Source: Pseudomonadota bacterium (lineage in GTDB: Bacteria > Pseudomonadota > Gammaproteobacteria > Xanthomonadales > Ahniellaceae). Taken from it: DNA of 64,000 nucleotides. The stretch spans positions 124,001-188,000 of the forward strand of contig JALHNO010000007.1 of the NCBI GenBank assembly GCA_022843465.1. Reading direction: 5' to 3'. The position numbers were made by a program, and so were the translations under genes. Shown piece by piece: positions 1 through 64,000 of the stretch (positions within the stretch are counted from its first letter, which is position 1; each line of letters begins with the position of its first letter). The notes under the pieces are model-generated. The model was not told the origin of the DNA and did no database searches. It worked only from the letters and a program-made list of their open reading frames with translations.

Positions 1-597
1 GCCAGTGGACAGGTTGTAGTCGGCGCCCAGGATTTTCAACCCGGCATTGAGCCGCTTTTCTTCAAGAATGCGCGAACCGTTGCGCAGGACATTGAGGGTG
101 GCGCGCACATTGGTGCGGACAGCGGCTTGCATCAGGGCTTCGGGGTCGCCGGCCTTCGCATGTTCCAGCAAGGGCATCAGCGCCGGGCTGATGCGATCCA
201 CGATCGCATGCAAGCCCGGCGATGTGGCGTGCGGCGCCCGGCAATGGTCAAGCGTGGCGCGCACCGCGCCGCAATTGGAATGCCCCAGCACGACGACCAG
301 ACGCACCCCGAATTGCTCAACGGCAAATTCGATACTGCCAATTTGCGATGGCGCGGCAATATTGCCGGCAACCCGGATGACAAAGAGATCACCCAGCCCC
401 TGGTCGAAGACGAACTCAGCCGGCGCGCGTGAATCAGAGCAGCCCAGAATCACGGCGAAGGGCGCCTGCGACAGCGCCTGCTCGGCACGGCGGGCATGAC
501 TGAGCAGGGCATCGAGACTCACCACGTGATCGACGAAGCGGCGGTTGCCCTCCTGCAATCGCTGCAGCGCCTCGGCCGCATCCAGTCGACGATCCAC
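1..597 (-). CDS. beta-class carbonic anhydrase, 3' end beyond window
   Basis: Reversible hydration of CO2 to bicarbonate, zinc enzyme of the cytoplasm. The reading frame stays open for 199 codons to the left edge, so the C-terminus is missing. It begins with GTG only 3 nt after the narK1 stop. The beta-class zinc site is complete: C53 with D55 and R57 in CSDSRAP, then H106 and C109 in GHSNCGAV; the segment FVIRVAGN (residues 72-79) is also typical. The 3-nt spacing implies co-transcription and probably coupled translation with the nitrate operon, where it would be the last visible gene. Identity as a beta-carbonic anhydrase is clear; its role in nitrate respiration (pH or bicarbonate supply) is inference. 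Confidence 0.93.
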   Translation of the reverse strand, partial: MDRRLDAAEALQRLQEGNRRFVDHVVSLDALLSHARRAEQALSQAPFAVILGCSDSRAPAEFVFDQGLGDLFVIRVAGNIAAPSQIGSIEFAVEQFGVRLVVVLGHSNCGAVRATLDHCRAPHATSPGLHAIVDRISPALMPLLEHAKAGDPEALMQAAVRTNVRATLNVLRNGSRILEEKRLNAGLKILGADYNLSTG

Positions 598-600
598 GGC

Positions 601-1917
601 TCAGCCACCTTTCCCCGTGGCTGCCATGATTTCCGGCAGGTCGGTGTGGCGCATGACCTCGGGATGCTGGCGACGCTCCATACGACGGATCGCGAAATGC
701 ATCCATACCAGCGCCGTGCTGACCAGCACGAACAACAGCATGAAGCAGCTCGTCCAGATTCCGACCAGATCATTCATCATGCCGAAGGCAATCGGCAGAA
801 TGAAGCCACCAAGGCCTCCGATCATCCCGACAACACCACCCACGGCGCCGACGTTTTCCGGGTAGTAGACCGGAATATGCTTGTACACCGCGGCCTTGCC
901 AAGCGACATGAAAAATCCGAGCACGAAGACCAGTACCGTGAACGGCACCACGCCCATGGCCAGGGTGAACACCACAGGACCTTCGATGCCGGTCACGGTG
1001 TAGGTCGTGGTCGGATAGGAAAGCAGAAACGTGCACAGCGCCGATACGCTGAAGGTCCAGTACATGATCGTGCGGGCGCCGACGCGATCAGAAAGCCAGC
1101 CGCCGACCACACGAAAAAGGCTGGCGGGGATCGAGTACGCGGCCGCGATCAGACCTGCGGTTCCGATATCCAGCTGGTAGGCGCCGACCAGATAACGCGG
1201 CAGCCAGAGCGCCAGCGCAACAAACGCGCCGAACACGAAGAAGTAGTAAAGAGAGAAGCGCCAGACCTGCAGATTGCGCATCGGCTCGAGCTGCTTCAGA
1301 AAAGGCACCGGCCTGGTGCCGGCGGCGCGGCGCGCCACATGCTGCGGATCGTCACTGGTGACCAGATAGAAAACGATGGCGACCACGGCCAGGGCGATTG
1401 CCCAGTATTGCGCAACCGCGTGCCAGCCGTAGGCCACCATGATCATCGGCGCCAACAATTTGGTGACTGCGGCGCCGACATTGCCAGCGCCGAAAATGCC
1501 CAGTGCCGTGCCTTGCCTTTCTTTCGGGAACCACTTCGAAACATAGGCAACGCCGACCGAGAACGAACCACCGGCAAGCCCGACCAGCAAGGCCGCAAAC
1601 AGATAGCCGTGATAGGTCGTCATGCTGGTCAGGAACCAGGTTGCTGCTGCGGCCGCCAGCATGACCAGGGTAAACACGATGCGTCCGCCGAACTGATCGG
1701 CCCAGATGCCCAGCGCCAGGCGCGACAGTGAACCGGTCAGGATCGGGGTCGCCACCAGCAGGCCGAACTGGGTGTCATTGAGTCCGAGGTCGCGCTTGAT
1801 CTGGATGCCGATAATGGAAAATATGGTCCATACCGCGAAACACACGGTGAACGCGAATGTACTGCTCCACAGTGCGAATTGCTGCTGACCTGGAGTGGCA
1901 TTGTTGGCATGCTGCAT
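601..1917 (-). CDS. narK1: NarK1-type nitrate/nitrite MFS transporter
   Basis: Inner-membrane transporter of the nitrate/nitrite porter branch of the major facilitator superfamily, 438 residues, about 12 hydrophobic segments. Both family signatures are present: the glycine-rich first motif around residues 113-140 (GGSFSVGVAYVSKWFPKER) and a second one near residue 370 (GAVGGVVGMIGGLGG). R66 in helix 2 (SLSRLALG) sits where the substrate-binding arginine of NarK proteins lies. It differs from the NarK2-type gene at the head of the operon; in Pseudomonas and Paracoccus the two types are adjacent or fused and act as nitrate/proton symporter and nitrate/nitrite exchanger. Here it follows the parvulin gene by 42 nt. 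Which substrate direction it serves is inferred from type only. Confidence 0.93.
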   Translation of the reverse strand: MQHANNATPGQQQFALWSSTFAFTVCFAVWTIFSIIGIQIKRDLGLNDTQFGLLVATPILTGSLSRLALGIWADQFGGRIVFTLVMLAAAAATWFLTSMTTYHGYLFAALLVGLAGGSFSVGVAYVSKWFPKERQGTALGIFGAGNVGAAVTKLLAPMIMVAYGWHAVAQYWAIALAVVAIVFYLVTSDDPQHVARRAAGTRPVPFLKQLEPMRNLQVWRFSLYYFFVFGAFVALALWLPRYLVGAYQLDIGTAGLIAAAYSIPASLFRVVGGWLSDRVGARTIMYWTFSVSALCTFLLSYPTTTYTVTGIEGPVVFTLAMGVVPFTVLVFVLGFFMSLGKAAVYKHIPVYYPENVGAVGGVVGMIGGLGGFILPIAFGMMNDLVGIWTSCFMLLFVLVSTALVWMHFAIRRMERRQHPEVMRHTDLPEIMAATGKGG

Positions 1918-1959
1918 GAGGAGCTCACTTCTTCGAATTGCGAAGGGTGTACGAACGCA

Positions 1960-2847
1960 CTAGTTTTCTTCCGGCAGATCATCAAGACCATGCACGGGAT
2001 AGCGCTGGCGCAGGATCTGCAAGTATTGATGGATGGCGTTCTGGCGGACCTGGGCTTCGAGATAGCTGGCGATTTTTTCTGCCGACTGCTCGAATGACAG
2101 TGGCTGTCCGCGTTCAATTGCATCAACGCAGACCACATGATGTCCCCAGCGCGACTCGACTGTCAGGCCGGCGAATCCCGGTTTCAGCATCATGATCTGA
2201 CGCTCGAATTCCGGCGTGGTCTGGCCGCGCTCAATCCAGCCCAGTTCGCCGCCCTGATCGCGCGACGGACAATCGGAGTGGCGCTGGGCAAACTCGGTGA
2301 AGCGCTCTGGATGCGCGCGCAATTCGGCGATCAGCCGATCGCCTTCCTGCAAGGCACGCTGCCGCGCAGCCGGATCGTCAGGGGCCGCCGCCAGCAGGAT
2401 ATGCCGGACCAGAATGCGGTCAGGCTGGCGCAATCGCGCACGATTGCTGTCGTAGTAGCGACGACAGGCAGCAAGATCGGGGATGGGCGTTGGCGCCTCC
2501 CGCTCAAGCAGGACGCGGATGCAGGCTTCCTCGATTGTCTCGGCACCGATCGGGGTGACTTCGCTGGCCAGCTGCAAACGCTCCACTTCGAGCCGCAGCA
2601 GTTCACGTACCACCAGGGCGCGCGCTGCTTCGCTGCGCGCGCGATGCGGGTCGTGGTCTCGATGGTGCTGCATTTCCCGAGCAACCTCGGCCTCGCTGAT
2701 TTCGGTCTCTCCGACACGAAGCAGCACCGGGGCCGCGCCTGGCAAGGGCCTGCCGCTCACCGGATCGTGGGCGTGAGTACCCGCCTGCGCCGCGACCGGG
2801 CGAGTGCCTGCGCCATAGTCGACCACCAGTGGAATTGAGCGATTCAT
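1960..2847 (-). CDS. parvulin-type peptidyl-prolyl isomerase of nar operon (NifM/PpiC-like)
   Basis: Predicted cis-trans prolyl isomerase or chaperone, 295 residues. I start it at ATG 2847, 4 nt after the narI stop, with GGAGATAG just upstream; a longer frame exists but overlaps narI. Residues ~45-140 form a charged helical SurA/NifM-like N-terminal region, and residues ~143-255 the rotamase domain, with the usual RHILL, GGELGW and WGHHVV landmarks. No signal peptide is visible, so it is probably cytoplasmic. A PpiC-type gene follows narGHJI in Pseudomonas aeruginosa too, so a role in maturing nitrate reductase is likely but not shown here. Confidence 0.88.
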   Translation of the reverse strand: MNRSIPLVVDYGAGTRPVAAQAGTHAHDPVSGRPLPGAAPVLLRVGETEISEAEVAREMQHHRDHDPHRARSEAARALVVRELLRLEVERLQLASEVTPIGAETIEEACIRVLLEREAPTPIPDLAACRRYYDSNRARLRQPDRILVRHILLAAAPDDPAARQRALQEGDRLIAELRAHPERFTEFAQRHSDCPSRDQGGELGWIERGQTTPEFERQIMMLKPGFAGLTVESRWGHHVVCVDAIERGQPLSFEQSAEKIASYLEAQVRQNAIHQYLQILRQRYPVHGLDDLPEEN

Positions 2848-2851
2848 CAGC

Positions 2852-3553
2852 CTATCTCCGGGCGTAGTCAACGGCGCTCTGACGCTTGCGTACAACCTGA
2901 TAGGGCCGACGCAGGTAGCCAAGCGGAATCGACCAGATGTGGACCAGCCGCGTGAATGGGAAAATCAGGAACAAGGTCAGCCCCAGGGTGACGTGCGCCT
3001 TGAAAATCCAGTGTGCGGTGAGCATGAATTCTGCAGCCCCGCCCCGGAACGTCACGATGTGCTGAGCCCACTCCCCGAGCATCACCATCTGGGCACCGTC
3101 CATATGGCCAGAGGAAACGAAGATCGAGGCCAGCCCGAGCAGCAACTGGGCGTAGAGCAGCACCAGGACCAGCAGGTCGCGACCACTGCCAGTCGCGCGC
3201 ACGCGGGCGTTGAACATTCTGCGCAGCAATAGAATGGTCATGCCAACCAGGCACACGATACCGAACACGCCGCCCACCACCATCGCAAGCAGTTGCTTCT
3301 GCGACGAGGAAATGAAGTGCTCATAGACAAAGTGCGGGGTCAGCAAGCCAACGAAGTGACCGGCCAGAATGGCGATCACACCGACATGGAACCAGTTGCT
3401 GCCCAGCCGCATCCATTTTCCCGAGAGCATCTGACTGGAGCCGGCCCGCCAGGTGTAGGCGTCGTGATCAAAACGCATCCAGCTGCCAATGACGAACACG
3501 GACAGCGCAATGTAGGGATAGAACTGGAACAGGAAGGTATTGAGATGGTTCAT
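2852..3553 (-). CDS. narI: respiratory nitrate reductase gamma subunit, cytochrome b
   Basis: Membrane di-haem cytochrome b of NarGHI; it oxidises quinol on the periplasmic side and passes electrons to NarH. It has 233 residues and five transmembrane segments. The four haem-ligand histidines fall at H56, H66, H187 and H205, the same numbers as in Escherichia coli NarI, which also indicates that the start is right. The ATG overlaps the narJ stop by 4 nt. Its own tail contains the ribosome-binding site for the isomerase gene that follows. Confidence 0.98.
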   Translation of the reverse strand: MNHLNTFLFQFYPYIALSVFVIGSWMRFDHDAYTWRAGSSQMLSGKWMRLGSNWFHVGVIAILAGHFVGLLTPHFVYEHFISSSQKQLLAMVVGGVFGIVCLVGMTILLLRRMFNARVRATGSGRDLLVLVLLYAQLLLGLASIFVSSGHMDGAQMVMLGEWAQHIVTFRGGAAEFMLTAHWIFKAHVTLGLTLFLIFPFTRLVHIWSIPLGYLRRPYQVVRKRQSAVDYARR

Positions 3554-4236
3554 GGCATCACCTTGGGTTCAACGCGCTGCACGCCGCTCGGCAGCCGAGT
3601 CGGTGCGGCACAGTCCTCCGCCGGGGCTTCGACGCCGAAACGAACGGCTTCTTCCTCCCAGACCTTGTCCATCGCCTCGGCGGTGTCGTCGCGGACTTCA
3701 CCTGCGACGCGCCGGCGCATCAGGCTCAGATCGACATGGCCCTGCGCCAGTTCGGTCAGTATCTCGAACAGGAGTGCATACGGACTCTCGCGCTCCAGGG
3801 CACGCGCCGCCAACAACTCAAGAATGTGCTGAATGTGCTTGAGCCAATCGGCCACTTCTTCGGTGGGTCGATAGGCCAGATACTCAAGCACCAGCGGCAG
3901 ATAGTCCGGAAGCTCCTTCTCGGCCAATTCCAGGCCGTGCTTGCGATAGGTTTCGACCAGATCGACCATGGCCTGACCACGGTCGCGTGATTCGCCATGG
4001 ATGTGCTCGAACAGCAGCAGGCTCATCGAGCGACCGCGATCGAACAGGCCCAACCAGCGCTCCTGCGCGTCCAGTGGATCGAATGCGAACAGGCTGCGCG
4101 CAAATTCCGCGAGCTGCTGCTGCCTGTGCTTTGGCAATGACTCGTCCTGACAGGCATCGATCAGTTCGTCGGCGTGCTGCCAGAGCGTGTCGCGTGGATA
4201 GTCGAGCAGGACCCCGAGGAGCTTCAGGATTTTCAT
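3550..4236 (-). CDS. narJ: nitrate reductase molybdenum cofactor assembly chaperone
   Basis: Dedicated chaperone of the TorD/NarJ family (228 residues) that binds the NarG N-terminus and allows insertion of the cofactor and the FS0 cluster before membrane docking; not part of the final enzyme. The all-helical sequence begins MKILKLLGVLLDYP and contains the conserved ELPDYLPLVLEYLA region (about residues 108-121). It overlaps narH by 4 nt upstream and narI by 4 nt downstream, the normal narGHJI order. Confidence 0.96.
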   Translation of the reverse strand: MKILKLLGVLLDYPRDTLWQHADELIDACQDESLPKHRQQQLAEFARSLFAFDPLDAQERWLGLFDRGRSMSLLLFEHIHGESRDRGQAMVDLVETYRKHGLELAEKELPDYLPLVLEYLAYRPTEEVADWLKHIQHILELLAARALERESPYALLFEILTELAQGHVDLSLMRRRVAGEVRDDTAEAMDKVWEEEAVRFGVEAPAEDCAAPTRLPSGVQRVEPKVMP

Positions 4237-5780
4237 GCTTTCTCCCTCGTGACTGACTGCCGATTGGGTGGCACCTGATAGGTGGTTTGCGCGCGACCAC
4301 CGAACAAGGCCTCAGCGGGCGAGGACGGCGCACAGCCGTTGCCGAATGTGAAGCCGCAGCCACCGCGCTCACCAAACGCGTCGTTCGCATATTCGCGATG
4401 CGCGCTCGGAATCACGAAGCGGTCCTCATAGTTGGCGATCGCCAGGTAGCGATACATCTCCTCGGCCTGCTTCACGGTAAGGCCGGCCTGGGCGAGCACC
4501 TCTATGTCCTCGACCCCATCGACATTCATCGCCCGACGCCAGGCACGCATCGCCAGCATGCGTTCCATGGCACGAATGACCGGGCCCTCATCGCCCGCGG
4601 TCAGCATATTGGCGAGATAGCGCACCGGAATGCGCAAGGACTTCACATCCGGAATTTCACCGTTCTTGCCGATGCGGCCCGCATCCGCAGCCGACTGCAC
4701 CGGCGACAACGGCGGCACGTACCAGACCATCGGCAGGGTGCGATATTCCGGATGCAGCGGCAATGCCAGCTTCCAGTCGATCGCCATCTTGTACACCGGA
4801 GACGCCTTGGCGGCCTCCAGCCAGGAGTCATTGATGCCTTCGGCACGCGCCGCGGCGATCACAACGGGATCATGCGGATCCAGGAAAATATCCAGATGTG
4901 CCTGGTACAGGTCCTTTTCTGAAGCCACCGATGCCGCCGCCTCGATGCGGTCGGCGTCGTACAGCATCACACCCAGATAACGTATGCGCCCCACGCAGGT
5001 TTCGGAACACACCGTCGGCTCGCCCATCTCGATCCGCGGGTAGCAGAAGATGCACTTTTCGGACTTGCCGCTTTTCCAGTTGAAGTAGATCTTCTTGTAT
5101 GGACAGGCCGATACACACATGCGCCAGCCACGACACTTGTCCTGGTCGATCAGTACAATGCCATCTTCCTCGCGCTTGTAGATTGCGCCACTCGGGCAGG
5201 CCGCTACACAGGCCGGATTCAGGCAGTGCTCGCATAGACGCGGGAGGTACATCATGAAGGTTTTTTCGAACGCACCGTAGATTTCGCGCTGGACGTTGTC
5301 GAAGTTCTTGTCCTTGCTGCGCTTGGCAAACTCGGTACCGAGAATTTCTTCCCAGTTGGGACCCCAGTGGATCTTCTGCATGCGCTGACCGGTGATCAGC
5401 GAACGTGGCCGCGCGGTCGGCTGATGCTGTCCTTCCGGAGCCTGGTGCAGATGCTGGTAGTCGAAGTCGAATGGCTCGTAGTAGTCATCGATCTGCGGCA
5501 GGTCGGGGTTGGCGAAGATCTTCGCCAGAATTCTCCAGCGGCCTCCGGCCTTGAGCTGCAAGCCACCGCCCTTGGTCCGGACCCAGCCACCGTTCCATTT
5601 CTGCTGGTTCTCCCATTCCTTGGGATAGCCGACGCCGGGTTTGGTTTCGACATTGTTGAACCACGCGTACTCGACTCCTTCGCGCGAGGTCCAGACGTTC
5701 TTGCAGGTAATCGAACAGGTGTGGCAACCGATGCACTTGTCGAGGTTGAGCACCATCGCGATCTGGGCGCGTACTTTCAT
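4233..5780 (-). CDS. narH: respiratory nitrate reductase beta subunit, iron-sulfur protein
   Basis: Electron-transfer subunit carrying one [3Fe-4S] and three [4Fe-4S] clusters between NarI and NarG, on the cytoplasmic face. Start chosen at ATG 5780, which shares one base with the narG stop; residues MKVRAQIAMVLNLDKC align with known NarH starts and place the first cluster at C16, C19, C22, C26. Further cysteine groups are CEHCLNPACVAACP, CRGWRMCVSACP (the tryptophan replaces a cysteine, marking the [3Fe-4S] site) and KCIFC...CSETC. Length is 515 residues, near the E. coli 512. Confidence 0.98.
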   Translation of the reverse strand: MKVRAQIAMVLNLDKCIGCHTCSITCKNVWTSREGVEYAWFNNVETKPGVGYPKEWENQQKWNGGWVRTKGGGLQLKAGGRWRILAKIFANPDLPQIDDYYEPFDFDYQHLHQAPEGQHQPTARPRSLITGQRMQKIHWGPNWEEILGTEFAKRSKDKNFDNVQREIYGAFEKTFMMYLPRLCEHCLNPACVAACPSGAIYKREEDGIVLIDQDKCRGWRMCVSACPYKKIYFNWKSGKSEKCIFCYPRIEMGEPTVCSETCVGRIRYLGVMLYDADRIEAAASVASEKDLYQAHLDIFLDPHDPVVIAAARAEGINDSWLEAAKASPVYKMAIDWKLALPLHPEYRTLPMVWYVPPLSPVQSAADAGRIGKNGEIPDVKSLRIPVRYLANMLTAGDEGPVIRAMERMLAMRAWRRAMNVDGVEDIEVLAQAGLTVKQAEEMYRYLAIANYEDRFVIPSAHREYANDAFGERGGCGFTFGNGCAPSSPAEALFGGRAQTTYQVPPNRQSVTREKA

Positions 5781-8700
5781 CACACCACCTCCCTGGCATC
5801 CGCCACTACCGGCTCGCCGTCGTGCCACTCCACCTTGCTCATCTTGCGGACGATGACAAACTCGTCGCGATTGGTTCCGGTGGTACCGTAGTAATTGAAG
5901 CCATACGAGAACTGCGCGTAGCCACCGATCATGTGCGTGGGCTTCACCACAACGCGGGTGACCGAGTTGTGGATGCCGCCGCGGGTACCGGTAATTTCTG
6001 CGCCAGGCGTGTTGATGATGCGTTCCTGTGCGTGATACATCATCGCCATGCCGCTCATCACGCGCTGGCTGACCACGGCACGCGCCGCGATTGCGCCATT
6101 TACGTTGAACAGCTCGATCCAGTCGTTGTCCTCGATTCCGGCCGAGCGGGCGTCGTCTTCAGACAACCAGACGATCGGGCCGCCGCGCGACAGCGTCTGC
6201 ATGATCAGGTTGTCGGAATAGGTACTGTGAATGCCCCATTTCTGATGCGGCGTAATCCAGTTCAGTACGATTTCCTTGTTGCCATTGGGCTTGGCGCCCA
6301 GCATCGGCTTGATGGTCTTGGTATTGACGGGTGGCCGATAGCCCATCAGTCCCTCACCAAAGGCAATCATCCATTCGTGATCCATATAGAACTGCTGGCG
6401 TCCGGTCAGCGTGCGCCAGGGAATCAACTCATGGACATTGGTGTAGCCGGCGTTGTAACTGACGTGCTCGTCCTCCAGCCCCGACCAGATCGGCGATGAA
6501 ATGATCTTGCGCGGCTGCGCCTGCACGTCTCTGAATCGAATCGCCTCGTGTTCCTTGCCGACCGCCAGATGCGTGTGATCGCGGCCGGTGAAGCCGCCCA
6601 GCGATTCCCAGGCCTTGACGGCCACATGGCCATTTGTCTCGGGCGCCAGGTGCAGAATCACTTCGGCCGCGTCGATCGCGCTTTCGATCATCGGCCGACC
6701 CTGGCTGACGCCGGGATCGGTGACCCGGTGATTGAGCTCACCGAGGAATTTCACCTCATCCTGGGTATCCCAGCTCATGCCCTTGCCACCATTGCCGAGC
6801 CTGTCGAGCAATGGCCCCAGCGAAGTGAACTTCTTGTACAGATTGGGATAGTCACGCTCCACCACGACCATTGCCGGCATGGTCTTGCCGGGGATCGGTT
6901 CGCATTCGCCCTTTTTCCAGTCGGTAACGCCAAACGGCATCGATAGTTCGTTGGGCGTGTCGTGCAGTGTCGGCACCAGAACCATATCCCGCTCGACACC
7001 GAGCACGCCATGTGACAGCTCGCTGACGGTGCGCGCGATGCCCTTGAAAATATCCCAGTCGCTGCGTGCTTCCCACGCTGGATCCACCGCCTGCGACAGC
7101 GGATGGATGAACGGGTGCATGTCGGAAGTGTTGAGATCGTTCTTCTCGTACCAGGTCGCTGTTGGCAGCACGATGTCCGAGTAGAGCGCGGTCGTACACA
7201 TGCGGAAGTCGAGCGTGACCAGCAGGTCCAGCTTGCCCTCGCCGGCCTGCTCGCGCCAACGCACATCCTGCGTCTTCGCTGCGCCGTCATCGCCCAGATC
7301 CTTGCCCTGCAGGCCATTGCGGGTGCCGAGCAGATGCTTGAGCATGTACTCGTGGCCCTTGCCGGAAGAACCGAGCAGGTTCGAGCGCCAGATGAACAGA
7401 TTGCGTGGGAAATTTTCCGGCGATTCCGGATCGGCGTAAGCAAAGTCCAACGCACCGGATTTGAACTCCGCCACTGCATGCTTTACCGGATCGAGGCCGG
7501 CGGCTTCTGCCTTGCGCACAAAGTCCAGTGGATTGCAGTTCAACTGCGGCGCCGATGGCAGCCAGCCCATGCGCACCGCGCGCAGGTTGTAGTCGACCAG
7601 GGAGCCACTGTATTTCTTCGGATCCGCCAGCGGCGAGATGATTTCGCTGACGTCGAGTTTTTCGTAACGGTACTGACTCGAGTTGAAGTAGAAGAACGAG
7701 GTGCCATTCATCTGGCGCGGTGGACGACTCCAGTCCAGACCAAAGGCCAGTGGCGTCCATCCCGACTGCGGTCGCAGCTTTTCCTGACCCACGTAATGCG
7801 CCCAGCCGCCACCGGTCTGACCGACGCAACCGCACATGACCAGCATATTGATCAGGCCGCGGTAGTTCATGTCGTTGTGGTACCAGTGATTCATCGCAGC
7901 GCCGACGATGATCATGCTGCGGCCGCGTGTCTTGTCGGCCGTGCGGGCAAACTCGCGGGCGATCTCGATGACTTCGGCGCGTGGCACGCCGGTGATGCGC
8001 TCCTGCCAGGCTGGCGTCCCCGGCACGTCATCGTCGAAACTGCTGGCGACATGGCTGCCACCGAAGCCACGGTCCAATCCATATTGGGCCAGCAAAAGGT
8101 CGTATACGCTGGCGACCAGAGCTTCGCTGCCATCGGCGAGCTTGATGCGACGCGTCGGTAGATTCCGCTTGAGAATGTCCTCACGCGGACTCGCGGTCCA
8201 GCCCTCGTGCTCGACGCCGCCGAAGTACGGGAAGCAAACCGGCACGATGCTGTCATGGCCGTCGACCAGACTCAGGCGCAGGCGTGTGTCCGCCCCTTTG
8301 CTGTCACGTTCCTCGATATTCCAGCGTCCCTTCTCGCCCCAGCGGAATCCCACCGAGCCGTTGGGCACCACCAGATTGCCACTGATTTCGTCAAAGGCCA
8401 GGGTCTTCCATTCGGGATTGTTGGACTCACCCATGGCGCCGGCAAGATCGCTGGCGCGCAGGAATCGACCGGCGACAAAGCTGCCATCGTCGCGCCGGTC
8501 GAGCCGCACCAGCACCGGCATGTCCGAGTACTGCCGGCAGTAGTCCTGAAAATACTGCGATGGCCTGTCGAGGTGGAACTCGCGCAGGATCACATGGCCA
8601 AAGGCGAACGCCAGCGCCGCGTCGGTACCCTGCTTGGGATGCAGCCAATGATCGGTGAGCTTGGCGACTTCAGCGTAGTCCGGCGTGATCGCTACGGTCT

Positions 8701-9526
8701 TGGTACCGTTGTAGCGCGCCTCGGTGAAGAAGTGCGCGTCGGGGGTACGTGTCTGCGGCACATTGGAGCCCCAGGCGATGATGTAGCGCGAGTTGTACCA
8801 ATCGGCCGACTCGGGCACATCGGTCTGCTCGCCCCAGACTTGCGGGCTGGCGGGAGGCAGATCGCAGTACCAGTCATAGAAACTCAGGCAGGCGCCACCG
8901 AGCAGCGACAAATAGCGGGCGCCGGCGGCATAGCTGACCATCGACATCGCCGGTATCGGAGAAAAGCCAATCACCCGATCCGGGCCGTATTGCTTGACCG
9001 TGTAGAGGTTGGAGGCAGCGATCAGCTCGTTTGCCTCGTTCCAGTCCACGCGGACGAAGCCACCCATGCCGCGCTTGGATTTGTAGCTGCTGGCCTTGGC
9101 CTTGTCTTCGACGATGCTGGCCCAGGCATCGACCGGAGACTTGCTCTTGCGCGCCTCACGCCAAAGACGCAGCAAGGCACTGCGCATCAGCGGGTACTTC
9201 ACCCGATTGGCGCTGTACAGGTACCACGAGTAGCTGGCTCCACGCGGACAACCACGCGGCTCATGATTCGGCAGATCCGGTCGCGTACGCGGATAGTCGG
9301 TTTGCTGGGTTTCCCAGGTCACCAGACCGTTCTTCACGTACACCTTCCAGCTGCACGAGCCGGTGCAGTTGACGCCATGCGTCGAGCGCACGATCTTGTC
9401 GTACTGCCAGCGTTGGCGATAGCTGTCTTCCCAACTTCGGTCTTCAGTGCGCAGCGCGCCATGGCCGCCGGAAAAGGGCTCGGGCGATGGCTTGAAGAAG
9501 TTCAGTCGGCTCAGGAAATTGCTCAT
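5780..9526 (-). CDS. narG: respiratory nitrate reductase alpha subunit, molybdenum catalytic subunit
   Basis: Catalytic subunit that reduces nitrate to nitrite at a molybdenum bis-MGD centre, 1,248 residues (E. coli has 1,247). ATG 9526 was chosen because the protein then begins MSNFLSRLNFF, like E. coli NarG, with CGGAGC about 9 nt upstream; a longer upstream frame is rejected. The FS0 [4Fe-4S] ligands are H50, C54, C58 and C93. D222 in FYDWYCDLPPASP is the aspartate that coordinates molybdenum. No twin-arginine signal peptide, so a cytoplasm-facing NarGHI enzyme and not periplasmic Nap. Confidence 0.99.
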   Translation of the reverse strand: MSNFLSRLNFFKPSPEPFSGGHGALRTEDRSWEDSYRQRWQYDKIVRSTHGVNCTGSCSWKVYVKNGLVTWETQQTDYPRTRPDLPNHEPRGCPRGASYSWYLYSANRVKYPLMRSALLRLWREARKSKSPVDAWASIVEDKAKASSYKSKRGMGGFVRVDWNEANELIAASNLYTVKQYGPDRVIGFSPIPAMSMVSYAAGARYLSLLGGACLSFYDWYCDLPPASPQVWGEQTDVPESADWYNSRYIIAWGSNVPQTRTPDAHFFTEARYNGTKTVAITPDYAEVAKLTDHWLHPKQGTDAALAFAFGHVILREFHLDRPSQYFQDYCRQYSDMPVLVRLDRRDDGSFVAGRFLRASDLAGAMGESNNPEWKTLAFDEISGNLVVPNGSVGFRWGEKGRWNIEERDSKGADTRLRLSLVDGHDSIVPVCFPYFGGVEHEGWTASPREDILKRNLPTRRIKLADGSEALVASVYDLLLAQYGLDRGFGGSHVASSFDDDVPGTPAWQERITGVPRAEVIEIAREFARTADKTRGRSMIIVGAAMNHWYHNDMNYRGLINMLVMCGCVGQTGGGWAHYVGQEKLRPQSGWTPLAFGLDWSRPPRQMNGTSFFYFNSSQYRYEKLDVSEIISPLADPKKYSGSLVDYNLRAVRMGWLPSAPQLNCNPLDFVRKAEAAGLDPVKHAVAEFKSGALDFAYADPESPENFPRNLFIWRSNLLGSSGKGHEYMLKHLLGTRNGLQGKDLGDDGAAKTQDVRWREQAGEGKLDLLVTLDFRMCTTALYSDIVLPTATWYEKNDLNTSDMHPFIHPLSQAVDPAWEARSDWDIFKGIARTVSELSHGVLGVERDMVLVPTLHDTPNELSMPFGVTDWKKGECEPIPGKTMPAMVVVERDYPNLYKKFTSLGPLLDRLGNGGKGMSWDTQDEVKFLGELNHRVTDPGVSQGRPMIESAIDAAEVILHLAPETNGHVAVKAWESLGGFTGRDHTHLAVGKEHEAIRFRDVQAQPRKIISSPIWSGLEDEHVSYNAGYTNVHELIPWRTLTGRQQFYMDHEWMIAFGEGLMGYRPPVNTKTIKPMLGAKPNGNKEIVLNWITPHQKWGIHSTYSDNLIMQTLSRGGPIVWLSEDDARSAGIEDNDWIELFNVNGAIAARAVVSQRVMSGMAMMYHAQERIINTPGAEITGTRGGIHNSVTRVVVKPTHMIGGYAQFSYGFNYYGTTGTNRDEFVIVRKMSKVEWHDGEPVVADAREVV

Positions 9527-9578
9527 CGATTTGCTCCGAAACGTAATGCGACTTGTCCAGGCACCGGCAGACGGGCGC

Positions 9579-10985
9579 TCAACACGGCGCCTCGGCACCG
9601 CGCCGGAAGTACCACCACCAGGTCACCGCCACGCAACTGACGTAGAAGGCAACAAACACATGGAGCGCAGCCTCCGGGCCACCAGTCATGGCAATGGAGG
9701 TGCCGTAGCTCTTTGGCACGAAGAATCCGCCGTAGGCGCCAATGGCCGAGGAGAAGCCAATCACGGCAGCTGATTCGATGCCGGCCTGGCGCGCTGCCGC
9801 TGTTCGTGTAGCGGCGTCCTTGCCAGCAGCCTCGCGCTCGCTCTGGTTCCGGAAAATGACCGGTATCATCCGGAACGTGCTGGCATTGCCGATTCCGGTA
9901 AGCACGAACAGCAGCATGAACAGCGACAGGAAGCCGATGAAGTGACCACCCGAACCGCCGCTTGGCAGGAAGTACAGGACACCAAACACGGCAGCGACCA
10001 TCAGCACGAATACCCAGAAAGTGAGCATTGCGCCGCCCAGCTTGTCGGACATCCAGCCGCCCACGGGACGTGCCAGGGCACCGACCAGGGGACCCAGGAA
10101 GGCGTAGCTGAGCGCATCGACGGCGGGAAACTGGGTCTTGATCAGCATCGGGAAACCCGCCGAAAAGCCGATGAAGCTGCCGAAGGTGCCGATATACAGC
10201 CAGCACATCAGCCAGTTGTGTTTGCGCTTGAAGATCACCGCCTGCTCGGCAAAACTCGAGCGGGCGCTGCCCAGATCATTCATCCCGAACCAGGCTGCCA
10301 AGGTGCTCACCAGCAGAAATGGCAGCCAGACGAAGCCGGCATTCTGCAGATACAGCGTCTTGCCTTCGGCGGTGACTTGGCCAGGGCCGGCAATCGCGCC
10401 GAATATGCCTGCGGTCAATACCAGCGGGATGACGAACTGGGTAACCGATACGCCCAGGTTGCCAAGGCCGGCATTCATGCCCAGGGCAAAGCCCTGCTTG
10501 GCCTTCGGGTAGAAGAACGAGATGTTCGACATCGACGAGGCGAAGTTGCCGCCGCCGAAACCTGCGAGCACGGCAATCGCCACGAAATGCCAGTAGGGCG
10601 TGCTCGGATCCTGGACCGCGAACCCCAACCAGAGCGCCGGAATCATCAATGATGCGGTCGAGATCGCCGTCCAGCGACGCCCGCCGAAGATCGGCACCAT
10701 GAAGCTGTAGAAGATGCGCAATGTCGCCCCTGACAAGCCGGGCAGCGCGGCCAACCAGAACAGCTGGTCGGTACTGAAGGCGAAGCCGATCTTGGGAAGA
10801 CTCACCGTCACCGCGGAGAACATCATCCATACAGCGAAGGCCAACAACAGCGCCGGAATCGAGATCGCCAGATTGCGGCTGGCAACCCGGGAACCCTGGG
10901 AGGCCCAGAACTCAGGTTCCTCGGGTTGCCAATTTTCAATCGTCGCCCTGCCACCACCTGCGGTCGCGCTTGCTGCGGGGTTCAT
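9579..10985 (-). CDS. narK2: NarK2-type nitrate/nitrite antiporter
   Basis: MFS nitrate/nitrite porter, 468 residues, first gene of the nitrate operon. It resembles E. coli NarK along its whole length (NWQPEEPEFW at the N-terminus, SFMVPIFGGRRWTA, GNFASSMSNISFF, GFSAGFPML). Arginines R90 (ATLRIFYSF) and the one in ALARPVGGWMSD match the two substrate arginines of NarK. ATG 10985 is preferred because GGAG lies 6 nt before it; a TTG four codons further upstream would add MEHP. narG follows after 53 nt. Exchange of external nitrate for internal nitrite is known for this type and inferred here. Confidence 0.95.
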   Translation of the reverse strand: MNPAASATAGGGRATIENWQPEEPEFWASQGSRVASRNLAISIPALLLAFAVWMMFSAVTVSLPKIGFAFSTDQLFWLAALPGLSGATLRIFYSFMVPIFGGRRWTAISTASLMIPALWLGFAVQDPSTPYWHFVAIAVLAGFGGGNFASSMSNISFFYPKAKQGFALGMNAGLGNLGVSVTQFVIPLVLTAGIFGAIAGPGQVTAEGKTLYLQNAGFVWLPFLLVSTLAAWFGMNDLGSARSSFAEQAVIFKRKHNWLMCWLYIGTFGSFIGFSAGFPMLIKTQFPAVDALSYAFLGPLVGALARPVGGWMSDKLGGAMLTFWVFVLMVAAVFGVLYFLPSGGSGGHFIGFLSLFMLLFVLTGIGNASTFRMIPVIFRNQSEREAAGKDAATRTAAARQAGIESAAVIGFSSAIGAYGGFFVPKSYGTSIAMTGGPEAALHVFVAFYVSCVAVTWWWYFRRGAEAPC

Positions 10986-11052
10986 CGGATGCTCCAATCT
11001 TCATGAAACTCGAGCCGTTGCCCCGACAAGGCCAGGGCAAATGAATAAGGTC

Positions 11053-11093
11053 AGCATAGGCTGCTGTCCGATGGATGCATTGACCTGAGTCAA
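11053..11093 (-). promoter_or_regulatory. FNR/Anr-type promoter of the nar operon
   Basis: A perfect palindrome TTGAC-CTGA-GTCAA lies at 11080-11093, one base per half site from the FNR/Anr consensus TTGAT-N4-ATCAA. On the minus strand a -10 candidate TATGCT occupies 11053-11058. The box centre and the -10 centre are 31 bp apart, the class II geometry in which the activator is centred near -41.5. Predicted transcription starts near 11045, giving a leader of about 60 nt to narK2. No NarL/NarX genes are in the window. Confidence 0.8.
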
Positions 11094-11229
11094 CCCGTTA
11101 CCGAATGCCGGCCGGGCTGTTGCGGCTAGTGGACCGGGCGCGGGGCGACTGCTGCCGCGTGCGCCGGACCGGGCGGCTTGGCGACGGATGCGAACGACAG
11201 GCCGGCCAGATGCGGGCCCAAGGCAGACT

Positions 11230-11583
11230 TCAGGCCGCGCGACGACCGCGCCGGGTCCCGCGCAGCCTGATGCTGTCGCGGACATCGACTTCAAAGTCCA
11301 GATTCAGCTGCGGCCCGGCGGCGTCTGCGAGTACCCAGCGCAGCGCATCACGTCGCGGCAACTGGGCAACATAGTCGCCCACCTGCGCCGCTGGCAGGAC
11401 GAACAGCCACCGCTGTTCGGTCCGTTGTACGTGCACTGCTGTGCCTAGCTCGACTCTTGCAGAAAACAGAAGTTGATCGGCCAGCACGGTATCGAAGGAT
11501 ATTGGCTGCCCCGAGATCAGACAGGCGAGTTCGGACTCGCTGATACGCAAACGCAAGTCTTCGGATTGCACCTGGATCTTCAT
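11230..11583 (-). CDS. small uncharacterised protein at the end of the moa operon (DUF7009-like)
   Basis: 117 residues, beginning MKIQVQSEDLRLRIS; AAGGAG lies 8 nt before ATG 11583, which decides this start over one seven codons upstream. Mixed alpha/beta, no signal peptide or membrane segment, no cysteines near a metal motif. The N-terminal pattern MKI-R/Q-Q...LRLRISESEL resembles the small family I know as DUF7009, but this is from memory of a pattern, not a search. It follows moaE by 39 nt and ends 137 nt before the nar FNR box, so it is probably the last gene of the cofactor operon. Function unknown; the arginine-rich tail (RLRGTRRGRRAA) is notable. Confidence 0.75.
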   Translation of the reverse strand: MKIQVQSEDLRLRISESELACLISGQPISFDTVLADQLLFSARVELGTAVHVQRTEQRWLFVLPAAQVGDYVAQLPRRDALRWVLADAAGPQLNLDFEVDVRDSIRLRGTRRGRRAA

Positions 11584-11622
11584 GGCAATGGCTCCTTGTT
11601 CCAATAGAGGGGCGCGCCGGAG

Positions 11623-12120
11623 TCAGTGTCCATGGGCGTGCTCGGTAGCCACATGACCAGAACCCGGACAAAGGGAACAGCCTTCGCTCCAGACGCTGTC
11701 GCCTTCGGCGTAATGCTCCTGCTTCCAGATCGGGGCACGATGCTTGACCGCCTCGATCACCGAGCGACAGGCGCGGAAGGCCTCGTCACGATGGGGTGTG
11801 CCCGCCGCTACCACGACCGCCAATTCACCCACGCCAAGGCGCCCCTTGGCGTGTCCGACATAGACCCTGAGCCTGGGACCGCAGCTGGCTTTCGCTTCGC
11901 CGGCGGCCTCGGCGAAAATATTCAGCGCCAGCGGGTCGAACATGTCATAACTGACCCCGGTCACGCTGCGACCGATGTTCACGTCGCGAACGCGGCCGAC
12001 GAAGAGCGCGATGCCGCCAAAGCCGGGATCCGAGACGAACTCGAGCGCCCTGGCCGGGTCGAGGACTTCCGTCTCGATGTCGGCAATCATGCAGTGGATA
12101 TCGTCGGCTGCCATCGTCAT
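11623..12120 (-). CDS. moaE: molybdopterin synthase catalytic subunit MoaE
   Basis: Large subunit of molybdopterin synthase; transfers sulfur from the MoaD thiocarboxylate onto cyclic pyranopterin monophosphate. 165 residues, overlapping moaD by 4 nt. Typical landmarks are GGIALFVGRVRD (residues ~34-45), GHAKGRLGVGE, and the catalytic lysine region IEAVKHRAPIWKQEHY (~121-136). An unusual tail follows, CSLCPGSGHVATEHAHGH, rich in Cys and His, beyond the usual end near W-x-x-x; it might bind metal, but that is only suggested by composition. Confidence 0.95.
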   Translation of the reverse strand: MTMAADDIHCMIADIETEVLDPARALEFVSDPGFGGIALFVGRVRDVNIGRSVTGVSYDMFDPLALNIFAEAAGEAKASCGPRLRVYVGHAKGRLGVGELAVVVAAGTPHRDEAFRACRSVIEAVKHRAPIWKQEHYAEGDSVWSEGCSLCPGSGHVATEHAHGH

Positions 12121-12377
12121 CCTCCACTTACCGGCGGCAGGATCGCCAGCCGTCGATCTTCGGGTATGACGTCGGACTCGCGCAGTACGCTACTGGCGCT
12201 GGCAAAGACCGAACAGGCCAGCAATCCGGGACTGAAATCGGGCCAGTTTGATTGCGCATAGACAGCGAGGGCTGCGCGCAATGCGCCGACCTGGGCATCA
12301 GGCTCAAGCTCGAGTGCGATCGATGCGGTCGGCCCGAAACTGCGAAAGGCGCCAAACAGACTCAATTCAACCTTCAT
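12117..12377 (-). CDS. moaD: molybdopterin synthase sulfur carrier subunit MoaD
   Basis: Small ubiquitin-fold sulfur carrier of molybdopterin synthase, 86 residues, ending in the required Gly-Gly (PPVSGG) that becomes the thiocarboxylate. The central region RESDVIPEDRRLAILPPVSGG follows the MoaD pattern. It overlaps moeA (upstream) and moaE (downstream) by 4 nt each, so the three are translationally coupled. The activating enzyme MoeB is not in the window. Confidence 0.93.
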   Translation of the reverse strand: MKVELSLFGAFRSFGPTASIALELEPDAQVGALRAALAVYAQSNWPDFSPGLLACSVFASASSVLRESDVIPEDRRLAILPPVSGG

Positions 12378-13633
12378 CCCTGCGCTGCTCCCAGTAAGTC
12401 GCTGTCCTCGTGGCCGAGTGCGTACACGTCAACCAGGGTTCCGACAGCGAGATGCTCGGCATCTTCGGCCAGCACGGCCCAGACGTCGGCCTCGCTGAGC
12501 GGCTGTGTCTTGAACGATTGCTGGCCCTCCAGCAGCTGCACACCGAGGACCCCGCTGGCGGACAATTGCCAGCGCGCCTTCTGATGGAATCGAAACCCGG
12601 ACCGCTTCTCCACGGCATGCTGCAGCGGCAGCCGCCAGGCCCGTTCCGGGGCGAGCCCCAGCGCAATCCGCAGCGCAGCTTCAACAAAAAAACGCAAACC
12701 GACCGCGCTCGACACCGGATTCCCCGGCAGACCGAAATACAGCTGCCCCTGTGCAAGCCGCGCACACAGCAGGGGCTTGCCCGGCCGCATGCGCACCTTG
12801 TGGAACAGGATCTCTGCGCCCAGCGCGCGCAGGGCAACCGGTACGAAATCGTAGCGCCCCATCGATACCGCGCCCGTGCTCAGGATGGTGTTCGCGCCAG
12901 CAGCAATCGCTCGCGACAGCGCGCGCGCGAATTGGTCGGCGTCATCGGACACGGTTTCCACGTGGACCACATCAGCACCGGCGGCATGGAGTCGCGCGCT
13001 CAGGAACGGGGCGTTGGAATTGCGGATCTGCCCCGGAAGCAAGGGCTGCCCCGGGTCGTCTACCAGTTCGCGTCCGGTGGCGATCACTGCGACCCGTGGC
13101 CGTTGCATCAGCGGAACTTCGGCCACGCCGAGACCTGCGAGCAACAGCACATGCTGCGCCTTGATCCGGGTACCAGCGGGCAAGGCAAGCGCCGAACGCG
13201 CAACATCTTCGCCGGCCCGGCGCACATGAGCGCCCGCCACGACGGTCTCCTTCAGGCGAATGCGTCGTGGCCGACCCTGGTTGTCACACTCGAGCAGATC
13301 GACTTGCTCGATCGGTACGATCGTATCCAGGCCCGCGGGCAGACTGGCACCGGTCATGATTTCCCAGGCACCCTCAGCGTCGCTGCGGGCTGCGCCATCA
13401 CCCGCAGCCTGCTCACCACAGACAGCGAGTTCGTCGCCTGCGCGGAAGGTGCCATCTCCGCAGCGCAGGGCAAAACCATCCATCGCCGAGTTGTCGAATG
13501 GCGGCAGGTCCACCGGGCTGAACACGTCGACCGCCAGGGTGCGCCCGATGGCGCGCGCCAGCGGCACCCGCTCCACGGATCCGCGCCTGCAATGGGCGCG
13601 CACGATTTCCTGTGCCTCCGCGACCGGGATCAT
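12374..13633 (-). CDS. moeA: molybdopterin molybdenumtransferase MoeA
   Basis: Inserts molybdate into adenylylated molybdopterin, last common step of cofactor synthesis. 419 residues with the full domain set: N-terminal VDLPPFDNSAMDGFAL region (about residues 39-54), the MPT-binding fold with STGAVSMGRYDFV (~250-262), FHKVRMRPGKPLL and LPGNPVSSAVG (~305-315), and a C-terminal beta domain. Its ATG overlaps the fused moaCB gene by 4 nt. Confidence 0.96.
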   Translation of the reverse strand: MIPVAEAQEIVRAHCRRGSVERVPLARAIGRTLAVDVFSPVDLPPFDNSAMDGFALRCGDGTFRAGDELAVCGEQAAGDGAARSDAEGAWEIMTGASLPAGLDTIVPIEQVDLLECDNQGRPRRIRLKETVVAGAHVRRAGEDVARSALALPAGTRIKAQHVLLLAGLGVAEVPLMQRPRVAVIATGRELVDDPGQPLLPGQIRNSNAPFLSARLHAAGADVVHVETVSDDADQFARALSRAIAAGANTILSTGAVSMGRYDFVPVALRALGAEILFHKVRMRPGKPLLCARLAQGQLYFGLPGNPVSSAVGLRFFVEAALRIALGLAPERAWRLPLQHAVEKRSGFRFHQKARWQLSASGVLGVQLLEGQQSFKTQPLSEADVWAVLAEDAEHLAVGTLVDVYALGHEDSDLLGAAQG

Positions 13634-14652
13634 CCGTGCGTCCCGCCTTCGATCATGGCGCGCGCATGCGCCAGCAGAGGGCCGACAATAGCGATCCCCT
13701 GCTGCGCCGCGCGCGGACTGCCCGGCAACGCGATCACCAGCATGTCGTCGACCAGGACAGCGTCAGCGCGACTGAGCCAGGCCAGAGGCGTGTGATGGCG
13801 GCTCTCACTGCGAAACATTTCGGCGAGCCCGGGTACCCGCCGTGTCGCCACGCGCGCCAGTGCCTCGGGCGTGGTATCGCGCGGACCCATGCCGGTTCCA
13901 CCGGTACACAGGACCAGCTTGATCCCCATCGCAGCGAGCGCAGACAGACGATCGACCAATGGATCGACGTCATCGGCAAGCACTTCGACGGGCTCCACCC
14001 TTGCGCCAAGCGCGCCCAGCGCTCTGGCCAGCACGGGGCCGGAGTCGTCCGCGTACACGCCACGACTGGCGCGATCGCTCAAGGTCAACACCGCAGCGCG
14101 GCAACCGTCGAGGGTGGGCAGCGCCTTGGGCTGGTAGCTGCCGGCCTCCTCGGCGCTGAGGCCCAGCGGATGCAGCCACAGGCCGCTGTTGCCACCCTCC
14201 TTGAACAGCAGGCGCACCATGCCAAGACTCAATGCCGGATCAATCGGCTTGCTGAGGTCATAGATCGTCAGCAACGCAGCGTTGACGCCTGCCAAAGCCT
14301 CCATCTCGACGCCGGTCCGGGCCTCGACGGCGACCTCGCAGTAGACCCGGATGACCGCGCGCTCGGGAACCGGAACGCAACGCAGACGCACCATCTCCAG
14401 ATTGAGCGGATGGCAAAGCGGCAACAGCATGCCGGTCAGCTTGGCACCCTGCACGCCGGCGATCTCGGCCATTGCGAGGGCATCGCCCTTGGGCAGGCGA
14501 CGATCGATCACGAGATCGAATACCCGCTGACCAAGCTGGATCTCACCGACCGCCACGGCGCGACGCCGGGTTGGCCGTTTGGTGCGCACATCGGCCATGA
14601 AATAGCGGCCCTCGGCGGCAGCCGAAGCAGCAGCGCTCGCGGGCACGGTCAT
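13630..14652 (-). CDS. MoaC-MoaB/MogA fusion: cyclic pyranopterin synthase and molybdopterin adenylyltransferase-like domains
   Basis: One 340-residue protein joins two cofactor steps. Residues ~15-170 are MoaC, which turns 3',8-cyclo-GTP into cyclic pyranopterin monophosphate: LPLCHPLNLEMVRL and the catalytic EVAVEARTGVEMEALAGV region are intact. Residues ~183-335 are a MoaB/MogA domain with LTLSDRASRGVYADDSGP and LCTGGTGMGPRDTTPE, the molybdopterin-binding signature. About a dozen residues link them. It overlaps moaA and moeA by 4 nt each. Such fusions are known in some bacteria; with it, moaA, moeA, moaD and moaE this operon covers the route up to molybdopterin-Mo, leaving only MGD formation (MobA) and MoeB elsewhere. 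Confidence 0.94.
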   Translation of the reverse strand: MTVPASAAASAAAEGRYFMADVRTKRPTRRRAVAVGEIQLGQRVFDLVIDRRLPKGDALAMAEIAGVQGAKLTGMLLPLCHPLNLEMVRLRCVPVPERAVIRVYCEVAVEARTGVEMEALAGVNAALLTIYDLSKPIDPALSLGMVRLLFKEGGNSGLWLHPLGLSAEEAGSYQPKALPTLDGCRAAVLTLSDRASRGVYADDSGPVLARALGALGARVEPVEVLADDVDPLVDRLSALAAMGIKLVLCTGGTGMGPRDTTPEALARVATRRVPGLAEMFRSESRHHTPLAWLSRADAVLVDDMLVIALPGSPRAAQQGIAIVGPLLAHARAMIEGGTHG

Positions 14653-15632
14653 CCTCCCACCGACGCCAGATGCGGCGTCATGCCGGTCTGGCCCTCATGC
14701 AAACCGTGGCCAGCCTGCTTCAGACCAAGCTGTGCATGCAAACTCGCAATCAACTCGGCCTGCTGCTCGTCAGACTGCAGGAGCTGGCGCAGGGGGATGC
14801 CAAACTCGCCAAACAGGCAGAGGCGCAAATCGCCCTTGGCGGTTACCCGCAGGCGATTGCATGAGGCGCAAAAATCCCTGGAGTACGGTGCGATGATGCC
14901 GATCCTGCCCTGATACTCGGGATGCCGGTATTCGCGCGCAGGACCGGCATCTGCGAGACGCGGCAGCAGCTGCCAGCCGGCGTCGAGCAGGGATTGCTCC
15001 AGGTCCTCGCTGCGCAGATGATGACGCCTGAAGTATTCGAGGTTGTCTCCAGTGCGCATCAGTTCGATGAAGCGGATACTGATCCGGCGATCACGCAGGT
15101 AGGCCAGCCAGGCTGGCAGCTCGTCGTCATTGAGTCCGCGCAGCAGCACGGCATTGAGCTTCACCGCATCGAAGCCCAGGCCCAATGCCTGCTCGACACC
15201 GGCAATGACCTCGACACCCCGATCGTGCCCGGTTATCGCCTTGAAGCGGACCGGATCAAGGCTGTCGACGCTGACATTGAGCGCGGTCAAGCCAGCGGCA
15301 CGCCAGTCCTGCAATCGCCTTTGCAGCAGGATGCCATTGGTCGTCATCGCGATCTTTTCGATCCCCGGCGTGCCAGCGGCGATGCCAATGATCTTGCTGA
15401 GATCGGCGCGCAGACTGGGCTCGCCCCCGGTCAAACGCAGCTTGCGCATACCCACCGCAGCGAATCCGCGCAACAGACGTGCGATCTCCTCGGCTGTCAA
15501 CCAGCGCGTGGGCCTGGGGCCAGCCCGATAGCCATCGGGAAGGCAGTAGCTGCAATGAAAATTGCAGGCCTCCAGCAGCGAGAGGCGCAAATACGGAAAC
15601 GTCCGACCCAGCGGGTCGACGAGGCAAGCCAT
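14649..15632 (-). CDS. moaA: GTP 3',8-cyclase MoaA, radical SAM
   Basis: First enzyme of molybdenum-cofactor synthesis; opens with SAM radical chemistry to make 3',8-cyclo-7,8-dihydro-GTP. 327 residues from ATG 15632, which has AAGGAG 6 nt upstream; a start 14 codons earlier lacks this. The N-terminal [4Fe-4S] motif is C23, C27, C30 (CNFHCSYC); the C-terminal cluster is CASC...CLF; RLTGGEPSLR is the SAM-binding GGEP element. The chain ends in the Gly-Gly (SVGG) essential for MoaA activity. It heads the five- to six-gene moa operon. Confidence 0.97.
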   Translation of the reverse strand: MACLVDPLGRTFPYLRLSLLEACNFHCSYCLPDGYRAGPRPTRWLTAEEIARLLRGFAAVGMRKLRLTGGEPSLRADLSKIIGIAAGTPGIEKIAMTTNGILLQRRLQDWRAAGLTALNVSVDSLDPVRFKAITGHDRGVEVIAGVEQALGLGFDAVKLNAVLLRGLNDDELPAWLAYLRDRRISIRFIELMRTGDNLEYFRRHHLRSEDLEQSLLDAGWQLLPRLADAGPAREYRHPEYQGRIGIIAPYSRDFCASCNRLRVTAKGDLRLCLFGEFGIPLRQLLQSDEQQAELIASLHAQLGLKQAGHGLHEGQTGMTPHLASVGG

Positions 15633-15716
15633 CGGTAACTCCTTTCCTAGTGCGGGAGGCGTCCGCGTTTCCACGTACGCCCTGAGACCCTGCGGTCACG
15701 TCCGGAAAACCGTATT

Positions 15717-15771
15717 CCCGAAGGAAGCGAGGTCGGCCGGATCGGAGTGCCTTCGGGTGTTCAGCACACCC
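15717..15771 (-). promoter_or_regulatory. moaA leader with two mutually exclusive hairpins
   Basis: In the predicted moaA leader transcript two stems compete. One pairs GGGTGT with ACACCC (15755-15771, 5-nt loop). The other pairs CCCGAAGG with CCTTCGGG (15717-15724 and 15750-15757, 25-nt loop). They share three bases at 15755-15757, so only one can form fully. The moaA ribosome-binding site is about 80 nt further on. Cofactor-sensing leaders precede moaA in other gammaproteobacteria, but I cannot match this one to that consensus by eye. Confidence 0.35.
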
Positions 15772-15782
15772 TGAGCATGGTC

Positions 15783-15824
15783 ATTGTCCAGCAGCTCGAT
15801 CCGGCATGTCTTGAGCTGGATCAA
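15783..15824 (-). promoter_or_regulatory. FNR/Anr-type promoter of the moa operon
   Basis: TTGAG-CTGG-ATCAA at 15811-15824 matches the FNR/Anr consensus in 9 of 10 half-site bases. A -10 candidate GACAAT on the minus strand lies at 15783-15788, with centres 32 bp apart, close to class II geometry and like the nar promoter. The predicted leader to moaA is about 145 nt. This would switch cofactor synthesis on together with nitrate reductase. Confidence 0.65.
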
Positions 15825-16233
15825 GTACACACGTTTCCGCCGCGGCCGGAACAGGACCGCTGCGGAACCCTGATCCCTGCCGAAACTGCCCCTCCGATTG
15901 CGCAGGGGTCCGGACCCGGAACTGGCTTGATCTGGACAGATGCGCTTGATCGCCCCTGCAACCGGCCGTTCTCTTGAGGCGTCGACCGTGTCCGTGGACC
16001 CACTGAGCAGGTCGGCCGCGGCGGGCGTCGTTTGCGTCAGCAGGCAACAAGCTGCGAGCTCCTTGGCACTGGCCGTCAGCAAACTGTGTTGCGGACGCGC
16101 TGCAATGACTTGTCCAGCAGGCTGGCGCGTACCTGCACAAGGCAATCAGCGCTATTCTGGCTGCAGGATGATCTGCGCTGGAGAATGCGCATGGCATCTT
16201 CCATGAGTGTTTTATCAGTCTTGTGCACAGGCA

Positions 16234-16647
16234 ATGGGTGACGTGATGGACGCACTTCGAGAAGCAGCCAATCTGGCGGCGACACGGGCCTATGCCCCCT
16301 ACTCCGGACTCTTCGTCGGTGCCGCGCTGCGTTCGGTGCAAGGCAATATCTATCGTGGTTGCAATGTGGAAAACGGGGCGCTGCCGGTGGGTGGCTGCGC
16401 CGAACGCGCCGCCATTGCAGCAGCGGTGCTCGCCGAGGGTGCAGACTTTCAATTGGCTGAGTTGGCCGTCGCTGCGTTTTCAGCCAAGGACCCCTTTCTC
16501 GCCGTGGCGCCCTGTGGTGCCTGTCGGCAGGCCCTGGTCGAATTCGGAAAAGAAGCGCAGATCACCTTCCGCAGCGCCGACGGCAACTGGGTGGTAACCC
16601 CTGCGAGCGCCCTGCTCCCGCACTTGTTCGTCCTGCCGGAAACCTGA
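16234..16647 (+). CDS. cdd: cytidine deaminase
   Basis: Hydrolytic deamination of cytidine and deoxycytidine to uridines, feeding the nucleoside pathway encoded next to it. About 137 residues, the size of the homotetrameric class. Zinc ligands and catalytic glutamate are in GGCAERAA and PCGACRQAL; NVEN before it binds the ribose. Start uncertain: GTG 16207, ATG 16234 and ATG 16246 are all in frame and none has a strong ribosome-binding site. The gene faces the deo operon. Confidence 0.92.
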   Translation: MGDVMDALREAANLAATRAYAPYSGLFVGAALRSVQGNIYRGCNVENGALPVGGCAERAAIAAAVLAEGADFQLAELAVAAFSAKDPFLAVAPCGACRQALVEFGKEAQITFRSADGNWVVTPASALLPHLFVLPET

Positions 16648-16651
16648 TCCG

Positions 16652-16693
16652 GTCCGCGACATCTGGCAACCGGATAGCGAACCGCTCGCGGAC
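16652..16693. terminator. inverted repeat between convergent cdd and deoD
   Basis: GTCCGCGA (16652-16659) pairs with TCGCGGAC (16686-16693), and within it ATCCGGT pairs with ACCGGAT (16647-16653 and 16670-16676), a competing stem. The element fills the 45-bp gap between two convergent genes and overlaps the end of deoD, so a bidirectional stop signal is plausible. There is no T tract. Confidence 0.4.
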
Positions 16694-17394
16694 TAGCTCA
16701 AGCTCTGCAGCACCAACGCACCCATCTGTGCCAGGCCGCGTTCACGCTGATCGGCGGGCATGCGCTCCTCGCGCTGCAAGTGGTCGCTGACCGTCAGTAC
16801 CGACAGCGCCTTGAAGCCTTCGCGCATTGCCAGGCCGTAAAGACCGGCAGACTCCATTTCAATTGCCATGATGCGATGACGCAACAGCAGCGGGAGCAGG
16901 GCAGCGTCGCCACCATAGAAAACGTCGGTACTGAAGATCGCGCCTACACGTATCGGCAGACCCATGCGACTTGCGCCGCCTGCGACAGCGGACAGCAGAC
17001 CGAAATCCGCGCAAGCCGACAGGTCGTGTCCGCCAAACTGCAGGCGATTGAAGTTGGAATCGGTAGACGCCGACTGCGCCAGCAGCAGGTCGCCGAGCCC
17101 GACGTCACCGACGCCGCCACAGGTTCCGACCCGCACGATGCGTTGCACGCCGTAGACACGGGCCAGTTCGGTGGCATAAATCGCGGCCGATGGAATACCC
17201 ATGCCGCTGCCCATGATGGACACGCGGACGCCACGATAATGACCGGTGTAGCACAGCATGTTCCGGCAATTGCTGACCTCTTGCGCATCGCTCAACAGCG
17301 ACTGGGCCAGATGCCGCGCGCGCAGCGGATCTCCTGGCAACAGGACCGTTTCCGCGATCGCGCCAACTGCTGCATGGATGTGTGGTGTGCTCAT
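16693..17394 (-). CDS. deoD: purine-nucleoside phosphorylase, DeoD type
   Basis: Phosphorolysis of purine (deoxy)nucleosides to base and (deoxy)ribose-1-phosphate, hexameric bacterial class. 233 residues from ATG, opening STPHIHAAVGAIAETVLLPGDPLRA as in E. coli DeoD. Phosphate- and base-site elements are visible: MGSGMGIPS, RVGTCGGV, IEMESAGLYG and TVSDHLQREE, whose Asp is the proton donor. Last gene of the deo operon, 10 nt after deoB. Confidence 0.96.
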   Translation of the reverse strand: MSTPHIHAAVGAIAETVLLPGDPLRARHLAQSLLSDAQEVSNCRNMLCYTGHYRGVRVSIMGSGMGIPSAAIYATELARVYGVQRIVRVGTCGGVGDVGLGDLLLAQSASTDSNFNRLQFGGHDLSACADFGLLSAVAGGASRMGLPIRVGAIFSTDVFYGGDAALLPLLLRHRIMAIEMESAGLYGLAMREGFKALSVLTVSDHLQREERMPADQRERGLAQMGALVLQSLS

Positions 17395-17404
17395 GCGTCC
17401 TCGC

Positions 17405-18613
17405 TCAGTCGGCGGTGAGAAAGCATCGGCCCGTGCTCAGCGGGTCGAGCCCAAGGTGCGTTGCGATGCCCTGGCCGATGTCGGCAAGACTGTCGCGCCG
17501 TCCCAGAGCCCGCGCCGGGTAGCGGGCGCCGAGGGCGAGCAGGGGCACGCACTCCCGGGTGTGATCGCTGCCAGGCCAGGTGGGGTCGCAGCCATGGTCA
17601 GCGCTGAGCACGAGGAGATCGTCGCTGCGCAAGGCGGCCGCGACCTCGGGCAAGCGGGCATCAAAGGCCTCCAACGCAGCGGCATAGCCGAGAACATCCC
17701 GGCGGTGGCCGTAGCTGCTGTCGAACTCGACAAAGTTGGTCGCGATCAGGCTGCCATCACGGGCGTCCGCCATCGCCGCCAGGGTGGCGTCGAAGAGCGC
17801 CTCATGGCCATGGGCGAGTTCGCTGCGAGTGACCCCGCGGCGCGCAAAGATGTCGCCGATCTTGCCCACCGCGACCACTTCGCCGCCGCAGCGGGAAACC
17901 GCATCCAGCAGGGTCGGCGCGGGCGGCGGCAACGAATAATCGCGGCGATGTCCGGTGCGGGTAAACCCGCGCCCGGCGCTGCCAACGAAGGGGCGCGCGA
18001 TGACTCTCGCCACGTTGTACGGGGCCAGCAGTCTGCGCGCCAACACACAGAGCGCGTAGAGGCGCTCGAGTCCAAACGTCTGCTCATGCGCGGCGATCTG
18101 GAACACCGAATCCGCCGAGGTGTAGACAATGGGCCTACCGCTGGTCATGTGCTCTTCGCCGAGCCGTTCGAGTATTTCGGTCCCCGATGCATGACAGTTG
18201 CCGAGGACGCCAGGCAGATCGCCCTGCTGGATCAAAGCATGCAGCAATTCGTCCGGGAAGGATGACTCCGCTGATTCGAACAAACCGAATGGCTTGTGCA
18301 CCACTACGCCAGCGCTCTCCCAATGTCCGGAAGGCGTGTCCTTGCCACAGGAACGTTCGACAGCAAAACCCCAGAGACTGTCCGCTGCCGGCCATGCGCC
18401 CGCCGCGTTCGGCAACCGTGAATGGGCAGCGGCATGCGCCTGCGGCAAACCCATGCGCGTCAGATTGGGAATGTGCAGGGGCCCGCGTGGCGCGGCCGCA
18501 CAAGCCGCCGCGATATGCCCAAAGGTATCGGCGCCGGCATCTCCGTAGTCAGCCGCATCCGGTGCTGCGCCCAGACCGAGCGAGTCGAGCACCAGCCAGA
18601 TTGCGCGACTCAT
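17405..18613 (-). CDS. deoB: phosphopentomutase
   Basis: Interconverts (deoxy)ribose-1-phosphate and -5-phosphate, linking DeoA/DeoD to DeoC. 402 residues of the alkaline-phosphatase superfamily; manganese-binding signatures LDSLGLGAAPDA at the N-terminus and SADHGCDPTWPGSDHTRE near residue 320 are intact. Start ATG 18613 overlaps the deoA stop by 4 nt and begins MSRAIWLVLDS; eight extra upstream codons are rejected. Confidence 0.97.
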   Translation of the reverse strand: MSRAIWLVLDSLGLGAAPDAADYGDAGADTFGHIAAACAAAPRGPLHIPNLTRMGLPQAHAAAHSRLPNAAGAWPAADSLWGFAVERSCGKDTPSGHWESAGVVVHKPFGLFESAESSFPDELLHALIQQGDLPGVLGNCHASGTEILERLGEEHMTSGRPIVYTSADSVFQIAAHEQTFGLERLYALCVLARRLLAPYNVARVIARPFVGSAGRGFTRTGHRRDYSLPPPAPTLLDAVSRCGGEVVAVGKIGDIFARRGVTRSELAHGHEALFDATLAAMADARDGSLIATNFVEFDSSYGHRRDVLGYAAALEAFDARLPEVAAALRSDDLLVLSADHGCDPTWPGSDHTRECVPLLALGARYPARALGRRDSLADIGQGIATHLGLDPLSTGRCFLTAD

Positions 18614-19947
18614 GCCGCCACCTCGACATCCCTGCACCAGCGCAACAGGGGCCGCACGCCTGCGGGCGCCGAAGGCTCGATTCCGATCGCTGCGCGCAGG
18701 CGTGCCACGGCGGCCTCGGCGCTGGCCCGGTCGCGCGCATGCACCACGGCCAGTGGCTGCTGGGCGGCGACGCAGGCGCCGACACCGACGACATCCGACA
18801 GGCCGACCGCGTGATCGATCGATTGCCCGGGCTGCAGGCGACCACCACCCAGGTGCACGACAACATCGCCGAGTTCGCGCACATTCATCGCCGTAACGTA
18901 ACCGCAGCGATCGGCCAGCAACGAGAGCCGCAGCGGTGCTGTCGGAAGATAAGTGTCAGCGCGATCGAGAAAATCGGCCGGTCCACCCAGGGCTGCAAGC
19001 ATCTGGCCAAATCGTTCGGCAGCCGCCCCGGAGCTCAGCGCGCGACGCAGACGGCGCTCGGCCTCGGCAGGTGCACGCGCCAGCCCGCCCAGTATCAGCA
19101 GTTCGCCGGCCAGCGCCACGCTCAGATCCAGCAATCGTGCGCTGCCGCCATCACCGCGCAGCAGATCCACAACAGAGCGCACTTCGAGTGCATTTCCGGC
19201 GCTCGCCGCGAGCACCTGGTTCATGTCAGTCAAGGCCACGCGCAACGTCAATCCGCTGCCCTCGGCAACCTCCAGCATGCGATCAGCCAGCGACTCGGCC
19301 GCGTCCATGCCGGGGAACTGGGCACCGCTGCCGGTCTTGACGTCCAGCACCAGTGCCTGGGCGCCGCCGGCAAGCTTCTTGGAAAGAATCGACGCCACGA
19401 TCAGATCGGGCACATCCACGGTTGCAGTGATATCGCGCACCGAGTACAGGCGGCGGTCGGCCGGCACCAGATCCTGACTCTGCCCCACGATGGCACAGCC
19501 GACATCGGCAATGACCCGGCGCAGCAGCAGCGGATCCGGGTTGACCCGATAGCCGGGGATACTCTCCAGCTTGTCCAGGGTACCGCCGGTATGGCCCAGT
19601 CCGCGCCCAGAAATCATCGGCACATAGGCGCCACAGGCAGCGAGCATCGGCGCCAGCAGCAGACTGACACAATCGCCGACACCGCCGGTGGAGTGCTTGT
19701 CCAGCACCGGCCCGTTCAGATGATCCCAGCGCAGGCAGCTGCCGGAGTCGCGCAGTGCCAGGGTAAAAGCGCGGCACTCCTGCACACTCATGCCGCGCAG
19801 TGCCACTGCCATCGCGAATGCCGCAACCTGAGCTTCGCTCCACTGATCGCTGGCGATACCCCGGCTGACCTGCGCCAACTGCGCCGCATCCAGTGCACGC
19901 CCGTCGCGCTTGAGGCGGATCAAGTCTGCGGGCGCCGTTGCCTTCAT
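18610..19947 (-). CDS. deoA: thymidine phosphorylase
   Basis: Phosphorolysis of thymidine to thymine and deoxyribose-1-phosphate. 445 residues, full length. The family signature SGRGLGHTGGTLDKLESIPG (near residue 115) and the phosphate site DKHSTGGVGD (~84-93) are present. It overlaps deoC and deoB by 4 nt on each side, so the operon is translationally coupled. Confidence 0.97.
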   Translation of the reverse strand: MKATAPADLIRLKRDGRALDAAQLAQVSRGIASDQWSEAQVAAFAMAVALRGMSVQECRAFTLALRDSGSCLRWDHLNGPVLDKHSTGGVGDCVSLLLAPMLAACGAYVPMISGRGLGHTGGTLDKLESIPGYRVNPDPLLLRRVIADVGCAIVGQSQDLVPADRRLYSVRDITATVDVPDLIVASILSKKLAGGAQALVLDVKTGSGAQFPGMDAAESLADRMLEVAEGSGLTLRVALTDMNQVLAASAGNALEVRSVVDLLRGDGGSARLLDLSVALAGELLILGGLARAPAEAERRLRRALSSGAAAERFGQMLAALGGPADFLDRADTYLPTAPLRLSLLADRCGYVTAMNVRELGDVVVHLGGGRLQPGQSIDHAVGLSDVVGVGACVAAQQPLAVVHARDRASAEAAVARLRAAIGIEPSAPAGVRPLLRWCRDVEVAA

Positions 19948-20696
19948 GCCGATTCAGCGAGCGCGGCCTGGAGTTCGGCGAACAGCGTGCTCGCACCAAA
20001 GCGGAAGTGCTGCGGCGAAATCCACGGCTCGCCCAGGCGTGCCTCTGCCAGATCCAGATAAACCGCGGCGTCGGCAAGTGTGCGGATTCCGCCGGCCGCC
20101 TTGAAACCGCAGCGGCCACCATCCTCGGCGATGGCATCAAGCATCTGCACCGCAGCCTCGGCCGTGGCATTGCAAGGGACCTTCCCGGTGGATGTCTTCA
20201 GGAAATCGACACCGGCTGCGAGACCTATCGCGCAGGCCTGCCGGATCAGCGCAGGATGCTTCAGGGCGCCGGTTTCCAGAATCAACTTCAGCGCTATCCC
20301 GTCAGCGCAGAGTTCCCGGCAGGCCTTGACGACACGCTCCGCGCGATCCGGGTGACCCGATCGCAACTCCGCGTAGGGAAGCACCAGATCAATTTCGTCT
20401 GCACCCGCGGCGATGGCCCGGCGGGTTTCGCGCACCACGCGCTCGGGATCGCTGCCGCCATCGGGAAAATTCACCACGGTCGCAATTCTGATGTTCGAGT
20501 CCGCCAGCGCATTGCGTGCGGTGGTGATGTGCTCAGGGTATACGCAGATCGCCGCGGGCGTGCCAAACGGCGTCCAGGCCGATGCACAGAGCGCGGTGAT
20601 GCGACTCGGCGTATCGTCTTCGCCCAGGCTGGTCAGGTCCAGCAGCGGCAGGATGCGGAGTGCAAGCATTCGTCGTTCGGAAATCGCAACAGCCAA
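19944..20696 (-). CDS. deoC: deoxyribose-phosphate aldolase
   Basis: Cleaves deoxyribose-5-phosphate to acetaldehyde and glyceraldehyde-3-phosphate, the exit of the deo pathway into central metabolism. 250 residues of the longer E. coli-like class. The Schiff-base lysine lies in FLKTSTGKV and the second active-site lysine in GFKAAGGIRT. I take the TTG at 20696 as start because GGGAGG lies 5 nt before it; ATG 20669 is the alternative. First gene of the operon. Confidence 0.95.
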   Translation of the reverse strand: MAVAISERRMLALRILPLLDLTSLGEDDTPSRITALCASAWTPFGTPAAICVYPEHITTARNALADSNIRIATVVNFPDGGSDPERVVRETRRAIAAGADEIDLVLPYAELRSGHPDRAERVVKACRELCADGIALKLILETGALKHPALIRQACAIGLAAGVDFLKTSTGKVPCNATAEAAVQMLDAIAEDGGRCGFKAAGGIRTLADAAVYLDLAEARLGEPWISPQHFRFGASTLFAELQAALAESA

Positions 20697-21018
20697 GACA
20701 CCCTCCCATTGATCAACTGACCCGCATCAGACTGTGCCTGCCGGCGTCCGCTGCCCATGATCGGATTTGATCACGGTCGAATGCGCCAGCACCTGACCTG
20801 GATCAAGGCGGAGTCCAGATACTGCGGGCGGGCGCTAGCCACTGCCACAGCCCGCCTCGGTTACCGTCAGGCCCATCCAACCAGAAACCCGGCCCAGGCC
20901 GGCAAGCAGTCCCTGGTTCACGCCGCCCGGGCAATGCAGCCGATTGCGACCGCTGGTGACCGGGACAAATGACGTACCGATGTCTCCCTGGTGATTGACT
21001 ACCCGGGGGATCTTCGTC
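20697..21018. other. divergent intergenic region, deoC / InlB-repeat protein
   Basis: 322 bp with no gene. It carries the possible FNR-like site for deoC (listed separately) and a TTGATCAA palindrome at 20708-20715 close to deoC that could be an operator. Nothing distinctive was seen for the plus-strand gene apart from GGGGGA 8 nt before its ATG. Confidence 0.5.
20765..20806 (-). promoter_or_regulatory. possible FNR-like promoter of the deo operon
   Basis: Read on the minus strand, TTGAT-CCAG-GTCAG (20793-20806) matches the FNR/Anr consensus at 8 of 10 half-site bases. TCAAAT at 20765-20770 is a -10 candidate, with centres 32 bp apart, the same spacing as at moaA. Weaker than the nar and moa sites. 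Confidence 0.35.
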
Positions 21019-23862
21019 ATGACTGAGCATTGCCGCGCACGCCGTACCCATGAACTCGACAGTCGCCATCGCGTGACTACTCCACACTGGCTTGCCCGCG
21101 CGGTGATCACGATCCTGCTGCTGGCATCAGTAGGCAGCGCGACCGCCGCGAACATCGCGGGCAACGCGTCGCTGTTGAACCAAGCCCAGGCCGACGCCCT
21201 GGAGACCAGAATCGGACGCGGCTTTCAGACCTTTTCGCTGCGCTACCGCAGCGATGTCCACGGTGCCAGTTCGGCAATCTTCCACACGCGTGTGGATGGG
21301 TTGCCGCGCACACTGAGCGTGTATCGGATCACCAGCCCGGTGAACGCCGTGGTATCCGGCTATGTCGACACGCCATGGCGCACCGACCAGACCTACGACA
21401 TCGTGCCAGCGGGCTCATCGAACGCCTTCATGACGCAATTCGATACCATGGCCCATGCTGTCCCGGTCTGGCCGTATCAAAAGTACAACAACAGCGCCTA
21501 CGGACCGACGTTTGGCGGCGGTCACGATATCTACATCGACAGTACGATGCTGGTCGGCTACGTCAACCGGCACACCTATCCCTTCGGTGCCAACAACGCA
21601 ATCGGCGCACAGGGGTACGCGAATATCCAGCTCGACCGCGTCGAGGTCTACGAGGTGCTCGATGGCATCGAGCAGTATCAGCTGGTCTACGCCGCCGGCC
21701 CGAACGGCACGATCAGCGGCATCACGCCGCAGACGCTGCAATATGGCCAGTCCGGCTCAGCGATCACGGCGATTCCGGATTCTGGCTACAACTTCATTCA
21801 ATGGAGTGACGGCCGGACCGACAATCCGCGGACCGACAGCAATGTCACCGCCAACGTCAATGTCACGGCCCAGTTCGCCCTGCCGACCTTCACGTTGACC
21901 TATGTTGCTGGAGCCAACGGTTCGATCAGCGGCAGCAGTCCGCAGACCGTCAATATCGGCAGCGATGGCAGCGAGGTCATCGCGGTTCCTGATGCCGAAC
22001 ATTTCTTCGTGCAGTGGAGCGACGGCGTGTTGACAGCAGCACGCACCGACACCAATGTCAGCGCCAATATAAGTGTCACCGCCGAGTTTCTGCACAACCC
22101 CTACACGCTGACCTACAGCGCGGGTGGCAACGGATCAATCAGCGGAATCAGCCCGCAATCGGTTCTGCAGGGTGCCGCGGGATCCGAGGTCGTCGCGGTG
22201 GCCGATGCCAACTACCACTTCGTGCAGTGGAGCGATGGCCTGCTGAGCGCGGCACGTACCGACAGCAATGTGATGGCCGATCTCAGCGTCACGGCGACGT
22301 TTGCGATCGACACCTACGCACTGAACTACAGCGCGGGCGCCAATGGCCTGCTGGTCGGGCCTGGGTCGCAGACGGTGAACTACGGCACATCGGGACTACC
22401 GGTGTATGCGGTGGCGCAGGCCCACCATCACTTCGTACAGTGGAGCGATGGCGTGCAGGGCGCACTGCGAATGGACACCAACGTGATGGCCGATGTCAAT
22501 GCCAGCGCCGTGTTCGCGATCGATACCTACGCTCTGAGCTACAGCGCGGGCAGCGGGGGCAGCGTGCTCGGCGACAGCATGCAGACGGTCGCCCATGGTG
22601 GAGATGGCACAGCAGTCACTGCAACAGCGGCCGCCGGTTACCACTTCGTGCAGTGGAGCGATGGCAGCACGCAGAATCCGCGCAGCGACCACGGCGTCAT
22701 CGCCTCGCTCTCGGTCAGCGCTGTGTTCGCCAATGCGGCGCCGGCGATTGCTGCTCCTGCCGAACAGGTCGTGCTGGAAGACAGCGGTACCCGCATGCTG
22801 ACGGTCAGCGTCAGTGACCTTGAATCAGCCGCCGCGGATCTGGTGGTGACGGCGACGTCCTCATTGCCTTCCCTGGTGCCGCATCCGCTGATCAGCGCCG
22901 GCTTGCTGGATGGCGAGCGCCTGCTCAGCTTCGCGCCGATTGCAGAGCGCAATGGTGGGCCCATCACCATCACCCTGAACATCAGCGATCCGCTGGGCGC
23001 GAGCACCCAGACCAGCTTCGACATCACGGTCACCGCCGTCAATGATGCGCCGTCGATCGTGCTCGGCGCGGTTGCCGAACACCCGGTTGCAGCTACCGGC
23101 GTGCGCAGCCTCAGTCATTTCGCTCTGTTCGATGCCGGTCCCGCCGATGAAGATGCGACGCAGACTGTCGCGGATTATCTGATCGGGGCAATCAGCGACC
23201 CCGATGGTGTGCTGGTGGGCGGAAGTCTTGACATCAGCAACGCCGGCACGCTCGGCTACACGCTGTCCGGTGTCGGTGGCATCGCCACGATCAGCACCCG
23301 TGTCCGCGACGATGGTGGCACCGGCAACGGCGGCGAGGACACTTCGCCAGCATCGCAGTTCAGCATCCAGGTGGCGCGCGGAGCCGATCTGCAGATCGCC
23401 GTCGACAATCAGCGCAATGGCCTGCTCGACGGCGAAATCACCAGCTACGCCGTGGTGGTCGCCAATGCCGGACCCAATGCGGTCGCCGATGCTGTGCTCG
23501 CCAGTACGCTGTCGGCGAATCTGGTCAATGCCAGCTGGACCTGTGTGCAGGCAAGCTCGACTGCGACCTGTCCGAGTCCAGACTCCGGCACCGGCGCGAT
23601 CAGCGGCCTGGTTTCGCTGGGCGTCGATGAATACCTGCGCTTCGATCTCAGCGCGACCACCGATGCCAGTGCCGGCGCCTTCGTCAGCGTGCACACCAGC
23701 ATCTCCACACCCGCAGGCACCGCAGCGATCAATATGCTCAATGACCTTGCCAGCGATTCCGACCCGATCGTGCCCGAGGCGATTTTCAGGGACGGCTTCG
23801 GCTCGGTGGAACAGCAGCAAGCGTTTACCGTGCCCGGCGCTGCCGCAGCCCTGTCGGATTGA
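21019..23862 (+). CDS. large secreted protein with five InlB B-type repeats and C-terminal IFRDGF tail
   Basis: 947 residues from ATG 21019 (GGGGGA upstream). A signal peptide is visible (hydrophobic AVITILLLASVGSATA, cleavage about residue 43). Then come an unassigned N-terminal region (~45-210); five repeats of about 71 residues built on Y-x-L-x-Y-x-A-G-x-x-G...HFVQWSDG...R-T-D-x-N-V (InlB B / Flg_new type); an Ig/cadherin-like region around 580-680; and a DUF11-like domain near 790-920 (NGLLDGEITSYAVVVANAGP). The end carries IFRDGFGS, resembling the '-FxDGFE' tail of many Lysobacterales secreted proteins. No enzyme motif; likely an extracellular surface or adhesion protein. Function inferred from architecture only. 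Confidence 0.9.
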   Translation: MTEHCRARRTHELDSRHRVTTPHWLARAVITILLLASVGSATAANIAGNASLLNQAQADALETRIGRGFQTFSLRYRSDVHGASSAIFHTRVDGLPRTLSVYRITSPVNAVVSGYVDTPWRTDQTYDIVPAGSSNAFMTQFDTMAHAVPVWPYQKYNNSAYGPTFGGGHDIYIDSTMLVGYVNRHTYPFGANNAIGAQGYANIQLDRVEVYEVLDGIEQYQLVYAAGPNGTISGITPQTLQYGQSGSAITAIPDSGYNFIQWSDGRTDNPRTDSNVTANVNVTAQFALPTFTLTYVAGANGSISGSSPQTVNIGSDGSEVIAVPDAEHFFVQWSDGVLTAARTDTNVSANISVTAEFLHNPYTLTYSAGGNGSISGISPQSVLQGAAGSEVVAVADANYHFVQWSDGLLSAARTDSNVMADLSVTATFAIDTYALNYSAGANGLLVGPGSQTVNYGTSGLPVYAVAQAHHHFVQWSDGVQGALRMDTNVMADVNASAVFAIDTYALSYSAGSGGSVLGDSMQTVAHGGDGTAVTATAAAGYHFVQWSDGSTQNPRSDHGVIASLSVSAVFANAAPAIAAPAEQVVLEDSGTRMLTVSVSDLESAAADLVVTATSSLPSLVPHPLISAGLLDGERLLSFAPIAERNGGPITITLNISDPLGASTQTSFDITVTAVNDAPSIVLGAVAEHPVAATGVRSLSHFALFDAGPADEDATQTVADYLIGAISDPDGVLVGGSLDISNAGTLGYTLSGVGGIATISTRVRDDGGTGNGGEDTSPASQFSIQVARGADLQIAVDNQRNGLLDGEITSYAVVVANAGPNAVADAVLASTLSANLVNASWTCVQASSTATCPSPDSGTGAISGLVSLGVDEYLRFDLSATTDASAGAFVSVHTSISTPAGTAAINMLNDLASDSDPIVPEAIFRDGFGSVEQQQAFTVPGAAAALSD
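21676..22734 (+). repeat. five tandem coding repeats of about 212 bp
   Basis: Units start near 21676, 21889, 22102, 22314 and 22528. Each encodes one ~71-residue InlB B-type repeat. Units 2 to 5 are the most alike (shared QWSDGV/L, TNVMADV/L, SAGG/ANG); the first is more diverged. They are protein repeats and not a CRISPR array. Confidence 0.85.
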
Positions 23863-24067
23863 ATTCGCGGTCGCTGCAGGACGGTCGCTGCAACAGCGTC
23901 GCTCTGGATCTGCCGGGGCGACGCTGCCGCTCGCTCAGCCGCGATGCGCAGGCCTGCACGGCGCGTCAGCCTTTCATACCACCGTAATCCCGATTCCCGC
24001 GCAAGGTACACATTGAGGTCCGCGTCATGACATCCTAGGGGACTCCAGAAGCCGTGGGACTGACCCG

Positions 24068-25636
24068 ATGAATGAAGCCCTGTCGACCAAGCGAAGCGCC
24101 ATGGATCGCTTCCTCAACATCATCGAGCGCGGCGGCAATGCGCTGCCGCATCCTGCGACCCTGTTCGCCCTGCTGGCCCTGCTGGTGATCCTGATGTCCT
24201 GGCTGGCCACCCTGGCCGGGCTTTCGGTGCAACATCCGGCCAGCGGCGAAACCGTGCACCCGGTGAATCTGCTGAGCGTCGCCGGCCTGCATCGCATCCT
24301 CACCAACCTGGTGACCAACTTCACCAGCTTCGCTCCGCTCGGCACCGTCCTGGTCGCTCTGATCGGCATCGGTGTCGCCGAACACAGCGGCCTGATCGGC
24401 GCATCGCTGCGCATGCTGGTGCTGTCGGCACCGCGCTATCTGCTGACACCGATCCTCGTGTTCGCTGGCGTCATGTCCAACATGGCCAGCGAGATCGGCT
24501 ACGTGCTGCTGGTACCACTGGCCGCACTGATCTTCCGCTCGGCCGGGCGCCATCCGATTCTCGGCATGGCAGCAGCGTTTGCGGGCGTCTCCGGCGGCTA
24601 CTCGGCCAATCTGCTGATCGGCACGATCGATCCTCTGCTCTCGGGTCTGTCGCAGGAAGCCGCGCGGATCATCGATCCTGCCTACACGGTGAGCCCTCTC
24701 GCCAACTGGTACTTCATGATCGCGTCGACACCGCTGATCACCCTGCTCGGCTGGTTTGTCACCGAACGCATCATCGCGCCACGCTTTCCCAATGCCGCTG
24801 ACGATGCCGTGGACAGCGATGATCCGCAATCACAACGATTGAACCCCAGCGAACGCCGCGGCATGTACTGGGCGATCCTGGCGGTGGTCGGGTTCAGTGT
24901 GCTGATGCTGTGGGCCACGCTGCCACAGGGCAGCCTGCCCGGCGCCGGGTTCCTGCGCGACGCGCAGACCGGAGATCTGCTCAAATCACCCTTCCTCAGT
25001 GGCATCGTCGCCATCATCTTCGGCTATGGCGTGATCGCCGGCATCGCCTATGGCGTGGGCGCCGGCACCATCAAGTCGGACGTCGATGTGATCAAGGGCA
25101 TGAGCGCCAGCATGAGCACCCTGGGCGGTTACCTGGTGCTGGTCTTTTTTGCCGCCCAGTTCGTGGCGTTCTTCAACTGGACGCAACTCGGCCTGGTGTT
25201 TGCCGTCGAAGGCGCTGATGCCCTCAAGTCGCTGGGCCTGCCGACGATCCCGCTGTTCATCTGCTTCATCCTGCTGACCGCCGTGGTGAATCTGTTCATG
25301 GGCTCGTCATCGGCCAAGTGGGCCCTGATGGCGCCGGTGTTCATTCCGATGTTCATGCTGCTGGGCTATTCGCCGGAGATGACCCAGGTGGCCTATCGTG
25401 TCGGCGACAGCGTCACCAATATCATCTCGCCGATGATGAGCTATTTCGCGCTGATCATCGCGTTCTTCCAGCGCTACGAGCCCAAGGCCGGCATCGGCAC
25501 CCTGGTCGCCACCATGCTGCCTTACTCGATCGTGTTCCTGGTCGGCTGGAGCCTGATGTTCGGCGTCTGGATCTGGTTCGAGCTTCCCATTGGCCCGGAC
25601 GCGCCGCTGATCTATGTGCCGGCGGCAACCGGCTGA
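24068..25636 (+). CDS. AbgT-family transporter
   Basis: Inner-membrane protein of 522 residues with about 11 to 13 hydrophobic segments, of the AbgT family (p-aminobenzoyl-glutamate import; some members export sulfonamides using the proton gradient). Landmarks include [14 protein letters not shown] at the N-terminus, [31 protein letters not shown], the [21 protein letters not shown] segment and [13 protein letters not shown] near the C-terminus. Single gene, ATG 24068 close to the AGGGGA/GACTCC region. The actual substrate cannot be told from sequence. Confidence 0.93.
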
Positions 25637-25996
25637 GCGGCGGACGCCGGGCTGCGGCCGACACGGACAGGGGCGAAGGCCGCGTTCCTGATGCGGGCAG
25701 CCTGCTCGAAATCGTGATCGAGGACCGGTTCCCGTGGCTGACCGCGGCCGACCGAAGGCATACACTGTGCGCTGTCCTGCGCGCCGCCTGCGCTTGTGGG
25801 ATTGTCGACTTCTTCTTCGCCGCCCGGGAGCGTTCGATCTTGCTGCACGCTGCTGCTGACCGCGACCACCGCGCTGCACCCATCCGCCGGGATCACCGGT
25901 CACGGCGCGTCCTGTCCGCATCCGGCTGGGCGCAGACCGGCATCGGGCTGCGCGCCTTGCCCGCGTCGATGGCAGCCGCTGCCAGCCAGGATTTCC
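25637..25996. other. 360-bp region before the STAND gene
   Basis: No gene seen; the frame upstream of the STAND start has no recognisable domain. Holds the candidate promoter listed next. Confidence 0.5.
25738..25766 (+). promoter_or_regulatory. candidate sigma70 promoter of the STAND regulator
   Basis: CTGACC (25738-25743), a 17-bp spacer and TACACT (25761-25766) give a plausible -35/-10 pair, 230 bp before the ATG. Four of six matches in each hexamer, so only suggestive. Confidence 0.3.
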
Positions 25997-28900
25997 ATGC
26001 AGCAGCGTAGCGACCGGGTCAAATCGCTGGCGTCGATGTCGCGGTTTCGCGTCGGCGCCGTACTGGTACATCCGGACCAGTTGATGATCGTGCACGAGGG
26101 CGCCGAGATTTCGCTCGAGCCGCGCATGATGGAAGTGCTGGTGGCCCTGGCCGAGCATGCCGGCGAGGTGATCAGCGCCGAGCAGTTGCTGATCGAAGTC
26201 TGGCGCGGCAGCTTCTACGGTGACAATCCGGTGCACAAGGCGATCGCCCATCTGCGCCGCCTGGTCGGCGACGACAGTCGGGCGCCGCGCTTCATCGAAA
26301 CCATCCGCAAGCGCGGCTACCGGCTGATCGCACCGGTCAGCTTTCCGGACGACTATCGGCGCGCCGCGGTGTCGACTTCGGCATGGTCCGAGCGCAGCCC
26401 CTACGTCGGACTCGCGGCCTTCGATGGCGCGCATGCCGGCGTCTTTTTCGGGCGCAGCCGCATGACGGCCGAGTTGTTGTCGGCGATGCGCAGACAGATC
26501 GACAATCAGTGCCGCTTCGTGCTGGTCACCGGTGCCAGTGGCTGCGGCAAGACCTCCCTGCTGCATGCCGGTGCCATTCCGCTGCTGGAGCAGGAAGGCG
26601 GATTCGACGGCACCCGAGCCCTGGCCGTGGCCTGCTGCGATCTGGCTGGTGTGCAAGGGGGCGATCTGATCGCCACCCTGGCGACCGCCCTGGCGCGCTG
26701 GACGCATGGCGAACGACCGCTGTTGGCAACGCAGCCAGCGGCGGACCTGGCGCAGGCGCTGATCGAGCGGCCACAGATGATGGCCGAGTCCATCGACGAG
26801 GCGATCGTCCGCCATCCGATCCGCGGCATTGCCGAGCAGCCGCGCGCCCACTTCCTGCTGGTGATCGATCACGCCGAGGCAGTGGTCGCCGAGCCCAGCA
26901 TCCAGGCCGCAGAACGGGCGCAGTTCGAACGTCTGCTCAATGCGCTGTGCGAGAGCGCCCGGGTTCTGGTGGTGATGGTCACCCGCAGTGACTTCTATCC
27001 GAAACTGATCGATGCCATGCCCGACCTGGCCGATCGCAAGGGCGGCGATGGCCATGTCGATGTACTGACGCCGCGCCCCGGTGAAATCGCCCAGATCATT
27101 CGCGGCCCGGCGCTGCTCGCCGGCTTGAGCTTTGAAGAGGATGCGCAGACGCTGTCACGACTGGACGACGTATTGCGCGATGCCGCCTGCAAGCATCTCG
27201 ATGCCCTGCCCCTGCTCCAGCACACCCTGCAATCGCTGTACGAGCGGCGTGACGAGCACGGCGAACTGAGCTTCAAGGCCTACCGCGAAATCGGCGGCCT
27301 GGAAGGCGCGCTCACCCATCGCGCCGAAAGCGTATTTGCCTCGCTATCGAGTGACGCCCAGCACAGCTTGGAGTCGATCCTGTCGCGGCTCATCGTCATC
27401 CAGGCCGACACTGACAGCGTGAGTGCGCGTCGGGTGCCGTGGTCCGCGCTGCCGGATGCGGCGGCGCGCGCCCTTGTCGAGGCCTTCATCCGCGCCCGCC
27501 TGTTCATTGGTGAATTGAGTGAAGGCCACCCTGCCTTCGGCGTGGTTCACGAGTCCCTGTTGCGGCAGTGGCCCCGCGTCCGCGACTGGGCGCAGGACAA
27601 TCGCCGCCTGCTGCAGGCACGCGCGCGCCTGCAGCGTGCTGCCCGGCGTTGGGTTGAAGAAGGCCGACGCAATGATCACCTGCTCAATCCAGGACGACCG
27701 CTGAGCGAGGGACTTGAGGCAGCGCAACGACTGCCCACTGATCTGAGCCGCGATGAGCGCGAGCTGCTGCGTGCATCCGAACGCCAGCACCAGCGGCGGC
27801 GCTGGCTGCGGATCGCGGCAACCGCCGCGCTGGCCGTGCTGGCGATCGTCTCCAGCGCGCTCTCCGTGCTCGCCCAGCGCGCCCGCGACGAAGCCGAGCG
27901 GCGGCGCGAAGAAGCCCTCCGACTCAATGAATTCATGCTCGGCGACCTCGCCGACAAACTGCGGCCACTGGGCAATCTGACCCTGCTCAACAGCATCAGC
28001 GGCGCCGCGCTGGCGTCGCTGGATCGACAGCCCGGCGGGCAACTGCAGACGGCCGACCTGATCAATCGTTCGCGTGCGCTGCGCACACTCGGCGAAGTAC
28101 TGATGGAGCAGGCGAAATTCGAGGACGCGCTGACCGCCTTCAGCGGCGCCGACCGCGCCGCGCGGGCCGCGGTAGAGCGCGCGCCGCAATCCGAGAACGC
28201 GCTGGCCGAATCCGGCGTTGCGGCCTATTGGCTGGGCAACTACCACTATCGACGCAATGCCTTCGCCGAGGCCGAGAAGCACATGTCGGCCTACCTCGAC
28301 AGCAGCCAGCGACTGGTCCGGCTCAACCCGCAGAACCCGACCTGGCTGGTCGAGGAATCCTATGCCTACGACAATCTGGGAGCAGTGGCGCGCGATCTCG
28401 GCCAGATCGATGAGTCGATCGCCCATTTCCGGCGATCGGCAGCACTCAAGCAGCGCGTGGTCGAGATCCGGCCCGACGATGAAAACCTGCGCTTCGACCT
28501 GATCGACACCCTGTCAAGCATCAGCCGCGGCGACGAGTCGACCGGGCGACTGCAGGAAGCTGCGCTCGGCTACGCGGAACAGATCGCCATGCTGCGCGCC
28601 TTGCTCGACGCCCATCCCGGCGCGCGTCGCTGGGAGCGGCGGCTGGCGACCTCACTGATCCGCACTGCCGCGCTCGCCATGATGCGCGGTCGGCTCGAAG
28701 AAGCAGCCGCGTTGATCGACGAAAGTGTCGAGCGCCTTTCGCGACTGACCGCACAGGAACCGGATAACCGGTTCTGGGTGCGCGATCTTGCCGATGCCCA
28801 CATGAAGGCTGCCGAGATTGCACGCCTGCGCGGGCAGCAGGAGCGCGCCGGCGCGCACGTCGGACTTGCCGCCGAGCTGGCCGGAAAAATGAGCGATGAA

Positions 28901-29368
28901 GTCGAGCCGCCACTGCCCTGGCGACGGCTCGACGCCATCATCCGGATCCAGTCCGCGCAACGTGCGCCTGCTGCCGCTGCAAGTGCGCAGGAGATCGTCA
29001 AGGCGCTGGCGGAGCTTGAATACGTCGCCGCCCATGCCGGCGGCGACGTGGTGGAGATATCGGCGATCGCGAACTTTCTGATTGCCCGCAGCCTGCAGTT
29101 GATGGACGCCGGGAACTCCGAAGATGCCCAAGCCGATTGCCAACGGGTGATCGAACTGCTGCGGGATATCGCGCCGACGTCGCACGAGCCCAATGTACTG
29201 GCGGCCTGGGTGGCGGCGCACGCCCTGCTCGGCGCAAGGGAGCGGATTGCGCCGCAACTCGACTGGCTGCAGCGGATCGGTTATCGCCATCCGGATTTCA
29301 TCAGAGCCACCGATGGCAGCATTGGCGCCGCCGTGCTGGCATTGGACACCGCAGCGAGACCGAATTGA
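25997..29368 (+). CDS. winged-helix / STAND NTPase / TPR regulator
   Basis: 1,123 residues from ATG 25997 (AGGA 5 nt upstream). Domains in order: an OmpR/CadC-type winged helix (~28-115, ending RFIETIRKRGYRLIAPV); a signal-transduction ATPase module of the nSTAND1 type beginning SPYVGLAAF (~135), with Walker A GASGCGKTS (179-187) and Walker B FLLVIDHAE (286-294); a helical region; one transmembrane segment (~602-628, AATAALAVLAIVSSALSVLA); then a long TPR-like helical repeat region to the end. It probably sits in the inner membrane with the DNA-binding and NTPase parts in the cytoplasm and the TPR region across the membrane, like CadC-type one-component regulators. Ligand and target genes unknown; the next genes downstream are candidates. 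Confidence 0.88.
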   Translation: MQQRSDRVKSLASMSRFRVGAVLVHPDQLMIVHEGAEISLEPRMMEVLVALAEHAGEVISAEQLLIEVWRGSFYGDNPVHKAIAHLRRLVGDDSRAPRFIETIRKRGYRLIAPVSFPDDYRRAAVSTSAWSERSPYVGLAAFDGAHAGVFFGRSRMTAELLSAMRRQIDNQCRFVLVTGASGCGKTSLLHAGAIPLLEQEGGFDGTRALAVACCDLAGVQGGDLIATLATALARWTHGERPLLATQPAADLAQALIERPQMMAESIDEAIVRHPIRGIAEQPRAHFLLVIDHAEAVVAEPSIQAAERAQFERLLNALCESARVLVVMVTRSDFYPKLIDAMPDLADRKGGDGHVDVLTPRPGEIAQIIRGPALLAGLSFEEDAQTLSRLDDVLRDAACKHLDALPLLQHTLQSLYERRDEHGELSFKAYREIGGLEGALTHRAESVFASLSSDAQHSLESILSRLIVIQADTDSVSARRVPWSALPDAAARALVEAFIRARLFIGELSEGHPAFGVVHESLLRQWPRVRDWAQDNRRLLQARARLQRAARRWVEEGRRNDHLLNPGRPLSEGLEAAQRLPTDLSRDERELLRASERQHQRRRWLRIAATAALAVLAIVSSALSVLAQRARDEAERRREEALRLNEFMLGDLADKLRPLGNLTLLNSISGAALASLDRQPGGQLQTADLINRSRALRTLGEVLMEQAKFEDALTAFSGADRAARAAVERAPQSENALAESGVAAYWLGNYHYRRNAFAEAEKHMSAYLDSSQRLVRLNPQNPTWLVEESYAYDNLGAVARDLGQIDESIAHFRRSAALKQRVVEIRPDDENLRFDLIDTLSSISRGDESTGRLQEAALGYAEQIAMLRALLDAHPGARRWERRLATSLIRTAALAMMRGRLEEAAALIDESVERLSRLTAQEPDNRFWVRDLADAHMKAAEIARLRGQQERAGAHVGLAAELAGKMSDEVEPPLPWRRLDAIIRIQSAQRAPAAAASAQEIVKALAELEYVAAHAGGDVVEISAIANFLIARSLQLMDAGNSEDAQADCQRVIELLRDIAPTSHEPNVLAAWVAAHALLGARERIAPQLDWLQRIGYRHPDFIRATDGSIGAAVLALDTAARPN

Positions 29369-29531
29369 TGCCGACACAGAGAATTGGGCCTGACAGGCTG
29401 TGGGTACCCGCAGTGGATCCGGGAGCGCCATTCCAGTCCGGTGATCGATCGAACGTCCGAGGCCGTCGCATACCTCGGACTCCCGATGCAAGGCGTTGCA
29501 TATTCCACCCCCAACCGAAGCGAGGAAGCAG

Positions 29532-29939
29532 ATGGTCGCAATCGTAGCTCCAACACCCAGCAAGTCCGGCGGCACCGAAGTCCTGGTCGTCAACCTGACG
29601 GTCAGCGGCAGTTCGGGAAACTATTCCTACTCCTACGACGTCCCCCACATCATCAGCCAGGAAACAACAGGCGAAGTGCAGGTCAATCTGATTTCAACGA
29701 GTCTGCCTTCCGGCTACAGCGCCTACATCCGGGAATATGCCTGCACCGATGTCAATGCGCTGGTGCCCAAATCGCCGGCTTCAGCGCCCTTCGCCGTCGG
29801 GACCCAGTCGGCGATCTTCTCGCTGACGCTGGCGACCAACCAGCTGATCAGCTTTGCGATTTTTGTGGAAATCACCGATACATCGCGCAACACCACGACG
29901 GTGTTCTGCGACCCGCAGATCGGCAACGATCCGAAGTAG
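29532..29939 (+). CDS. uncharacterised 135-residue protein
   Basis: Start ATG 29532, preceded by GAGGAAG. Beta-rich, with serine/threonine-rich stretches (VNLTVSGSSGNYSYSYDV), two cysteines (near residues 71 and 126) and no signal peptide or membrane segment. I do not recognise the family. It lies 163 bp after the STAND regulator on the same strand, so it may be a target or partner; this is positional only. Confidence 0.65.
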   Translation: MVAIVAPTPSKSGGTEVLVVNLTVSGSSGNYSYSYDVPHIISQETTGEVQVNLISTSLPSGYSAYIREYACTDVNALVPKSPASAPFAVGTQSAIFSLTLATNQLISFAIFVEITDTSRNTTTVFCDPQIGNDPK

Positions 29940-30369
29940 TCGAGCGCCCGGAAGAGTCATCGGCGGCCTGCGCATCGAGGTTTGCCGGTGACTCGATCGC
30001 CCGTGCCCTCTGCCGAACACAAGCTGCAGCCCTCGCGCGCACTGCAGTTGCGATGGCAGGGCTGCCACGTTGCCTGGGCAGGTCCAGCTCTGCGATCCTT
30101 GGTACCGGCGATTCCGGCCGCGCTCGCGCGCCGGTGCATGATCCGCAATGAAGTTGCAGCCGAGCGACAAGGATCAGCGTCGTCTGATACCAGAATGCGT
30201 CCGAATCGAACCCGCCGTGCCCATTCGATACGGAGATGATTGAGCTGTGGAGCACCCCCACTCAGTAGCTCCACTCAAGGGTGCGGCACAGGAACGACGA
30301 ACTCCGTTCAGGGGGCCTGTGCCGCACCTGCCCTCCATCCGAACTGCCACAATGAATCCAGGGTGCGTG
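29940..30369. other. 430-bp region before the first stefin-like gene
   Basis: No gene seen. Its last 90 bp contain a long perfect inverted repeat, listed separately. The remaining 340 bp show nothing I can name. Confidence 0.5.
30281..30329. repeat. 13-bp perfect inverted repeat with inner hairpin, 40 bp before stefin-like gene 1
   Basis: GGTGCGGCACAGG (30281-30293) pairs perfectly with CCTGTGCCGCACC (30317-30329); the 23-nt loop holds a smaller GAAC/GTTC stem. It ends 40 bp before the start codon at 30370. With no T tract it is not a classical terminator; an operator, an RNA leader or a REP-like element are all possible. Confidence 0.7.
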
Positions 30370-30666
30370 ATGTGTGAGCAGGAATCCGCAGCGGGCTTCG
30401 AGGTCTGGCATACCCCGTCGGAGCAGGAGCAACGGGTATTCGCCAGGGTGACCGAGCGTTTCCAGAGCGTTCGCTACCGACCCTGCAGTTGCGCCACCGA
30501 GGTCGCCGCCGGCACCCGCTACTCGTTCCTGTGTGCGGCCGAGTATGCCGCCGAAACCGCCGGCTGCAGCCTGGTCAAACTGCGCGTGTTCGAGCCCTTG
30601 CATGGCCCCAACGCACCGATTGAAATCGCGCCGATCCTGCTCTCGATCGAGACCATCGAGCCCTGA
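30370..30666 (+). CDS. stefin-like (cystatin-fold) small protein, copy 1
   Basis: 98 residues from ATG 30370 (CAGGG upstream; the ATG 18 nt earlier has no ribosome-binding site). It aligns without gaps to the next gene, with 32 of 98 identical positions by my count. The pattern EVAAG (44-48) followed by TRYSFLC, and VKLRVFEPL (69-77), parallels the stefin QVVAG-TNY...LKVF-SL core. Here the first inhibitory loop is altered (E-V-A-A-G, not Q-x-V-x-G), and there are five additional cysteines (2, 39, 41, 55, 66). No signal peptide, so cytoplasmic. The fold assignment is pattern-based; loss of the canonical loop could mean a changed or lost inhibitor role. Confidence 0.7.
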   Translation: MCEQESAAGFEVWHTPSEQEQRVFARVTERFQSVRYRPCSCATEVAAGTRYSFLCAAEYAAETAGCSLVKLRVFEPLHGPNAPIEIAPILLSIETIEP

Positions 30667-30868
30667 TTCAGTTCCCTTGTTGCCGGGTTCGGCGGCCGCA
30701 GTGATGCCGTCTTGCCACCGCTCTGTACCCACGCCGGGGCGACCGTTGGCCGACAATGCAGGCGTATGGTCGCGCCAGGCTCTGGCGCCGCCAACCGCGA
30801 TGGTCACTGGATCTGATTCGCGAAGTCGCGATTGCCGCAGACCCGAGCAAGCGCACCAGGAGTCAATG

Positions 30869-31165
30869 ATGTCCCCACGAACCGCTGGCAACTGGTCAAG
30901 TTTCGAGTTCACGCTGACGCCCGAGGCCAAGCACGTCTTCGCCGAGGCGACCTCGGGCCTGCTGGGCGTCAAGTACACCGCATTCGCCTTTGCCACCCAG
31001 ACCGTCGCCGGCACCGGCTACTCGTTCCTGTGCGAGGGGGTTGCCGCCAACCGGTCGCCAGCGACGACCGTGGTCAAGATGCGGATCTACCAGCCGCTGG
31101 CCAATCCGCTGTCCGAGGTCGAGGAACGGCCGATGATCGAATCGATCGAGGCGATTGCGCCCTGA
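30869..31165 (+). CDS. stefin-like (cystatin-fold) cysteine-protease inhibitor candidate, copy 2
   Basis: 98 residues, the size of human stefin A. ATG 30869 has AGGAG 6 nt upstream; an ATG just before it lies too close. Residues 44-48 read QTVAG, fitting the cystatin signature Q-x-V-x-G, followed by TGYSFLC and then VVKMRIYQPL (68-77) where cystatins have YMHLKVFKSL; the preceding helix region (TPEAKHVFAEAT) fits the single cystatin helix. No signal peptide or disulphide pair, as in cytoplasmic stefins. Cystatins block papain-like proteases; that activity here is inference. It lies 202 bp after its paralogue on the same strand. Confidence 0.75.
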   Translation: MSPRTAGNWSSFEFTLTPEAKHVFAEATSGLLGVKYTAFAFATQTVAGTGYSFLCEGVAANRSPATTVVKMRIYQPLANPLSEVEERPMIESIEAIAP

Positions 31166-31508
31166 TCCGCAACCCGGACCGGCCGCGAACGCGCGGTCCG
31201 GGCGCCGGCAGGCCAGTCGCGGACGGCTCCGCGGTCTCGCCGGCAGTCCGGGATGGGCCCCGGTCGACAGCCCGACGGGGGAAATTAATCATTGCAAAAC
31301 AATGCGTTGTATTCCGGCAGGTTTCCGGAAGGTTGGCTGTGGGCGGTTCCGGGAGTATGCGAACCGCGGTGGCACTGCCGGCCAGTCCAAGCACGCGATC
31401 CGTTCGGAGCAGTCCACGAATGGGTCGCCCAGCCGACTCAAGGCAGTGTCCATCGCAGGTCGCCATCCCCCCGGATGGCCTGCTCAATGATCAGACGAGG
31501 AACCCCCC
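31166..31508. other. 343-bp region between stefin-like gene 2 and the XRE gene
   Basis: No gene. Eight bases after the stefin-like stop, CCCGGACCG (31173-31181) pairs with CGGTCCGGG (31194-31202), a strong stem without T tract that may end transcription. A short A/T-rich patch at 31281-31313 (TTAATC, 17 bp, TGTATT) could hold a promoter for the XRE gene, weakly. Confidence 0.4.
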
Positions 31509-31895
31509 ATGCAAGATGACCTGGCGATCACGGACTCATGGAATTCGGATGACACCGCGTACGAGTTTGCGCCCGAACCGGCGACCGGCGCGCTGCGCCA
31601 CAATGCCGAACCGGGCGTGCAGTCGGCGCTGGCCAGCGACCAGTTGAATGCTGGACGCATCACCCTCAACAGCGATCTGCTGCGCCAGCTGCGTCAGAGT
31701 CGCCTGCTCAGTCAGCAGGATCTCGCCGATGATTGCTGGCGGCGCAATATCCGCATCTCGATCGCCACCATCAAGCGCGCCGAGACCGGCTGCGCGGTGC
31801 GCTTCCGGATCGCTCGCGAGTTGGCGCGCTGCTTCGAGGTTCCGGTGATGCAGCTGGTCTGCGCGGACACGATGGCCAGCCAGCGGGCCGCATGA
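31509..31895 (+). CDS. XRE-family DNA-binding protein
   Basis: 128 residues, GAGGA 7 nt before ATG 31509. Residues ~55-115 form a Cro/C1-type helix-turn-helix (LLRQLRQSRLLSQQDLADDC...SIATIKRAETG...RIARELARCFEVPVMQLV). The first ~50 residues are acidic and look disordered. Probable transcription regulator of the neighbouring small genes or itself; target unknown. Confidence 0.85.
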   Translation: MQDDLAITDSWNSDDTAYEFAPEPATGALRHNAEPGVQSALASDQLNAGRITLNSDLLRQLRQSRLLSQQDLADDCWRRNIRISIATIKRAETGCAVRFRIARELARCFEVPVMQLVCADTMASQRAA

Positions 31896-31977
31896 GCGCA
31901 ACGGGGCGACGCGCAACGCGCCGTTGCCCCGATTCTGAACACTCCAGGCCGGACGCACATTCGCAGACCGCGCCGGT

Positions 31978-33009
31978 TCAACCGCGGCCCGGATGCAGCG
32001 GCACTTCGGCCTGCAACAACCGATACAGGTCGATCTCGGCCCGCGTCAGGGGAAATCCGAGCAGAGCCTGCAGCGCATGATGACGATGCTCGGCAGGTTC
32101 CTGCGAATTGGCAGCCAGCGCGAACAGGGCATCGAGCAGACGCGCCGATCGCGCCTGGGAAACGCCGATACCCGCGATCGCGGCAGCACGCACCGCGGGA
32201 TCCGGATCGGACAGCGCCGCGAAGTAAGGTGCTTCCAGTTGCACGCCGGAGATCCAGCTGGACAATTGCGACAGGACGCTCGCGCGTACCCGCGGGTCGC
32301 CATGCTGTGTCAGTTCCGCGAGTTCTGCGGCGATCGGGCGCGCGTCTTCTGTGGCCAGCAGGCCAGGCTGCATGCCAGCCACCAGCACACTGAGCGCCGC
32401 CGGGTCGGTTTCCTCGTGCAGACCACGGCGCACACTGTCGAGCACGCGGGGATCGTCCAGCGGCAACTGACCGAGTACCCGGTAACCGTCGGCACGTCGC
32501 TGCGGATCAGCATCGGCCAGCAGTTGATAGGCGAAGGCGAGCTGTTCCTCCAGCGGCGCCGACTGCAACAGTTCCAGCAGGGTCGCGCGCAGTTCGGGAT
32601 CGCTGGTGAGCGCGTGGCGTCGACGCAGATCGGCGCGGAACCCGGCATCTTCTGCTGCCAGCGCAATCAGGGATTCCAGCGAGGCCGTACCGCGACGCAG
32701 GCCGAGCACGGGATCGCGCACGGCTACCCGCGTGCTGTGCGCACCGGCAGCATCCCGCGCCACGCGGTCGCTCCCGGCTGGCGCGTCGACAGCGCTCTCC
32801 CGTTCCAGCTCAGCGACCGCTGGCGAAGCAGACGCCGATGCCGGTGACGCACGATCGCTCTGCAATCCCCAGGCGATCACGGCGGCCATGCCGACCACCG
32901 TCACCGCCAGCACACCACGGCGCCAGGTGAGCGCCCCGGCGTGCGGATCGGTCGGCGCAGACTGCGGAAATACACCGGGTCGGGACGGGTTTGATGGATG
33001 GGTGTTCAC
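31978..33009 (-). CDS. membrane-anchored HEAT-repeat-like protein
   Basis: 343 residues. A single transmembrane segment near residues 30-48 (RGVLAVTVVGMAAVIAWGL) is followed by a low-complexity Ala/Ser linker and then helical repeats of HEAT type (DPQRRADGYRVLGQLPLDDPRVLDSV; DPRVRASVLSQLSSW; DPDPAVRAAAIAGIGVS) to the end, likely in the periplasm. Typical of protein-protein scaffolds. No catalytic motif, and I do not recognise a named family. Confidence 0.8.
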   Translation of the reverse strand: MNTHPSNPSRPGVFPQSAPTDPHAGALTWRRGVLAVTVVGMAAVIAWGLQSDRASPASASASPAVAELERESAVDAPAGSDRVARDAAGAHSTRVAVRDPVLGLRRGTASLESLIALAAEDAGFRADLRRRHALTSDPELRATLLELLQSAPLEEQLAFAYQLLADADPQRRADGYRVLGQLPLDDPRVLDSVRRGLHEETDPAALSVLVAGMQPGLLATEDARPIAAELAELTQHGDPRVRASVLSQLSSWISGVQLEAPYFAALSDPDPAVRAAAIAGIGVSQARSARLLDALFALAANSQEPAEHRHHALQALLGFPLTRAEIDLYRLLQAEVPLHPGRG

Positions 33010-33100
33010 GGCTACCTCGGAGTCGATGCGGGCGGATTACGGCGACACCACAACAGGCACGCTGACCGTGCGCCGCCTGCTGCGTGTCGTCCTGCTCCGC

Positions 33101-33619
33101 TCAGTTGCAGGAGTTGTGACTGGTCCAGAAGACCACTGCGTAGTACGGCATGGCAACACCATTGAAGCGTGCCGACACCGCGCGTCCGGATACGCGCTGC
33201 TCGTAGTGCAGATGGGCACTGGCGGTGCCGCGACTGCCGACCGAGCCGATCCGCTGGCCCTTGCTCACTGACTCGCCGACAATGACTCGGTAGCCGCTCA
33301 GATGCGCGTACAGCGTGCTGTGGCCATTGCCGTGATCGATCACCACGTAACGACCGTAGCTGGTGTCACCGAGGTCGCGCGCCGTGGTCACGGTGCCGCC
33401 TGCCGATGCGACGACGGCATCGCCGAAGTCGTTGTCGCGGTTCATGTCGACCGCGCGATCCGGGTTGTGGCCCTGCCAGGTGGCAAGACGCCAGACCTGA
33501 CCACACGGAAACGGCATCTGATACGCGGGCGCAGCGCTCGCGGCACCGACACCGAGAAAAAGTGCCAGCGCGGTGATGCGGCCCAGCAGGCGCCGGCTGC
33601 GATCTGTCATTCGATTCAT
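33101..33619 (-). CDS. small secreted M23 metallopeptidase
   Basis: 172 residues from ATG 33619 (GGAG 7 nt upstream). N-terminal signal peptide LGRITALALFLGVGAASA, then a single LytM/M23 domain. Zinc ligands H51 and D59 (GHNPDRAVD) and the H-L-H of SAHLHYE (136-138) are all present, so it should be an active peptidoglycan or protein endopeptidase outside the inner membrane. No cell-wall-binding domain is attached. It is divergent from the LysR gene. Confidence 0.92.
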   Translation of the reverse strand: MNRMTDRSRRLLGRITALALFLGVGAASAAPAYQMPFPCGQVWRLATWQGHNPDRAVDMNRDNDFGDAVVASAGGTVTTARDLGDTSYGRYVVIDHGNGHSTLYAHLSGYRVIVGESVSKGQRIGSVGSRGTASAHLHYEQRVSGRAVSARFNGVAMPYYAVVFWTSHNSCN

Positions 33620-33975
33620 AGGTTCACTCCAATGGATAAGTTGCGATCTGACCGAGACTTGTCGGTCGCTGTGATTGCGCCCCAATCGGGTCGTCCGTGG
33701 ACGCTTGCTGTCCAGCCGATTTCCCCAGGGTGGCGCGTCTGCGCATGGTCAGCCGCAGACGGCCGTGATCCTAGGTTTTTGCGCGTCCTGCTGGCGGCGC
33801 CAAAACGCGATCAATGCTTGCAGTATTTGCAAACATCGCGCGGCGCGTGCCCGCTGCCAGATGGCAGGCAGTGTGCGTGCAGACCGGGACCGGGCGAGAC
33901 CGCGTGGTGGTTGCCCTCCCATTGCGACGTGCAGTTGGCTACAGTCGAACGACATCGACTGCACGGGGAGCAGGC
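33620..33975. other. divergent intergenic region, M23 peptidase / LysR regulator
   Basis: 356 bp without a gene. Near the LysR start TACAGT (33940-33945) is a -10 candidate, overlapped by an inverted repeat listed separately. TTGCAGTATTTGCAA-like sequence near 33819-33834 is palindromic and could be a second regulator site. Confidence 0.4.
33943..33960. promoter_or_regulatory. inverted repeat AGTCGA-N6-TCGACT before the LysR gene
   Basis: A perfect 6-bp inverted repeat with a 6-bp spacer, overlapping the candidate -10 and ending 15 bp before the LysR ATG. A repressor or autoregulatory site is plausible from position alone. Confidence 0.35.
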
Positions 33976-35046
33976 ATGAAGGCCGAACGCGGCGGAGTGG
34001 ATCGAATCGAAGACGTCGATCTGTTTGTACGCATCGTCGATCGCGGATCGCTGACATCGGCTGCGGTCTCGCTGGGGCTGTCGACCTCGCTGGTCAGCCG
34101 CCGGCTGGCGAGCCTGGAGAGCTCGCTCGGCGTGCGCTTGATTGATCGCAGCAGCCGCATGCTGGTACTGACCGAACACGGTCGCGACTTCCACGCGCGC
34201 GCCGAGTCAATCCTGCTTCTGGTTCGCGAAGCCGAGGCCGCGCTGCGCTCCAAGGCCAACGAGCTCAAGGGCACCCTGCGCATCAGCCTGCCCACCGCCG
34301 CCGCCGAGACCGGAGTACTCGATGACTTTGTTGCGCTGTTTCGCAAACACACCGACCTCTCGATCGAGATGCGGCTTTCCGATCGCCCGGTCGATGTGAT
34401 CGGTCGCGGCTTCGATGCCGCCCTCTATCTCACCGATGCGCCCGACCGCCATCCCGGCGATGTGATGCTGGCCCAGCATCCAACCATGCTGGCGGCGTCT
34501 CCGGGCTATCTTGACCTCGCCGGCCGCCCGACGACACCCGAACAGTTGCTGGAGCACCGCACGGTGCGCGCAGTCTCGCACCGCGGCAAGGCCAGCGAAT
34601 GGCTGCTGATGCACGAGGATGGTCGCGAGATCGTCCTGCCTGCCGCCGGCGGCATGTTTCTCAGCGATGAAGTCCGTGTGCTGTACACCGCCACCATCTG
34701 CGGCGCCGGCATCGGCCGCATGCCGCTCGGCTTCCTGGCCAATGCCGCGCGCGCCGGACAGTTGGAACCGGTACTTCCGGAATGGCGTTTCCGCCCGATC
34801 ATGATTGCAGCCACCCTGCGCCGTGCCGGCGTGCGATCGGCAAAAGTTGGTGCGCTGCTGGAACTCGCCATGGGCGCGCTGCGAAGGATCGATGCCTTCG
34901 CCAGCTCGGCACCCAGTGAGGAGTACTACCGACGTCAGCTTGCCAAGGCCTCCGGACTGGTGGCCGGCGATGGTGATGGCGACGACGATGCCGAAACCGG
35001 GCGGCCCGCCGAAATCGCCAACCAGTGGAAATCCTGGACGCTGTAG
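33976..35046 (+). CDS. LysR-type transcriptional regulator
   Basis: 356 residues from ATG 33976. Residues ~12-70 carry the LysR winged helix-turn-helix (DLFVRIVDRGSLTSAAVSLGLSTS...VSRRLASLESSLGVRLIDRSSR), followed by a full effector-binding domain with SDRPVDVIGRGFDAALYL. About 50 extra residues at the C-terminus are unusual (acidic DGDGDDDAE). Genes controlled are not evident; the divergent M23 peptidase gene is the closest candidate. Confidence 0.93.
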   Translation: MKAERGGVDRIEDVDLFVRIVDRGSLTSAAVSLGLSTSLVSRRLASLESSLGVRLIDRSSRMLVLTEHGRDFHARAESILLLVREAEAALRSKANELKGTLRISLPTAAAETGVLDDFVALFRKHTDLSIEMRLSDRPVDVIGRGFDAALYLTDAPDRHPGDVMLAQHPTMLAASPGYLDLAGRPTTPEQLLEHRTVRAVSHRGKASEWLLMHEDGREIVLPAAGGMFLSDEVRVLYTATICGAGIGRMPLGFLANAARAGQLEPVLPEWRFRPIMIAATLRRAGVRSAKVGALLELAMGALRRIDAFASSAPSEEYYRRQLAKASGLVAGDGDGDDDAETGRPAEIANQWKSWTL

Positions 35047-35112
35047 CCGGCGATGCCGGATGCTGCGTTGGACTGAGAAGGGCCCCGTCGTGACGGCAGG
35101 GCAAATGCGCCA

Positions 35113-35144
35113 GAGCCAGCCCGCATGATCACGCGGGCCGGCTC
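35113..35144. terminator. bidirectional terminator-like hairpin
   Basis: GAGCCAGCCCGC (35113-35124) pairs with GCGGGCCGGCTC (35133-35144) with one mismatch and an 8-nt loop. It sits between the convergent LysR and phospholipase-like genes. No T tract. Confidence 0.5.
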
Positions 35145-35155
35145 AGCTCTGCAGA

Positions 35156-36154
35156 TCAGGTGTGGCAGCCGCGGATCGTGCAGTGGATCGGGCCATTCAA
35201 ATAGTCGTCAGCGGCTTCGCGCCATTCGTCGTCGCAGCCATTGCCATTGTGGCTGCGGTTGCAGATGTCATGACGCAGGCAGTCGTGCATCCAGGCGCCA
35301 CGACCATCGAGGCCACAACCGCCGCCGCAGCGGCCATAGCATTGCGAGGAAGAACAGCCATAGCGCTGATTGGTCAGCAGGTAGCCGTGCAGGGCACCGG
35401 GGCCCTGGCAATAGTCGTGTCCGGCATTCTTGGAGAACGCCAGATCGCTGCGGCAGACATCATGACCATCGTGCAAGTCGGTGAAGCTGTTGTGGCTTTC
35501 GCCGGCGCAGGCCTTGGCGAGCGAACCGACGATCTCGTCACCGGTGGCCGGCTTGGCATCGAACAGCGTGTCGATCGGATTGGGCTCGGTCTGCGGGGGC
35601 GTTCGTTCGATCACCCAGGATTTCTCCAGTGTGTGATTCAGCGGCGCCTCGGAATACATCTCGCTGAGGCGCCAGATCGCATCCTGCGCGCTCGACATGG
35701 ACTCCAGATTCAGCGAGTCGAGATGCTTGGCGATCGCCGGCTGAAACGAGGCAAAAAGGTCCAGTTCCTGGCGCCCCAGTCGGACACCGTTGGCGGTCGT
35801 GATGGTGACCGTGCCGGTGGCGTAATCGAAGGCATGACGGATCTCGGCGCCGTTCACTTCCAGACTGACGATGACCGCGTCCGGATTTTCGCCAACAGCT
35901 GCGTTCTTGGCGCCCTTGCGGCTCAGGGTGCTGAATTCGAGAATGCCCGCGCTGGTGGCGAGACGGCCGCCGACATCATCCGAACGCGACTTGCTTCTGC
36001 GCATGCTGAGCACGCCGGTCTCCACCGGTCGCGTCGCAATTTCTGCTTCGGGCTGGGTCTCCAGCGGGGTTTCCGCAGAGACCGAAGCCGTCACTCCGAC
36101 GGCGAGACCTGCCCAAAGCGTTACCAGAATGGCCAAACCCTTGCTGCTGCTCAT
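35156..36154 (-). CDS. secreted phospholipase A2-like protein
   Basis: 332 residues, GGGGAA 5 nt before ATG. Signal peptide at the N-terminus (LAILVTLWAGLAVGVTASVSA). The first 200 residues have no family I know. The C-terminus is cysteine-rich and contains CYGRCGGGCG, like a calcium-binding loop, and DCLRHDIC with H295-D296, the pattern of the phospholipase A2 catalytic His-Asp pair. The calcium loop and dyad suggest an extracellular phospholipase; the overall similarity is low, so activity is unproven. Confidence 0.7.
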   Translation of the reverse strand: MSSSKGLAILVTLWAGLAVGVTASVSAETPLETQPEAEIATRPVETGVLSMRRSKSRSDDVGGRLATSAGILEFSTLSRKGAKNAAVGENPDAVIVSLEVNGAEIRHAFDYATGTVTITTANGVRLGRQELDLFASFQPAIAKHLDSLNLESMSSAQDAIWRLSEMYSEAPLNHTLEKSWVIERTPPQTEPNPIDTLFDAKPATGDEIVGSLAKACAGESHNSFTDLHDGHDVCRSDLAFSKNAGHDYCQGPGALHGYLLTNQRYGCSSSQCYGRCGGGCGLDGRGAWMHDCLRHDICNRSHNGNGCDDEWREAADDYLNGPIHCTIRGCHT

Positions 36155-36251
36155 AGTGATTCCCCAATGATGCTGCGATCCGTCTGTATTCCGCCGTGAA
36201 CCTGCTCGGAACGAAATGAACCCTGGTCGGTCAGGGGCGGATCAGAGCCGC

Positions 36252-36900
36252 TCAGCCGATACCGGGTGCAGACAGGTTAGGTGCAGGCAGGCGCTGGAGG
36301 AGCACGCAATCCGGGAACTGCTGTTGCAGAATCTGCAAGGTGCGTCCGGGCCGCAAACCCCGGGCGTCGCGCGCAACGGGTCGACTCCGCTTTCCGCCAC
36401 GGCCCCAGGGTCGGGCGGCCAGCTCCGGCAGGATGTGATCGCGGACCCACACCAGGGACTCCAGCGCATCTGGACGATTGAAGCGCATGCCGGAGAACAC
36501 TGCGAGCGCGCGCTGCTCCGGCATCAGCACAAGAAAGTTTCCGCCATTGCCCATGGCCATCCGGATGCGTCCGTGCGGAAAATTGGCACTGCGAATTCGA
36601 TCGACCCACCAGAGTTAGCCATATTGTTGTGGCCGATCCGGAATGTCGGTGTGCGCCGTGGTCATGGTCTCGATCCAGCCATGCGATATCAGCTGGATAT
36701 CGCCATGACGTCCGCCGTCCAGTACCAGTTGGCCGATCTTGGCGAGTTCCTCCGGGTGAATGCGCAGGTGGCCACCGCTGTCGCTATCGGCGCCACGATT
36801 CCAGCTTGCCCTACGCGCACCGCGGATGCCCAGCGGCCCGGCGACTCCGTGGTCCCTGAGCCCGTCGACTGCACTGGCGCACCGTTGCCCCGGCTCTGGC
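36252..36900 (-). pseudogene. 3' remnant of a serine hydrolase (beta-lactamase superfamily) gene
   Basis: On the minus strand the translation reads PLGIRGAR...GGHLRIHPEELAKIGQLVLDGG...QYG*LWWVDR...GNGGNFLVLMPEQRALAVFSG, the C-terminal half of class C beta-lactamase-like hydrolases. An in-frame TAA at 36615-36617 interrupts it where the family has a tyrosine (Y-G-Y-LWWV; TAC to TAA). Upstream of about 36900 no similarity remains and the catalytic S-x-x-K segment is absent. It is therefore truncated and carries a nonsense codon. The original stop is at 36252. Confidence 0.8.
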
Positions 36901-37029
36901 GGACGCGGCGGCGCTCGAAATCAATCTCAAGTCCGTCGCCATGGACGCGTGTTTGATCGGCTTGCTGGAACCTTCCGGGCTTTATCCTGCGCGACCGCCG
37001 GGGCTGATCGCAGGGATGTTGGCCCGCCG

Positions 37030-38118
37030 CTAACGGTAGAACGCAAGGTTCGCCTGAACGCGCTCGCGCTGATCTGCCGGCAGATGCGGGCTGGCCAGCA
37101 AGCGTTCCACCGCTTCGCGACCGGCACCGAGCGCGGCCGCATCGCCTACGTAGAAGGCAGAGATGCCGAGCTCATCAAGTGCCTGCCATTGATAATGCGA
37201 GAGCTGGATGAACAGCCCGTCATCCGGCAGCGGCAGCTGGGCAGCGCGTGCGGCGTACAGGTAGGCCAGGGCATACTCCTGACGCAGGCGATGGAAGCGC
37301 GCCAGATCGACCAGGGATTCGGCACGCCTTGGCCGCAGTTGGTAGGCGGCGAGATAGGCGGCTGTGATTTCCACCGGCGCTGCCCGCAAGCGCTCCAGCA
37401 GGACGCCGATCTGCCACTGCGCATACCAGCGTTCCTCCTCCCAGCCGCCCATCGCCAGGCGCCGGCGATAGTGCTCCAGCGCCAGCGCCGGCTCACCCGC
37501 GTCGCGATAGCTCTGGGCGAGATAGAACCGGTAGCGGGCATTGTCCGGCTCGTCGATCAGGGCGCGCTCCAGCACAGCAGCGTCGTCATGGAACTTGCGC
37601 GGATTGCCACTGCGCGCGCCATCCGGCCGCACTTGCACCCAGGGCCCGTGCAGATGCGCACTGTTCTGCTGATCGCTGGCCTCGAGGTACTCGTGCAGCA
37701 CGCCACGATAACGCCAGTCGAGCGCATCGCGAATCAGACATACCCGGTGGTAGCGCATCTCGCCATAGCGCATGTCCAGGCTGTAGGCGTCCGCTGTCAG
37801 CGCGGGCAGCTCAAAGCCCTCGGGCCACTCCAGGGTTTCGTCGGCGTCGATGACGAATACGTAGTCGGCACGGCCCTTGGCCAGCGCGAGCGCCTCGCTA
37901 CGGTTGTGGGCAAAATCGCGCCAGGGTCGCTCATGCAGCGCACCGGGCAGGTCCTGCATCAAGCCGCGGATCAGATCCTGGGTGCCATCGCTCGAGCCGG
38001 TATCAACGATCAGCCATTCATCGATCAGCGGCCGCAGGGATTGCAGGCAACGTGCAATGACAGCGGACTCATTCTTGACGATCATCGACAGACAGATGCG
38101 TGGACGTTGCGAGGGCAT
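37030..38118 (-). CDS. family 2 glycosyltransferase with C-terminal TPR-like region
   Basis: 363 residues from ATG 38118 (GGAAAG upstream; 23 further codons rejected). N-terminal GT2 fold: ICLSMIVKNESAVIARCLQSL, DEWLIVDTGSSDGT and the metal-binding VIDADE (near residue 97). The second half is helical with TPR-like repeats (RYRFYLAQSYRDAGEPALALEHY). SunS/SpsA-like glycosyltransferases with this layout modify proteins or glycans. Acceptor unknown; not in an obvious polysaccharide operon. Confidence 0.88.
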   Translation of the reverse strand: MPSQRPRICLSMIVKNESAVIARCLQSLRPLIDEWLIVDTGSSDGTQDLIRGLMQDLPGALHERPWRDFAHNRSEALALAKGRADYVFVIDADETLEWPEGFELPALTADAYSLDMRYGEMRYHRVCLIRDALDWRYRGVLHEYLEASDQQNSAHLHGPWVQVRPDGARSGNPRKFHDDAAVLERALIDEPDNARYRFYLAQSYRDAGEPALALEHYRRRLAMGGWEEERWYAQWQIGVLLERLRAAPVEITAAYLAAYQLRPRRAESLVDLARFHRLRQEYALAYLYAARAAQLPLPDDGLFIQLSHYQWQALDELGISAFYVGDAAALGAGREAVERLLASPHLPADQRERVQANLAFYR

Positions 38119-38217
38119 CGAAGACTTTCCGGATACGGGCGACAGGACCGGGCAATGGTACGCATAAAGCCGCCGTGCCGGGGACATCGATGGGCGGTGA
38201 CACAGGCACCAGAATGC

Positions 38218-39177
38218 ATGCTAGAAATGCGATGGCGCGAAAACGTGGAGCGGCAGTGCATGGCGATATCCGACTATCCACCGCCACTGCTGCGGGACCA
38301 GCAGGGCATCGCCGAACCGGTGCCTGACGCGGGAACTGGCGTCAGCGAGCACGATCGATTGCGCGCTGCACGGGGCTGGTCCTACGTCTGCCAGCTGTAC
38401 TTCCATGAACCGACCGCACGTTTCTCGATCTGGATCAGGCTGGGCGCGGAATCCAGTGACAGTTCGGCAGTGGCTGGATACCTCGGCATTACCGTGACCA
38501 GCGACGCCGATGCGGCGCAGCAAACGCTGCGACTTCGGCGCGTCGAAGGCACGCTGCCGATCGCCGCGTTCGAACTGGTACCGCTCGACGCCGAGCAGCG
38601 CGCCATCGCGTTTGAACGCAGCGACGGGCATGACGATTGCGCGCAGCTGAGTTTCCTGAGCGAGGAACCGGTTCGCCTGTTCCGCGTTGGCCTGAAGCGA
38701 CTCGACGCCATACGCATGGGTGCGCTCCGCGCCTGCGTCATGGCCGATGCCGAGGGCATTCCGACCTGCTTCGCGCATGATTTCCAGATCGCGCTCGATC
38801 GCAGCGAACGGTTCGAGATCGCCGGTCTTGCGGACGCGGCCGACAGTTCGCCTTCGCTGAGCACACAACTACGTGGCCTTTGGGACACCCTGCTGAGCGA
38901 GGTGCCGGAGTTCCTGCTCGCGATCGCCTGCACCTTTCGCACCGATGGACCGCTGCCGACCAGCATCCCCGTCCTGATCTTGCCGACCGGTCTGTTCACC
39001 TCGTCGCAACTGGACGAACTGGGCATCCGTCTTGCCGATCAACTGCAGCAGTGGCTTGCGATGCAATCGCCAGCGCCCGGCGACTTCGCACTCGATCTGA
39101 GCATCACGCCGCTCAATCTGCCCCGTCCGCTGCCCACGCTGCGACTGCGTCAGCTGCTGTTGCGCACCCCGCACTGA
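38218..39177 (+). CDS. conserved-looking hypothetical protein
   Basis: 319 residues if started at ATG 38218; ATG 38227 and ATG 38260 (with GGAG 9 nt upstream) are alternatives. The frame extends much further upstream, but that part is antisense to the glycosyltransferase. No signal peptide or transmembrane segment. The sequence is a mix of beta-strands and acidic loops (e.g. YVCQLYFHEPTARFSIWIRLG, LSFLSEEPVRLFRVGLKRLDAIRMG). No family recognised. Codon usage agrees with neighbouring real genes. Confidence 0.6.
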   Translation: MLEMRWRENVERQCMAISDYPPPLLRDQQGIAEPVPDAGTGVSEHDRLRAARGWSYVCQLYFHEPTARFSIWIRLGAESSDSSAVAGYLGITVTSDADAAQQTLRLRRVEGTLPIAAFELVPLDAEQRAIAFERSDGHDDCAQLSFLSEEPVRLFRVGLKRLDAIRMGALRACVMADAEGIPTCFAHDFQIALDRSERFEIAGLADAADSSPSLSTQLRGLWDTLLSEVPEFLLAIACTFRTDGPLPTSIPVLILPTGLFTSSQLDELGIRLADQLQQWLAMQSPAPGDFALDLSITPLNLPRPLPTLRLRQLLLRTPH

Positions 39178-39570
39178 CCGAGGTCGCCAGCGGCTGGTGG
39201 CGCGCGCGAATTGACCGGCCCGGCGTCGCCGGCGCAGCCTTGATCCTGATCAGCGCCACGCGCCGGGCCGAGCCCTGATCCGCAGTCGATGCCGACCCTG
39301 ACCCGCGCTGCCGACGGTTCAGCTGCCGCGGCCAGGACCCTCGGCGCGTGCGCCACGCGTCCATCCACGCGCCCGATCGGCAGGCCGGCGTCGGCCCTGG
39401 CGACTGCGCGAGCGCGCGCACCGGGGCCTCCGTCCGGCACCCGCGCTGGGGGTTTTCCCCCAGCGCGGGTGAGGGCAAAACCGGATGCCCAGTCACGACC
39501 GCTGCCCTCAGAGTGCGCGGGCTCCGGAAAACCGGACACCCTTTTTAACAAACACCGAGTGAGAGACCCC
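39178..39570. other. 393-bp region before the subtilase gene
   Basis: No gene. It contains the 15-bp perfect hairpin listed separately and a short T run (CTTTTTAAC) at 39541-39549 just upstream of the subtilase ribosome-binding site. Confidence 0.5.
39438..39471. repeat. 15-bp perfect hairpin with TTTT loop
   Basis: CACCCGCGCTGGGGG (39438-39452), TTTT, CCCCCAGCGCGGGTG (39457-39471): an exact palindrome ending 99 bp before the subtilase ATG, followed by AGGGCAAAACC. Its form suggests a terminator for the upstream gene or a REP-type repeat element. Confidence 0.8.
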
Positions 39571-42075
39571 ATGACTGAGAAATCCACCGTGAATGTTTCG
39601 AACAGTTTTCCCCGCAAGCGCCGTCTGGCCCTGAGTCTCGCCGCGATGATGTCGAGCGGCGGCGCCTGGGCCGACGCCCATATGGGTAGCGATCTGAGCC
39701 AGCGGCTGCTGGGCGCGCTGCCCACCGAGGAACTGGAAATCATCGTCAGCTATGGCCAGTCGGGGCCACTCACTGCCGCGCAACTGGCTGACCTGCGCGC
39801 GCTCGGCATCGAGCGCGGTGTTGCCATGCAGAGCCTCCCGATCGCCGGCGCGCTGGCCACACCCGCAGAAATCGCGGCACTGGCGCAGGATGATGAAGTC
39901 GTCTCGATCTACCTCAATCAGCCGCTGCGCTACTTCAATGAACAGGCGCGCCAGCTCACCGGAGCCAGCCGCGTTGCCGAGCGCCCGGCCGAGTTCAATC
40001 GTGCGATTCCCTACAGCGGCCAGGGCATCACCGTGATGGTGAATGACTCCGGCGTGGATGCCACCCATCCGGATCTGCGCTACGGCAGTCATGTCGTGGA
40101 GAATGTGCAGGCCGCGACCAATCTGCGTTCGATCGACACCCTGTTGCCGGTCAGCTATCTCGAAGGCATGCACAACACCGACACCGGCTCGGGCCATGGC
40201 ACGCATTGCGCGGGCAGCGTCGGCGGCACCGGCGCCGGTTCGGCGGGCAAGCATCGTGGTGTGGCGCCAGGTGCCGACCTGGTGGGCTATGGCTCGGGCG
40301 GCGTCCTGCTGATCCTGGATGCGATCGGCGGCTTCGATTATGCCATCACCAACCAGTTCCGCTTCGATCACCCGATCCGCGTGATCAGCAACTCCTGGGG
40401 CAGCTCCGGCAGCTTTGAGCCACTGAACCCGGTCAATATCGCCAGCTATGAGTCCTACAAGCGCGGTATCGTCAGCGTGTTTGCGGCCGGCAATGATGGC
40501 TCCGGCGAAGATACCCACAATCCGTACGCGCAGTCGCCCTGGGTGATCTCGGTCGGCGCCAGCGAGAAAGACGCCGTGCTCACCGATTTCTCCTCACGCG
40601 GCAAGCGCGGCGAGACCGGCACCTTCAGCATGCCCGATGGCAGCCAGTGGACCTATCGCAACCAGCCGACCATCGTCGCGCCGGGCGTGGACATCGTATC
40701 GGCGCGCGCACTGACGGGCGCCCTGCCCTTGCTCGCGTCCGAGCAGGACATCAATAATCTGGAGCCCGCCCATCTGCCGTATTACACGCATATGAGCGGC
40801 ACCTCGATGGCCACCCCGCACGTGGCCGGTGTCGTCGCCCTGATGCTGGAAGCCAATCCGAACATGACCCCGGCGCAGGTCCGTGACGTGATCGAGCGCA
40901 CCGCGACCAATATGACCGGTCGCCTGGAATGGGAAGCCGGCGCCGGCCACATCAATGCCTATGCGGCGGTGGCGCATGCAGCGGGTCTGCGTACCGACTA
41001 CGGCGCGACGGTCAATGCGCGCCGCAGCTTCCACGCCAATGCCAATCTTGCCAGCGGCGCCAGCTTCCCGTTCGAGATCACCTTCCTGCCGGTAGGCGAA
41101 ACCGAAGTGCAGAGCTTTGAAGTCGCTGCCAATGTCGCCTGGGTGGCGGCGCGTGCCGAAGTGGACGCCAACACGGTGGCGATCGTGCTGACCGATCCCG
41201 ATGGCAACCGTTACGGCTCCTCGATTGCACTGCCCGTGCTTGGCAGCACCGTAGTCGCTGGCGGCCCCGGCAAGCCCGGCACCTGGACGCTGACCGTGCG
41301 CGGCATCGGTTCGGTCTCCGGTGTTGGCCTCGATCCGCTGGGCGTGACCAATGGCGTGGCCCTGCCCGGACCGATCAGTGGCGAGGTCAGCTTCCTCAAC
41401 AGTGCCGGCTACACCGGCATGAATGATGTCGCCAATCATCCGGCACGCACTGCGATCGAGCATGCCGTCAGCTATCGCCTGGTCGATGGTTACTCGGACC
41501 GCATGTTCCGCCCGGACGACTACCTCAAGCGCAGCGAACTGGCCCAGTACCTGATGATGGGCACCAGCGTGCGCCAGGCACTGCCGTTCAATCGTGTGCC
41601 GAGCTTCAACGATCTGGCCGTCGGCCATGCCAGCTATCCGTTCGCCCAGGCCGCGGTCACTCCGGCAGCGCCCCTGCGCGACCTGACTCAGGCCCACGAC
41701 GGCGTGATGCGTCTGGTCAATGGCCAGTTCCGGCCCAACAGCAGTGTCAGTCGCTACGACCTCGCCTATGCCCTGACCCAGAGCCTGGGCCTGCAGAGTG
41801 CCGCGCGCAGCTTCACGGGCAATGTCAGCGTGGCCTATGGTGCCCAGCGCATCGTGCTCGACGACAGCGCCATGATCCCCGCCGATCTGCGTGGCTATGT
41901 GCAGCTGGCATTGGATGCCGGCGTGATCAACGCGGTGTTCAGCGTCAGCCAGGGGCCGTTCGATCTGCAGCCCACGGTGCGTGCCAGCTTCAAGGGTGAT
42001 CTGTTCGTCACCCGTGCCGCCTACGCGGTTGCGGCCGGTCGCTTCATGACGCAGTACCTCAGCGCCACCGACTGA
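39571..42075 (+). CDS. secreted subtilisin-like (S8) peptidase with C-terminal SLH-like repeats
   Basis: 834 residues from ATG 39571. Signal peptide LALSLAAMMSSGGAWA, a propeptide (about 40-140), then the S8 domain with the catalytic triad D159 (NDSGVD), H209 (SGHGTHCAG) and S412 (SGTSMATPHVAG), plus the oxyanion asparagine in ISNSWGSSG. After a beta-rich P/C-terminal region come SLH-like repeats (~625-830: AVSYRLVDGYSDRMFRPDDYLKRSELAQYL; NGQFRPNSSVSRYDLAYAL; AGVINAV...). All residues needed for activity are present. A rho-independent terminator follows. Confidence 0.94.
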   Translation: MTEKSTVNVSNSFPRKRRLALSLAAMMSSGGAWADAHMGSDLSQRLLGALPTEELEIIVSYGQSGPLTAAQLADLRALGIERGVAMQSLPIAGALATPAEIAALAQDDEVVSIYLNQPLRYFNEQARQLTGASRVAERPAEFNRAIPYSGQGITVMVNDSGVDATHPDLRYGSHVVENVQAATNLRSIDTLLPVSYLEGMHNTDTGSGHGTHCAGSVGGTGAGSAGKHRGVAPGADLVGYGSGGVLLILDAIGGFDYAITNQFRFDHPIRVISNSWGSSGSFEPLNPVNIASYESYKRGIVSVFAAGNDGSGEDTHNPYAQSPWVISVGASEKDAVLTDFSSRGKRGETGTFSMPDGSQWTYRNQPTIVAPGVDIVSARALTGALPLLASEQDINNLEPAHLPYYTHMSGTSMATPHVAGVVALMLEANPNMTPAQVRDVIERTATNMTGRLEWEAGAGHINAYAAVAHAAGLRTDYGATVNARRSFHANANLASGASFPFEITFLPVGETEVQSFEVAANVAWVAARAEVDANTVAIVLTDPDGNRYGSSIALPVLGSTVVAGGPGKPGTWTLTVRGIGSVSGVGLDPLGVTNGVALPGPISGEVSFLNSAGYTGMNDVANHPARTAIEHAVSYRLVDGYSDRMFRPDDYLKRSELAQYLMMGTSVRQALPFNRVPSFNDLAVGHASYPFAQAAVTPAAPLRDLTQAHDGVMRLVNGQFRPNSSVSRYDLAYALTQSLGLQSAARSFTGNVSVAYGAQRIVLDDSAMIPADLRGYVQLALDAGVINAVFSVSQGPFDLQPTVRASFKGDLFVTRAAYAVAAGRFMTQYLSATD

Positions 42076-42100
42076 GATTCATCGCTCTGATGATGCAGCA

Positions 42101-42132
42101 GACGGCCCGCAGAGATGCGGGCCGTCTTTTTT
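42101..42132 (+). terminator. rho-independent terminator of the subtilase gene
   Basis: GACGGCCCGC (42101-42110), AGAGAT loop, GCGGGCCGTC (42117-42126), then six T residues. A textbook intrinsic terminator on the plus strand, 26 bp after the stop codon and before the convergent amidase gene. Confidence 0.95.
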
Positions 42133-42193
42133 CCGTTCGAGCCATCCGGCGCAATGCCCTTCGGTCATTGCGCCTTGCGCCGCTGCCAGCGGA

Positions 42194-44041
42194 TCAGTTG
42201 GGACGCCACTGCACCTCGTCGAGATGCACATTGACGGTGTAGGTGGTATGCGCGCGCTCCAGCCAGATCGCATCCAGGGTGACGTTGGCCGAGTTGATCG
42301 TGCCATTGCCGCCTACCCAGGTATTCCACTGCGCGGCATTGCTCAGATCCCATTCGACATAGGTCCAGGTGTTGGCATTGACCGCCCTCAGCGTCGAGCG
42401 TTCGGTGCCGTCGGAACTGTCATCGATGCCGACACCGACGCTGAATCCGCTGCCGGCAACAAAGACCCAGAAGCCGATGCGCCCGTTGCGCGAGAAGCTG
42501 GTATTGCTCGCCGGTGCTCCGCCACCCGACAGGAAGCGCACCGACCAGGCCGAACTGTTGGCTGAATTGTCGATCAGGGTCAGGTGTTCCGAACAGCTGC
42601 CCACCCTGGACATGGCGCAGTCACGCACTGCGGTCGAATTTGCGCTGATGCCGGTGGTGCTTCCGGAGTAACTCGGCGTGCTGGTGAAATGCCCTTCGTT
42701 GCTCTCGAAGGTATCCAGAATGCGCGTGGTGCCGCCGCCCGCGCCAGGATTGAGCAGGCTGTAGTAGCGCGACCAGCTCCAGTTGATGCCCGGGTCGGTG
42801 TGGGTGTTGTTCGGGAAGTGCTGATGGCCCTTGATCCTGATCGCGCTGGACAGCACGACTACACCGCTGTGCGCCGGTCCGCTGTAGGCCGAAGCGCAGG
42901 AAATGCCGTAACGGCTGCAGAAATGCCGGGTCAGCGCCGCCGATGCGTTGTACATGGCGGTGGTGTACCAGGCTGCGTTGTTGACATAGCCCTCGTGCTC
43001 GATGCCCAGGGTGTAGTTGTTCTCGCTGCCGACATGGTGCGCCGCCGAGCTCTCACGCACCATCTGGGTGATCTGGCCGTCGGAGCTGCGGATCAGGTAA
43101 TGCGCGCTGACCGAGTAGGGATTGCTCTTGAACCAGGAAATGCTGCCGGCATACGAGCCCTGCATGGTGTGGATGGTCACCGCCGTCGCCGCGGTTCCGC
43201 GCGAGTGATAGTAGGGCGAGGCAACCCAGAGCGCGGGACCGTAATCGGTACTCTTGGCCTGGGCCGAAGCCAGCGATGCCGGCGCGCGCAGGGATTCGTC
43301 GAGCGTGTCGATGCGATAGCCATCGGCCTCGACCGTGCCGCGCTTGAGGTCCAGACGCACGAAGGGCGCACGCTGGCGGCTCAGTGCCTCGACATCGAAC
43401 TGCGCTTCCCAGTCAATCGGCCGTGACTTGATCAGCACACCATGGTCATCGACCCCGCGGTCGATACTGAGCAGCACATCGAAAGCGAAACTCTCGCGTG
43501 CGAAGGCGTCGATGCGATCGCCACTGCGTTGCTTGCCGAATCCGGCATAGGCCTGCAGCAACTGCGCCTCGGACAAAGCCGGCGCGGAGCGCTGCGACTT
43601 CGCCGACAGCAGGGCAGCGGCCGCCATCACATTCCAGTAGGGATCGGATTCGATCTGACCACGTGCCACGCCGAGCAGGGCAGCCGCCTCGCCGACCTGA
43701 TCGCTGAAGCCATCACCGGCATAGAGGCCCATCAGGCCAATGGCGGTGGCCGACTCCGGTGCATGATCCTTGTGGGGCGCTGCCTGCAGATGGACCCAGC
43801 GGGTCTGCACATGGGCGATGGCTTCCAGCGTGCCCGTCGGGATTTCCGGATAGCGTGCGTAGGCGGCCGCAAACAGGGCGGGATAGTCGACCCGCAGTTT
43901 GGCCAGCGCCGACTGCTCCGCGTTCACCCGTGCCTGGAACGCCGGATCGACATCATCGGACTGCAGGCGCGATTGCGCCGAGAGCGAACCACAACCGAAC
44001 AACAAAGCGAGGGCAAAGCAACCCAACAGACTGGAGCGCAT
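42194..44041 (-). CDS. secreted N-acetylmuramoyl-L-alanine amidase (amidase_2) with extra C-terminal beta domain
   Basis: 615 residues, GAGAG 7 nt before the ATG. Signal peptide with a possible lipobox (LLFGC). Residues ~25-190 resemble a soluble helical region. The amidase_2 domain lies at ~285-430: zinc ligands in VTIHTMQGS and GHQHFPNNTHTDPG, with the GIEHEG segment. The last ~180 residues form a beta-sandwich-like domain (FESNEGHFTSTPSYSGSTTG...WTYVEWDLSNA) like carbohydrate-binding modules. Likely degrades peptidoglycan outside the cell or in the periplasm. Confidence 0.9.
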   Translation of the reverse strand: MRSSLLGCFALALLFGCGSLSAQSRLQSDDVDPAFQARVNAEQSALAKLRVDYPALFAAAYARYPEIPTGTLEAIAHVQTRWVHLQAAPHKDHAPESATAIGLMGLYAGDGFSDQVGEAAALLGVARGQIESDPYWNVMAAAALLSAKSQRSAPALSEAQLLQAYAGFGKQRSGDRIDAFARESFAFDVLLSIDRGVDDHGVLIKSRPIDWEAQFDVEALSRQRAPFVRLDLKRGTVEADGYRIDTLDESLRAPASLASAQAKSTDYGPALWVASPYYHSRGTAATAVTIHTMQGSYAGSISWFKSNPYSVSAHYLIRSSDGQITQMVRESSAAHHVGSENNYTLGIEHEGYVNNAAWYTTAMYNASAALTRHFCSRYGISCASAYSGPAHSGVVVLSSAIRIKGHQHFPNNTHTDPGINWSWSRYYSLLNPGAGGGTTRILDTFESNEGHFTSTPSYSGSTTGISANSTAVRDCAMSRVGSCSEHLTLIDNSANSSAWSVRFLSGGGAPASNTSFSRNGRIGFWVFVAGSGFSVGVGIDDSSDGTERSTLRAVNANTWTYVEWDLSNAAQWNTWVGGNGTINSANVTLDAIWLERAHTTYTVNVHLDEVQWRPN

Positions 44042-44443
44042 AAGGAATCTCTCGTTGAAGGTTCAAACCGGAAGTGCGCGTGGCGGCATGGCGACTCAGC
44101 CCCGATCGCGCGGCGTGGAAAGCGATGCACGAGCCCGAGTCCCCACACCCGACCTGCATCCCGGCCGATACTGCGCCAAGTCGGCACCTGGATACCATTC
44201 CAAACTCATTCCAAATCGGTTTCAGCAGGCATCGCTGCGGCGCACCATGGCGCAACTGCGGCACAGTCGACCGTTGCGCGGACGCGCGCCGGCCACACCC
44301 ACGCTATTGGCCCACTCCGACCTTCCGTGCAGCTGAGCCGCGCCTGCTGGCGAGCGCGCCTGCGATCACGGCACCCCGAGCCGCAACAAGTCCACCCCGG
44401 TCTGGGCAACCGCGCCCTGGCCCACAAAGGCCCGATTTCCTGC
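44042..44443. other. divergent region upstream of amidase and mraZ
   Basis: No gene, no RNase P RNA signature. ATTCCAAA occurs twice at 44197-44204 and 44208-44215, a direct repeat of period 11, which might be a regulator site for the amidase gene (about 160 bp upstream). Confidence 0.45.
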
Positions 44444-44470
44444 TTGACGGGCTGGAAATCGGGGTCTAAT
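44444..44470 (+). promoter_or_regulatory. mraZ (dcw cluster) promoter candidate
   Basis: TTGACG at 44444-44449 and TCTAAT at 44465-44470, each 5 of 6 to the sigma70 consensus, separated by 15 bp (short). Transcription would start near 44477, among the MraZ repeats. Confidence 0.6.
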
Positions 44471-44515
44471 GTGGGCACCTGTGAGAAATCATGGAATAAA
44501 GTGGCAATTGGTGGA
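44471..44515 (+). promoter_or_regulatory. MraZ-binding array: five repeats at 10-bp period
   Basis: GTGGG, GTGAG, ATGGA, GTGGC and GTGGA start at 44471, 44481, 44491, 44501 and 44511, each 10 bp apart, and end 5 bp before the mraZ ATG at 44521. MraZ of E. coli binds TGGGN repeats with 5-bp spacers upstream of its own gene. The last unit also serves as the weak ribosome-binding site. Confidence 0.8.
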
Positions 44516-44520
44516 ATCAG

Positions 44521-44967
44521 ATGTTCCAAGGCGAGACCGCAATCACGATCGACGACAAGGGCCGGATGTCCATTCCGACGGCTCATCGCGAGCTGATTTC
44601 GGCCCAGTGCGGCAATCGTCTGGTGTTCACCTACAACCCCTTCGAGCCGGGCTGTCTGTGGCTGTATCCGGTGCGCGACTGGGAAAAGGTGCGCGACCAG
44701 GTCAATGCACTGTCGAACCTGGTGGCGGTGCATCGCAACTTGCAATTGAAACTGGTCGGAGCCGCCACCCATGCCGATGTCGATGGCAGTGGGCGCGTTC
44801 TGGTGCCGGCGAGCCAGCGCAGCGCGGCGGGGCTGGACAAGAAGGCGGTGCTGCTGGGCATGGGTTCCAAATTCGAGCTGTGGAGCGAGGAGGCGCATCT
44901 GCGCCAGATCGCGGCCACGATCGGCGAGACCCAGGTCACGCCGGAGATGTTGAAGCTGAGCTTGTGA
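44521..44967 (+). CDS. mraZ: division/cell wall cluster transcriptional repressor MraZ
   Basis: 148 residues with two AbrB-like swapped-hairpin MraZ domains ([23 protein letters not shown] and [18 protein letters not shown], each with the conserved D-x-x/G-R core). DNA-binding repressor of the dcw promoter, acting on the repeats just upstream. The stop overlaps the rsmH GTG. First gene of the 15-kb division and peptidoglycan cluster. Confidence 0.97.
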
Positions 44968-45905
44968 GCGACGAAGACACCGCCGGCAGGCGCGATCAAC
45001 ACATCCCGGTGATGCGGGACGCGGCGATCGAAGCGCTGGCGGTACGCCCCGAGGGAACCTACCTCGACGGCACCTTCGGTCGTGGCGGGCACGCGCGGGA
45101 AATCCTGCTGCGGCTCGGCGAGCGCGGTCGGCTGTTGTTGATGGACAAGGATCCGGAGGCCATCCGGGTGGCCCAGGAAAAATTTGCAGACGATGCCCGC
45201 GTTGCGATCCGGCACAGCAGCTTTGCCGAGATGGCCGAGTGGGCAGAGGCGAAGCCGGGTGTCGATGGTGTGCTGCTCGATCTTGGCGTTTCCTCGCCGC
45301 AGATCGATCAGGCCGAGCGCGGTTTCAGTTTCATGAATGATGGTCCGCTGGACATGCGCATGGATCCCACCTCGGGGCTCAGCGCGGCCCAGTGGTTGGC
45401 AAGGGCAAGTGAGCGCGAGATCGCCGATGTGTTGTGGGAATACGGTGAGGAAAAAGCCAGTCGTCGGATCGCACGCGCCATAGTCGGCAGCCGCGATCAG
45501 CTGGCGCTCGACACCACGCTGCAGCTGGCCGGCCTGATCATCCAGACCGTCGGACGCGGCGCACCGGGCAAGCATCCGGCGACCCGCACGTTCCAGGCGA
45601 TCCGCATCCACATCAACCGCGAGCTCGGCGATCTCGATGCCGGGCTAGAGGCCGCAGCGAAGGTATTGAAGCCGGGCGGGCGGCTGGCGGTGATCAGCTT
45701 TCATTCGCTGGAAGACCGCAGAGTGAAGCGCTTCATCCGTGGTGATGCCGGCCGCGTGCAGGTGCGCCGCGGTCTGCCACCGCTGCCGGAGAAGCCGCCG
45801 CTGTTGCGCGCCCTGAGCGACGCGGAACTCGCCGGCGATGAGGAAAGTGCGCGCAATCCGCGGGCACGAAGTGCGGTGCTGCGGGTTGCGGAGCGGCTGC
45901 CATGA
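44964..45905 (+). CDS. rsmH: 16S rRNA (cytosine-1402-N4)-methyltransferase
   Basis: SAM-dependent methyltransferase acting on C1402 of 16S rRNA, 313 residues. GTG 44964 overlaps the mraZ stop (GTGA), placing HIPVMRDAA near the N-terminus as in the family. Motifs: [16 protein letters not shown] (SAM site), [40 protein letters not shown] and [12 protein letters not shown]. Coupled to ftsL by a 4-nt overlap. Confidence 0.97.
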
Positions 45906-46171
45906 GCGCGCGCGTATTGGCCGCACTGGCCCTGCTGGTGTTCGCCGTTGCCAGCGCGATCGGCGTGGTCTCGGCGCGGCAGCAATCGCGCCAGCTGTTT
46001 GTTGCACTGTCAGCGCTGGAGCTGGAGCGCGACGAATTGAACATCGAATACGGCCGCCTGCAGCTCGAGCAGGCGACCTGGACGGAAACCAATCGCCTGG
46101 AGCAATTGGCGCGCAATCAGCTGGGCATGGTGTTTCCGGGCCCGGCAGAAACGGTGGTGATCAGACGTTGA
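45902..46171 (+). CDS. ftsL: cell division protein FtsL
   Basis: 89 residues: N-terminal membrane segment ([21 protein letters not shown]) and a periplasmic coiled-coil with a leucine-zipper-like heptad ([31 protein letters not shown]). Short bitopic protein of the FtsQLB complex; identity rests on size, layout and position between rsmH and ftsI, as sequences of this family are poorly conserved. Confidence 0.9.
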
Positions 46172-46233
46172 ACCGGGTTTTCCGGCGCAACGGAACAACA
46201 ACAGGCGGGGCGATCGCAGGATCAGTCCGGCCA

Positions 46234-46440
46234 GGGTGAGGCCAACAAGACTCACCCACGAGCAAGCGCTGAAGCGGCACGCAGAGGTCGCGGGGCGTTC
46301 GTCAAAATCTGAGGAAGGAAGAGGCCGTGAGGGGGAAGCATTCTCACGCCGGGATCAGAAAGCCTGGGCTTTCGGACTCCCCACATCTGCTGCTGGCGCA
46401 AGCCGGCAGCCATGGTGCGTGGATACTGGTGCAAACCGGT
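46234..46440 (+). ncRNA. candidate structured RNA element in the ftsL-ftsI spacer
   Basis: The 331-bp gap 46172-46502 has no gene but many stems: GGGTGAG/CTCACCC (46234-46257), CGTGAG/CTCACG (46326-46348), GAAAGC/GCTTTC (46358-46373, extendable), GCTGCTGGC-GCAA-GCCGGCAGC (46389-46410, nine pairs incl. one G-T) and ACTGGT-GCAA-ACCGGT (46425-46440). Two GNRA tetraloops in 50 nt are hard to get by chance. A purine-rich stretch lies between. No RNase P, tmRNA or SRP signature, and no match to riboswitch classes I recall. Could be a leader of ftsI, an attenuator or a processed RNA. Confidence 0.45.
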
Positions 46441-46502
46441 GACCGGCGACTATTGCCTGCAATCGCAACGGCCGGCGTGCCGTGTGCCTGCGAGTGCCTG
46501 CG

Positions 46503-48260
46503 ATGAACGCGCCGCGTCTGCAGCCACGCGGCATCAGCCCCTTGCGCCTGCGCATCGTGCTGGCCGTGCTCGGCGCCTGTGCACTCGGCCTGATCGGCAA
46601 GGCCTTCAGCATGCAGGTGCTGCACAAGAGCTTCTATCAGGGCCAGGGCGATGCCCGCTTCCTGCGCGATATGCCGGTCGCCGCATCGCGCGGCGCAATC
46701 ACCGATCGCAGCGGCGAGCCACTGGCAATTTCAACCCCGATGATCTCGATCTGGGCCGAGCCGCGCCTGCTGATGGAAGGCCGCGCGCAGTTTCCCGAAC
46801 TTGCCCGCCTGCTCGGGCTGACCACCGAAGATCTGACCTCACGGATCGAATCGCGCCTCGATCGCGAGTTCATCTATCTGCGCCGCCTGCTGCCACCGGA
46901 AGCGGCCGAGGAGATTCTGGCGCTGGAGTTGCCCGGCCTCAATGGCCAGCGCGAGTACCGCCGGTTCTATCCGGGCGGAGAAGTATTTGCCCATGTGGTG
47001 GGCTATACCAATGTCGACGATATGGGCCAGGAAGGTCTGGAGCTGGCGTTCGACCAGTGGCTGGTCGGCAAGCCGGGCGTCAAGCGGGTGATCCGCAATC
47101 GCCGCGGCGAGATCGTCGAGAACATCGAGGAATTGCGCGCCGCCGAAGCCGGCCGCGAACTGCGGCTGTCGATCGACCGTCGTCTGCAGTACCTCGCCTA
47201 TCGCGAGCTGAAGGCGGCGATCTTCGAGAACGGCGCCACCAGCGGCTCGATGGTGATCATGGATGTGCCGACCGGCGAAGTGCTGGCGATGGTGAACTAT
47301 CCCTCGTACAACCCGAATGCGCGTGACAACAGCGACCCCTCGGTACGCCGCAACCGCGCGGTGACCGATGTCTTCGAACCGGGTTCGGTGATCAAGACGT
47401 TTACCGTTGCCGCCGGACTGGAGAGCGGCAAGTTCAAACCCGACACCGAGATCAATACCCATCCGGGCACCTTGGCCGTGGCCAATCTGCTGGTCAAGGA
47501 CATCCGCGACTTCGGCGTCCTGACGACCACGCGCCTGCTCACCAAGTCGAGCAATGTGGCGGCGACCCGCATCGCGCAGTCGCTCGACAGCGAGCACTTG
47601 TACGACATGTTCCATCGCTTCGGCTTCGGCGAACTGACCGGCTGTGGTTTCCCCGGCGAAGCAACCGGCAGCCTGCCCGATACCAAGCGCTGGGGACCGG
47701 TCGAGAAAGCCACGATGTCCTACGGCTATGGGCTATCGGTGACGGCACTGCAACTGGCGCAGGCCTATGCCGCCGTGGCCAATGCTGGCGTGCGGCATGC
47801 GCCGACCTTTGTATTGGGTGCGGCGCTTGACGAACGCGCCTCCGAACTTCTGGATCCGGCAATCGCGCAGACCCTGCTCGGCATGCTGGAAACCGTCACC
47901 GGACCGGAAGGCGGCGCCGGCAAGGCACGCGTGCCCAACTACCGGGTGGCCGGCAAGACCGGTACCGCGCGGCGTGCCAGTGCCGGTGGCTATTCCAGTC
48001 GCTACACCAGCGTATTCGCCGGCGTGGTGCCGGCCTCGCGACCCAAGCTCGCGGCGGCCATCGTGATTCATGACCCAAGCGCGGGCGCCTACTACGGCGG
48101 ACTGGTGGCCGCTCCGGTCTTTGGCCAGGTGATGGACGACGCCATGCGCCTGCTCAATGTGGCTCCTGATGATCTGAGGCCGGGCCTACTCGCCCTGCAT
48201 CCTGGCAGCAATCCGGCCGCCATCGATCCCAGCCTGTCCGCTGAAGGGGTGATGCCATGA
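46503..48260 (+). CDS. ftsI: peptidoglycan D,D-transpeptidase FtsI (PBP3)
   Basis: Septal cross-linking enzyme, 585 residues. Short cytoplasmic tail, one membrane anchor (LRIVLAVLGACALGLIGKAF), dimerisation domain, and the transpeptidase domain with S-x-x-K in EPGSVIKTF, SSN in TKSSNVAAT and KTGT in VAGKTGTARR. ATG 46503 is preferred over an in-frame start seven codons upstream because MNAPRLQPRGISPLRLR then resembles family N-termini. Coupled to murE by a 4-nt overlap. Confidence 0.97.
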   Translation: MNAPRLQPRGISPLRLRIVLAVLGACALGLIGKAFSMQVLHKSFYQGQGDARFLRDMPVAASRGAITDRSGEPLAISTPMISIWAEPRLLMEGRAQFPELARLLGLTTEDLTSRIESRLDREFIYLRRLLPPEAAEEILALELPGLNGQREYRRFYPGGEVFAHVVGYTNVDDMGQEGLELAFDQWLVGKPGVKRVIRNRRGEIVENIEELRAAEAGRELRLSIDRRLQYLAYRELKAAIFENGATSGSMVIMDVPTGEVLAMVNYPSYNPNARDNSDPSVRRNRAVTDVFEPGSVIKTFTVAAGLESGKFKPDTEINTHPGTLAVANLLVKDIRDFGVLTTTRLLTKSSNVAATRIAQSLDSEHLYDMFHRFGFGELTGCGFPGEATGSLPDTKRWGPVEKATMSYGYGLSVTALQLAQAYAAVANAGVRHAPTFVLGAALDERASELLDPAIAQTLLGMLETVTGPEGGAGKARVPNYRVAGKTGTARRASAGGYSSRYTSVFAGVVPASRPKLAAAIVIHDPSAGAYYGGLVAAPVFGQVMDDAMRLLNVAPDDLRPGLLALHPGSNPAAIDPSLSAEGVMP

Positions 48261-49765
48261 GCGGCATGAGCCTGCGCAGCCTGCTGGCGGACTGGATCGA
48301 CGTGCCGGAAATCAGTGTGTCCGGTATCTGCCTGGACAGCCGCCAGGTCGCGCCGGGCGATCTCTTCGTCGCGGTCGCGGGTACGGCGCAACACGGAATC
48401 CGCCATGCCCAGCAGGCCATGGACCGTGGTGCCTACGCCATTCTCAGTGATCAGCCGGGTGCCGCCGACTTGGCCGTGCCGGTTCTGGTACTGGCGTCGT
48501 TGCGCCAGCATCTCGCAGCGATTGCCGCGCGCTTCCATGGCACCGATGCCGCCCAGCCGCGGCTGATCGGGGTCACCGGCACCAATGGCAAGACCTCGAG
48601 CGTGCAGTTGATCGCGCAAGCCCTGAGCCGGGCCGGTTGCGTGGTCGGCAGCATCGGCACCCTCGGCAGCGGCCTGCACGGCCGGCTGGTCGCTGGCGAA
48701 CGCACGACGCCGGATGTCTTCAGCACGCATGCCGCCATTGCCGGCATGCAGGCACAGGGCGCCGACCATGTCGCGATGGAAGTGTCGTCGCACGCCCTCG
48801 AACAGGACCGGGTGGCCGGACTGCGTTTCGAGATCGCGGCATTCAGCAATCTCAGCCATGACCATCTCGACTACCACGGCAGCATGAGCGCATATGCCGC
48901 GGCCAAGGCCAAGCTGTTTGCCTGGCCCGGACTGGCCGCGGCGGTGATCAATGTCGACGACCCGGTAGGTGCGCGCCTGCTGGCACAGACCACGGCAGGC
49001 CGACGCATCGCGTTCAGCGCCGAGGGCAATCCGGCAGCCGACCTGCGTGCCGAGGATATTGTCAGCGATGCGCACGGAACCCGATTTCGTCTTGTGCAGG
49101 AGGCCGATGATGCTGTCATCCAAAGCGCCCTGCTTGGCCGCTTCAATGTCGCCAATCTGCTGCTGGTCGCTGGTGTACTGCGCGCACTGGGCTGGTCGTT
49201 CGCCGATACTGCCGCCGTGCTTGCCAGTCTGCAGCCGGTCCACGGCCGCATGAACCGGCTCGGTGGCGAGGGCAATCTGCCGCTGGTGGTGATCGATTAC
49301 GCGCACACGCCAGATGCACTGGAGAAAGCGTTGTCGACTTTGCGTGCGCACACGGCGGGCCAATTGATCTGCGTATTTGGCTGCGGAGGCGACCGTGATC
49401 GCGACAAGCGCCCGCTGATGGGCGCCATCGCCGACCGCGGTGCCGATATCGCTTTGATCACCGATGACAATCCGCGCAGCGAGGACGGCGCAGCCATTGC
49501 CTCCGAGATTCTCGCCGGCATGGCGAAGGCAACGCCGGCGAGCATCGTGCGCGACCGCCGCACCGCCATCCGGCGCGCCATCGCGATGGCGAACCATGGC
49601 GATACCGTGCTGATCGCCGGCAAGGGCCACGAGCCCTACCAGGAAGTAGACGGCGTGAAGCAACACTTCGATGACACCGAGGAGGCCGCAAAGGCATTGA
49701 CCGCGCTTGCGATGCTCAAGCCGAGATCTTCCAGCCACTCTGCACCCGGGATGGACAGCCGATGA
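48257..49765 (+). CDS. murE: UDP-N-acetylmuramoyl-tripeptide synthetase MurE
   Basis: Cytoplasmic Mur ligase adding meso-diaminopimelate to UDP-MurNAc-dipeptide. 502 residues, three domains: N-terminal UDP-binding (ICLDSRQVAPGDLFVAVAG), central ATPase with P-loop GVTGTNGKTSSVQ, and C-terminal domain with the DNPRSEDG motif, which selects diaminopimelate over lysine. ATG overlaps ftsI by 4 nt. If the cell uses an L-Glu variant of dipeptide (see murD finding), its substrate reaches the normal form before this step. Confidence 0.97.
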   Translation: MSGMSLRSLLADWIDVPEISVSGICLDSRQVAPGDLFVAVAGTAQHGIRHAQQAMDRGAYAILSDQPGAADLAVPVLVLASLRQHLAAIAARFHGTDAAQPRLIGVTGTNGKTSSVQLIAQALSRAGCVVGSIGTLGSGLHGRLVAGERTTPDVFSTHAAIAGMQAQGADHVAMEVSSHALEQDRVAGLRFEIAAFSNLSHDHLDYHGSMSAYAAAKAKLFAWPGLAAAVINVDDPVGARLLAQTTAGRRIAFSAEGNPAADLRAEDIVSDAHGTRFRLVQEADDAVIQSALLGRFNVANLLLVAGVLRALGWSFADTAAVLASLQPVHGRMNRLGGEGNLPLVVIDYAHTPDALEKALSTLRAHTAGQLICVFGCGGDRDRDKRPLMGAIADRGADIALITDDNPRSEDGAAIASEILAGMAKATPASIVRDRRTAIRRAIAMANHGDTVLIAGKGHEPYQEVDGVKQHFDDTEEAAKALTALAMLKPRSSSHSAPGMDSR

Positions 49766-51126
49766 TTCACGCCTGCCTCAGCGATCTTGCCGCGGCCTTC
49801 GGACTTCGTCTGGGCGGCAGTGACGCCGAGATTTCCGGAGTCAGCATCGACAGCCGCCGTGTCGAGCCCGGCAATCTGTTTGTCGCCCTGCGTGGCGAGC
49901 GGGTTGATGGCCACGATTTCGCCGGCCTTGCGCGCGAGCGCGGCGCCAGCGCTGCCCTGGTCGAACGCACACTGGCAATCGACCTGCCGCAACTGGTGGT
50001 CGCCAATACCGAAACCGCGCTCGGCGATATCGCCCGGCGCTGGCGCCTGTGCTGCGCCGCCCGCGTGGTGGCGATCACCGGCTCCAACGGCAAGACCACG
50101 GTCAAGACATTGACGCACGAGATTCTCCGGCTTGCCGGCAGCTGCCACACCAGCTCGGGCAACTTCAACAACGAACTGGGTCTTCCCCTCAGCCTGTGCG
50201 CGCTGTCCGATGAGGCACGCTATGCCGTGCTGGAAATGGGCGCCGGCAAGCCCGGCGACATCGAGTACCTGGCCAATATCGCCAGACCGGATGTCGCAGT
50301 CGTCAATAACGTCGCACCGGCGCATCTGGAACGCATGCAATCGCTGCAAGGCGTCGCCACCACCAAGGGCGCGATCTACAGCGCGCTCGGCGATCAGGGT
50401 ATCGCCGTGATCAATGCTGAGGACGAATTCGCCAGCTATTTCGCGGGTATCGCCGGTGCCCGCCAGATCTTCCGTTTTGGTCTGGTCGATCACGCCGACA
50501 TCCGCGGCGAGGTGCTGCGCAGCGATAGCACGCAGCGCCTCGCCATCAGCACGCCGCTCGGCAAGATCGAAGTCGAACTGGCGCTCGCGGGGGCGCACAA
50601 TGCGCGCAATGCGCTGGCGGCAACCGCGCTGGCGCTGGCGGCCGGCGCCAATCTCAGCCATGTCCAGGCGGGACTCGAAGCGGCACGCGCAGTCGGTGGA
50701 CGCCAGGCCCGATTCGAGCTTGCCGATGGCAGCAGCCTGATCGATGACAGCTACAACGCCAACCCGGGCTCGATGCGGGCCGCCATCGACACCCTGGCGG
50801 ATCTGAAGGGGCCGCGCTGGCTGCTGCTGGGTGACATGGCCGAGCTCGGCGACAACAGTGCAGCGCTGCATCGCGGCGTCGGTGCCTACGCCCGTGAACG
50901 CGGCATCGAAACCCTGTGGGCAGTCGGCGCGCGCTCGCTGGAGACCTGTGCCGGGTTCGGCCCGGGCGCGCGCCATTTCGCCGATCAGGCCAGCCTGATC
51001 GCTGCCATGCGGACCGAGCTTCAGCCCGGCTGCACGATCCTGGTCAAGGGCTCACGCTCCAGCGCAATGGATCGCGTGGTCAGTGCCCTGACCAACGTCA
51101 CCTCGGGAGATCCCCATGCTGCTTGA
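49762..51126 (+). CDS. murF: UDP-N-acetylmuramoyl-tripeptide--D-alanyl-D-alanine ligase MurF
   Basis: Last cytoplasmic Mur ligase; adds D-Ala-D-Ala made by Ddl further down the cluster. 454 residues. Landmarks: [20 protein letters not shown] (N-terminal domain), P-loop [38 protein letters not shown], and [18 protein letters not shown]. Overlaps murE by 4 nt and mraY by 11 nt. Confidence 0.97.
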
Positions 51127-52198
51127 ACTGTTCGCCTGGCTCAAGCCGCACTTCAGCGGCTTCAATCTGTTCCAGTATCTGACCCTGCGGGCGATTCTGT
51201 CGGCGCTGACTGCGCTCGCGGTCTCGCTGATTGCCGGCCCGGCGGTAATCCGCAAACTGGCCGAATACAAGGTCGGCCAGACCATCCGCCAGGACGGACC
51301 GCAGTCGCATTTCTCCAAGGCCGGCACGCCGACCATGGGCGGTGCCCTGATCCTGATCGCGGTCACCGCATCGACCCTGCTGTGGGCGGACCTGCGCAAT
51401 CGCTATGTCTGGATCGTCCTGTTCGTTCTGGTCAGCTTCGGTCTGGTCGGCTGGATCGATGACTATCGCAAGCTGGTGCTCAAGGACAGCCGCGGCCTGC
51501 CGGCGCGCTGGAAGTATCTGCTGCAGTCGGTGTTCGGTCTGGCGGCTGCGCTGGCGCTGTATTACACCGCTGACGTACCCGCAAACACCACGCTGTACTT
51601 GCCACTGCTGAAGAATTTTGCATTGCCGCTGGGCTTCGGCTTTGTCGTCATCGCGTATTTCTGGATGGTCGGCTTCTCCAATGCCGTCAACCTGACCGAC
51701 GGCCTCGATGGCCTCGCGATCATGCCAACCGTTCTGGTCAGTTCGGCGCTCGGCGTATTCGCCTATGTCGCCGGCAATGCAGTGTTCTCGCAGTACCTGG
51801 GCGTGCCATCGATTCCCGGTGCCGGTGAACTGACCATCCTGTGCGCCGCACTCGGTGGCGCCGGGCTTGGCTTCCTGTGGTTCAACACCTATCCGGCCCA
51901 GGTGTTCATGGGCGATGTCGGCGCCCTCTCGGTCGGCGCGACGCTCGGTGTCATCGCCATCATCGTGCGGCAGGAACTGGTACTCGTCCTGATGGGCGGC
52001 ATCTTCGTGATCGAAACCCTGTCGGTGATGATCCAGGTCGCCAGCTTCAAGATGACCGGCAGGCGTGTGTTCCGGATGGCACCGATCCACCATCACTTCG
52101 AACTGAAAGGCTGGCCCGAGCCGCGCGTCATCGTGCGCTTCTGGATCATCAGCGTGATGCTGGTGCTGCTCGGCCTCGCCACATTGAAGGTGCGCTGA
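51116..52198 (+). CDS. mraY: phospho-N-acetylmuramoyl-pentapeptide transferase MraY
   Basis: Polytopic membrane enzyme forming lipid I, 360 residues with about 10 segments. Conserved loops: GGPT-type PTMGGALI, the DDYRK of [27 protein letters not shown], and the C-terminal [17 protein letters not shown] 51116 has GGGAG upstream and lies inside the murF end. The next gene is ftsW after only 4 nt; murD, usual in this place, is missing. Confidence 0.98.
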
Positions 52199-52202
52199 GA
52201 CG

Positions 52203-53423
52203 ATGAATTACTGGGCCGCCCCCATGCAAGCACTGCGCCGCGACGAGCTGCCGGGTCGACTCGACCCCGTGCTGCTGCTGATCGCGGTCGCATTGGCGGC
52301 ATTCGGCATCGTCATGGTCGCGTCCAGTTCGGTCGCGGTTGCCGAGGGCGCCGGACTGTCGCCGTATCACTATCTGATCAGGCATCTGGTGTTTCTGGCG
52401 CTGGGCGGCGGCCTCGCCGCGCTCGTGCTGCGGGTTCCATTGGAGTTCTGGCAACACAACAGCCGCGTCCTGCTGCTGATGTGTTTCCTGCTGCTGCTGG
52501 CCGTGTTCATGCCGGGCGTCGGTGTGCGCGTCAATGGCGCGCGGCGCTGGCTCAATCTTGGCCTGTCCAACTTCCAGGCAGTCGAAGCGGTGAAGGTGTT
52601 GCTGATTCTCTATCTGGCCAGCTATCTGGTGCGCTTCCAGGTCGCCGTGCAGAACAGCCTGGGCGCGATCCTGCGCCCGCTCGCGATTGCGGCGGTGCTG
52701 GTGATCCTGTTGCTCGGCCAGCCCGACTTCGGCAGCGCCAGTCTGGTCCTGGCGATCACCCTGGGCATGGTCTGGCTCGGCGGCGCCCGACCGCGCGATC
52801 TGGTTGCGCTGGGCGTGGCAGTGACACCGATGATGGCCTGGGCGGCGATGTCCGAGGCCTATCGCATGCGTCGCCTGACCAGTTTCCTCGATCCCTGGAA
52901 AGACCCGTTCAACGACGGCTTCCAGTTGGTGCAGGCCCTGATCGCGGTCGGCCGCGGCGAATGGTTCGGTGTTGGCCTGGGCGCCAGTGTGCAGAAGCTG
53001 TTCTATCTACCGGAGGCGCATACCGACTTCATTTTTGCCGTAATCGCGGAGGAACTCGGCCTGCTTGGTGTGCTGCTGGTGATCACCATGTTTGCGATCC
53101 TCTGCGGACGTCTGTTCGTGCTCGGTCAGCGTTGCCTCGGCCGCGGACTGCACTTCGAGGGCTATGTCTGCTTCGGTATCGCGGTCTGGATCGCCACCCA
53201 GTCGCTGGTCTCGATGGGTGTCAATCTCGGTCTGCTGCCCACGAAGGGACTGACCCTGCCCTTGATCAGCTCGGGCGGATCGAGCCTGCTGATGACCTGC
53301 GTCGCGGTCGGTCTTGGGCTGCGCGCCAGCTACGAACTCAGTCGCGCCGAGGCGATCGCCGAAGTCGGTCACCGCGAGCCGGACGCTGAACCGGCAGCGA
53401 TGGAGGAGTTCAGCCGTGTCTGA
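52203..53423 (+). CDS. ftsW: peptidoglycan glycosyltransferase FtsW
   Basis: SEDS-family septal glycosyltransferase, 406 residues, about 10 transmembrane segments. Key motifs: GVRVNGARRWLNLG, KVLLILYLASYLVR, LDPWKDPFNDGFQLVQAL, PEAHTDFIFAVIAEELG and KGLTLPLISSGGSSLL. Unusual N-terminal extension of about 18 residues before the first membrane segment. Starts 4 nt after mraY and overlaps murG by 8 nt. Confidence 0.97.
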   Translation: MNYWAAPMQALRRDELPGRLDPVLLLIAVALAAFGIVMVASSSVAVAEGAGLSPYHYLIRHLVFLALGGGLAALVLRVPLEFWQHNSRVLLLMCFLLLLAVFMPGVGVRVNGARRWLNLGLSNFQAVEAVKVLLILYLASYLVRFQVAVQNSLGAILRPLAIAAVLVILLLGQPDFGSASLVLAITLGMVWLGGARPRDLVALGVAVTPMMAWAAMSEAYRMRRLTSFLDPWKDPFNDGFQLVQALIAVGRGEWFGVGLGASVQKLFYLPEAHTDFIFAVIAEELGLLGVLLVITMFAILCGRLFVLGQRCLGRGLHFEGYVCFGIAVWIATQSLVSMGVNLGLLPTKGLTLPLISSGGSSLLMTCVAVGLGLRASYELSRAEAIAEVGHREPDAEPAAMEEFSRV

Positions 53424-54489
53424 CGCCCCCTTCATGATTCTTGCTGGCGGCACCGGCGGACACATCTTTCCGGGGATCGCGGTCGCCCATGAATTGCAGG
53501 CGCAGGGCGTGCCGGTGATCTGGCTGGGCTCCAGCCACGGCATGGAAAACGAGTTGGTACCACGCGCCGATCTGCGGCTGGAAACCATCACCATCAGCGG
53601 TCTGCGCGGCAAAGGCCTGCTCGCCATGCTCGGCGCACCCTGGCGACTGCTGCGGGCGATCTGGCAGGCGCGTCAGCTGATGCACAAGCATCGTCCTCGG
53701 GCGGTAATCAGCTTTGGTGGCTTCGCCGCCGGGCCGGGTGGCATTGCCGCGCGTCTGCGCGGCGTGCCGGTGTTCGTGCACGAGCAGAACCGGCTGCCGG
53801 GGCTGACCAACAAGGTGCTCGGCAAACTGGCACGCGGCGTATTCACCGGCTTCCCGGACAGCTTTGGCCCAGGTCGCAGCGAGTGGACCGGCAACCCTGT
53901 GCGCGCCGACATCGCCGCGATCACGGCGCCCGAACAGCGCGGCGGAATCGGGCGTCGCCGGATGCGGCTGCTCGTGCTCGGTGGCAGCCAGGGCGCACAG
54001 GCCTTGAATACCCATGTGCCGGCGGCACTTGCGCTGTTGCGCGATGCCGGCATCGATGTCCGCCATCAGGCGGGCGCGCGCATGCTCGAGACCACCCGCG
54101 CGATGTATGCCGAGCACCGCGTCGCCGCCACCATCGAGCCCTTTATCGCGGATATGGCGGAAGCCTATGCCTGGGCCGATCTGGTGATCTGCCGCGCTGG
54201 CGCGCTGACGCTGGCCGAGCTCTGCGCCGCCGGTATTGCGTCGATCCTGGTGCCGTTCCCCGCTGCGGTTGACGACCATCAGACCGCGAACGCACGCTTT
54301 CTGGTCGAACAGGAGGCCGCCCTGCTGTTGCCGCAATCGGCATTGAACGCCGATTCGCTGGCGGCGCTGATCGCACCGCTGGCTGCGGATCCTGCCCGCC
54401 GTCTGGCGATGGCCCGGGCCGCTCGTCGCCTTGCCAAGCCCGAGGCAGCGCGCACCGTGGCGAGACTTTGCATGGAGGCACTGGCATGA
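53416..54489 (+). CDS. murG: UDP-GlcNAc--lipid I N-acetylglucosaminyltransferase MurG
   Basis: Peripheral membrane GT28 enzyme converting lipid I to lipid II, 357 residues. GTG 53416 is inside the end of ftsW, preceded by GGAGGAG, and gives [20 protein letters not shown]. Motifs: [52 protein letters not shown], and [26 protein letters not shown] 53434 is an in-frame alternative but would cut into the GGTGGH loop. Overlaps murC by 4 nt. Confidence 0.97.
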
Positions 54490-55925
54490 CCCTGCGTCGA
54501 ATTTCCGAAAGCCGTCACGTGATGCAGGTGTATCGCCGCGTGCATTTTGTTGGCATCGGCGGCACCGGCATGTGCGGAATCGCCGAAGTGCTGCACACCC
54601 TGGGCTTTGAGGTTTCGGGCTCGGATCTCGGCGACAACGCGACCACGCGCCGTTTGCAGGCGCTCGGTATCCGGGTTGAACGCGGACACGATGCGGGTTA
54701 TCTCGGTGAAGCCGACGCCCTGGTGGTCTCCGGTGCGATCCGTACCGACAATCCGGAATTGCTGGCCGCGCGCGAACGCCGGATTCCGGTGGTGCCACGT
54801 GCCGAGATGCTCGGTGAGTTGATGCGCTTCCGCCACGGCATCGCGGTCGCCGGCACCCATGGCAAGACCACCACCACCAGCCTGACCGCCAGCGTATTGA
54901 ACGAGGGCGGACTCGATCCCACCTTCGTCATTGGCGGGCTGCTCAACAGCGCCGGCAGCAATGCCCGCCTGGGCAGCGGCCGTTATCTGGTTGCCGAGGC
55001 GGATGAGTCCGACGGCTCGTTCCTGTTGCTCAATCCGCTGCTGGCAATCATCACCAATATCGATGCCGATCATCTGGAAAACTACGGCGGCGATTTCAAT
55101 CAGCTGCGCAAGGCCTTCGCCGATTTCCTGCACCGGCTGCCGTTCTACGGGCTCGCCGTGCTCTGCATCGATGATCCCGAAGTTGCCGAGCTTGCACGCA
55201 GCACGCCGCGCAATGTGATGACCTATGGCGAAGCCCTCGACGCCGATGTGCGCGCGGCCAATCTGCAGGCGAGCGCGGGGCGCATGCAGTTCGATCTCTG
55301 GCTGCCACGGCGCGCCACGCCGTTGTCGATCTCGCTGGCGATTCCGGGCCGGCACAACGTGCTCAATGCGCTGGCCGCCGCGGCGATCGGCTGGCAGCTC
55401 GGTGTCAGCGATGAGGCCATCGCGAAATCGCTTTCGGAATTTGGCGGAGTAGGACGGCGTTTCCATCAACATGGCGCGCTGCGCGTGCAGGACGGCGAGG
55501 CCCTGCTGGTCGACGACTACGGCCATCATCCGCGCGAACTCAAGGCGATCATCGATGCCGCGCGCGGTGGCTGGCCCGAGCGCCGCCTGCTGCTGGTGTT
55601 TCAGCCGCATCGCTACACGCGCACGCGCGATCTGCTCGACGACTTCGCCGACGTGCTGTCCGAGGTCGATGTCCTGGTGCTGACCGAAGTCTATGCCGCC
55701 GGCGAAGCAGCGATCAGCGGCGCCGACGGCAAGGCGCTGGCCCGCGCAGTGCGCGCCCGTGGCCGTGTCGATCCGGTGCTGGTCAGGTCGGCACGCGAAC
55801 TACCGGATGCACTGGCGCCACTGGCCCACGCCGGTGACCTGATCCTGCTCGCCGGCGCCGGCGATATCGGCGCGGTAGCCAATGAAATCGGTGGCCGTGG
55901 CCACCTGCTGGGAGACAAGGAATGA
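54486..55925 (+). CDS. murC: UDP-N-acetylmuramate--L-alanine ligase MurC
   Basis: First Mur ligase, adds L-alanine to UDP-MurNAc. 479 residues. N-terminal [19 protein letters not shown]-loop [40 protein letters not shown], and [14 protein letters not shown]. Overlaps murG and ddl by 4 nt each. Confidence 0.98.
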
Positions 55926-56860
55926 GTGTCAGCGATCCCAAGGTATTCGGCCGCGTCGCCGTAGTGATGGGCGGTGATTCTGCCGAGCGCGAAGTCTCGC
56001 TGCGCAGTGGTGCCGGCGTGCTGTCGGCGCTGCGCGCGCGCGGTATCGACGCCCAGGGCATCGATGGCATTCCCGCCCTGCTCGATGCGCTGCGCGCCGG
56101 TCATTTCGCGCGCGTGTTCAATATCCTGCACGGCCGCGGCGGCGAAGACGGCGTCCTGCAGGGCGCCCTGGAAGCACTGCGGGTGCCCTACACCGGATCG
56201 GGCGTGCTCGGTTCCGCGCTCGGCATGGACAAGATCCGCACCAAGCAGGTCTGGCAGACGCTCGGCCTGCCGACCGCAGATTTCTGCGTGGTCGATCGCC
56301 TGCACGCGGCCGATGCCGACGCCATCATTGCGCGCATCGGCTTGCCCCTGATCGTCAAGCCCTCGCATGAGGGTTCAACGGTCGGCATCAGTCGCGCCCA
56401 CAATCGCGCTGAACTGGTGGCCGGCATCGCGGCTGCGCGCCAGTACGACGGCGAGATCCTGATCGAGCAACTCATTGAAGGCGGCGAGTTCACGGTCGGC
56501 ATCCTCGGCCGCGAGGCCCTGCCCAGCATCCGCATCGTTCCAGCCAAGGGCTTCTACGACTACCAGGCGAAGTACCTTGCCGACGACACGCAGTACATCT
56601 GTCCCGGTCTTGATGGCGCGGCCGAGCTCGAGATGCAGCAACTGGCGCTGGCCGCCTTCGACGCCGTCGGCTGCAGCGGCTGGGGTCGCGTCGACTTCAT
56701 GCGCGACCAGAGCGGCCGCAATGTGCTGCTGGAGGTCAATACCGCACCGGGCATGACCGATCACTCACTGGTGCCGAAGGCAGCCGCCGCAGTCGGTATC
56801 GACTATCCCGAGCTGTGCTGGCGGATCCTGGCGATGACACTGTCGGAGACCCCGCCATGA
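55922..56860 (+). CDS. ddl: D-alanine--D-alanine ligase
   Basis: ATP-grasp ligase making D-Ala-D-Ala for MurF, 312 residues. Typical [56 protein letters not shown], and the C-terminal [20 protein letters not shown]. Overlaps murC and ftsQ by 4 nt. Confidence 0.97.
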
Positions 56861-57660
56861 ACCGGCAACGCGCCCTGCGCATCACCGCCTGGCTGGCTGC
56901 CCTGGCAATCATCAGTCTGCCGGTGATCGCGGTACTCAATGGCTGGCTGGCCTCGGATCGCTGGCCGTTCCGGCAACTCAGCGTCAACGGCGAATTCCGC
57001 CATGTATCGCTCGAGCAGATCCGCGCCGCCGCCAGCAAGGGCCTGGCGCCCGGCTATTTTGCGGTCGATCTGGAACGCGTGCGCGCCGATGTCGCCGCCC
57101 TGCCCTGGGTGGAACAGGTCGAGGTCCGCAAGCGTTGGCCCGACCAGATTGCGCTCAACGTGATCGAACGCGAGGCGGTTGCGATCTGGGGCAACGATCA
57201 GTTGCTCAGCGCAAGCGGCGAACTGTTTTCGGCACCGGGCGATGAATTTCCGCAAGCCCTGCCGCGTCTGGTTGGACCGGCTGCGCAGCGGCACGAAATC
57301 TGGAACTTCTTCGTCCAGGCCGAGCGTGCGCTGCGGCCCACCGGCCTCGCGCCCTCAGGCGTGGTCCGCAGTGGTCGCGGCGCCTGGACGCTGCCGCTTG
57401 CCCATGGCGGCAGCCTGCTGCTCGGCCGCACCGATGCGCGCAACCGACTGGCGCGCTTCACCGGCGTGTTCCAGAGCCTGGGCGTCAGCAATCCAACCAC
57501 ACTGCAGCTTGCCGATCTGCGCTATGCCAATGGCTTCGCCCTGCGTTGGCAGGCGGCAGCCGCCGGCGATTCCGGCGAGACCGAAACGCCTGCTGCGGCG
57601 CCTGAGTCCTCCGCTCCTGCTTCTCCCGCTCCTCAACCAGCCGAGTCTGCCCGCACATGA
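56857..57660 (+). CDS. ftsQ: cell division protein FtsQ
   Basis: 267 residues. One N-terminal membrane helix, then a POTRA domain ([23 protein letters not shown]...[43 protein letters not shown]) and the beta domain needed for binding FtsL/FtsB. A Pro/Ala/Ser-rich tail of about 30 residues is longer than usual. ATG 56857 overlaps ddl by 4 nt; the stop overlaps ftsA by 4 nt. Confidence 0.95.
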
Positions 57661-58892
57661 ATCGCAAGTCCGACAAATCCCTGATCGTCGGCCTCGATAT
57701 CGGCACCTCCAAGGTGTCGGCGATCGTCGGCGAGTTTGAGCCCGGTCAGCCGGTCGAGGTGATCGGCATCGGCTCGCACGTATCCAAGGGCCTCAAGCGG
57801 GGCGTGGTCGTCGATATCGAATCCACCGTGCAGTCGATCCAGCGCGCGATCGAGGAGGCCGAATTGATGGCCGGCTGCGCGATCAGTTCGGTCTACGCAT
57901 CGATCTCGGGAAGCCATATCCGCAGCCTGAACTCCGAGGGCGTGGTCGCCATCCGCGATCGCGAAGTCACCGAGGGCGATGTCGAGCGCGTACTGGATGC
58001 CGCGCGTGCCGTGGCGATTCCGGCTGATCAGCGCATCCTGCACGTGCAGGCGCAGGAATACGTGATCGATGAGCAGGAAGGTATCCGCCATCCGGTCGGC
58101 ATGATCGGAGTGCGCCTGGAGGCGCGCGTGCATGTGATCACCGGAGCGCAATCGGCAGCCCAGAACATCAGCAAGTGTGTCACCCGCTGCGGCTTGCGCG
58201 TTGACGATCTGATTCCGGCACAACTGGCGTCGAGCCTGGCCGTACTCACGCAGGACGAACGCGATCTGGGCATCTGCATGGTCGATATCGGCGCCGGCAC
58301 CACGGATATTTCGGTATTCACCCAGGGCGCCATGCGCCATACCGCTTCGCTCGGGATAGCCGGCGACCAGGTCACCAATGACATCGCGTTCGCCTTTCGC
58401 ACGCCAACGCCTTCGGCCGAGGACATCAAGGTGCGCTACGCCTGCGCCCTGGCGCAATTGGCGCGACCGGAAGAAACCATCGAGGTCAGCAGCGTCGGCG
58501 ATCGTCCGCCGCGCCGGCTCGCGCGCCAGATGCTCGCCGACGTGGTGCAGAAGCGCTACGAGGAAATCTTCGAAATGGTGCAGGCCGAGCTTCGCCGTTC
58601 AGGGCTGGAAGAAATGGTCGCGGCCGGCATCGTCCTGACCGGCGGCGGCTCCAAGATGGAGGGTGTGGTCGAACTCGCCGAGGAAATGTTCCACATGCCG
58701 GTACGGGTGGCGACCCCGCAGTACGTCACCGGACTTGGCGATGTGCTGTGCAATCCGGTGCATGCAACCGGCATCGGGCTGCTGCTGCACGGCAGCCGGC
58801 AGACCCAGATGCGACAACCGCAGGGACCCGCGGCGGACGGTATCGGCAATGTACTGGAGAAGTTCAAGTCCTGGTTCAGGACCAGCTTTTGA
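57657..58892 (+). CDS. ftsA: cell division protein FtsA
   Basis: Actin-like ATPase that tethers FtsZ to the membrane, 411 residues. Motifs: LIVGLDIGTSKVSAIVGE (phosphate 1), DIGAGTTDISVF (phosphate 2), GIVLTGGGSKMEG, and a C-terminal amphipathic helix KFKSWFRTSF as membrane-targeting sequence. Confidence 0.98.
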   Translation: MNRKSDKSLIVGLDIGTSKVSAIVGEFEPGQPVEVIGIGSHVSKGLKRGVVVDIESTVQSIQRAIEEAELMAGCAISSVYASISGSHIRSLNSEGVVAIRDREVTEGDVERVLDAARAVAIPADQRILHVQAQEYVIDEQEGIRHPVGMIGVRLEARVHVITGAQSAAQNISKCVTRCGLRVDDLIPAQLASSLAVLTQDERDLGICMVDIGAGTTDISVFTQGAMRHTASLGIAGDQVTNDIAFAFRTPTPSAEDIKVRYACALAQLARPEETIEVSSVGDRPPRRLARQMLADVVQKRYEEIFEMVQAELRRSGLEEMVAAGIVLTGGGSKMEGVVELAEEMFHMPVRVATPQYVTGLGDVLCNPVHATGIGLLLHGSRQTQMRQPQGPAADGIGNVLEKFKSWFRTSF

Positions 58893-58973
58893 TGCGCGCC
58901 CATGGCAGTGAGCGCGGATCGAAACGTGCGGTGGCAACACCGGACGGGAAAGGCCGGGGACATCCGGCAAACA

Positions 58974-58990
58974 CCAGGCGAAAAGCCTGG
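58974..58990 (+). other. small hairpin in the ftsA-ftsZ gap
   Basis: CCAGGC-GAAAA-GCCTGG is a perfect 6-bp stem 67 bp before ftsZ. It could trim or slow the polycistronic message, letting ftsZ be expressed at a higher level. No T tract. Confidence 0.4.
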
Positions 58991-59056
58991 AATAAACAGA
59001 TCGACTGACAGCAGCACAACGATCAATCAACAGCACAAGCAAGAGGAGAAGGGGCA

Positions 59057-60268
59057 ATGTTTGAATTCGTGGAAGTACCCGCACCCAATGCGGTCATCAA
59101 GGTGGTCGGTATCGGCGGTGGTGGCGGCAATGCCGTGGCCCACATGGTCAACGCCGGTGTCGAAGGTGTCGACTTCATCTGTGCCAACACCGATGGCCAG
59201 GCCTTGAAGCACTGTCCGGCCAAAACGACCCTGCAACTCGGTGGCAATGTCACCAAGGGCCTGGGTGCCGGCGCCAATCCGGAGGTTGGCAAGCAGGCGG
59301 CGATGGAAGATCGCGAGCGCCTGCGTGAACTGCTCAGTGGTGCCGACATGGTGTTCATCACCGCTGGCATGGGCGGTGGTACCGGTACCGGCGCCGCGCC
59401 GGTGGTCGCGCAACTCGCCAAGGAGATGGGCATCCTCACCGTCGCGGTGGTCACCAAGCCGTTCCCGTTCGAGGGCCGCAAGCGTCTGCAGATCGCCTTG
59501 CAGGGTATCGAGGCATTGTCGCAGCACGTCGATTCGCTGATCACCATTCCGAATGAAAAGCTGATCTCCGAACTCGGTCGCGAAGTCACCCTGCTCAATG
59601 CCTTTCGCTCGGCCAATGATGTGCTGCTCGGTGCCGTCCAGGGCATCGCCGACCTGATCACCCGTCCCGGCCTGATCAATGTCGACTTTGCCGATGTCCG
59701 CACCGTGATGAGCGAGATGGGCATGGCGATGATGGGATCGGGTGTTGCCAAGGGCGATGATCGCGCGGTCGCGGCGACCGAAGCGGCCATCAACAACCCG
59801 CTGCTCGACGACATCAACCTTGCCGGTGCCTGCGGCATTCTGGTCAATGTCACCGCCGGCATGAACCTCTCGATGCGCGAATTCGACGAAGTCGGTCGCA
59901 CCATCTCCGAGTTCGCCGCCGAAGACGCTACCGTGGTAATGGGCACCGTGCTCGACCCGGATATGGGCGACGAAATCCGCGTCACCGTGGTCGCCACCGG
60001 TCTGAACCGCAACGTCGCGGCACGCCCGGTCCAGCGCGAACCGGCGCGGGAGGCGGTCATGCCGCGCCCGGTCAAGCTGGTGCGCAATGCCACCACGGGC
60101 GATGTCGAGTTCCCGGTCAACGTGCGCAGCAACAGCGCGGCCGGCGTGCATACCGGAACGCGAAGCGCAGCGGCCGAATCGGCGCAGGCAGCGGAACCAG
60201 GCCCGGCCAGCAAGGATCGTCACGACTATCTGGATATCCCGGCCTTTCTGCGCCGGCAGGCCGACTGA
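59057..60268 (+). CDS. ftsZ: cell division protein FtsZ
   Basis: Tubulin-like GTPase forming the Z ring, 403 residues. Tubulin signature [10 protein letters not shown] (~112-121), [11 protein letters not shown]7 loop [10 protein letters not shown], and the C-terminal conserved peptide [14 protein letters not shown] for FtsA/ZipA contact. Strong ribosome-binding region GAGGAGAAGGGG upstream. It is preceded by a 164-bp gap that may carry its own promoter. Confidence 0.99.
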
Positions 60269-60676
60269 CCACAGCGCAGGCAACGGGCCGGGGGTTCCGT
60301 TGCCTCAGCCGGTCGACGGTTCGGGACGGGCGCGCTGCTGAGCGCTATCGTCCGGGTATCGAGGGACAGACGCCGGTGTGCCGAAAGGCAGCCGGGCCAA
60401 GCGGGACCGCGGTGCGTGGGGTTGCCCCTTCGCGCATCGCGGCCGCGACTCCGGGCGTTCAAAAATCCCGTGAAAACCGCCTTCACTTCGATGTGACGCC
60501 GCGATGACAGAGCGGATGGGCGGCGTCCAATCCTGTAACAATCTGCAACTTCAACACCACTTTGTTGCAGGAAAACAACACAAACATGGCTTTTTGCAGG
60601 CCCAGGGTTCCTTCGCGCCAGTTTGCTGTGCTATCTTGCCTGAATCCGCCCGTACGTTTTCGGGGAAGGCACCGCA
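60269..60676. other. ftsZ-lpxC intergenic region
   Basis: 408 bp without a gene. AGGCAACGG (60278-60286) pairs with CCGTTGCCT (60297-60305), a 9-bp stem 10 bp after the ftsZ stop: a likely transcription barrier, though without a T tract. The last 70 bp before lpxC (TTTGCTGTGCTATCTTGCC) may hold its promoter (TATCTT as -10). Confidence 0.5.
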
Positions 60677-61588
60677 ATGATCAAACAGCGAACACTGAAA
60701 AATGTGATCCGCGCTACGGGCGTGGGCATACATACCGGGCAGAAGGTCTATATGACCCTGCGCCCGGCAGCCCCGGACTCCGGCATCATCTTCAGACGCA
60801 TTGATCTGGCACAACCCGTTGAAATCGAGGCACGCGCCGAAAACGTCGGCGACACCAGCCTGTCCACCACCCTGATCAAGGATGGGGTACGCGTCTCGAC
60901 GGTCGAACATCTGTTGTCCGCAATGGCGGGCATGGGCATCGACAACGCCTACGTCGATCTGAGCGCGTCGGAAGTGCCGATCATGGACGGCAGCGCCGGC
61001 CCCTTCGTCTTCCTGCTGCAATCCGCCGGTATTGAAGAGCAGAATGTCGCCAAGCGCTTCATCCGTATCAAGAAATCCGTCACCGTGCGTGATGGTGAGA
61101 AGTGGGCCCGGTTCGATCCATTCGACGGTTTCAAGGTCGGCTTCGCGATCGACTTCTCGCACCCGACCTTCTCCAAGAAATCCTCGACGGCCGAGATCGA
61201 CTTTTCGACCACCTCCTTCGTCAAGGAAGTGAGCCGCGCACGCACCTTCGGCTTCATGCGCGATATCGAAATGCTGCGCCAGCGCAATCTGGTCCTCGGC
61301 GGCAGCATGGACAACGCGATCGTGCTGGATGATTACCGCGTCCTCAATGAGGATGGCCTGCGTTACGAAGACGAATTCGTCAAACACAAGATCCTCGACG
61401 CCATCGGGGATCTTTATCTTTTGGGGCACAGCCTGATCGGAGCGTTCTACGGTTCGAAGTCAGGGCACCAGCTGAACAATCTGCTGCTGCGTACCCTGAT
61501 CGCGGACAGCCGGGCCTGGGAAGAGATCACCTTCACCGATGCCGGCGAAGCGCCGATTTCGTACGCCCACCCCGCGCAGGCCATCTGA
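60677..61588 (+). CDS. lpxC: UDP-3-O-acyl-N-acetylglucosamine deacetylase
   Basis: Zinc enzyme of the committed step of lipid A synthesis, 303 residues. Zinc ligands: first in STVEHLLSA, then [15 protein letters not shown] with H and D about four residues apart; a further catalytic histidine in KSGHQLNN. Begins [23 protein letters not shown] as usual. Shows a Gram-negative envelope with lipopolysaccharide. Confidence 0.98.
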
Positions 61589-61656
61589 GTTCTGCGCACA
61601 TTTCCTGTAGACATCGTCCGCAGACGCGGGCCGGCCAGCGCAACGGTCGTGAATTC

Positions 61657-62112
61657 TCATTCGGCAAGGGATGCCATCTTTTTCAGCAGGGCTTCCAGTT
61701 CGGGGTCCGCTGAAACAGAAGCTGCAGCAAGGAGTTGTTGAGCGGCAACAGCAGACAATGGTTTCGATTTGGGGGCAGCGGTCTTGCCCGCCTGGGCCGG
61801 AACCGTTTTTACAAACAGCTTGCTGAGCGGGGCGCCCCAGATCCGGGACGCGGACTCAAGTATCCGGGTCTGCTCCAGACGGAGGCGGGATGCCACGGCG
61901 GCAAGCGGTGTGGTCACAACCAGTGTCCCGGAGCGTACGTTGGCGATCTCGAAGCGCGCCGACTCGGGCCAGGACAGCTGGAGGCGCACCTGGTGGTCGA
62001 GGCGCTGCAGGCGAGCAGCGCGCTCGAGCAGGGCTGACAGCGCCGGAGTACGGTTTTCCAGCAGATTGGCTGGACTGCGGGAAACGGAGCGGGGCTTGCT
62101 AACCGGGGGCAT
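61657..62112 (-). CDS. DciA-like (DUF721) protein
   Basis: 151 residues from ATG 62112, divergent from the M23 gene by 30 bp and convergent with lpxC. A DUF721 domain at ~15-100 (RTPALSALLERAARLQRLDHQVRLQLSWPE...FEIANVRSGTLVVTTPLAAVASRLR), then an Ala/Pro-rich tail. DciA proteins load the replicative helicase DnaB in bacteria lacking DnaC; this role is inferred. The frame continues upstream antisense to the M23 gene, which I reject. Confidence 0.85.
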   Translation of the reverse strand: MPPVSKPRSVSRSPANLLENRTPALSALLERAARLQRLDHQVRLQLSWPESARFEIANVRSGTLVVTTPLAAVASRLRLEQTRILESASRIWGAPLSKLFVKTVPAQAGKTAAPKSKPLSAVAAQQLLAAASVSADPELEALLKKMASLAE

Positions 62113-62142
62113 GATGAAACACCTAGAGGTCTTGAGCAGACA

Positions 62143-63072
62143 ATGAATATCATTATCGTCTCGAAACCGTTCTCCGGCACGCGCGTCTTGCGTATGGGTG
62201 ATCGGCGGATGCAGCTGGCGGCGGGGGCCGCCGTGCTGGCAGCCGTACTGGTGGTATTCGGTCTTGGCACCTGGATCGGCACCGCCTTCATTGGCCCGGA
62301 CGCACTGCGCACGCAGCTCGCCGAAGCCAAAGCCGATCTCGAAGAACAGAAATCCGAAGTCGACCGACTCAATTCCATCGTCACTCGTGACGTCAACGCG
62401 CTGGCCGCCAAGGTCGGCAGAATCCAGGCCTCCTCGACGCGGCTGAATGCGCTCGGCGAACGCCTGGCCAAGCTCGGCAAGCTCGATGACGGCGAGTTCA
62501 ACTTCAACGCCGAACCGGATCTCGGCGGCCCGGCACACGAGCTGACCGCCACCATGGTGCCACCCGACCAGTTTTCCGATGAACTGTTCCGCCTGCAGCG
62601 CCAGCTCGCCCAGCAATCGCGACAACTCACCCTGCTGGAAGAACTGCTGGAGAACCGCTCGCTCGACCAGAGCCTGATGCCGACCGGCATCCCGGTGCGC
62701 CAGGGCTATACCTCTTCGCGCTATGGCTATCGCCATGACCCCTTCACCGGCTCGCGTCAGTTTCACGGCGGCATCGATTTCGACGGCCAGAAGGGCGACG
62801 ATATCCTTGCAGTGGCGGGCGGCGTGGTTTCCTTTTCCGGGCGCAAGAGCGGATACGGCAATGTGGTCGAGATCGACCATGGCAATGGCTATGTCACCCG
62901 CTATGCCCACAACTTCCAGAATCTGCTGCAGGTCGGCGATCCGGTACGACCGGGCGATGTGGTGGCCAAGATGGGCTCGACCGGACGATCGACCGGAACC
63001 CATGTACACTTTGAGGTCTGGGAGAATGGCCGCGTCGTCAACCCCAGCACTTTCATCAAAGGACAGCGCTGA
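62143..63072 (+). CDS. membrane-anchored M23 peptidase
   Basis: 309 residues. Short cytoplasmic start, one transmembrane helix ([22 protein letters not shown]), coiled coil ([19 protein letters not shown]), then a LytM domain with zinc ligands in FHGGIDFDG and THVHFEVW, and the [11 protein letters not shown] entrance. Likely a peptidoglycan hydrolase or its regulator in cell separation. Located directly before secA, a common order in the Lysobacterales. Confidence 0.93.
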
Positions 63073-63170
63073 GCGGGCTTGATTTTCCCCGCAACGGCCT
63101 CACCCAGTTTCCAGACAACGCGGCCGCCCCAGGGCGGCTGCGCACTTTTCGCTTGCAGAAGTCCAATCCC

Positions 63171-64000
63171 ATGTTCAACAAATTGCTAACCACCCTTTTC
63201 GGCAGTCGCAACGAGCGTCTGCTGCGCCAGATGAGCAAGCAGGTCATTGCCATCAACGCGCTGGAGCCGAAGATGCAGGCGCTCAGTGACGATGAACTGC
63301 GCGCCAACACCACGCGCTTCAAGGAACGCATCGCCGGCGGCGAATCGCTCGACAGTCTGCTTCCGGAAGCCTTTGCCACCATGCGAGAGGCATCGCAGCG
63401 TGTGTTTGGCATGCGCCACTACGACGTCCAGCTGATCGGCGGCATCGTGCTGCACCAGGGCAAGATCGCCGAAATGCGTACCGGTGAGGGCAAGACCCTG
63501 ATGGCGACGTTGCCGGTATATCTCAACGCCTTGGCCGGCCAGGGCGTACACGTGGTCACCGTCAATGATTATCTGGCTCGTCGTGACGCGGCCTGGATGG
63601 GCAAGGTCTACAACTTCCTCGGTCTCGAGGTGGGCGTGGTTGTACCGGGCATGCGCGCCGACGCCAAGCGCGCCGCCTATGGCTGCGACATCACCTACGG
63701 CACCAACAACGAATACGGGTTTGACTACCTGCGCGACAACATGGCGCTGTCCAAGGACGATCGCTATCAGCGTGGCGCCTTTTTCGGCATCGTCGACGAA
63801 GTCGACTCGATCCTGATCGACGAGGCGCGCACGCCGCTGATCATCTCCGGCCCCGCCGACGAGTCGCCGCAGTTGTACGTGAAGATCAACCAGCTGGTGC
63901 CCAAGCTCACCCGGCAGGCGAGCGAAGAGAGCGAGGGCGATTTCTTCGTCGAAGAAAAGCAGAAGCAGGTTCATCTGTCCGAGCAGGGCATGGAACGCGC
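63171..64000 (+). CDS. secA: preprotein translocase ATPase SecA, 3' end beyond window
   Basis: First 276 codons of the motor of Sec-dependent export. Begins [23 protein letters not shown]; Walker A region [30 protein letters not shown] and DEAD-like [21 protein letters not shown] are intact. The frame is open to the right edge. The signal-peptide proteins listed in this window would depend on it. Confidence 0.98.

Follow-up and report, generated by a model that had tools for sequence, protein, structure and literature searches.

Tandem bacterial stefins, one with a degenerate inhibitory loop, in a regulator-linked gene cassette of Lysobacterales

A 64,000-nucleotide stretch of a gammaproteobacterial genome (assembly GCA_022843465.1, contig JALHNO010000007.1, positions 124,001 to 188,000 of the forward strand; hereafter, the window) encodes two bacterial stefins in tandem, neither of which has an apparent signal peptide. 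Animal stefins and cystatins are inhibitors of papain-like proteases, and the motif Q-x-V-x-G forms their first inhibitory hairpin. The second protein of the pair (copy 2) has this motif, whereas the first (copy 1) does not. Judging from conserved residues and predicted structure, it appears reasonably probable that copy 2 acts as a stefin on a foreign papain-like protease, that copy 1 is a loop-decayed duplicate, and that the pair is under the control of a regulator encoded upstream.

Copy 1 (30370–30666, plus strand) and copy 2 (30869–31165, plus strand) each encode 98 amino acids followed by a stop codon; for copy 2, an ATGATG at 30866 makes a 99-amino acid start equally possible. Both are supported as genes by codon statistics, with third-position GC values of 0.81 and 0.86 (window GC, 64%) and codon scores of 21 and 25 for copies 1 and 2, respectively. 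An earlier note had assigned the pair to positions 29940–31165. Both genes do lie within this span, but position 29940 merely follows the stop codon of the preceding gene (29532–29939), and the stefin genes begin at 30370. The note's description of two adjacent proteins that align without gaps and are about one-third identical holds, with 32 of 98 amino acids identical end to end (33%) and a tblastn match of about 1e-14. Chance similarity between the two reading frames was ruled out, as the alignment score was 146 and 2000 shuffles yielded a mean of -30, a standard deviation of 12, and a maximum of 23. The motifs it had listed are likewise present: copy 2 has QTVAG at residues 44–48 (codons 30998–31012, plus strand), with VVKMRIYQPL further along, and copy 1 has EVAAG at the equivalent position along with several cysteines, which we count as five (C2, C39, C41, C55, and C66) as compared to one in copy 2 (C55). 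Copy 2 has no apparent leader, its N-terminus reading without a hydrophobic stretch.

The AlphaFold2 model of copy 2 has the cystatin topology (pLDDT 90.9), in which one helix (residues 18–28) packs on four strands (residues 34–46, 48–59, 66–76, and 89–95). QTVAG forms the turn of the first hairpin, at residue 47 between the first two strands. Copy 1 is also predicted to adopt the cystatin fold, at lower confidence (pLDDT 75.3; Z 9.2 to stefin B); MAFFT places its C-terminus differently than the gapless alignment does, so the model may be less reliable in that region. The earlier note had staked its interpretation on this fold, and the models bear it out. The solved chains nearest to the copy 2 model by VIA-align are Dictyostelium cystatin A2 (Z 10.2), CsStefin-1 (Z 9.8), and stefin B from its complex with papain (Z 9.3, 83 residues, 2.8 Å). 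Nearly all top structures identified by Foldseek and VIA-align are stefins, cystatins, or cystatin-derived scaffolds, with Foldseek E-values that are modest (best, 7.6e-3). No better match to another family was seen; the latexin, fetuin-B, Affimer, and monellin entries in the fold lists have a cystatin-like fold.

The profile search proposed in the same note gave a divided result. As single sequences, neither copy reaches the thresholds of Pfam or NCBIfam, and phmmer found no match to copy 2 in the PDB. Against the Pfam cystatin profile (PF00031), a sister protein matches from profile position 1 at 0.069 and the best family member at 0.0047, neither reaching the curated cut-off. A profile constructed from 28 family domains, however, does find cystatins and stefins in the PDB (Fasciola cystatin, 5e-4; stefin A, 1.4e-3); the best 15 matches are all cystatins, and the QVVAGTNY and N-terminal GG of stefin A fall in register with the family profile. 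Stefins are about 100 residues long and have neither disulfides nor signal peptides, and copy 2 agrees with this in having 98 amino acids, one cysteine, and no visible signal peptide. Because the PF00031 miss shows how far a single profile can reach and does not define the family biologically, we rely on predicted fold, motif, and profile matches, by which copy 2 is a member of the cystatin superfamily of the stefin type.

When copy 2 alone was used as a query against species genomes, no relative was found. A query of four aligned rows, consisting of copies 1 and 2 and one relative each from genomes G002 and G028, identified 19 loci and reached Collimonas, one Rhodocyclaceae MAG, and many rumen Clostridia. 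Further searches added Persicobacteraceae, Bradyrhizobium, and lipoprotein forms in other Gammaproteobacteria. The gene is rare in Lysobacterales (3 of 398 genomes), with one relative each in G002, which belongs to the same family as the window genome, and G028 (Lysobacterales bacterium Bin_30_3_3), which belongs to the same order. Proteobacterial members near the window copies look leaderless. Those in rumen Clostridia, among them many secreted one- and two-domain forms, have signal peptides or lipoprotein leaders as read from sequence. Many of them combine two domains in one chain, as do the Rhodocyclaceae and Aureibacter members. The stefin-like proteins of rumen Clostridia are perhaps directed at protozoal or feed proteases. 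No stefin was found in annotated phage records; in the IMG/VR viral collection, six contigs code for stefin-like proteins of one or two domains, one of them located terminally in a long, repetitive protein.

As seen in the complex of stefin B with papain, stefins enter the protease cleft with a wedge composed of an N-terminal glycine segment, the QxVxG hairpin, and a second hairpin. In the alignment of the 28 family domains, columns belonging to these three parts are among the most conserved outside the search patterns. The N-terminal glycine (G7), the QxVxG motif, and the second-hairpin glycine (G79) are each present in 27 of 28 domains, as are Q44 and V46 individually; W9 is present in 26 and G48 in 27–28. 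G7, W9, Q44, V46, and G79 lie outside the search patterns, while columns 47–55 are partly favored by the search pattern. Cys55 is constant in the branch of the window and is not kept in more distant forms. Copy 2 has G7; in the profile match, this position lines up with the GG of stefin A. Copy 2 departs from the family at N50 (to G), at the second glycine of GGW (to N, giving AGNW), and at G79 (to N), and so reads PLANP at the second hairpin in place of the glycine common to the others. Copy 1 is the only domain among the 28 that lacks QxVxG. The two copies thus show opposite losses, with copy 1 keeping the second-hairpin glycine and losing Q and V, and copy 2 keeping QxVxG and lacking the second-hairpin glycine.

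The closest relatives of copy 2 are those of G028 (49% identity) and G002 (45%). In the family tree, the branch to copy 1 has 3.1 changes per column as compared to 0.63 for copy 2, with the placement of copy 1 being unsure. The segment following the second hairpin is common to both copies and exceeds that of the G028 and G002 relatives by seven residues, and 10 of the last 23 residues are identical between the copies. The shared longer segment argues for duplication within the lineage of the window. Copy 1 is thus most likely a duplicate that arose in this lineage and then changed rapidly. The original proposal of a cystatin that was duplicated and diverged in one copy is correct. Having lost Q and V from its hairpin, copy 1 probably no longer inhibits papain-like enzymes.

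Upstream of the pair is the gene for a regulator of 1123 amino acids (25997–29368, plus strand; longest reading frame from 25796), which consists of a Trans_reg_C winged helix (PF00486, 8.5e-18), an nSTAND1 NTPase (PF20703, 2.4e-86), and a TPR region (TPR_2, 1.8e-10). Directly behind it is the gene for a DP-EP-like protein of 135 amino acids (29532–29939, plus strand). This protein has no direct match to PF08985 (DP-EP). By profile comparison (E 6e-7), it resembles small proteins that accompany the regulator in other Lysobacterales, and one of those matches PF08985 at 9.5e-4, below the cut-off of that profile. The last gene of the cassette encodes a helix-turn-helix (HTH) protein of 128 amino acids (31509–31895, plus strand; HTH_3, 8.6e-4, below the curated cut-off). 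All three stefin-bearing Lysobacterales genomes have the order regulator, stefin gene, and HTH gene, and the closest relatives of the window regulator are those ahead of the stefin genes of G002 and G028. A DP-EP-like protein lies between regulator and stefin in two of the three, the window and G028, where the related gene is at the equivalent position. This linkage is based on three genomes, and shared descent could explain part of it. The intergenic gaps of about 160–430 bases do not by themselves prove a single transcript, and promoter and terminator scans were at chance level.

The regulator type is distributed more widely (22 of 61 genomes) than the HTH gene, which occurs in 3 of 61 relatives, these being exactly the stefin carriers. 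At four other regulator loci inspected, the gene immediately behind the regulator encodes a small DP-EP-type protein. G019, which has the closest regulator among non-carriers, encodes a small protein with a DPQ motif near its end and has neither the stefin nor the HTH gene. As the unit of regulator and DP-EP protein is wider than the stefin and HTH genes, the latter appear to be a late or easily lost addition. Large Lysobacterales regulators of the Trans_reg_C/nSTAND1/TPR type, or their kinase-headed relatives, are regularly followed by a protein of 120–135 amino acids, constituting a recurring two-gene unit, and these proteins (DP-EP family, PF08985) have a DPQ/DPE-x-x-N-x-P-like end motif. 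G028 has a second copy of the cassette HTH gene (at about G028:C24:59477-59653), located ~8 kb from the cassette near a gene of 970 amino acids and with no adjacent stefin.

The cassette raises the alternative that these proteins use the stefin fold for binding within nSTAND signaling, as an adaptor or ligand of the regulator or the DP-EP-like protein, with no role as inhibitors. Such a role would suit a leaderless gene whose neighbors in three Lysobacterales genomes are an nSTAND regulator and an HTH gene, a genome in which Pfam finds no C1 peptidase, and a copy 1 frame that is intact despite lost inhibitory residues. However, the Collimonas and Rhodocyclaceae members have no adjoining regulator of this type, and the family retains QxVxG and the glycines at the N-terminus and second hairpin, including in secreted Clostridial forms and gammaproteobacterial lipoprotein forms that have other neighbors. 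Since the wedge residues are kept even in these, inhibition fits better, and we regard a binding role in its place as possible but unlikely.

As an inhibitor, copy 2 would use its N-terminal glycine segment, QTVAG hairpin, and second hairpin as a wedge, as in animal stefins, and thereby block the active-site cleft of a papain-like cysteine protease (clan CA, family C1). A search with Pfam PF00112 found no C1 peptidase in the window genome, G002, or two Collimonas genomes (four of the six carriers checked); G028 and the Rhodocyclaceae MAG encode one C1 domain protein each. Given the lack of such a peptidase in the window genome, the target of copy 2 is probably foreign, and with C1 peptidases in only two of six carriers, a papain-like target of the bacterium's own would not be general. 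This is in line with Kordis and Turk, who proposed eukaryotic proteases as the targets of bacterial stefins (PMC2784779). The protease might come, for instance, from a protist, fungus, host, or microbial competitor, and the leaderless copy 2 might meet it through lysis, an unrecognized export route, or its entry into the cell. Copy 1, with its hairpin Q and V lost, may bind something else or be on its way out. Because the pair lies behind an nSTAND regulator and ahead of an HTH gene, a signal sensed by this regulator probably switches expression of the two genes. A more specific reading, in which the regulator responds to a eukaryote or rival by sensing its attack or contact with it, and then induces the inhibitor together with a loop-dead paralogue as sensor or decoy, seems quite unlikely.

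The stefins might otherwise regulate an intracellular peptidase of the bacterium itself. This could be a C1 enzyme whose divergence hides it from PF00112, or a cysteine peptidase from a different family. The missing signal peptides and the C1 domain proteins of G028 and the Rhodocyclaceae carrier are consistent with this, but the four of six carriers without a C1 peptidase by Pfam make it very unlikely. An inhibitor and decoy pair as suggested in the earlier note, in which copy 2 inhibits and copy 1 binds a neutralizer of copy 2 or senses the protease without blocking it, would account for the tandem layout, intact frames, and opposite losses, but is scarcely to be expected, as no other cassette-bearing genome has two stefin genes and relaxed constraint equally explains the long branch of copy 1.

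Bacterial stefins have been known since 2009 as small proteins that have the layout of stefins and the QxVxG motif, that occur rarely and patchily, and for which an origin by horizontal transfer was proposed (Kordis and Turk, PMC2784779). The earlier note mentions neither these nor the surrounding cassette. By description, the window pair shares their small size and layout, and copy 2 their motif; the pair differs in being a tandem with one degenerate loop, located in an nSTAND/DP-EP/HTH cassette. The 17 genera listed in that work do not include Lysobacterales, Collimonas, or Rhodocyclaceae. Animal stefins A and B (1stf, 1dvc) are likewise 98 residues in length, with an N-terminal glycine segment, the hairpin (QVVAGTNY in the animal proteins), a strand ending in a hairpin with L-P-G (P-L-x-G in the bacterial family), and the same fold. 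Identity between these and the bacterial family is about 20%, and the bacterial family has a GGW N-terminus and, in the window branch, the constant Cys55. The two-domain proteins of rumen Clostridia, the Rhodocyclaceae MAG, and Aureibacter contain the same QxVxG domain, often in tandem, but on one chain, and in Clostridia with signal peptides or lipoprotein leaders, whereas the window copies are separate genes. The window regulator resembles the regulator and DP-EP units of other Lysobacterales in having a DP-EP-like protein behind it, and differs in its stefin pair, as the other inspected loci have no stefin gene, except for G028.

Bacterial stefins are prior art, and two-domain stefin-like forms are common. 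Judged by the open-access literature, what is new to the record is the cassette and the twin with a dead loop. We found no experiment on any bacterial stefin in that literature. The link to a regulator in three genomes, together with a host that has no papain-like peptidase, provides a concrete start for asking what bacterial stefins do, and copy 1, as a natural loop mutant adjoining copy 2, offers a built-in control.
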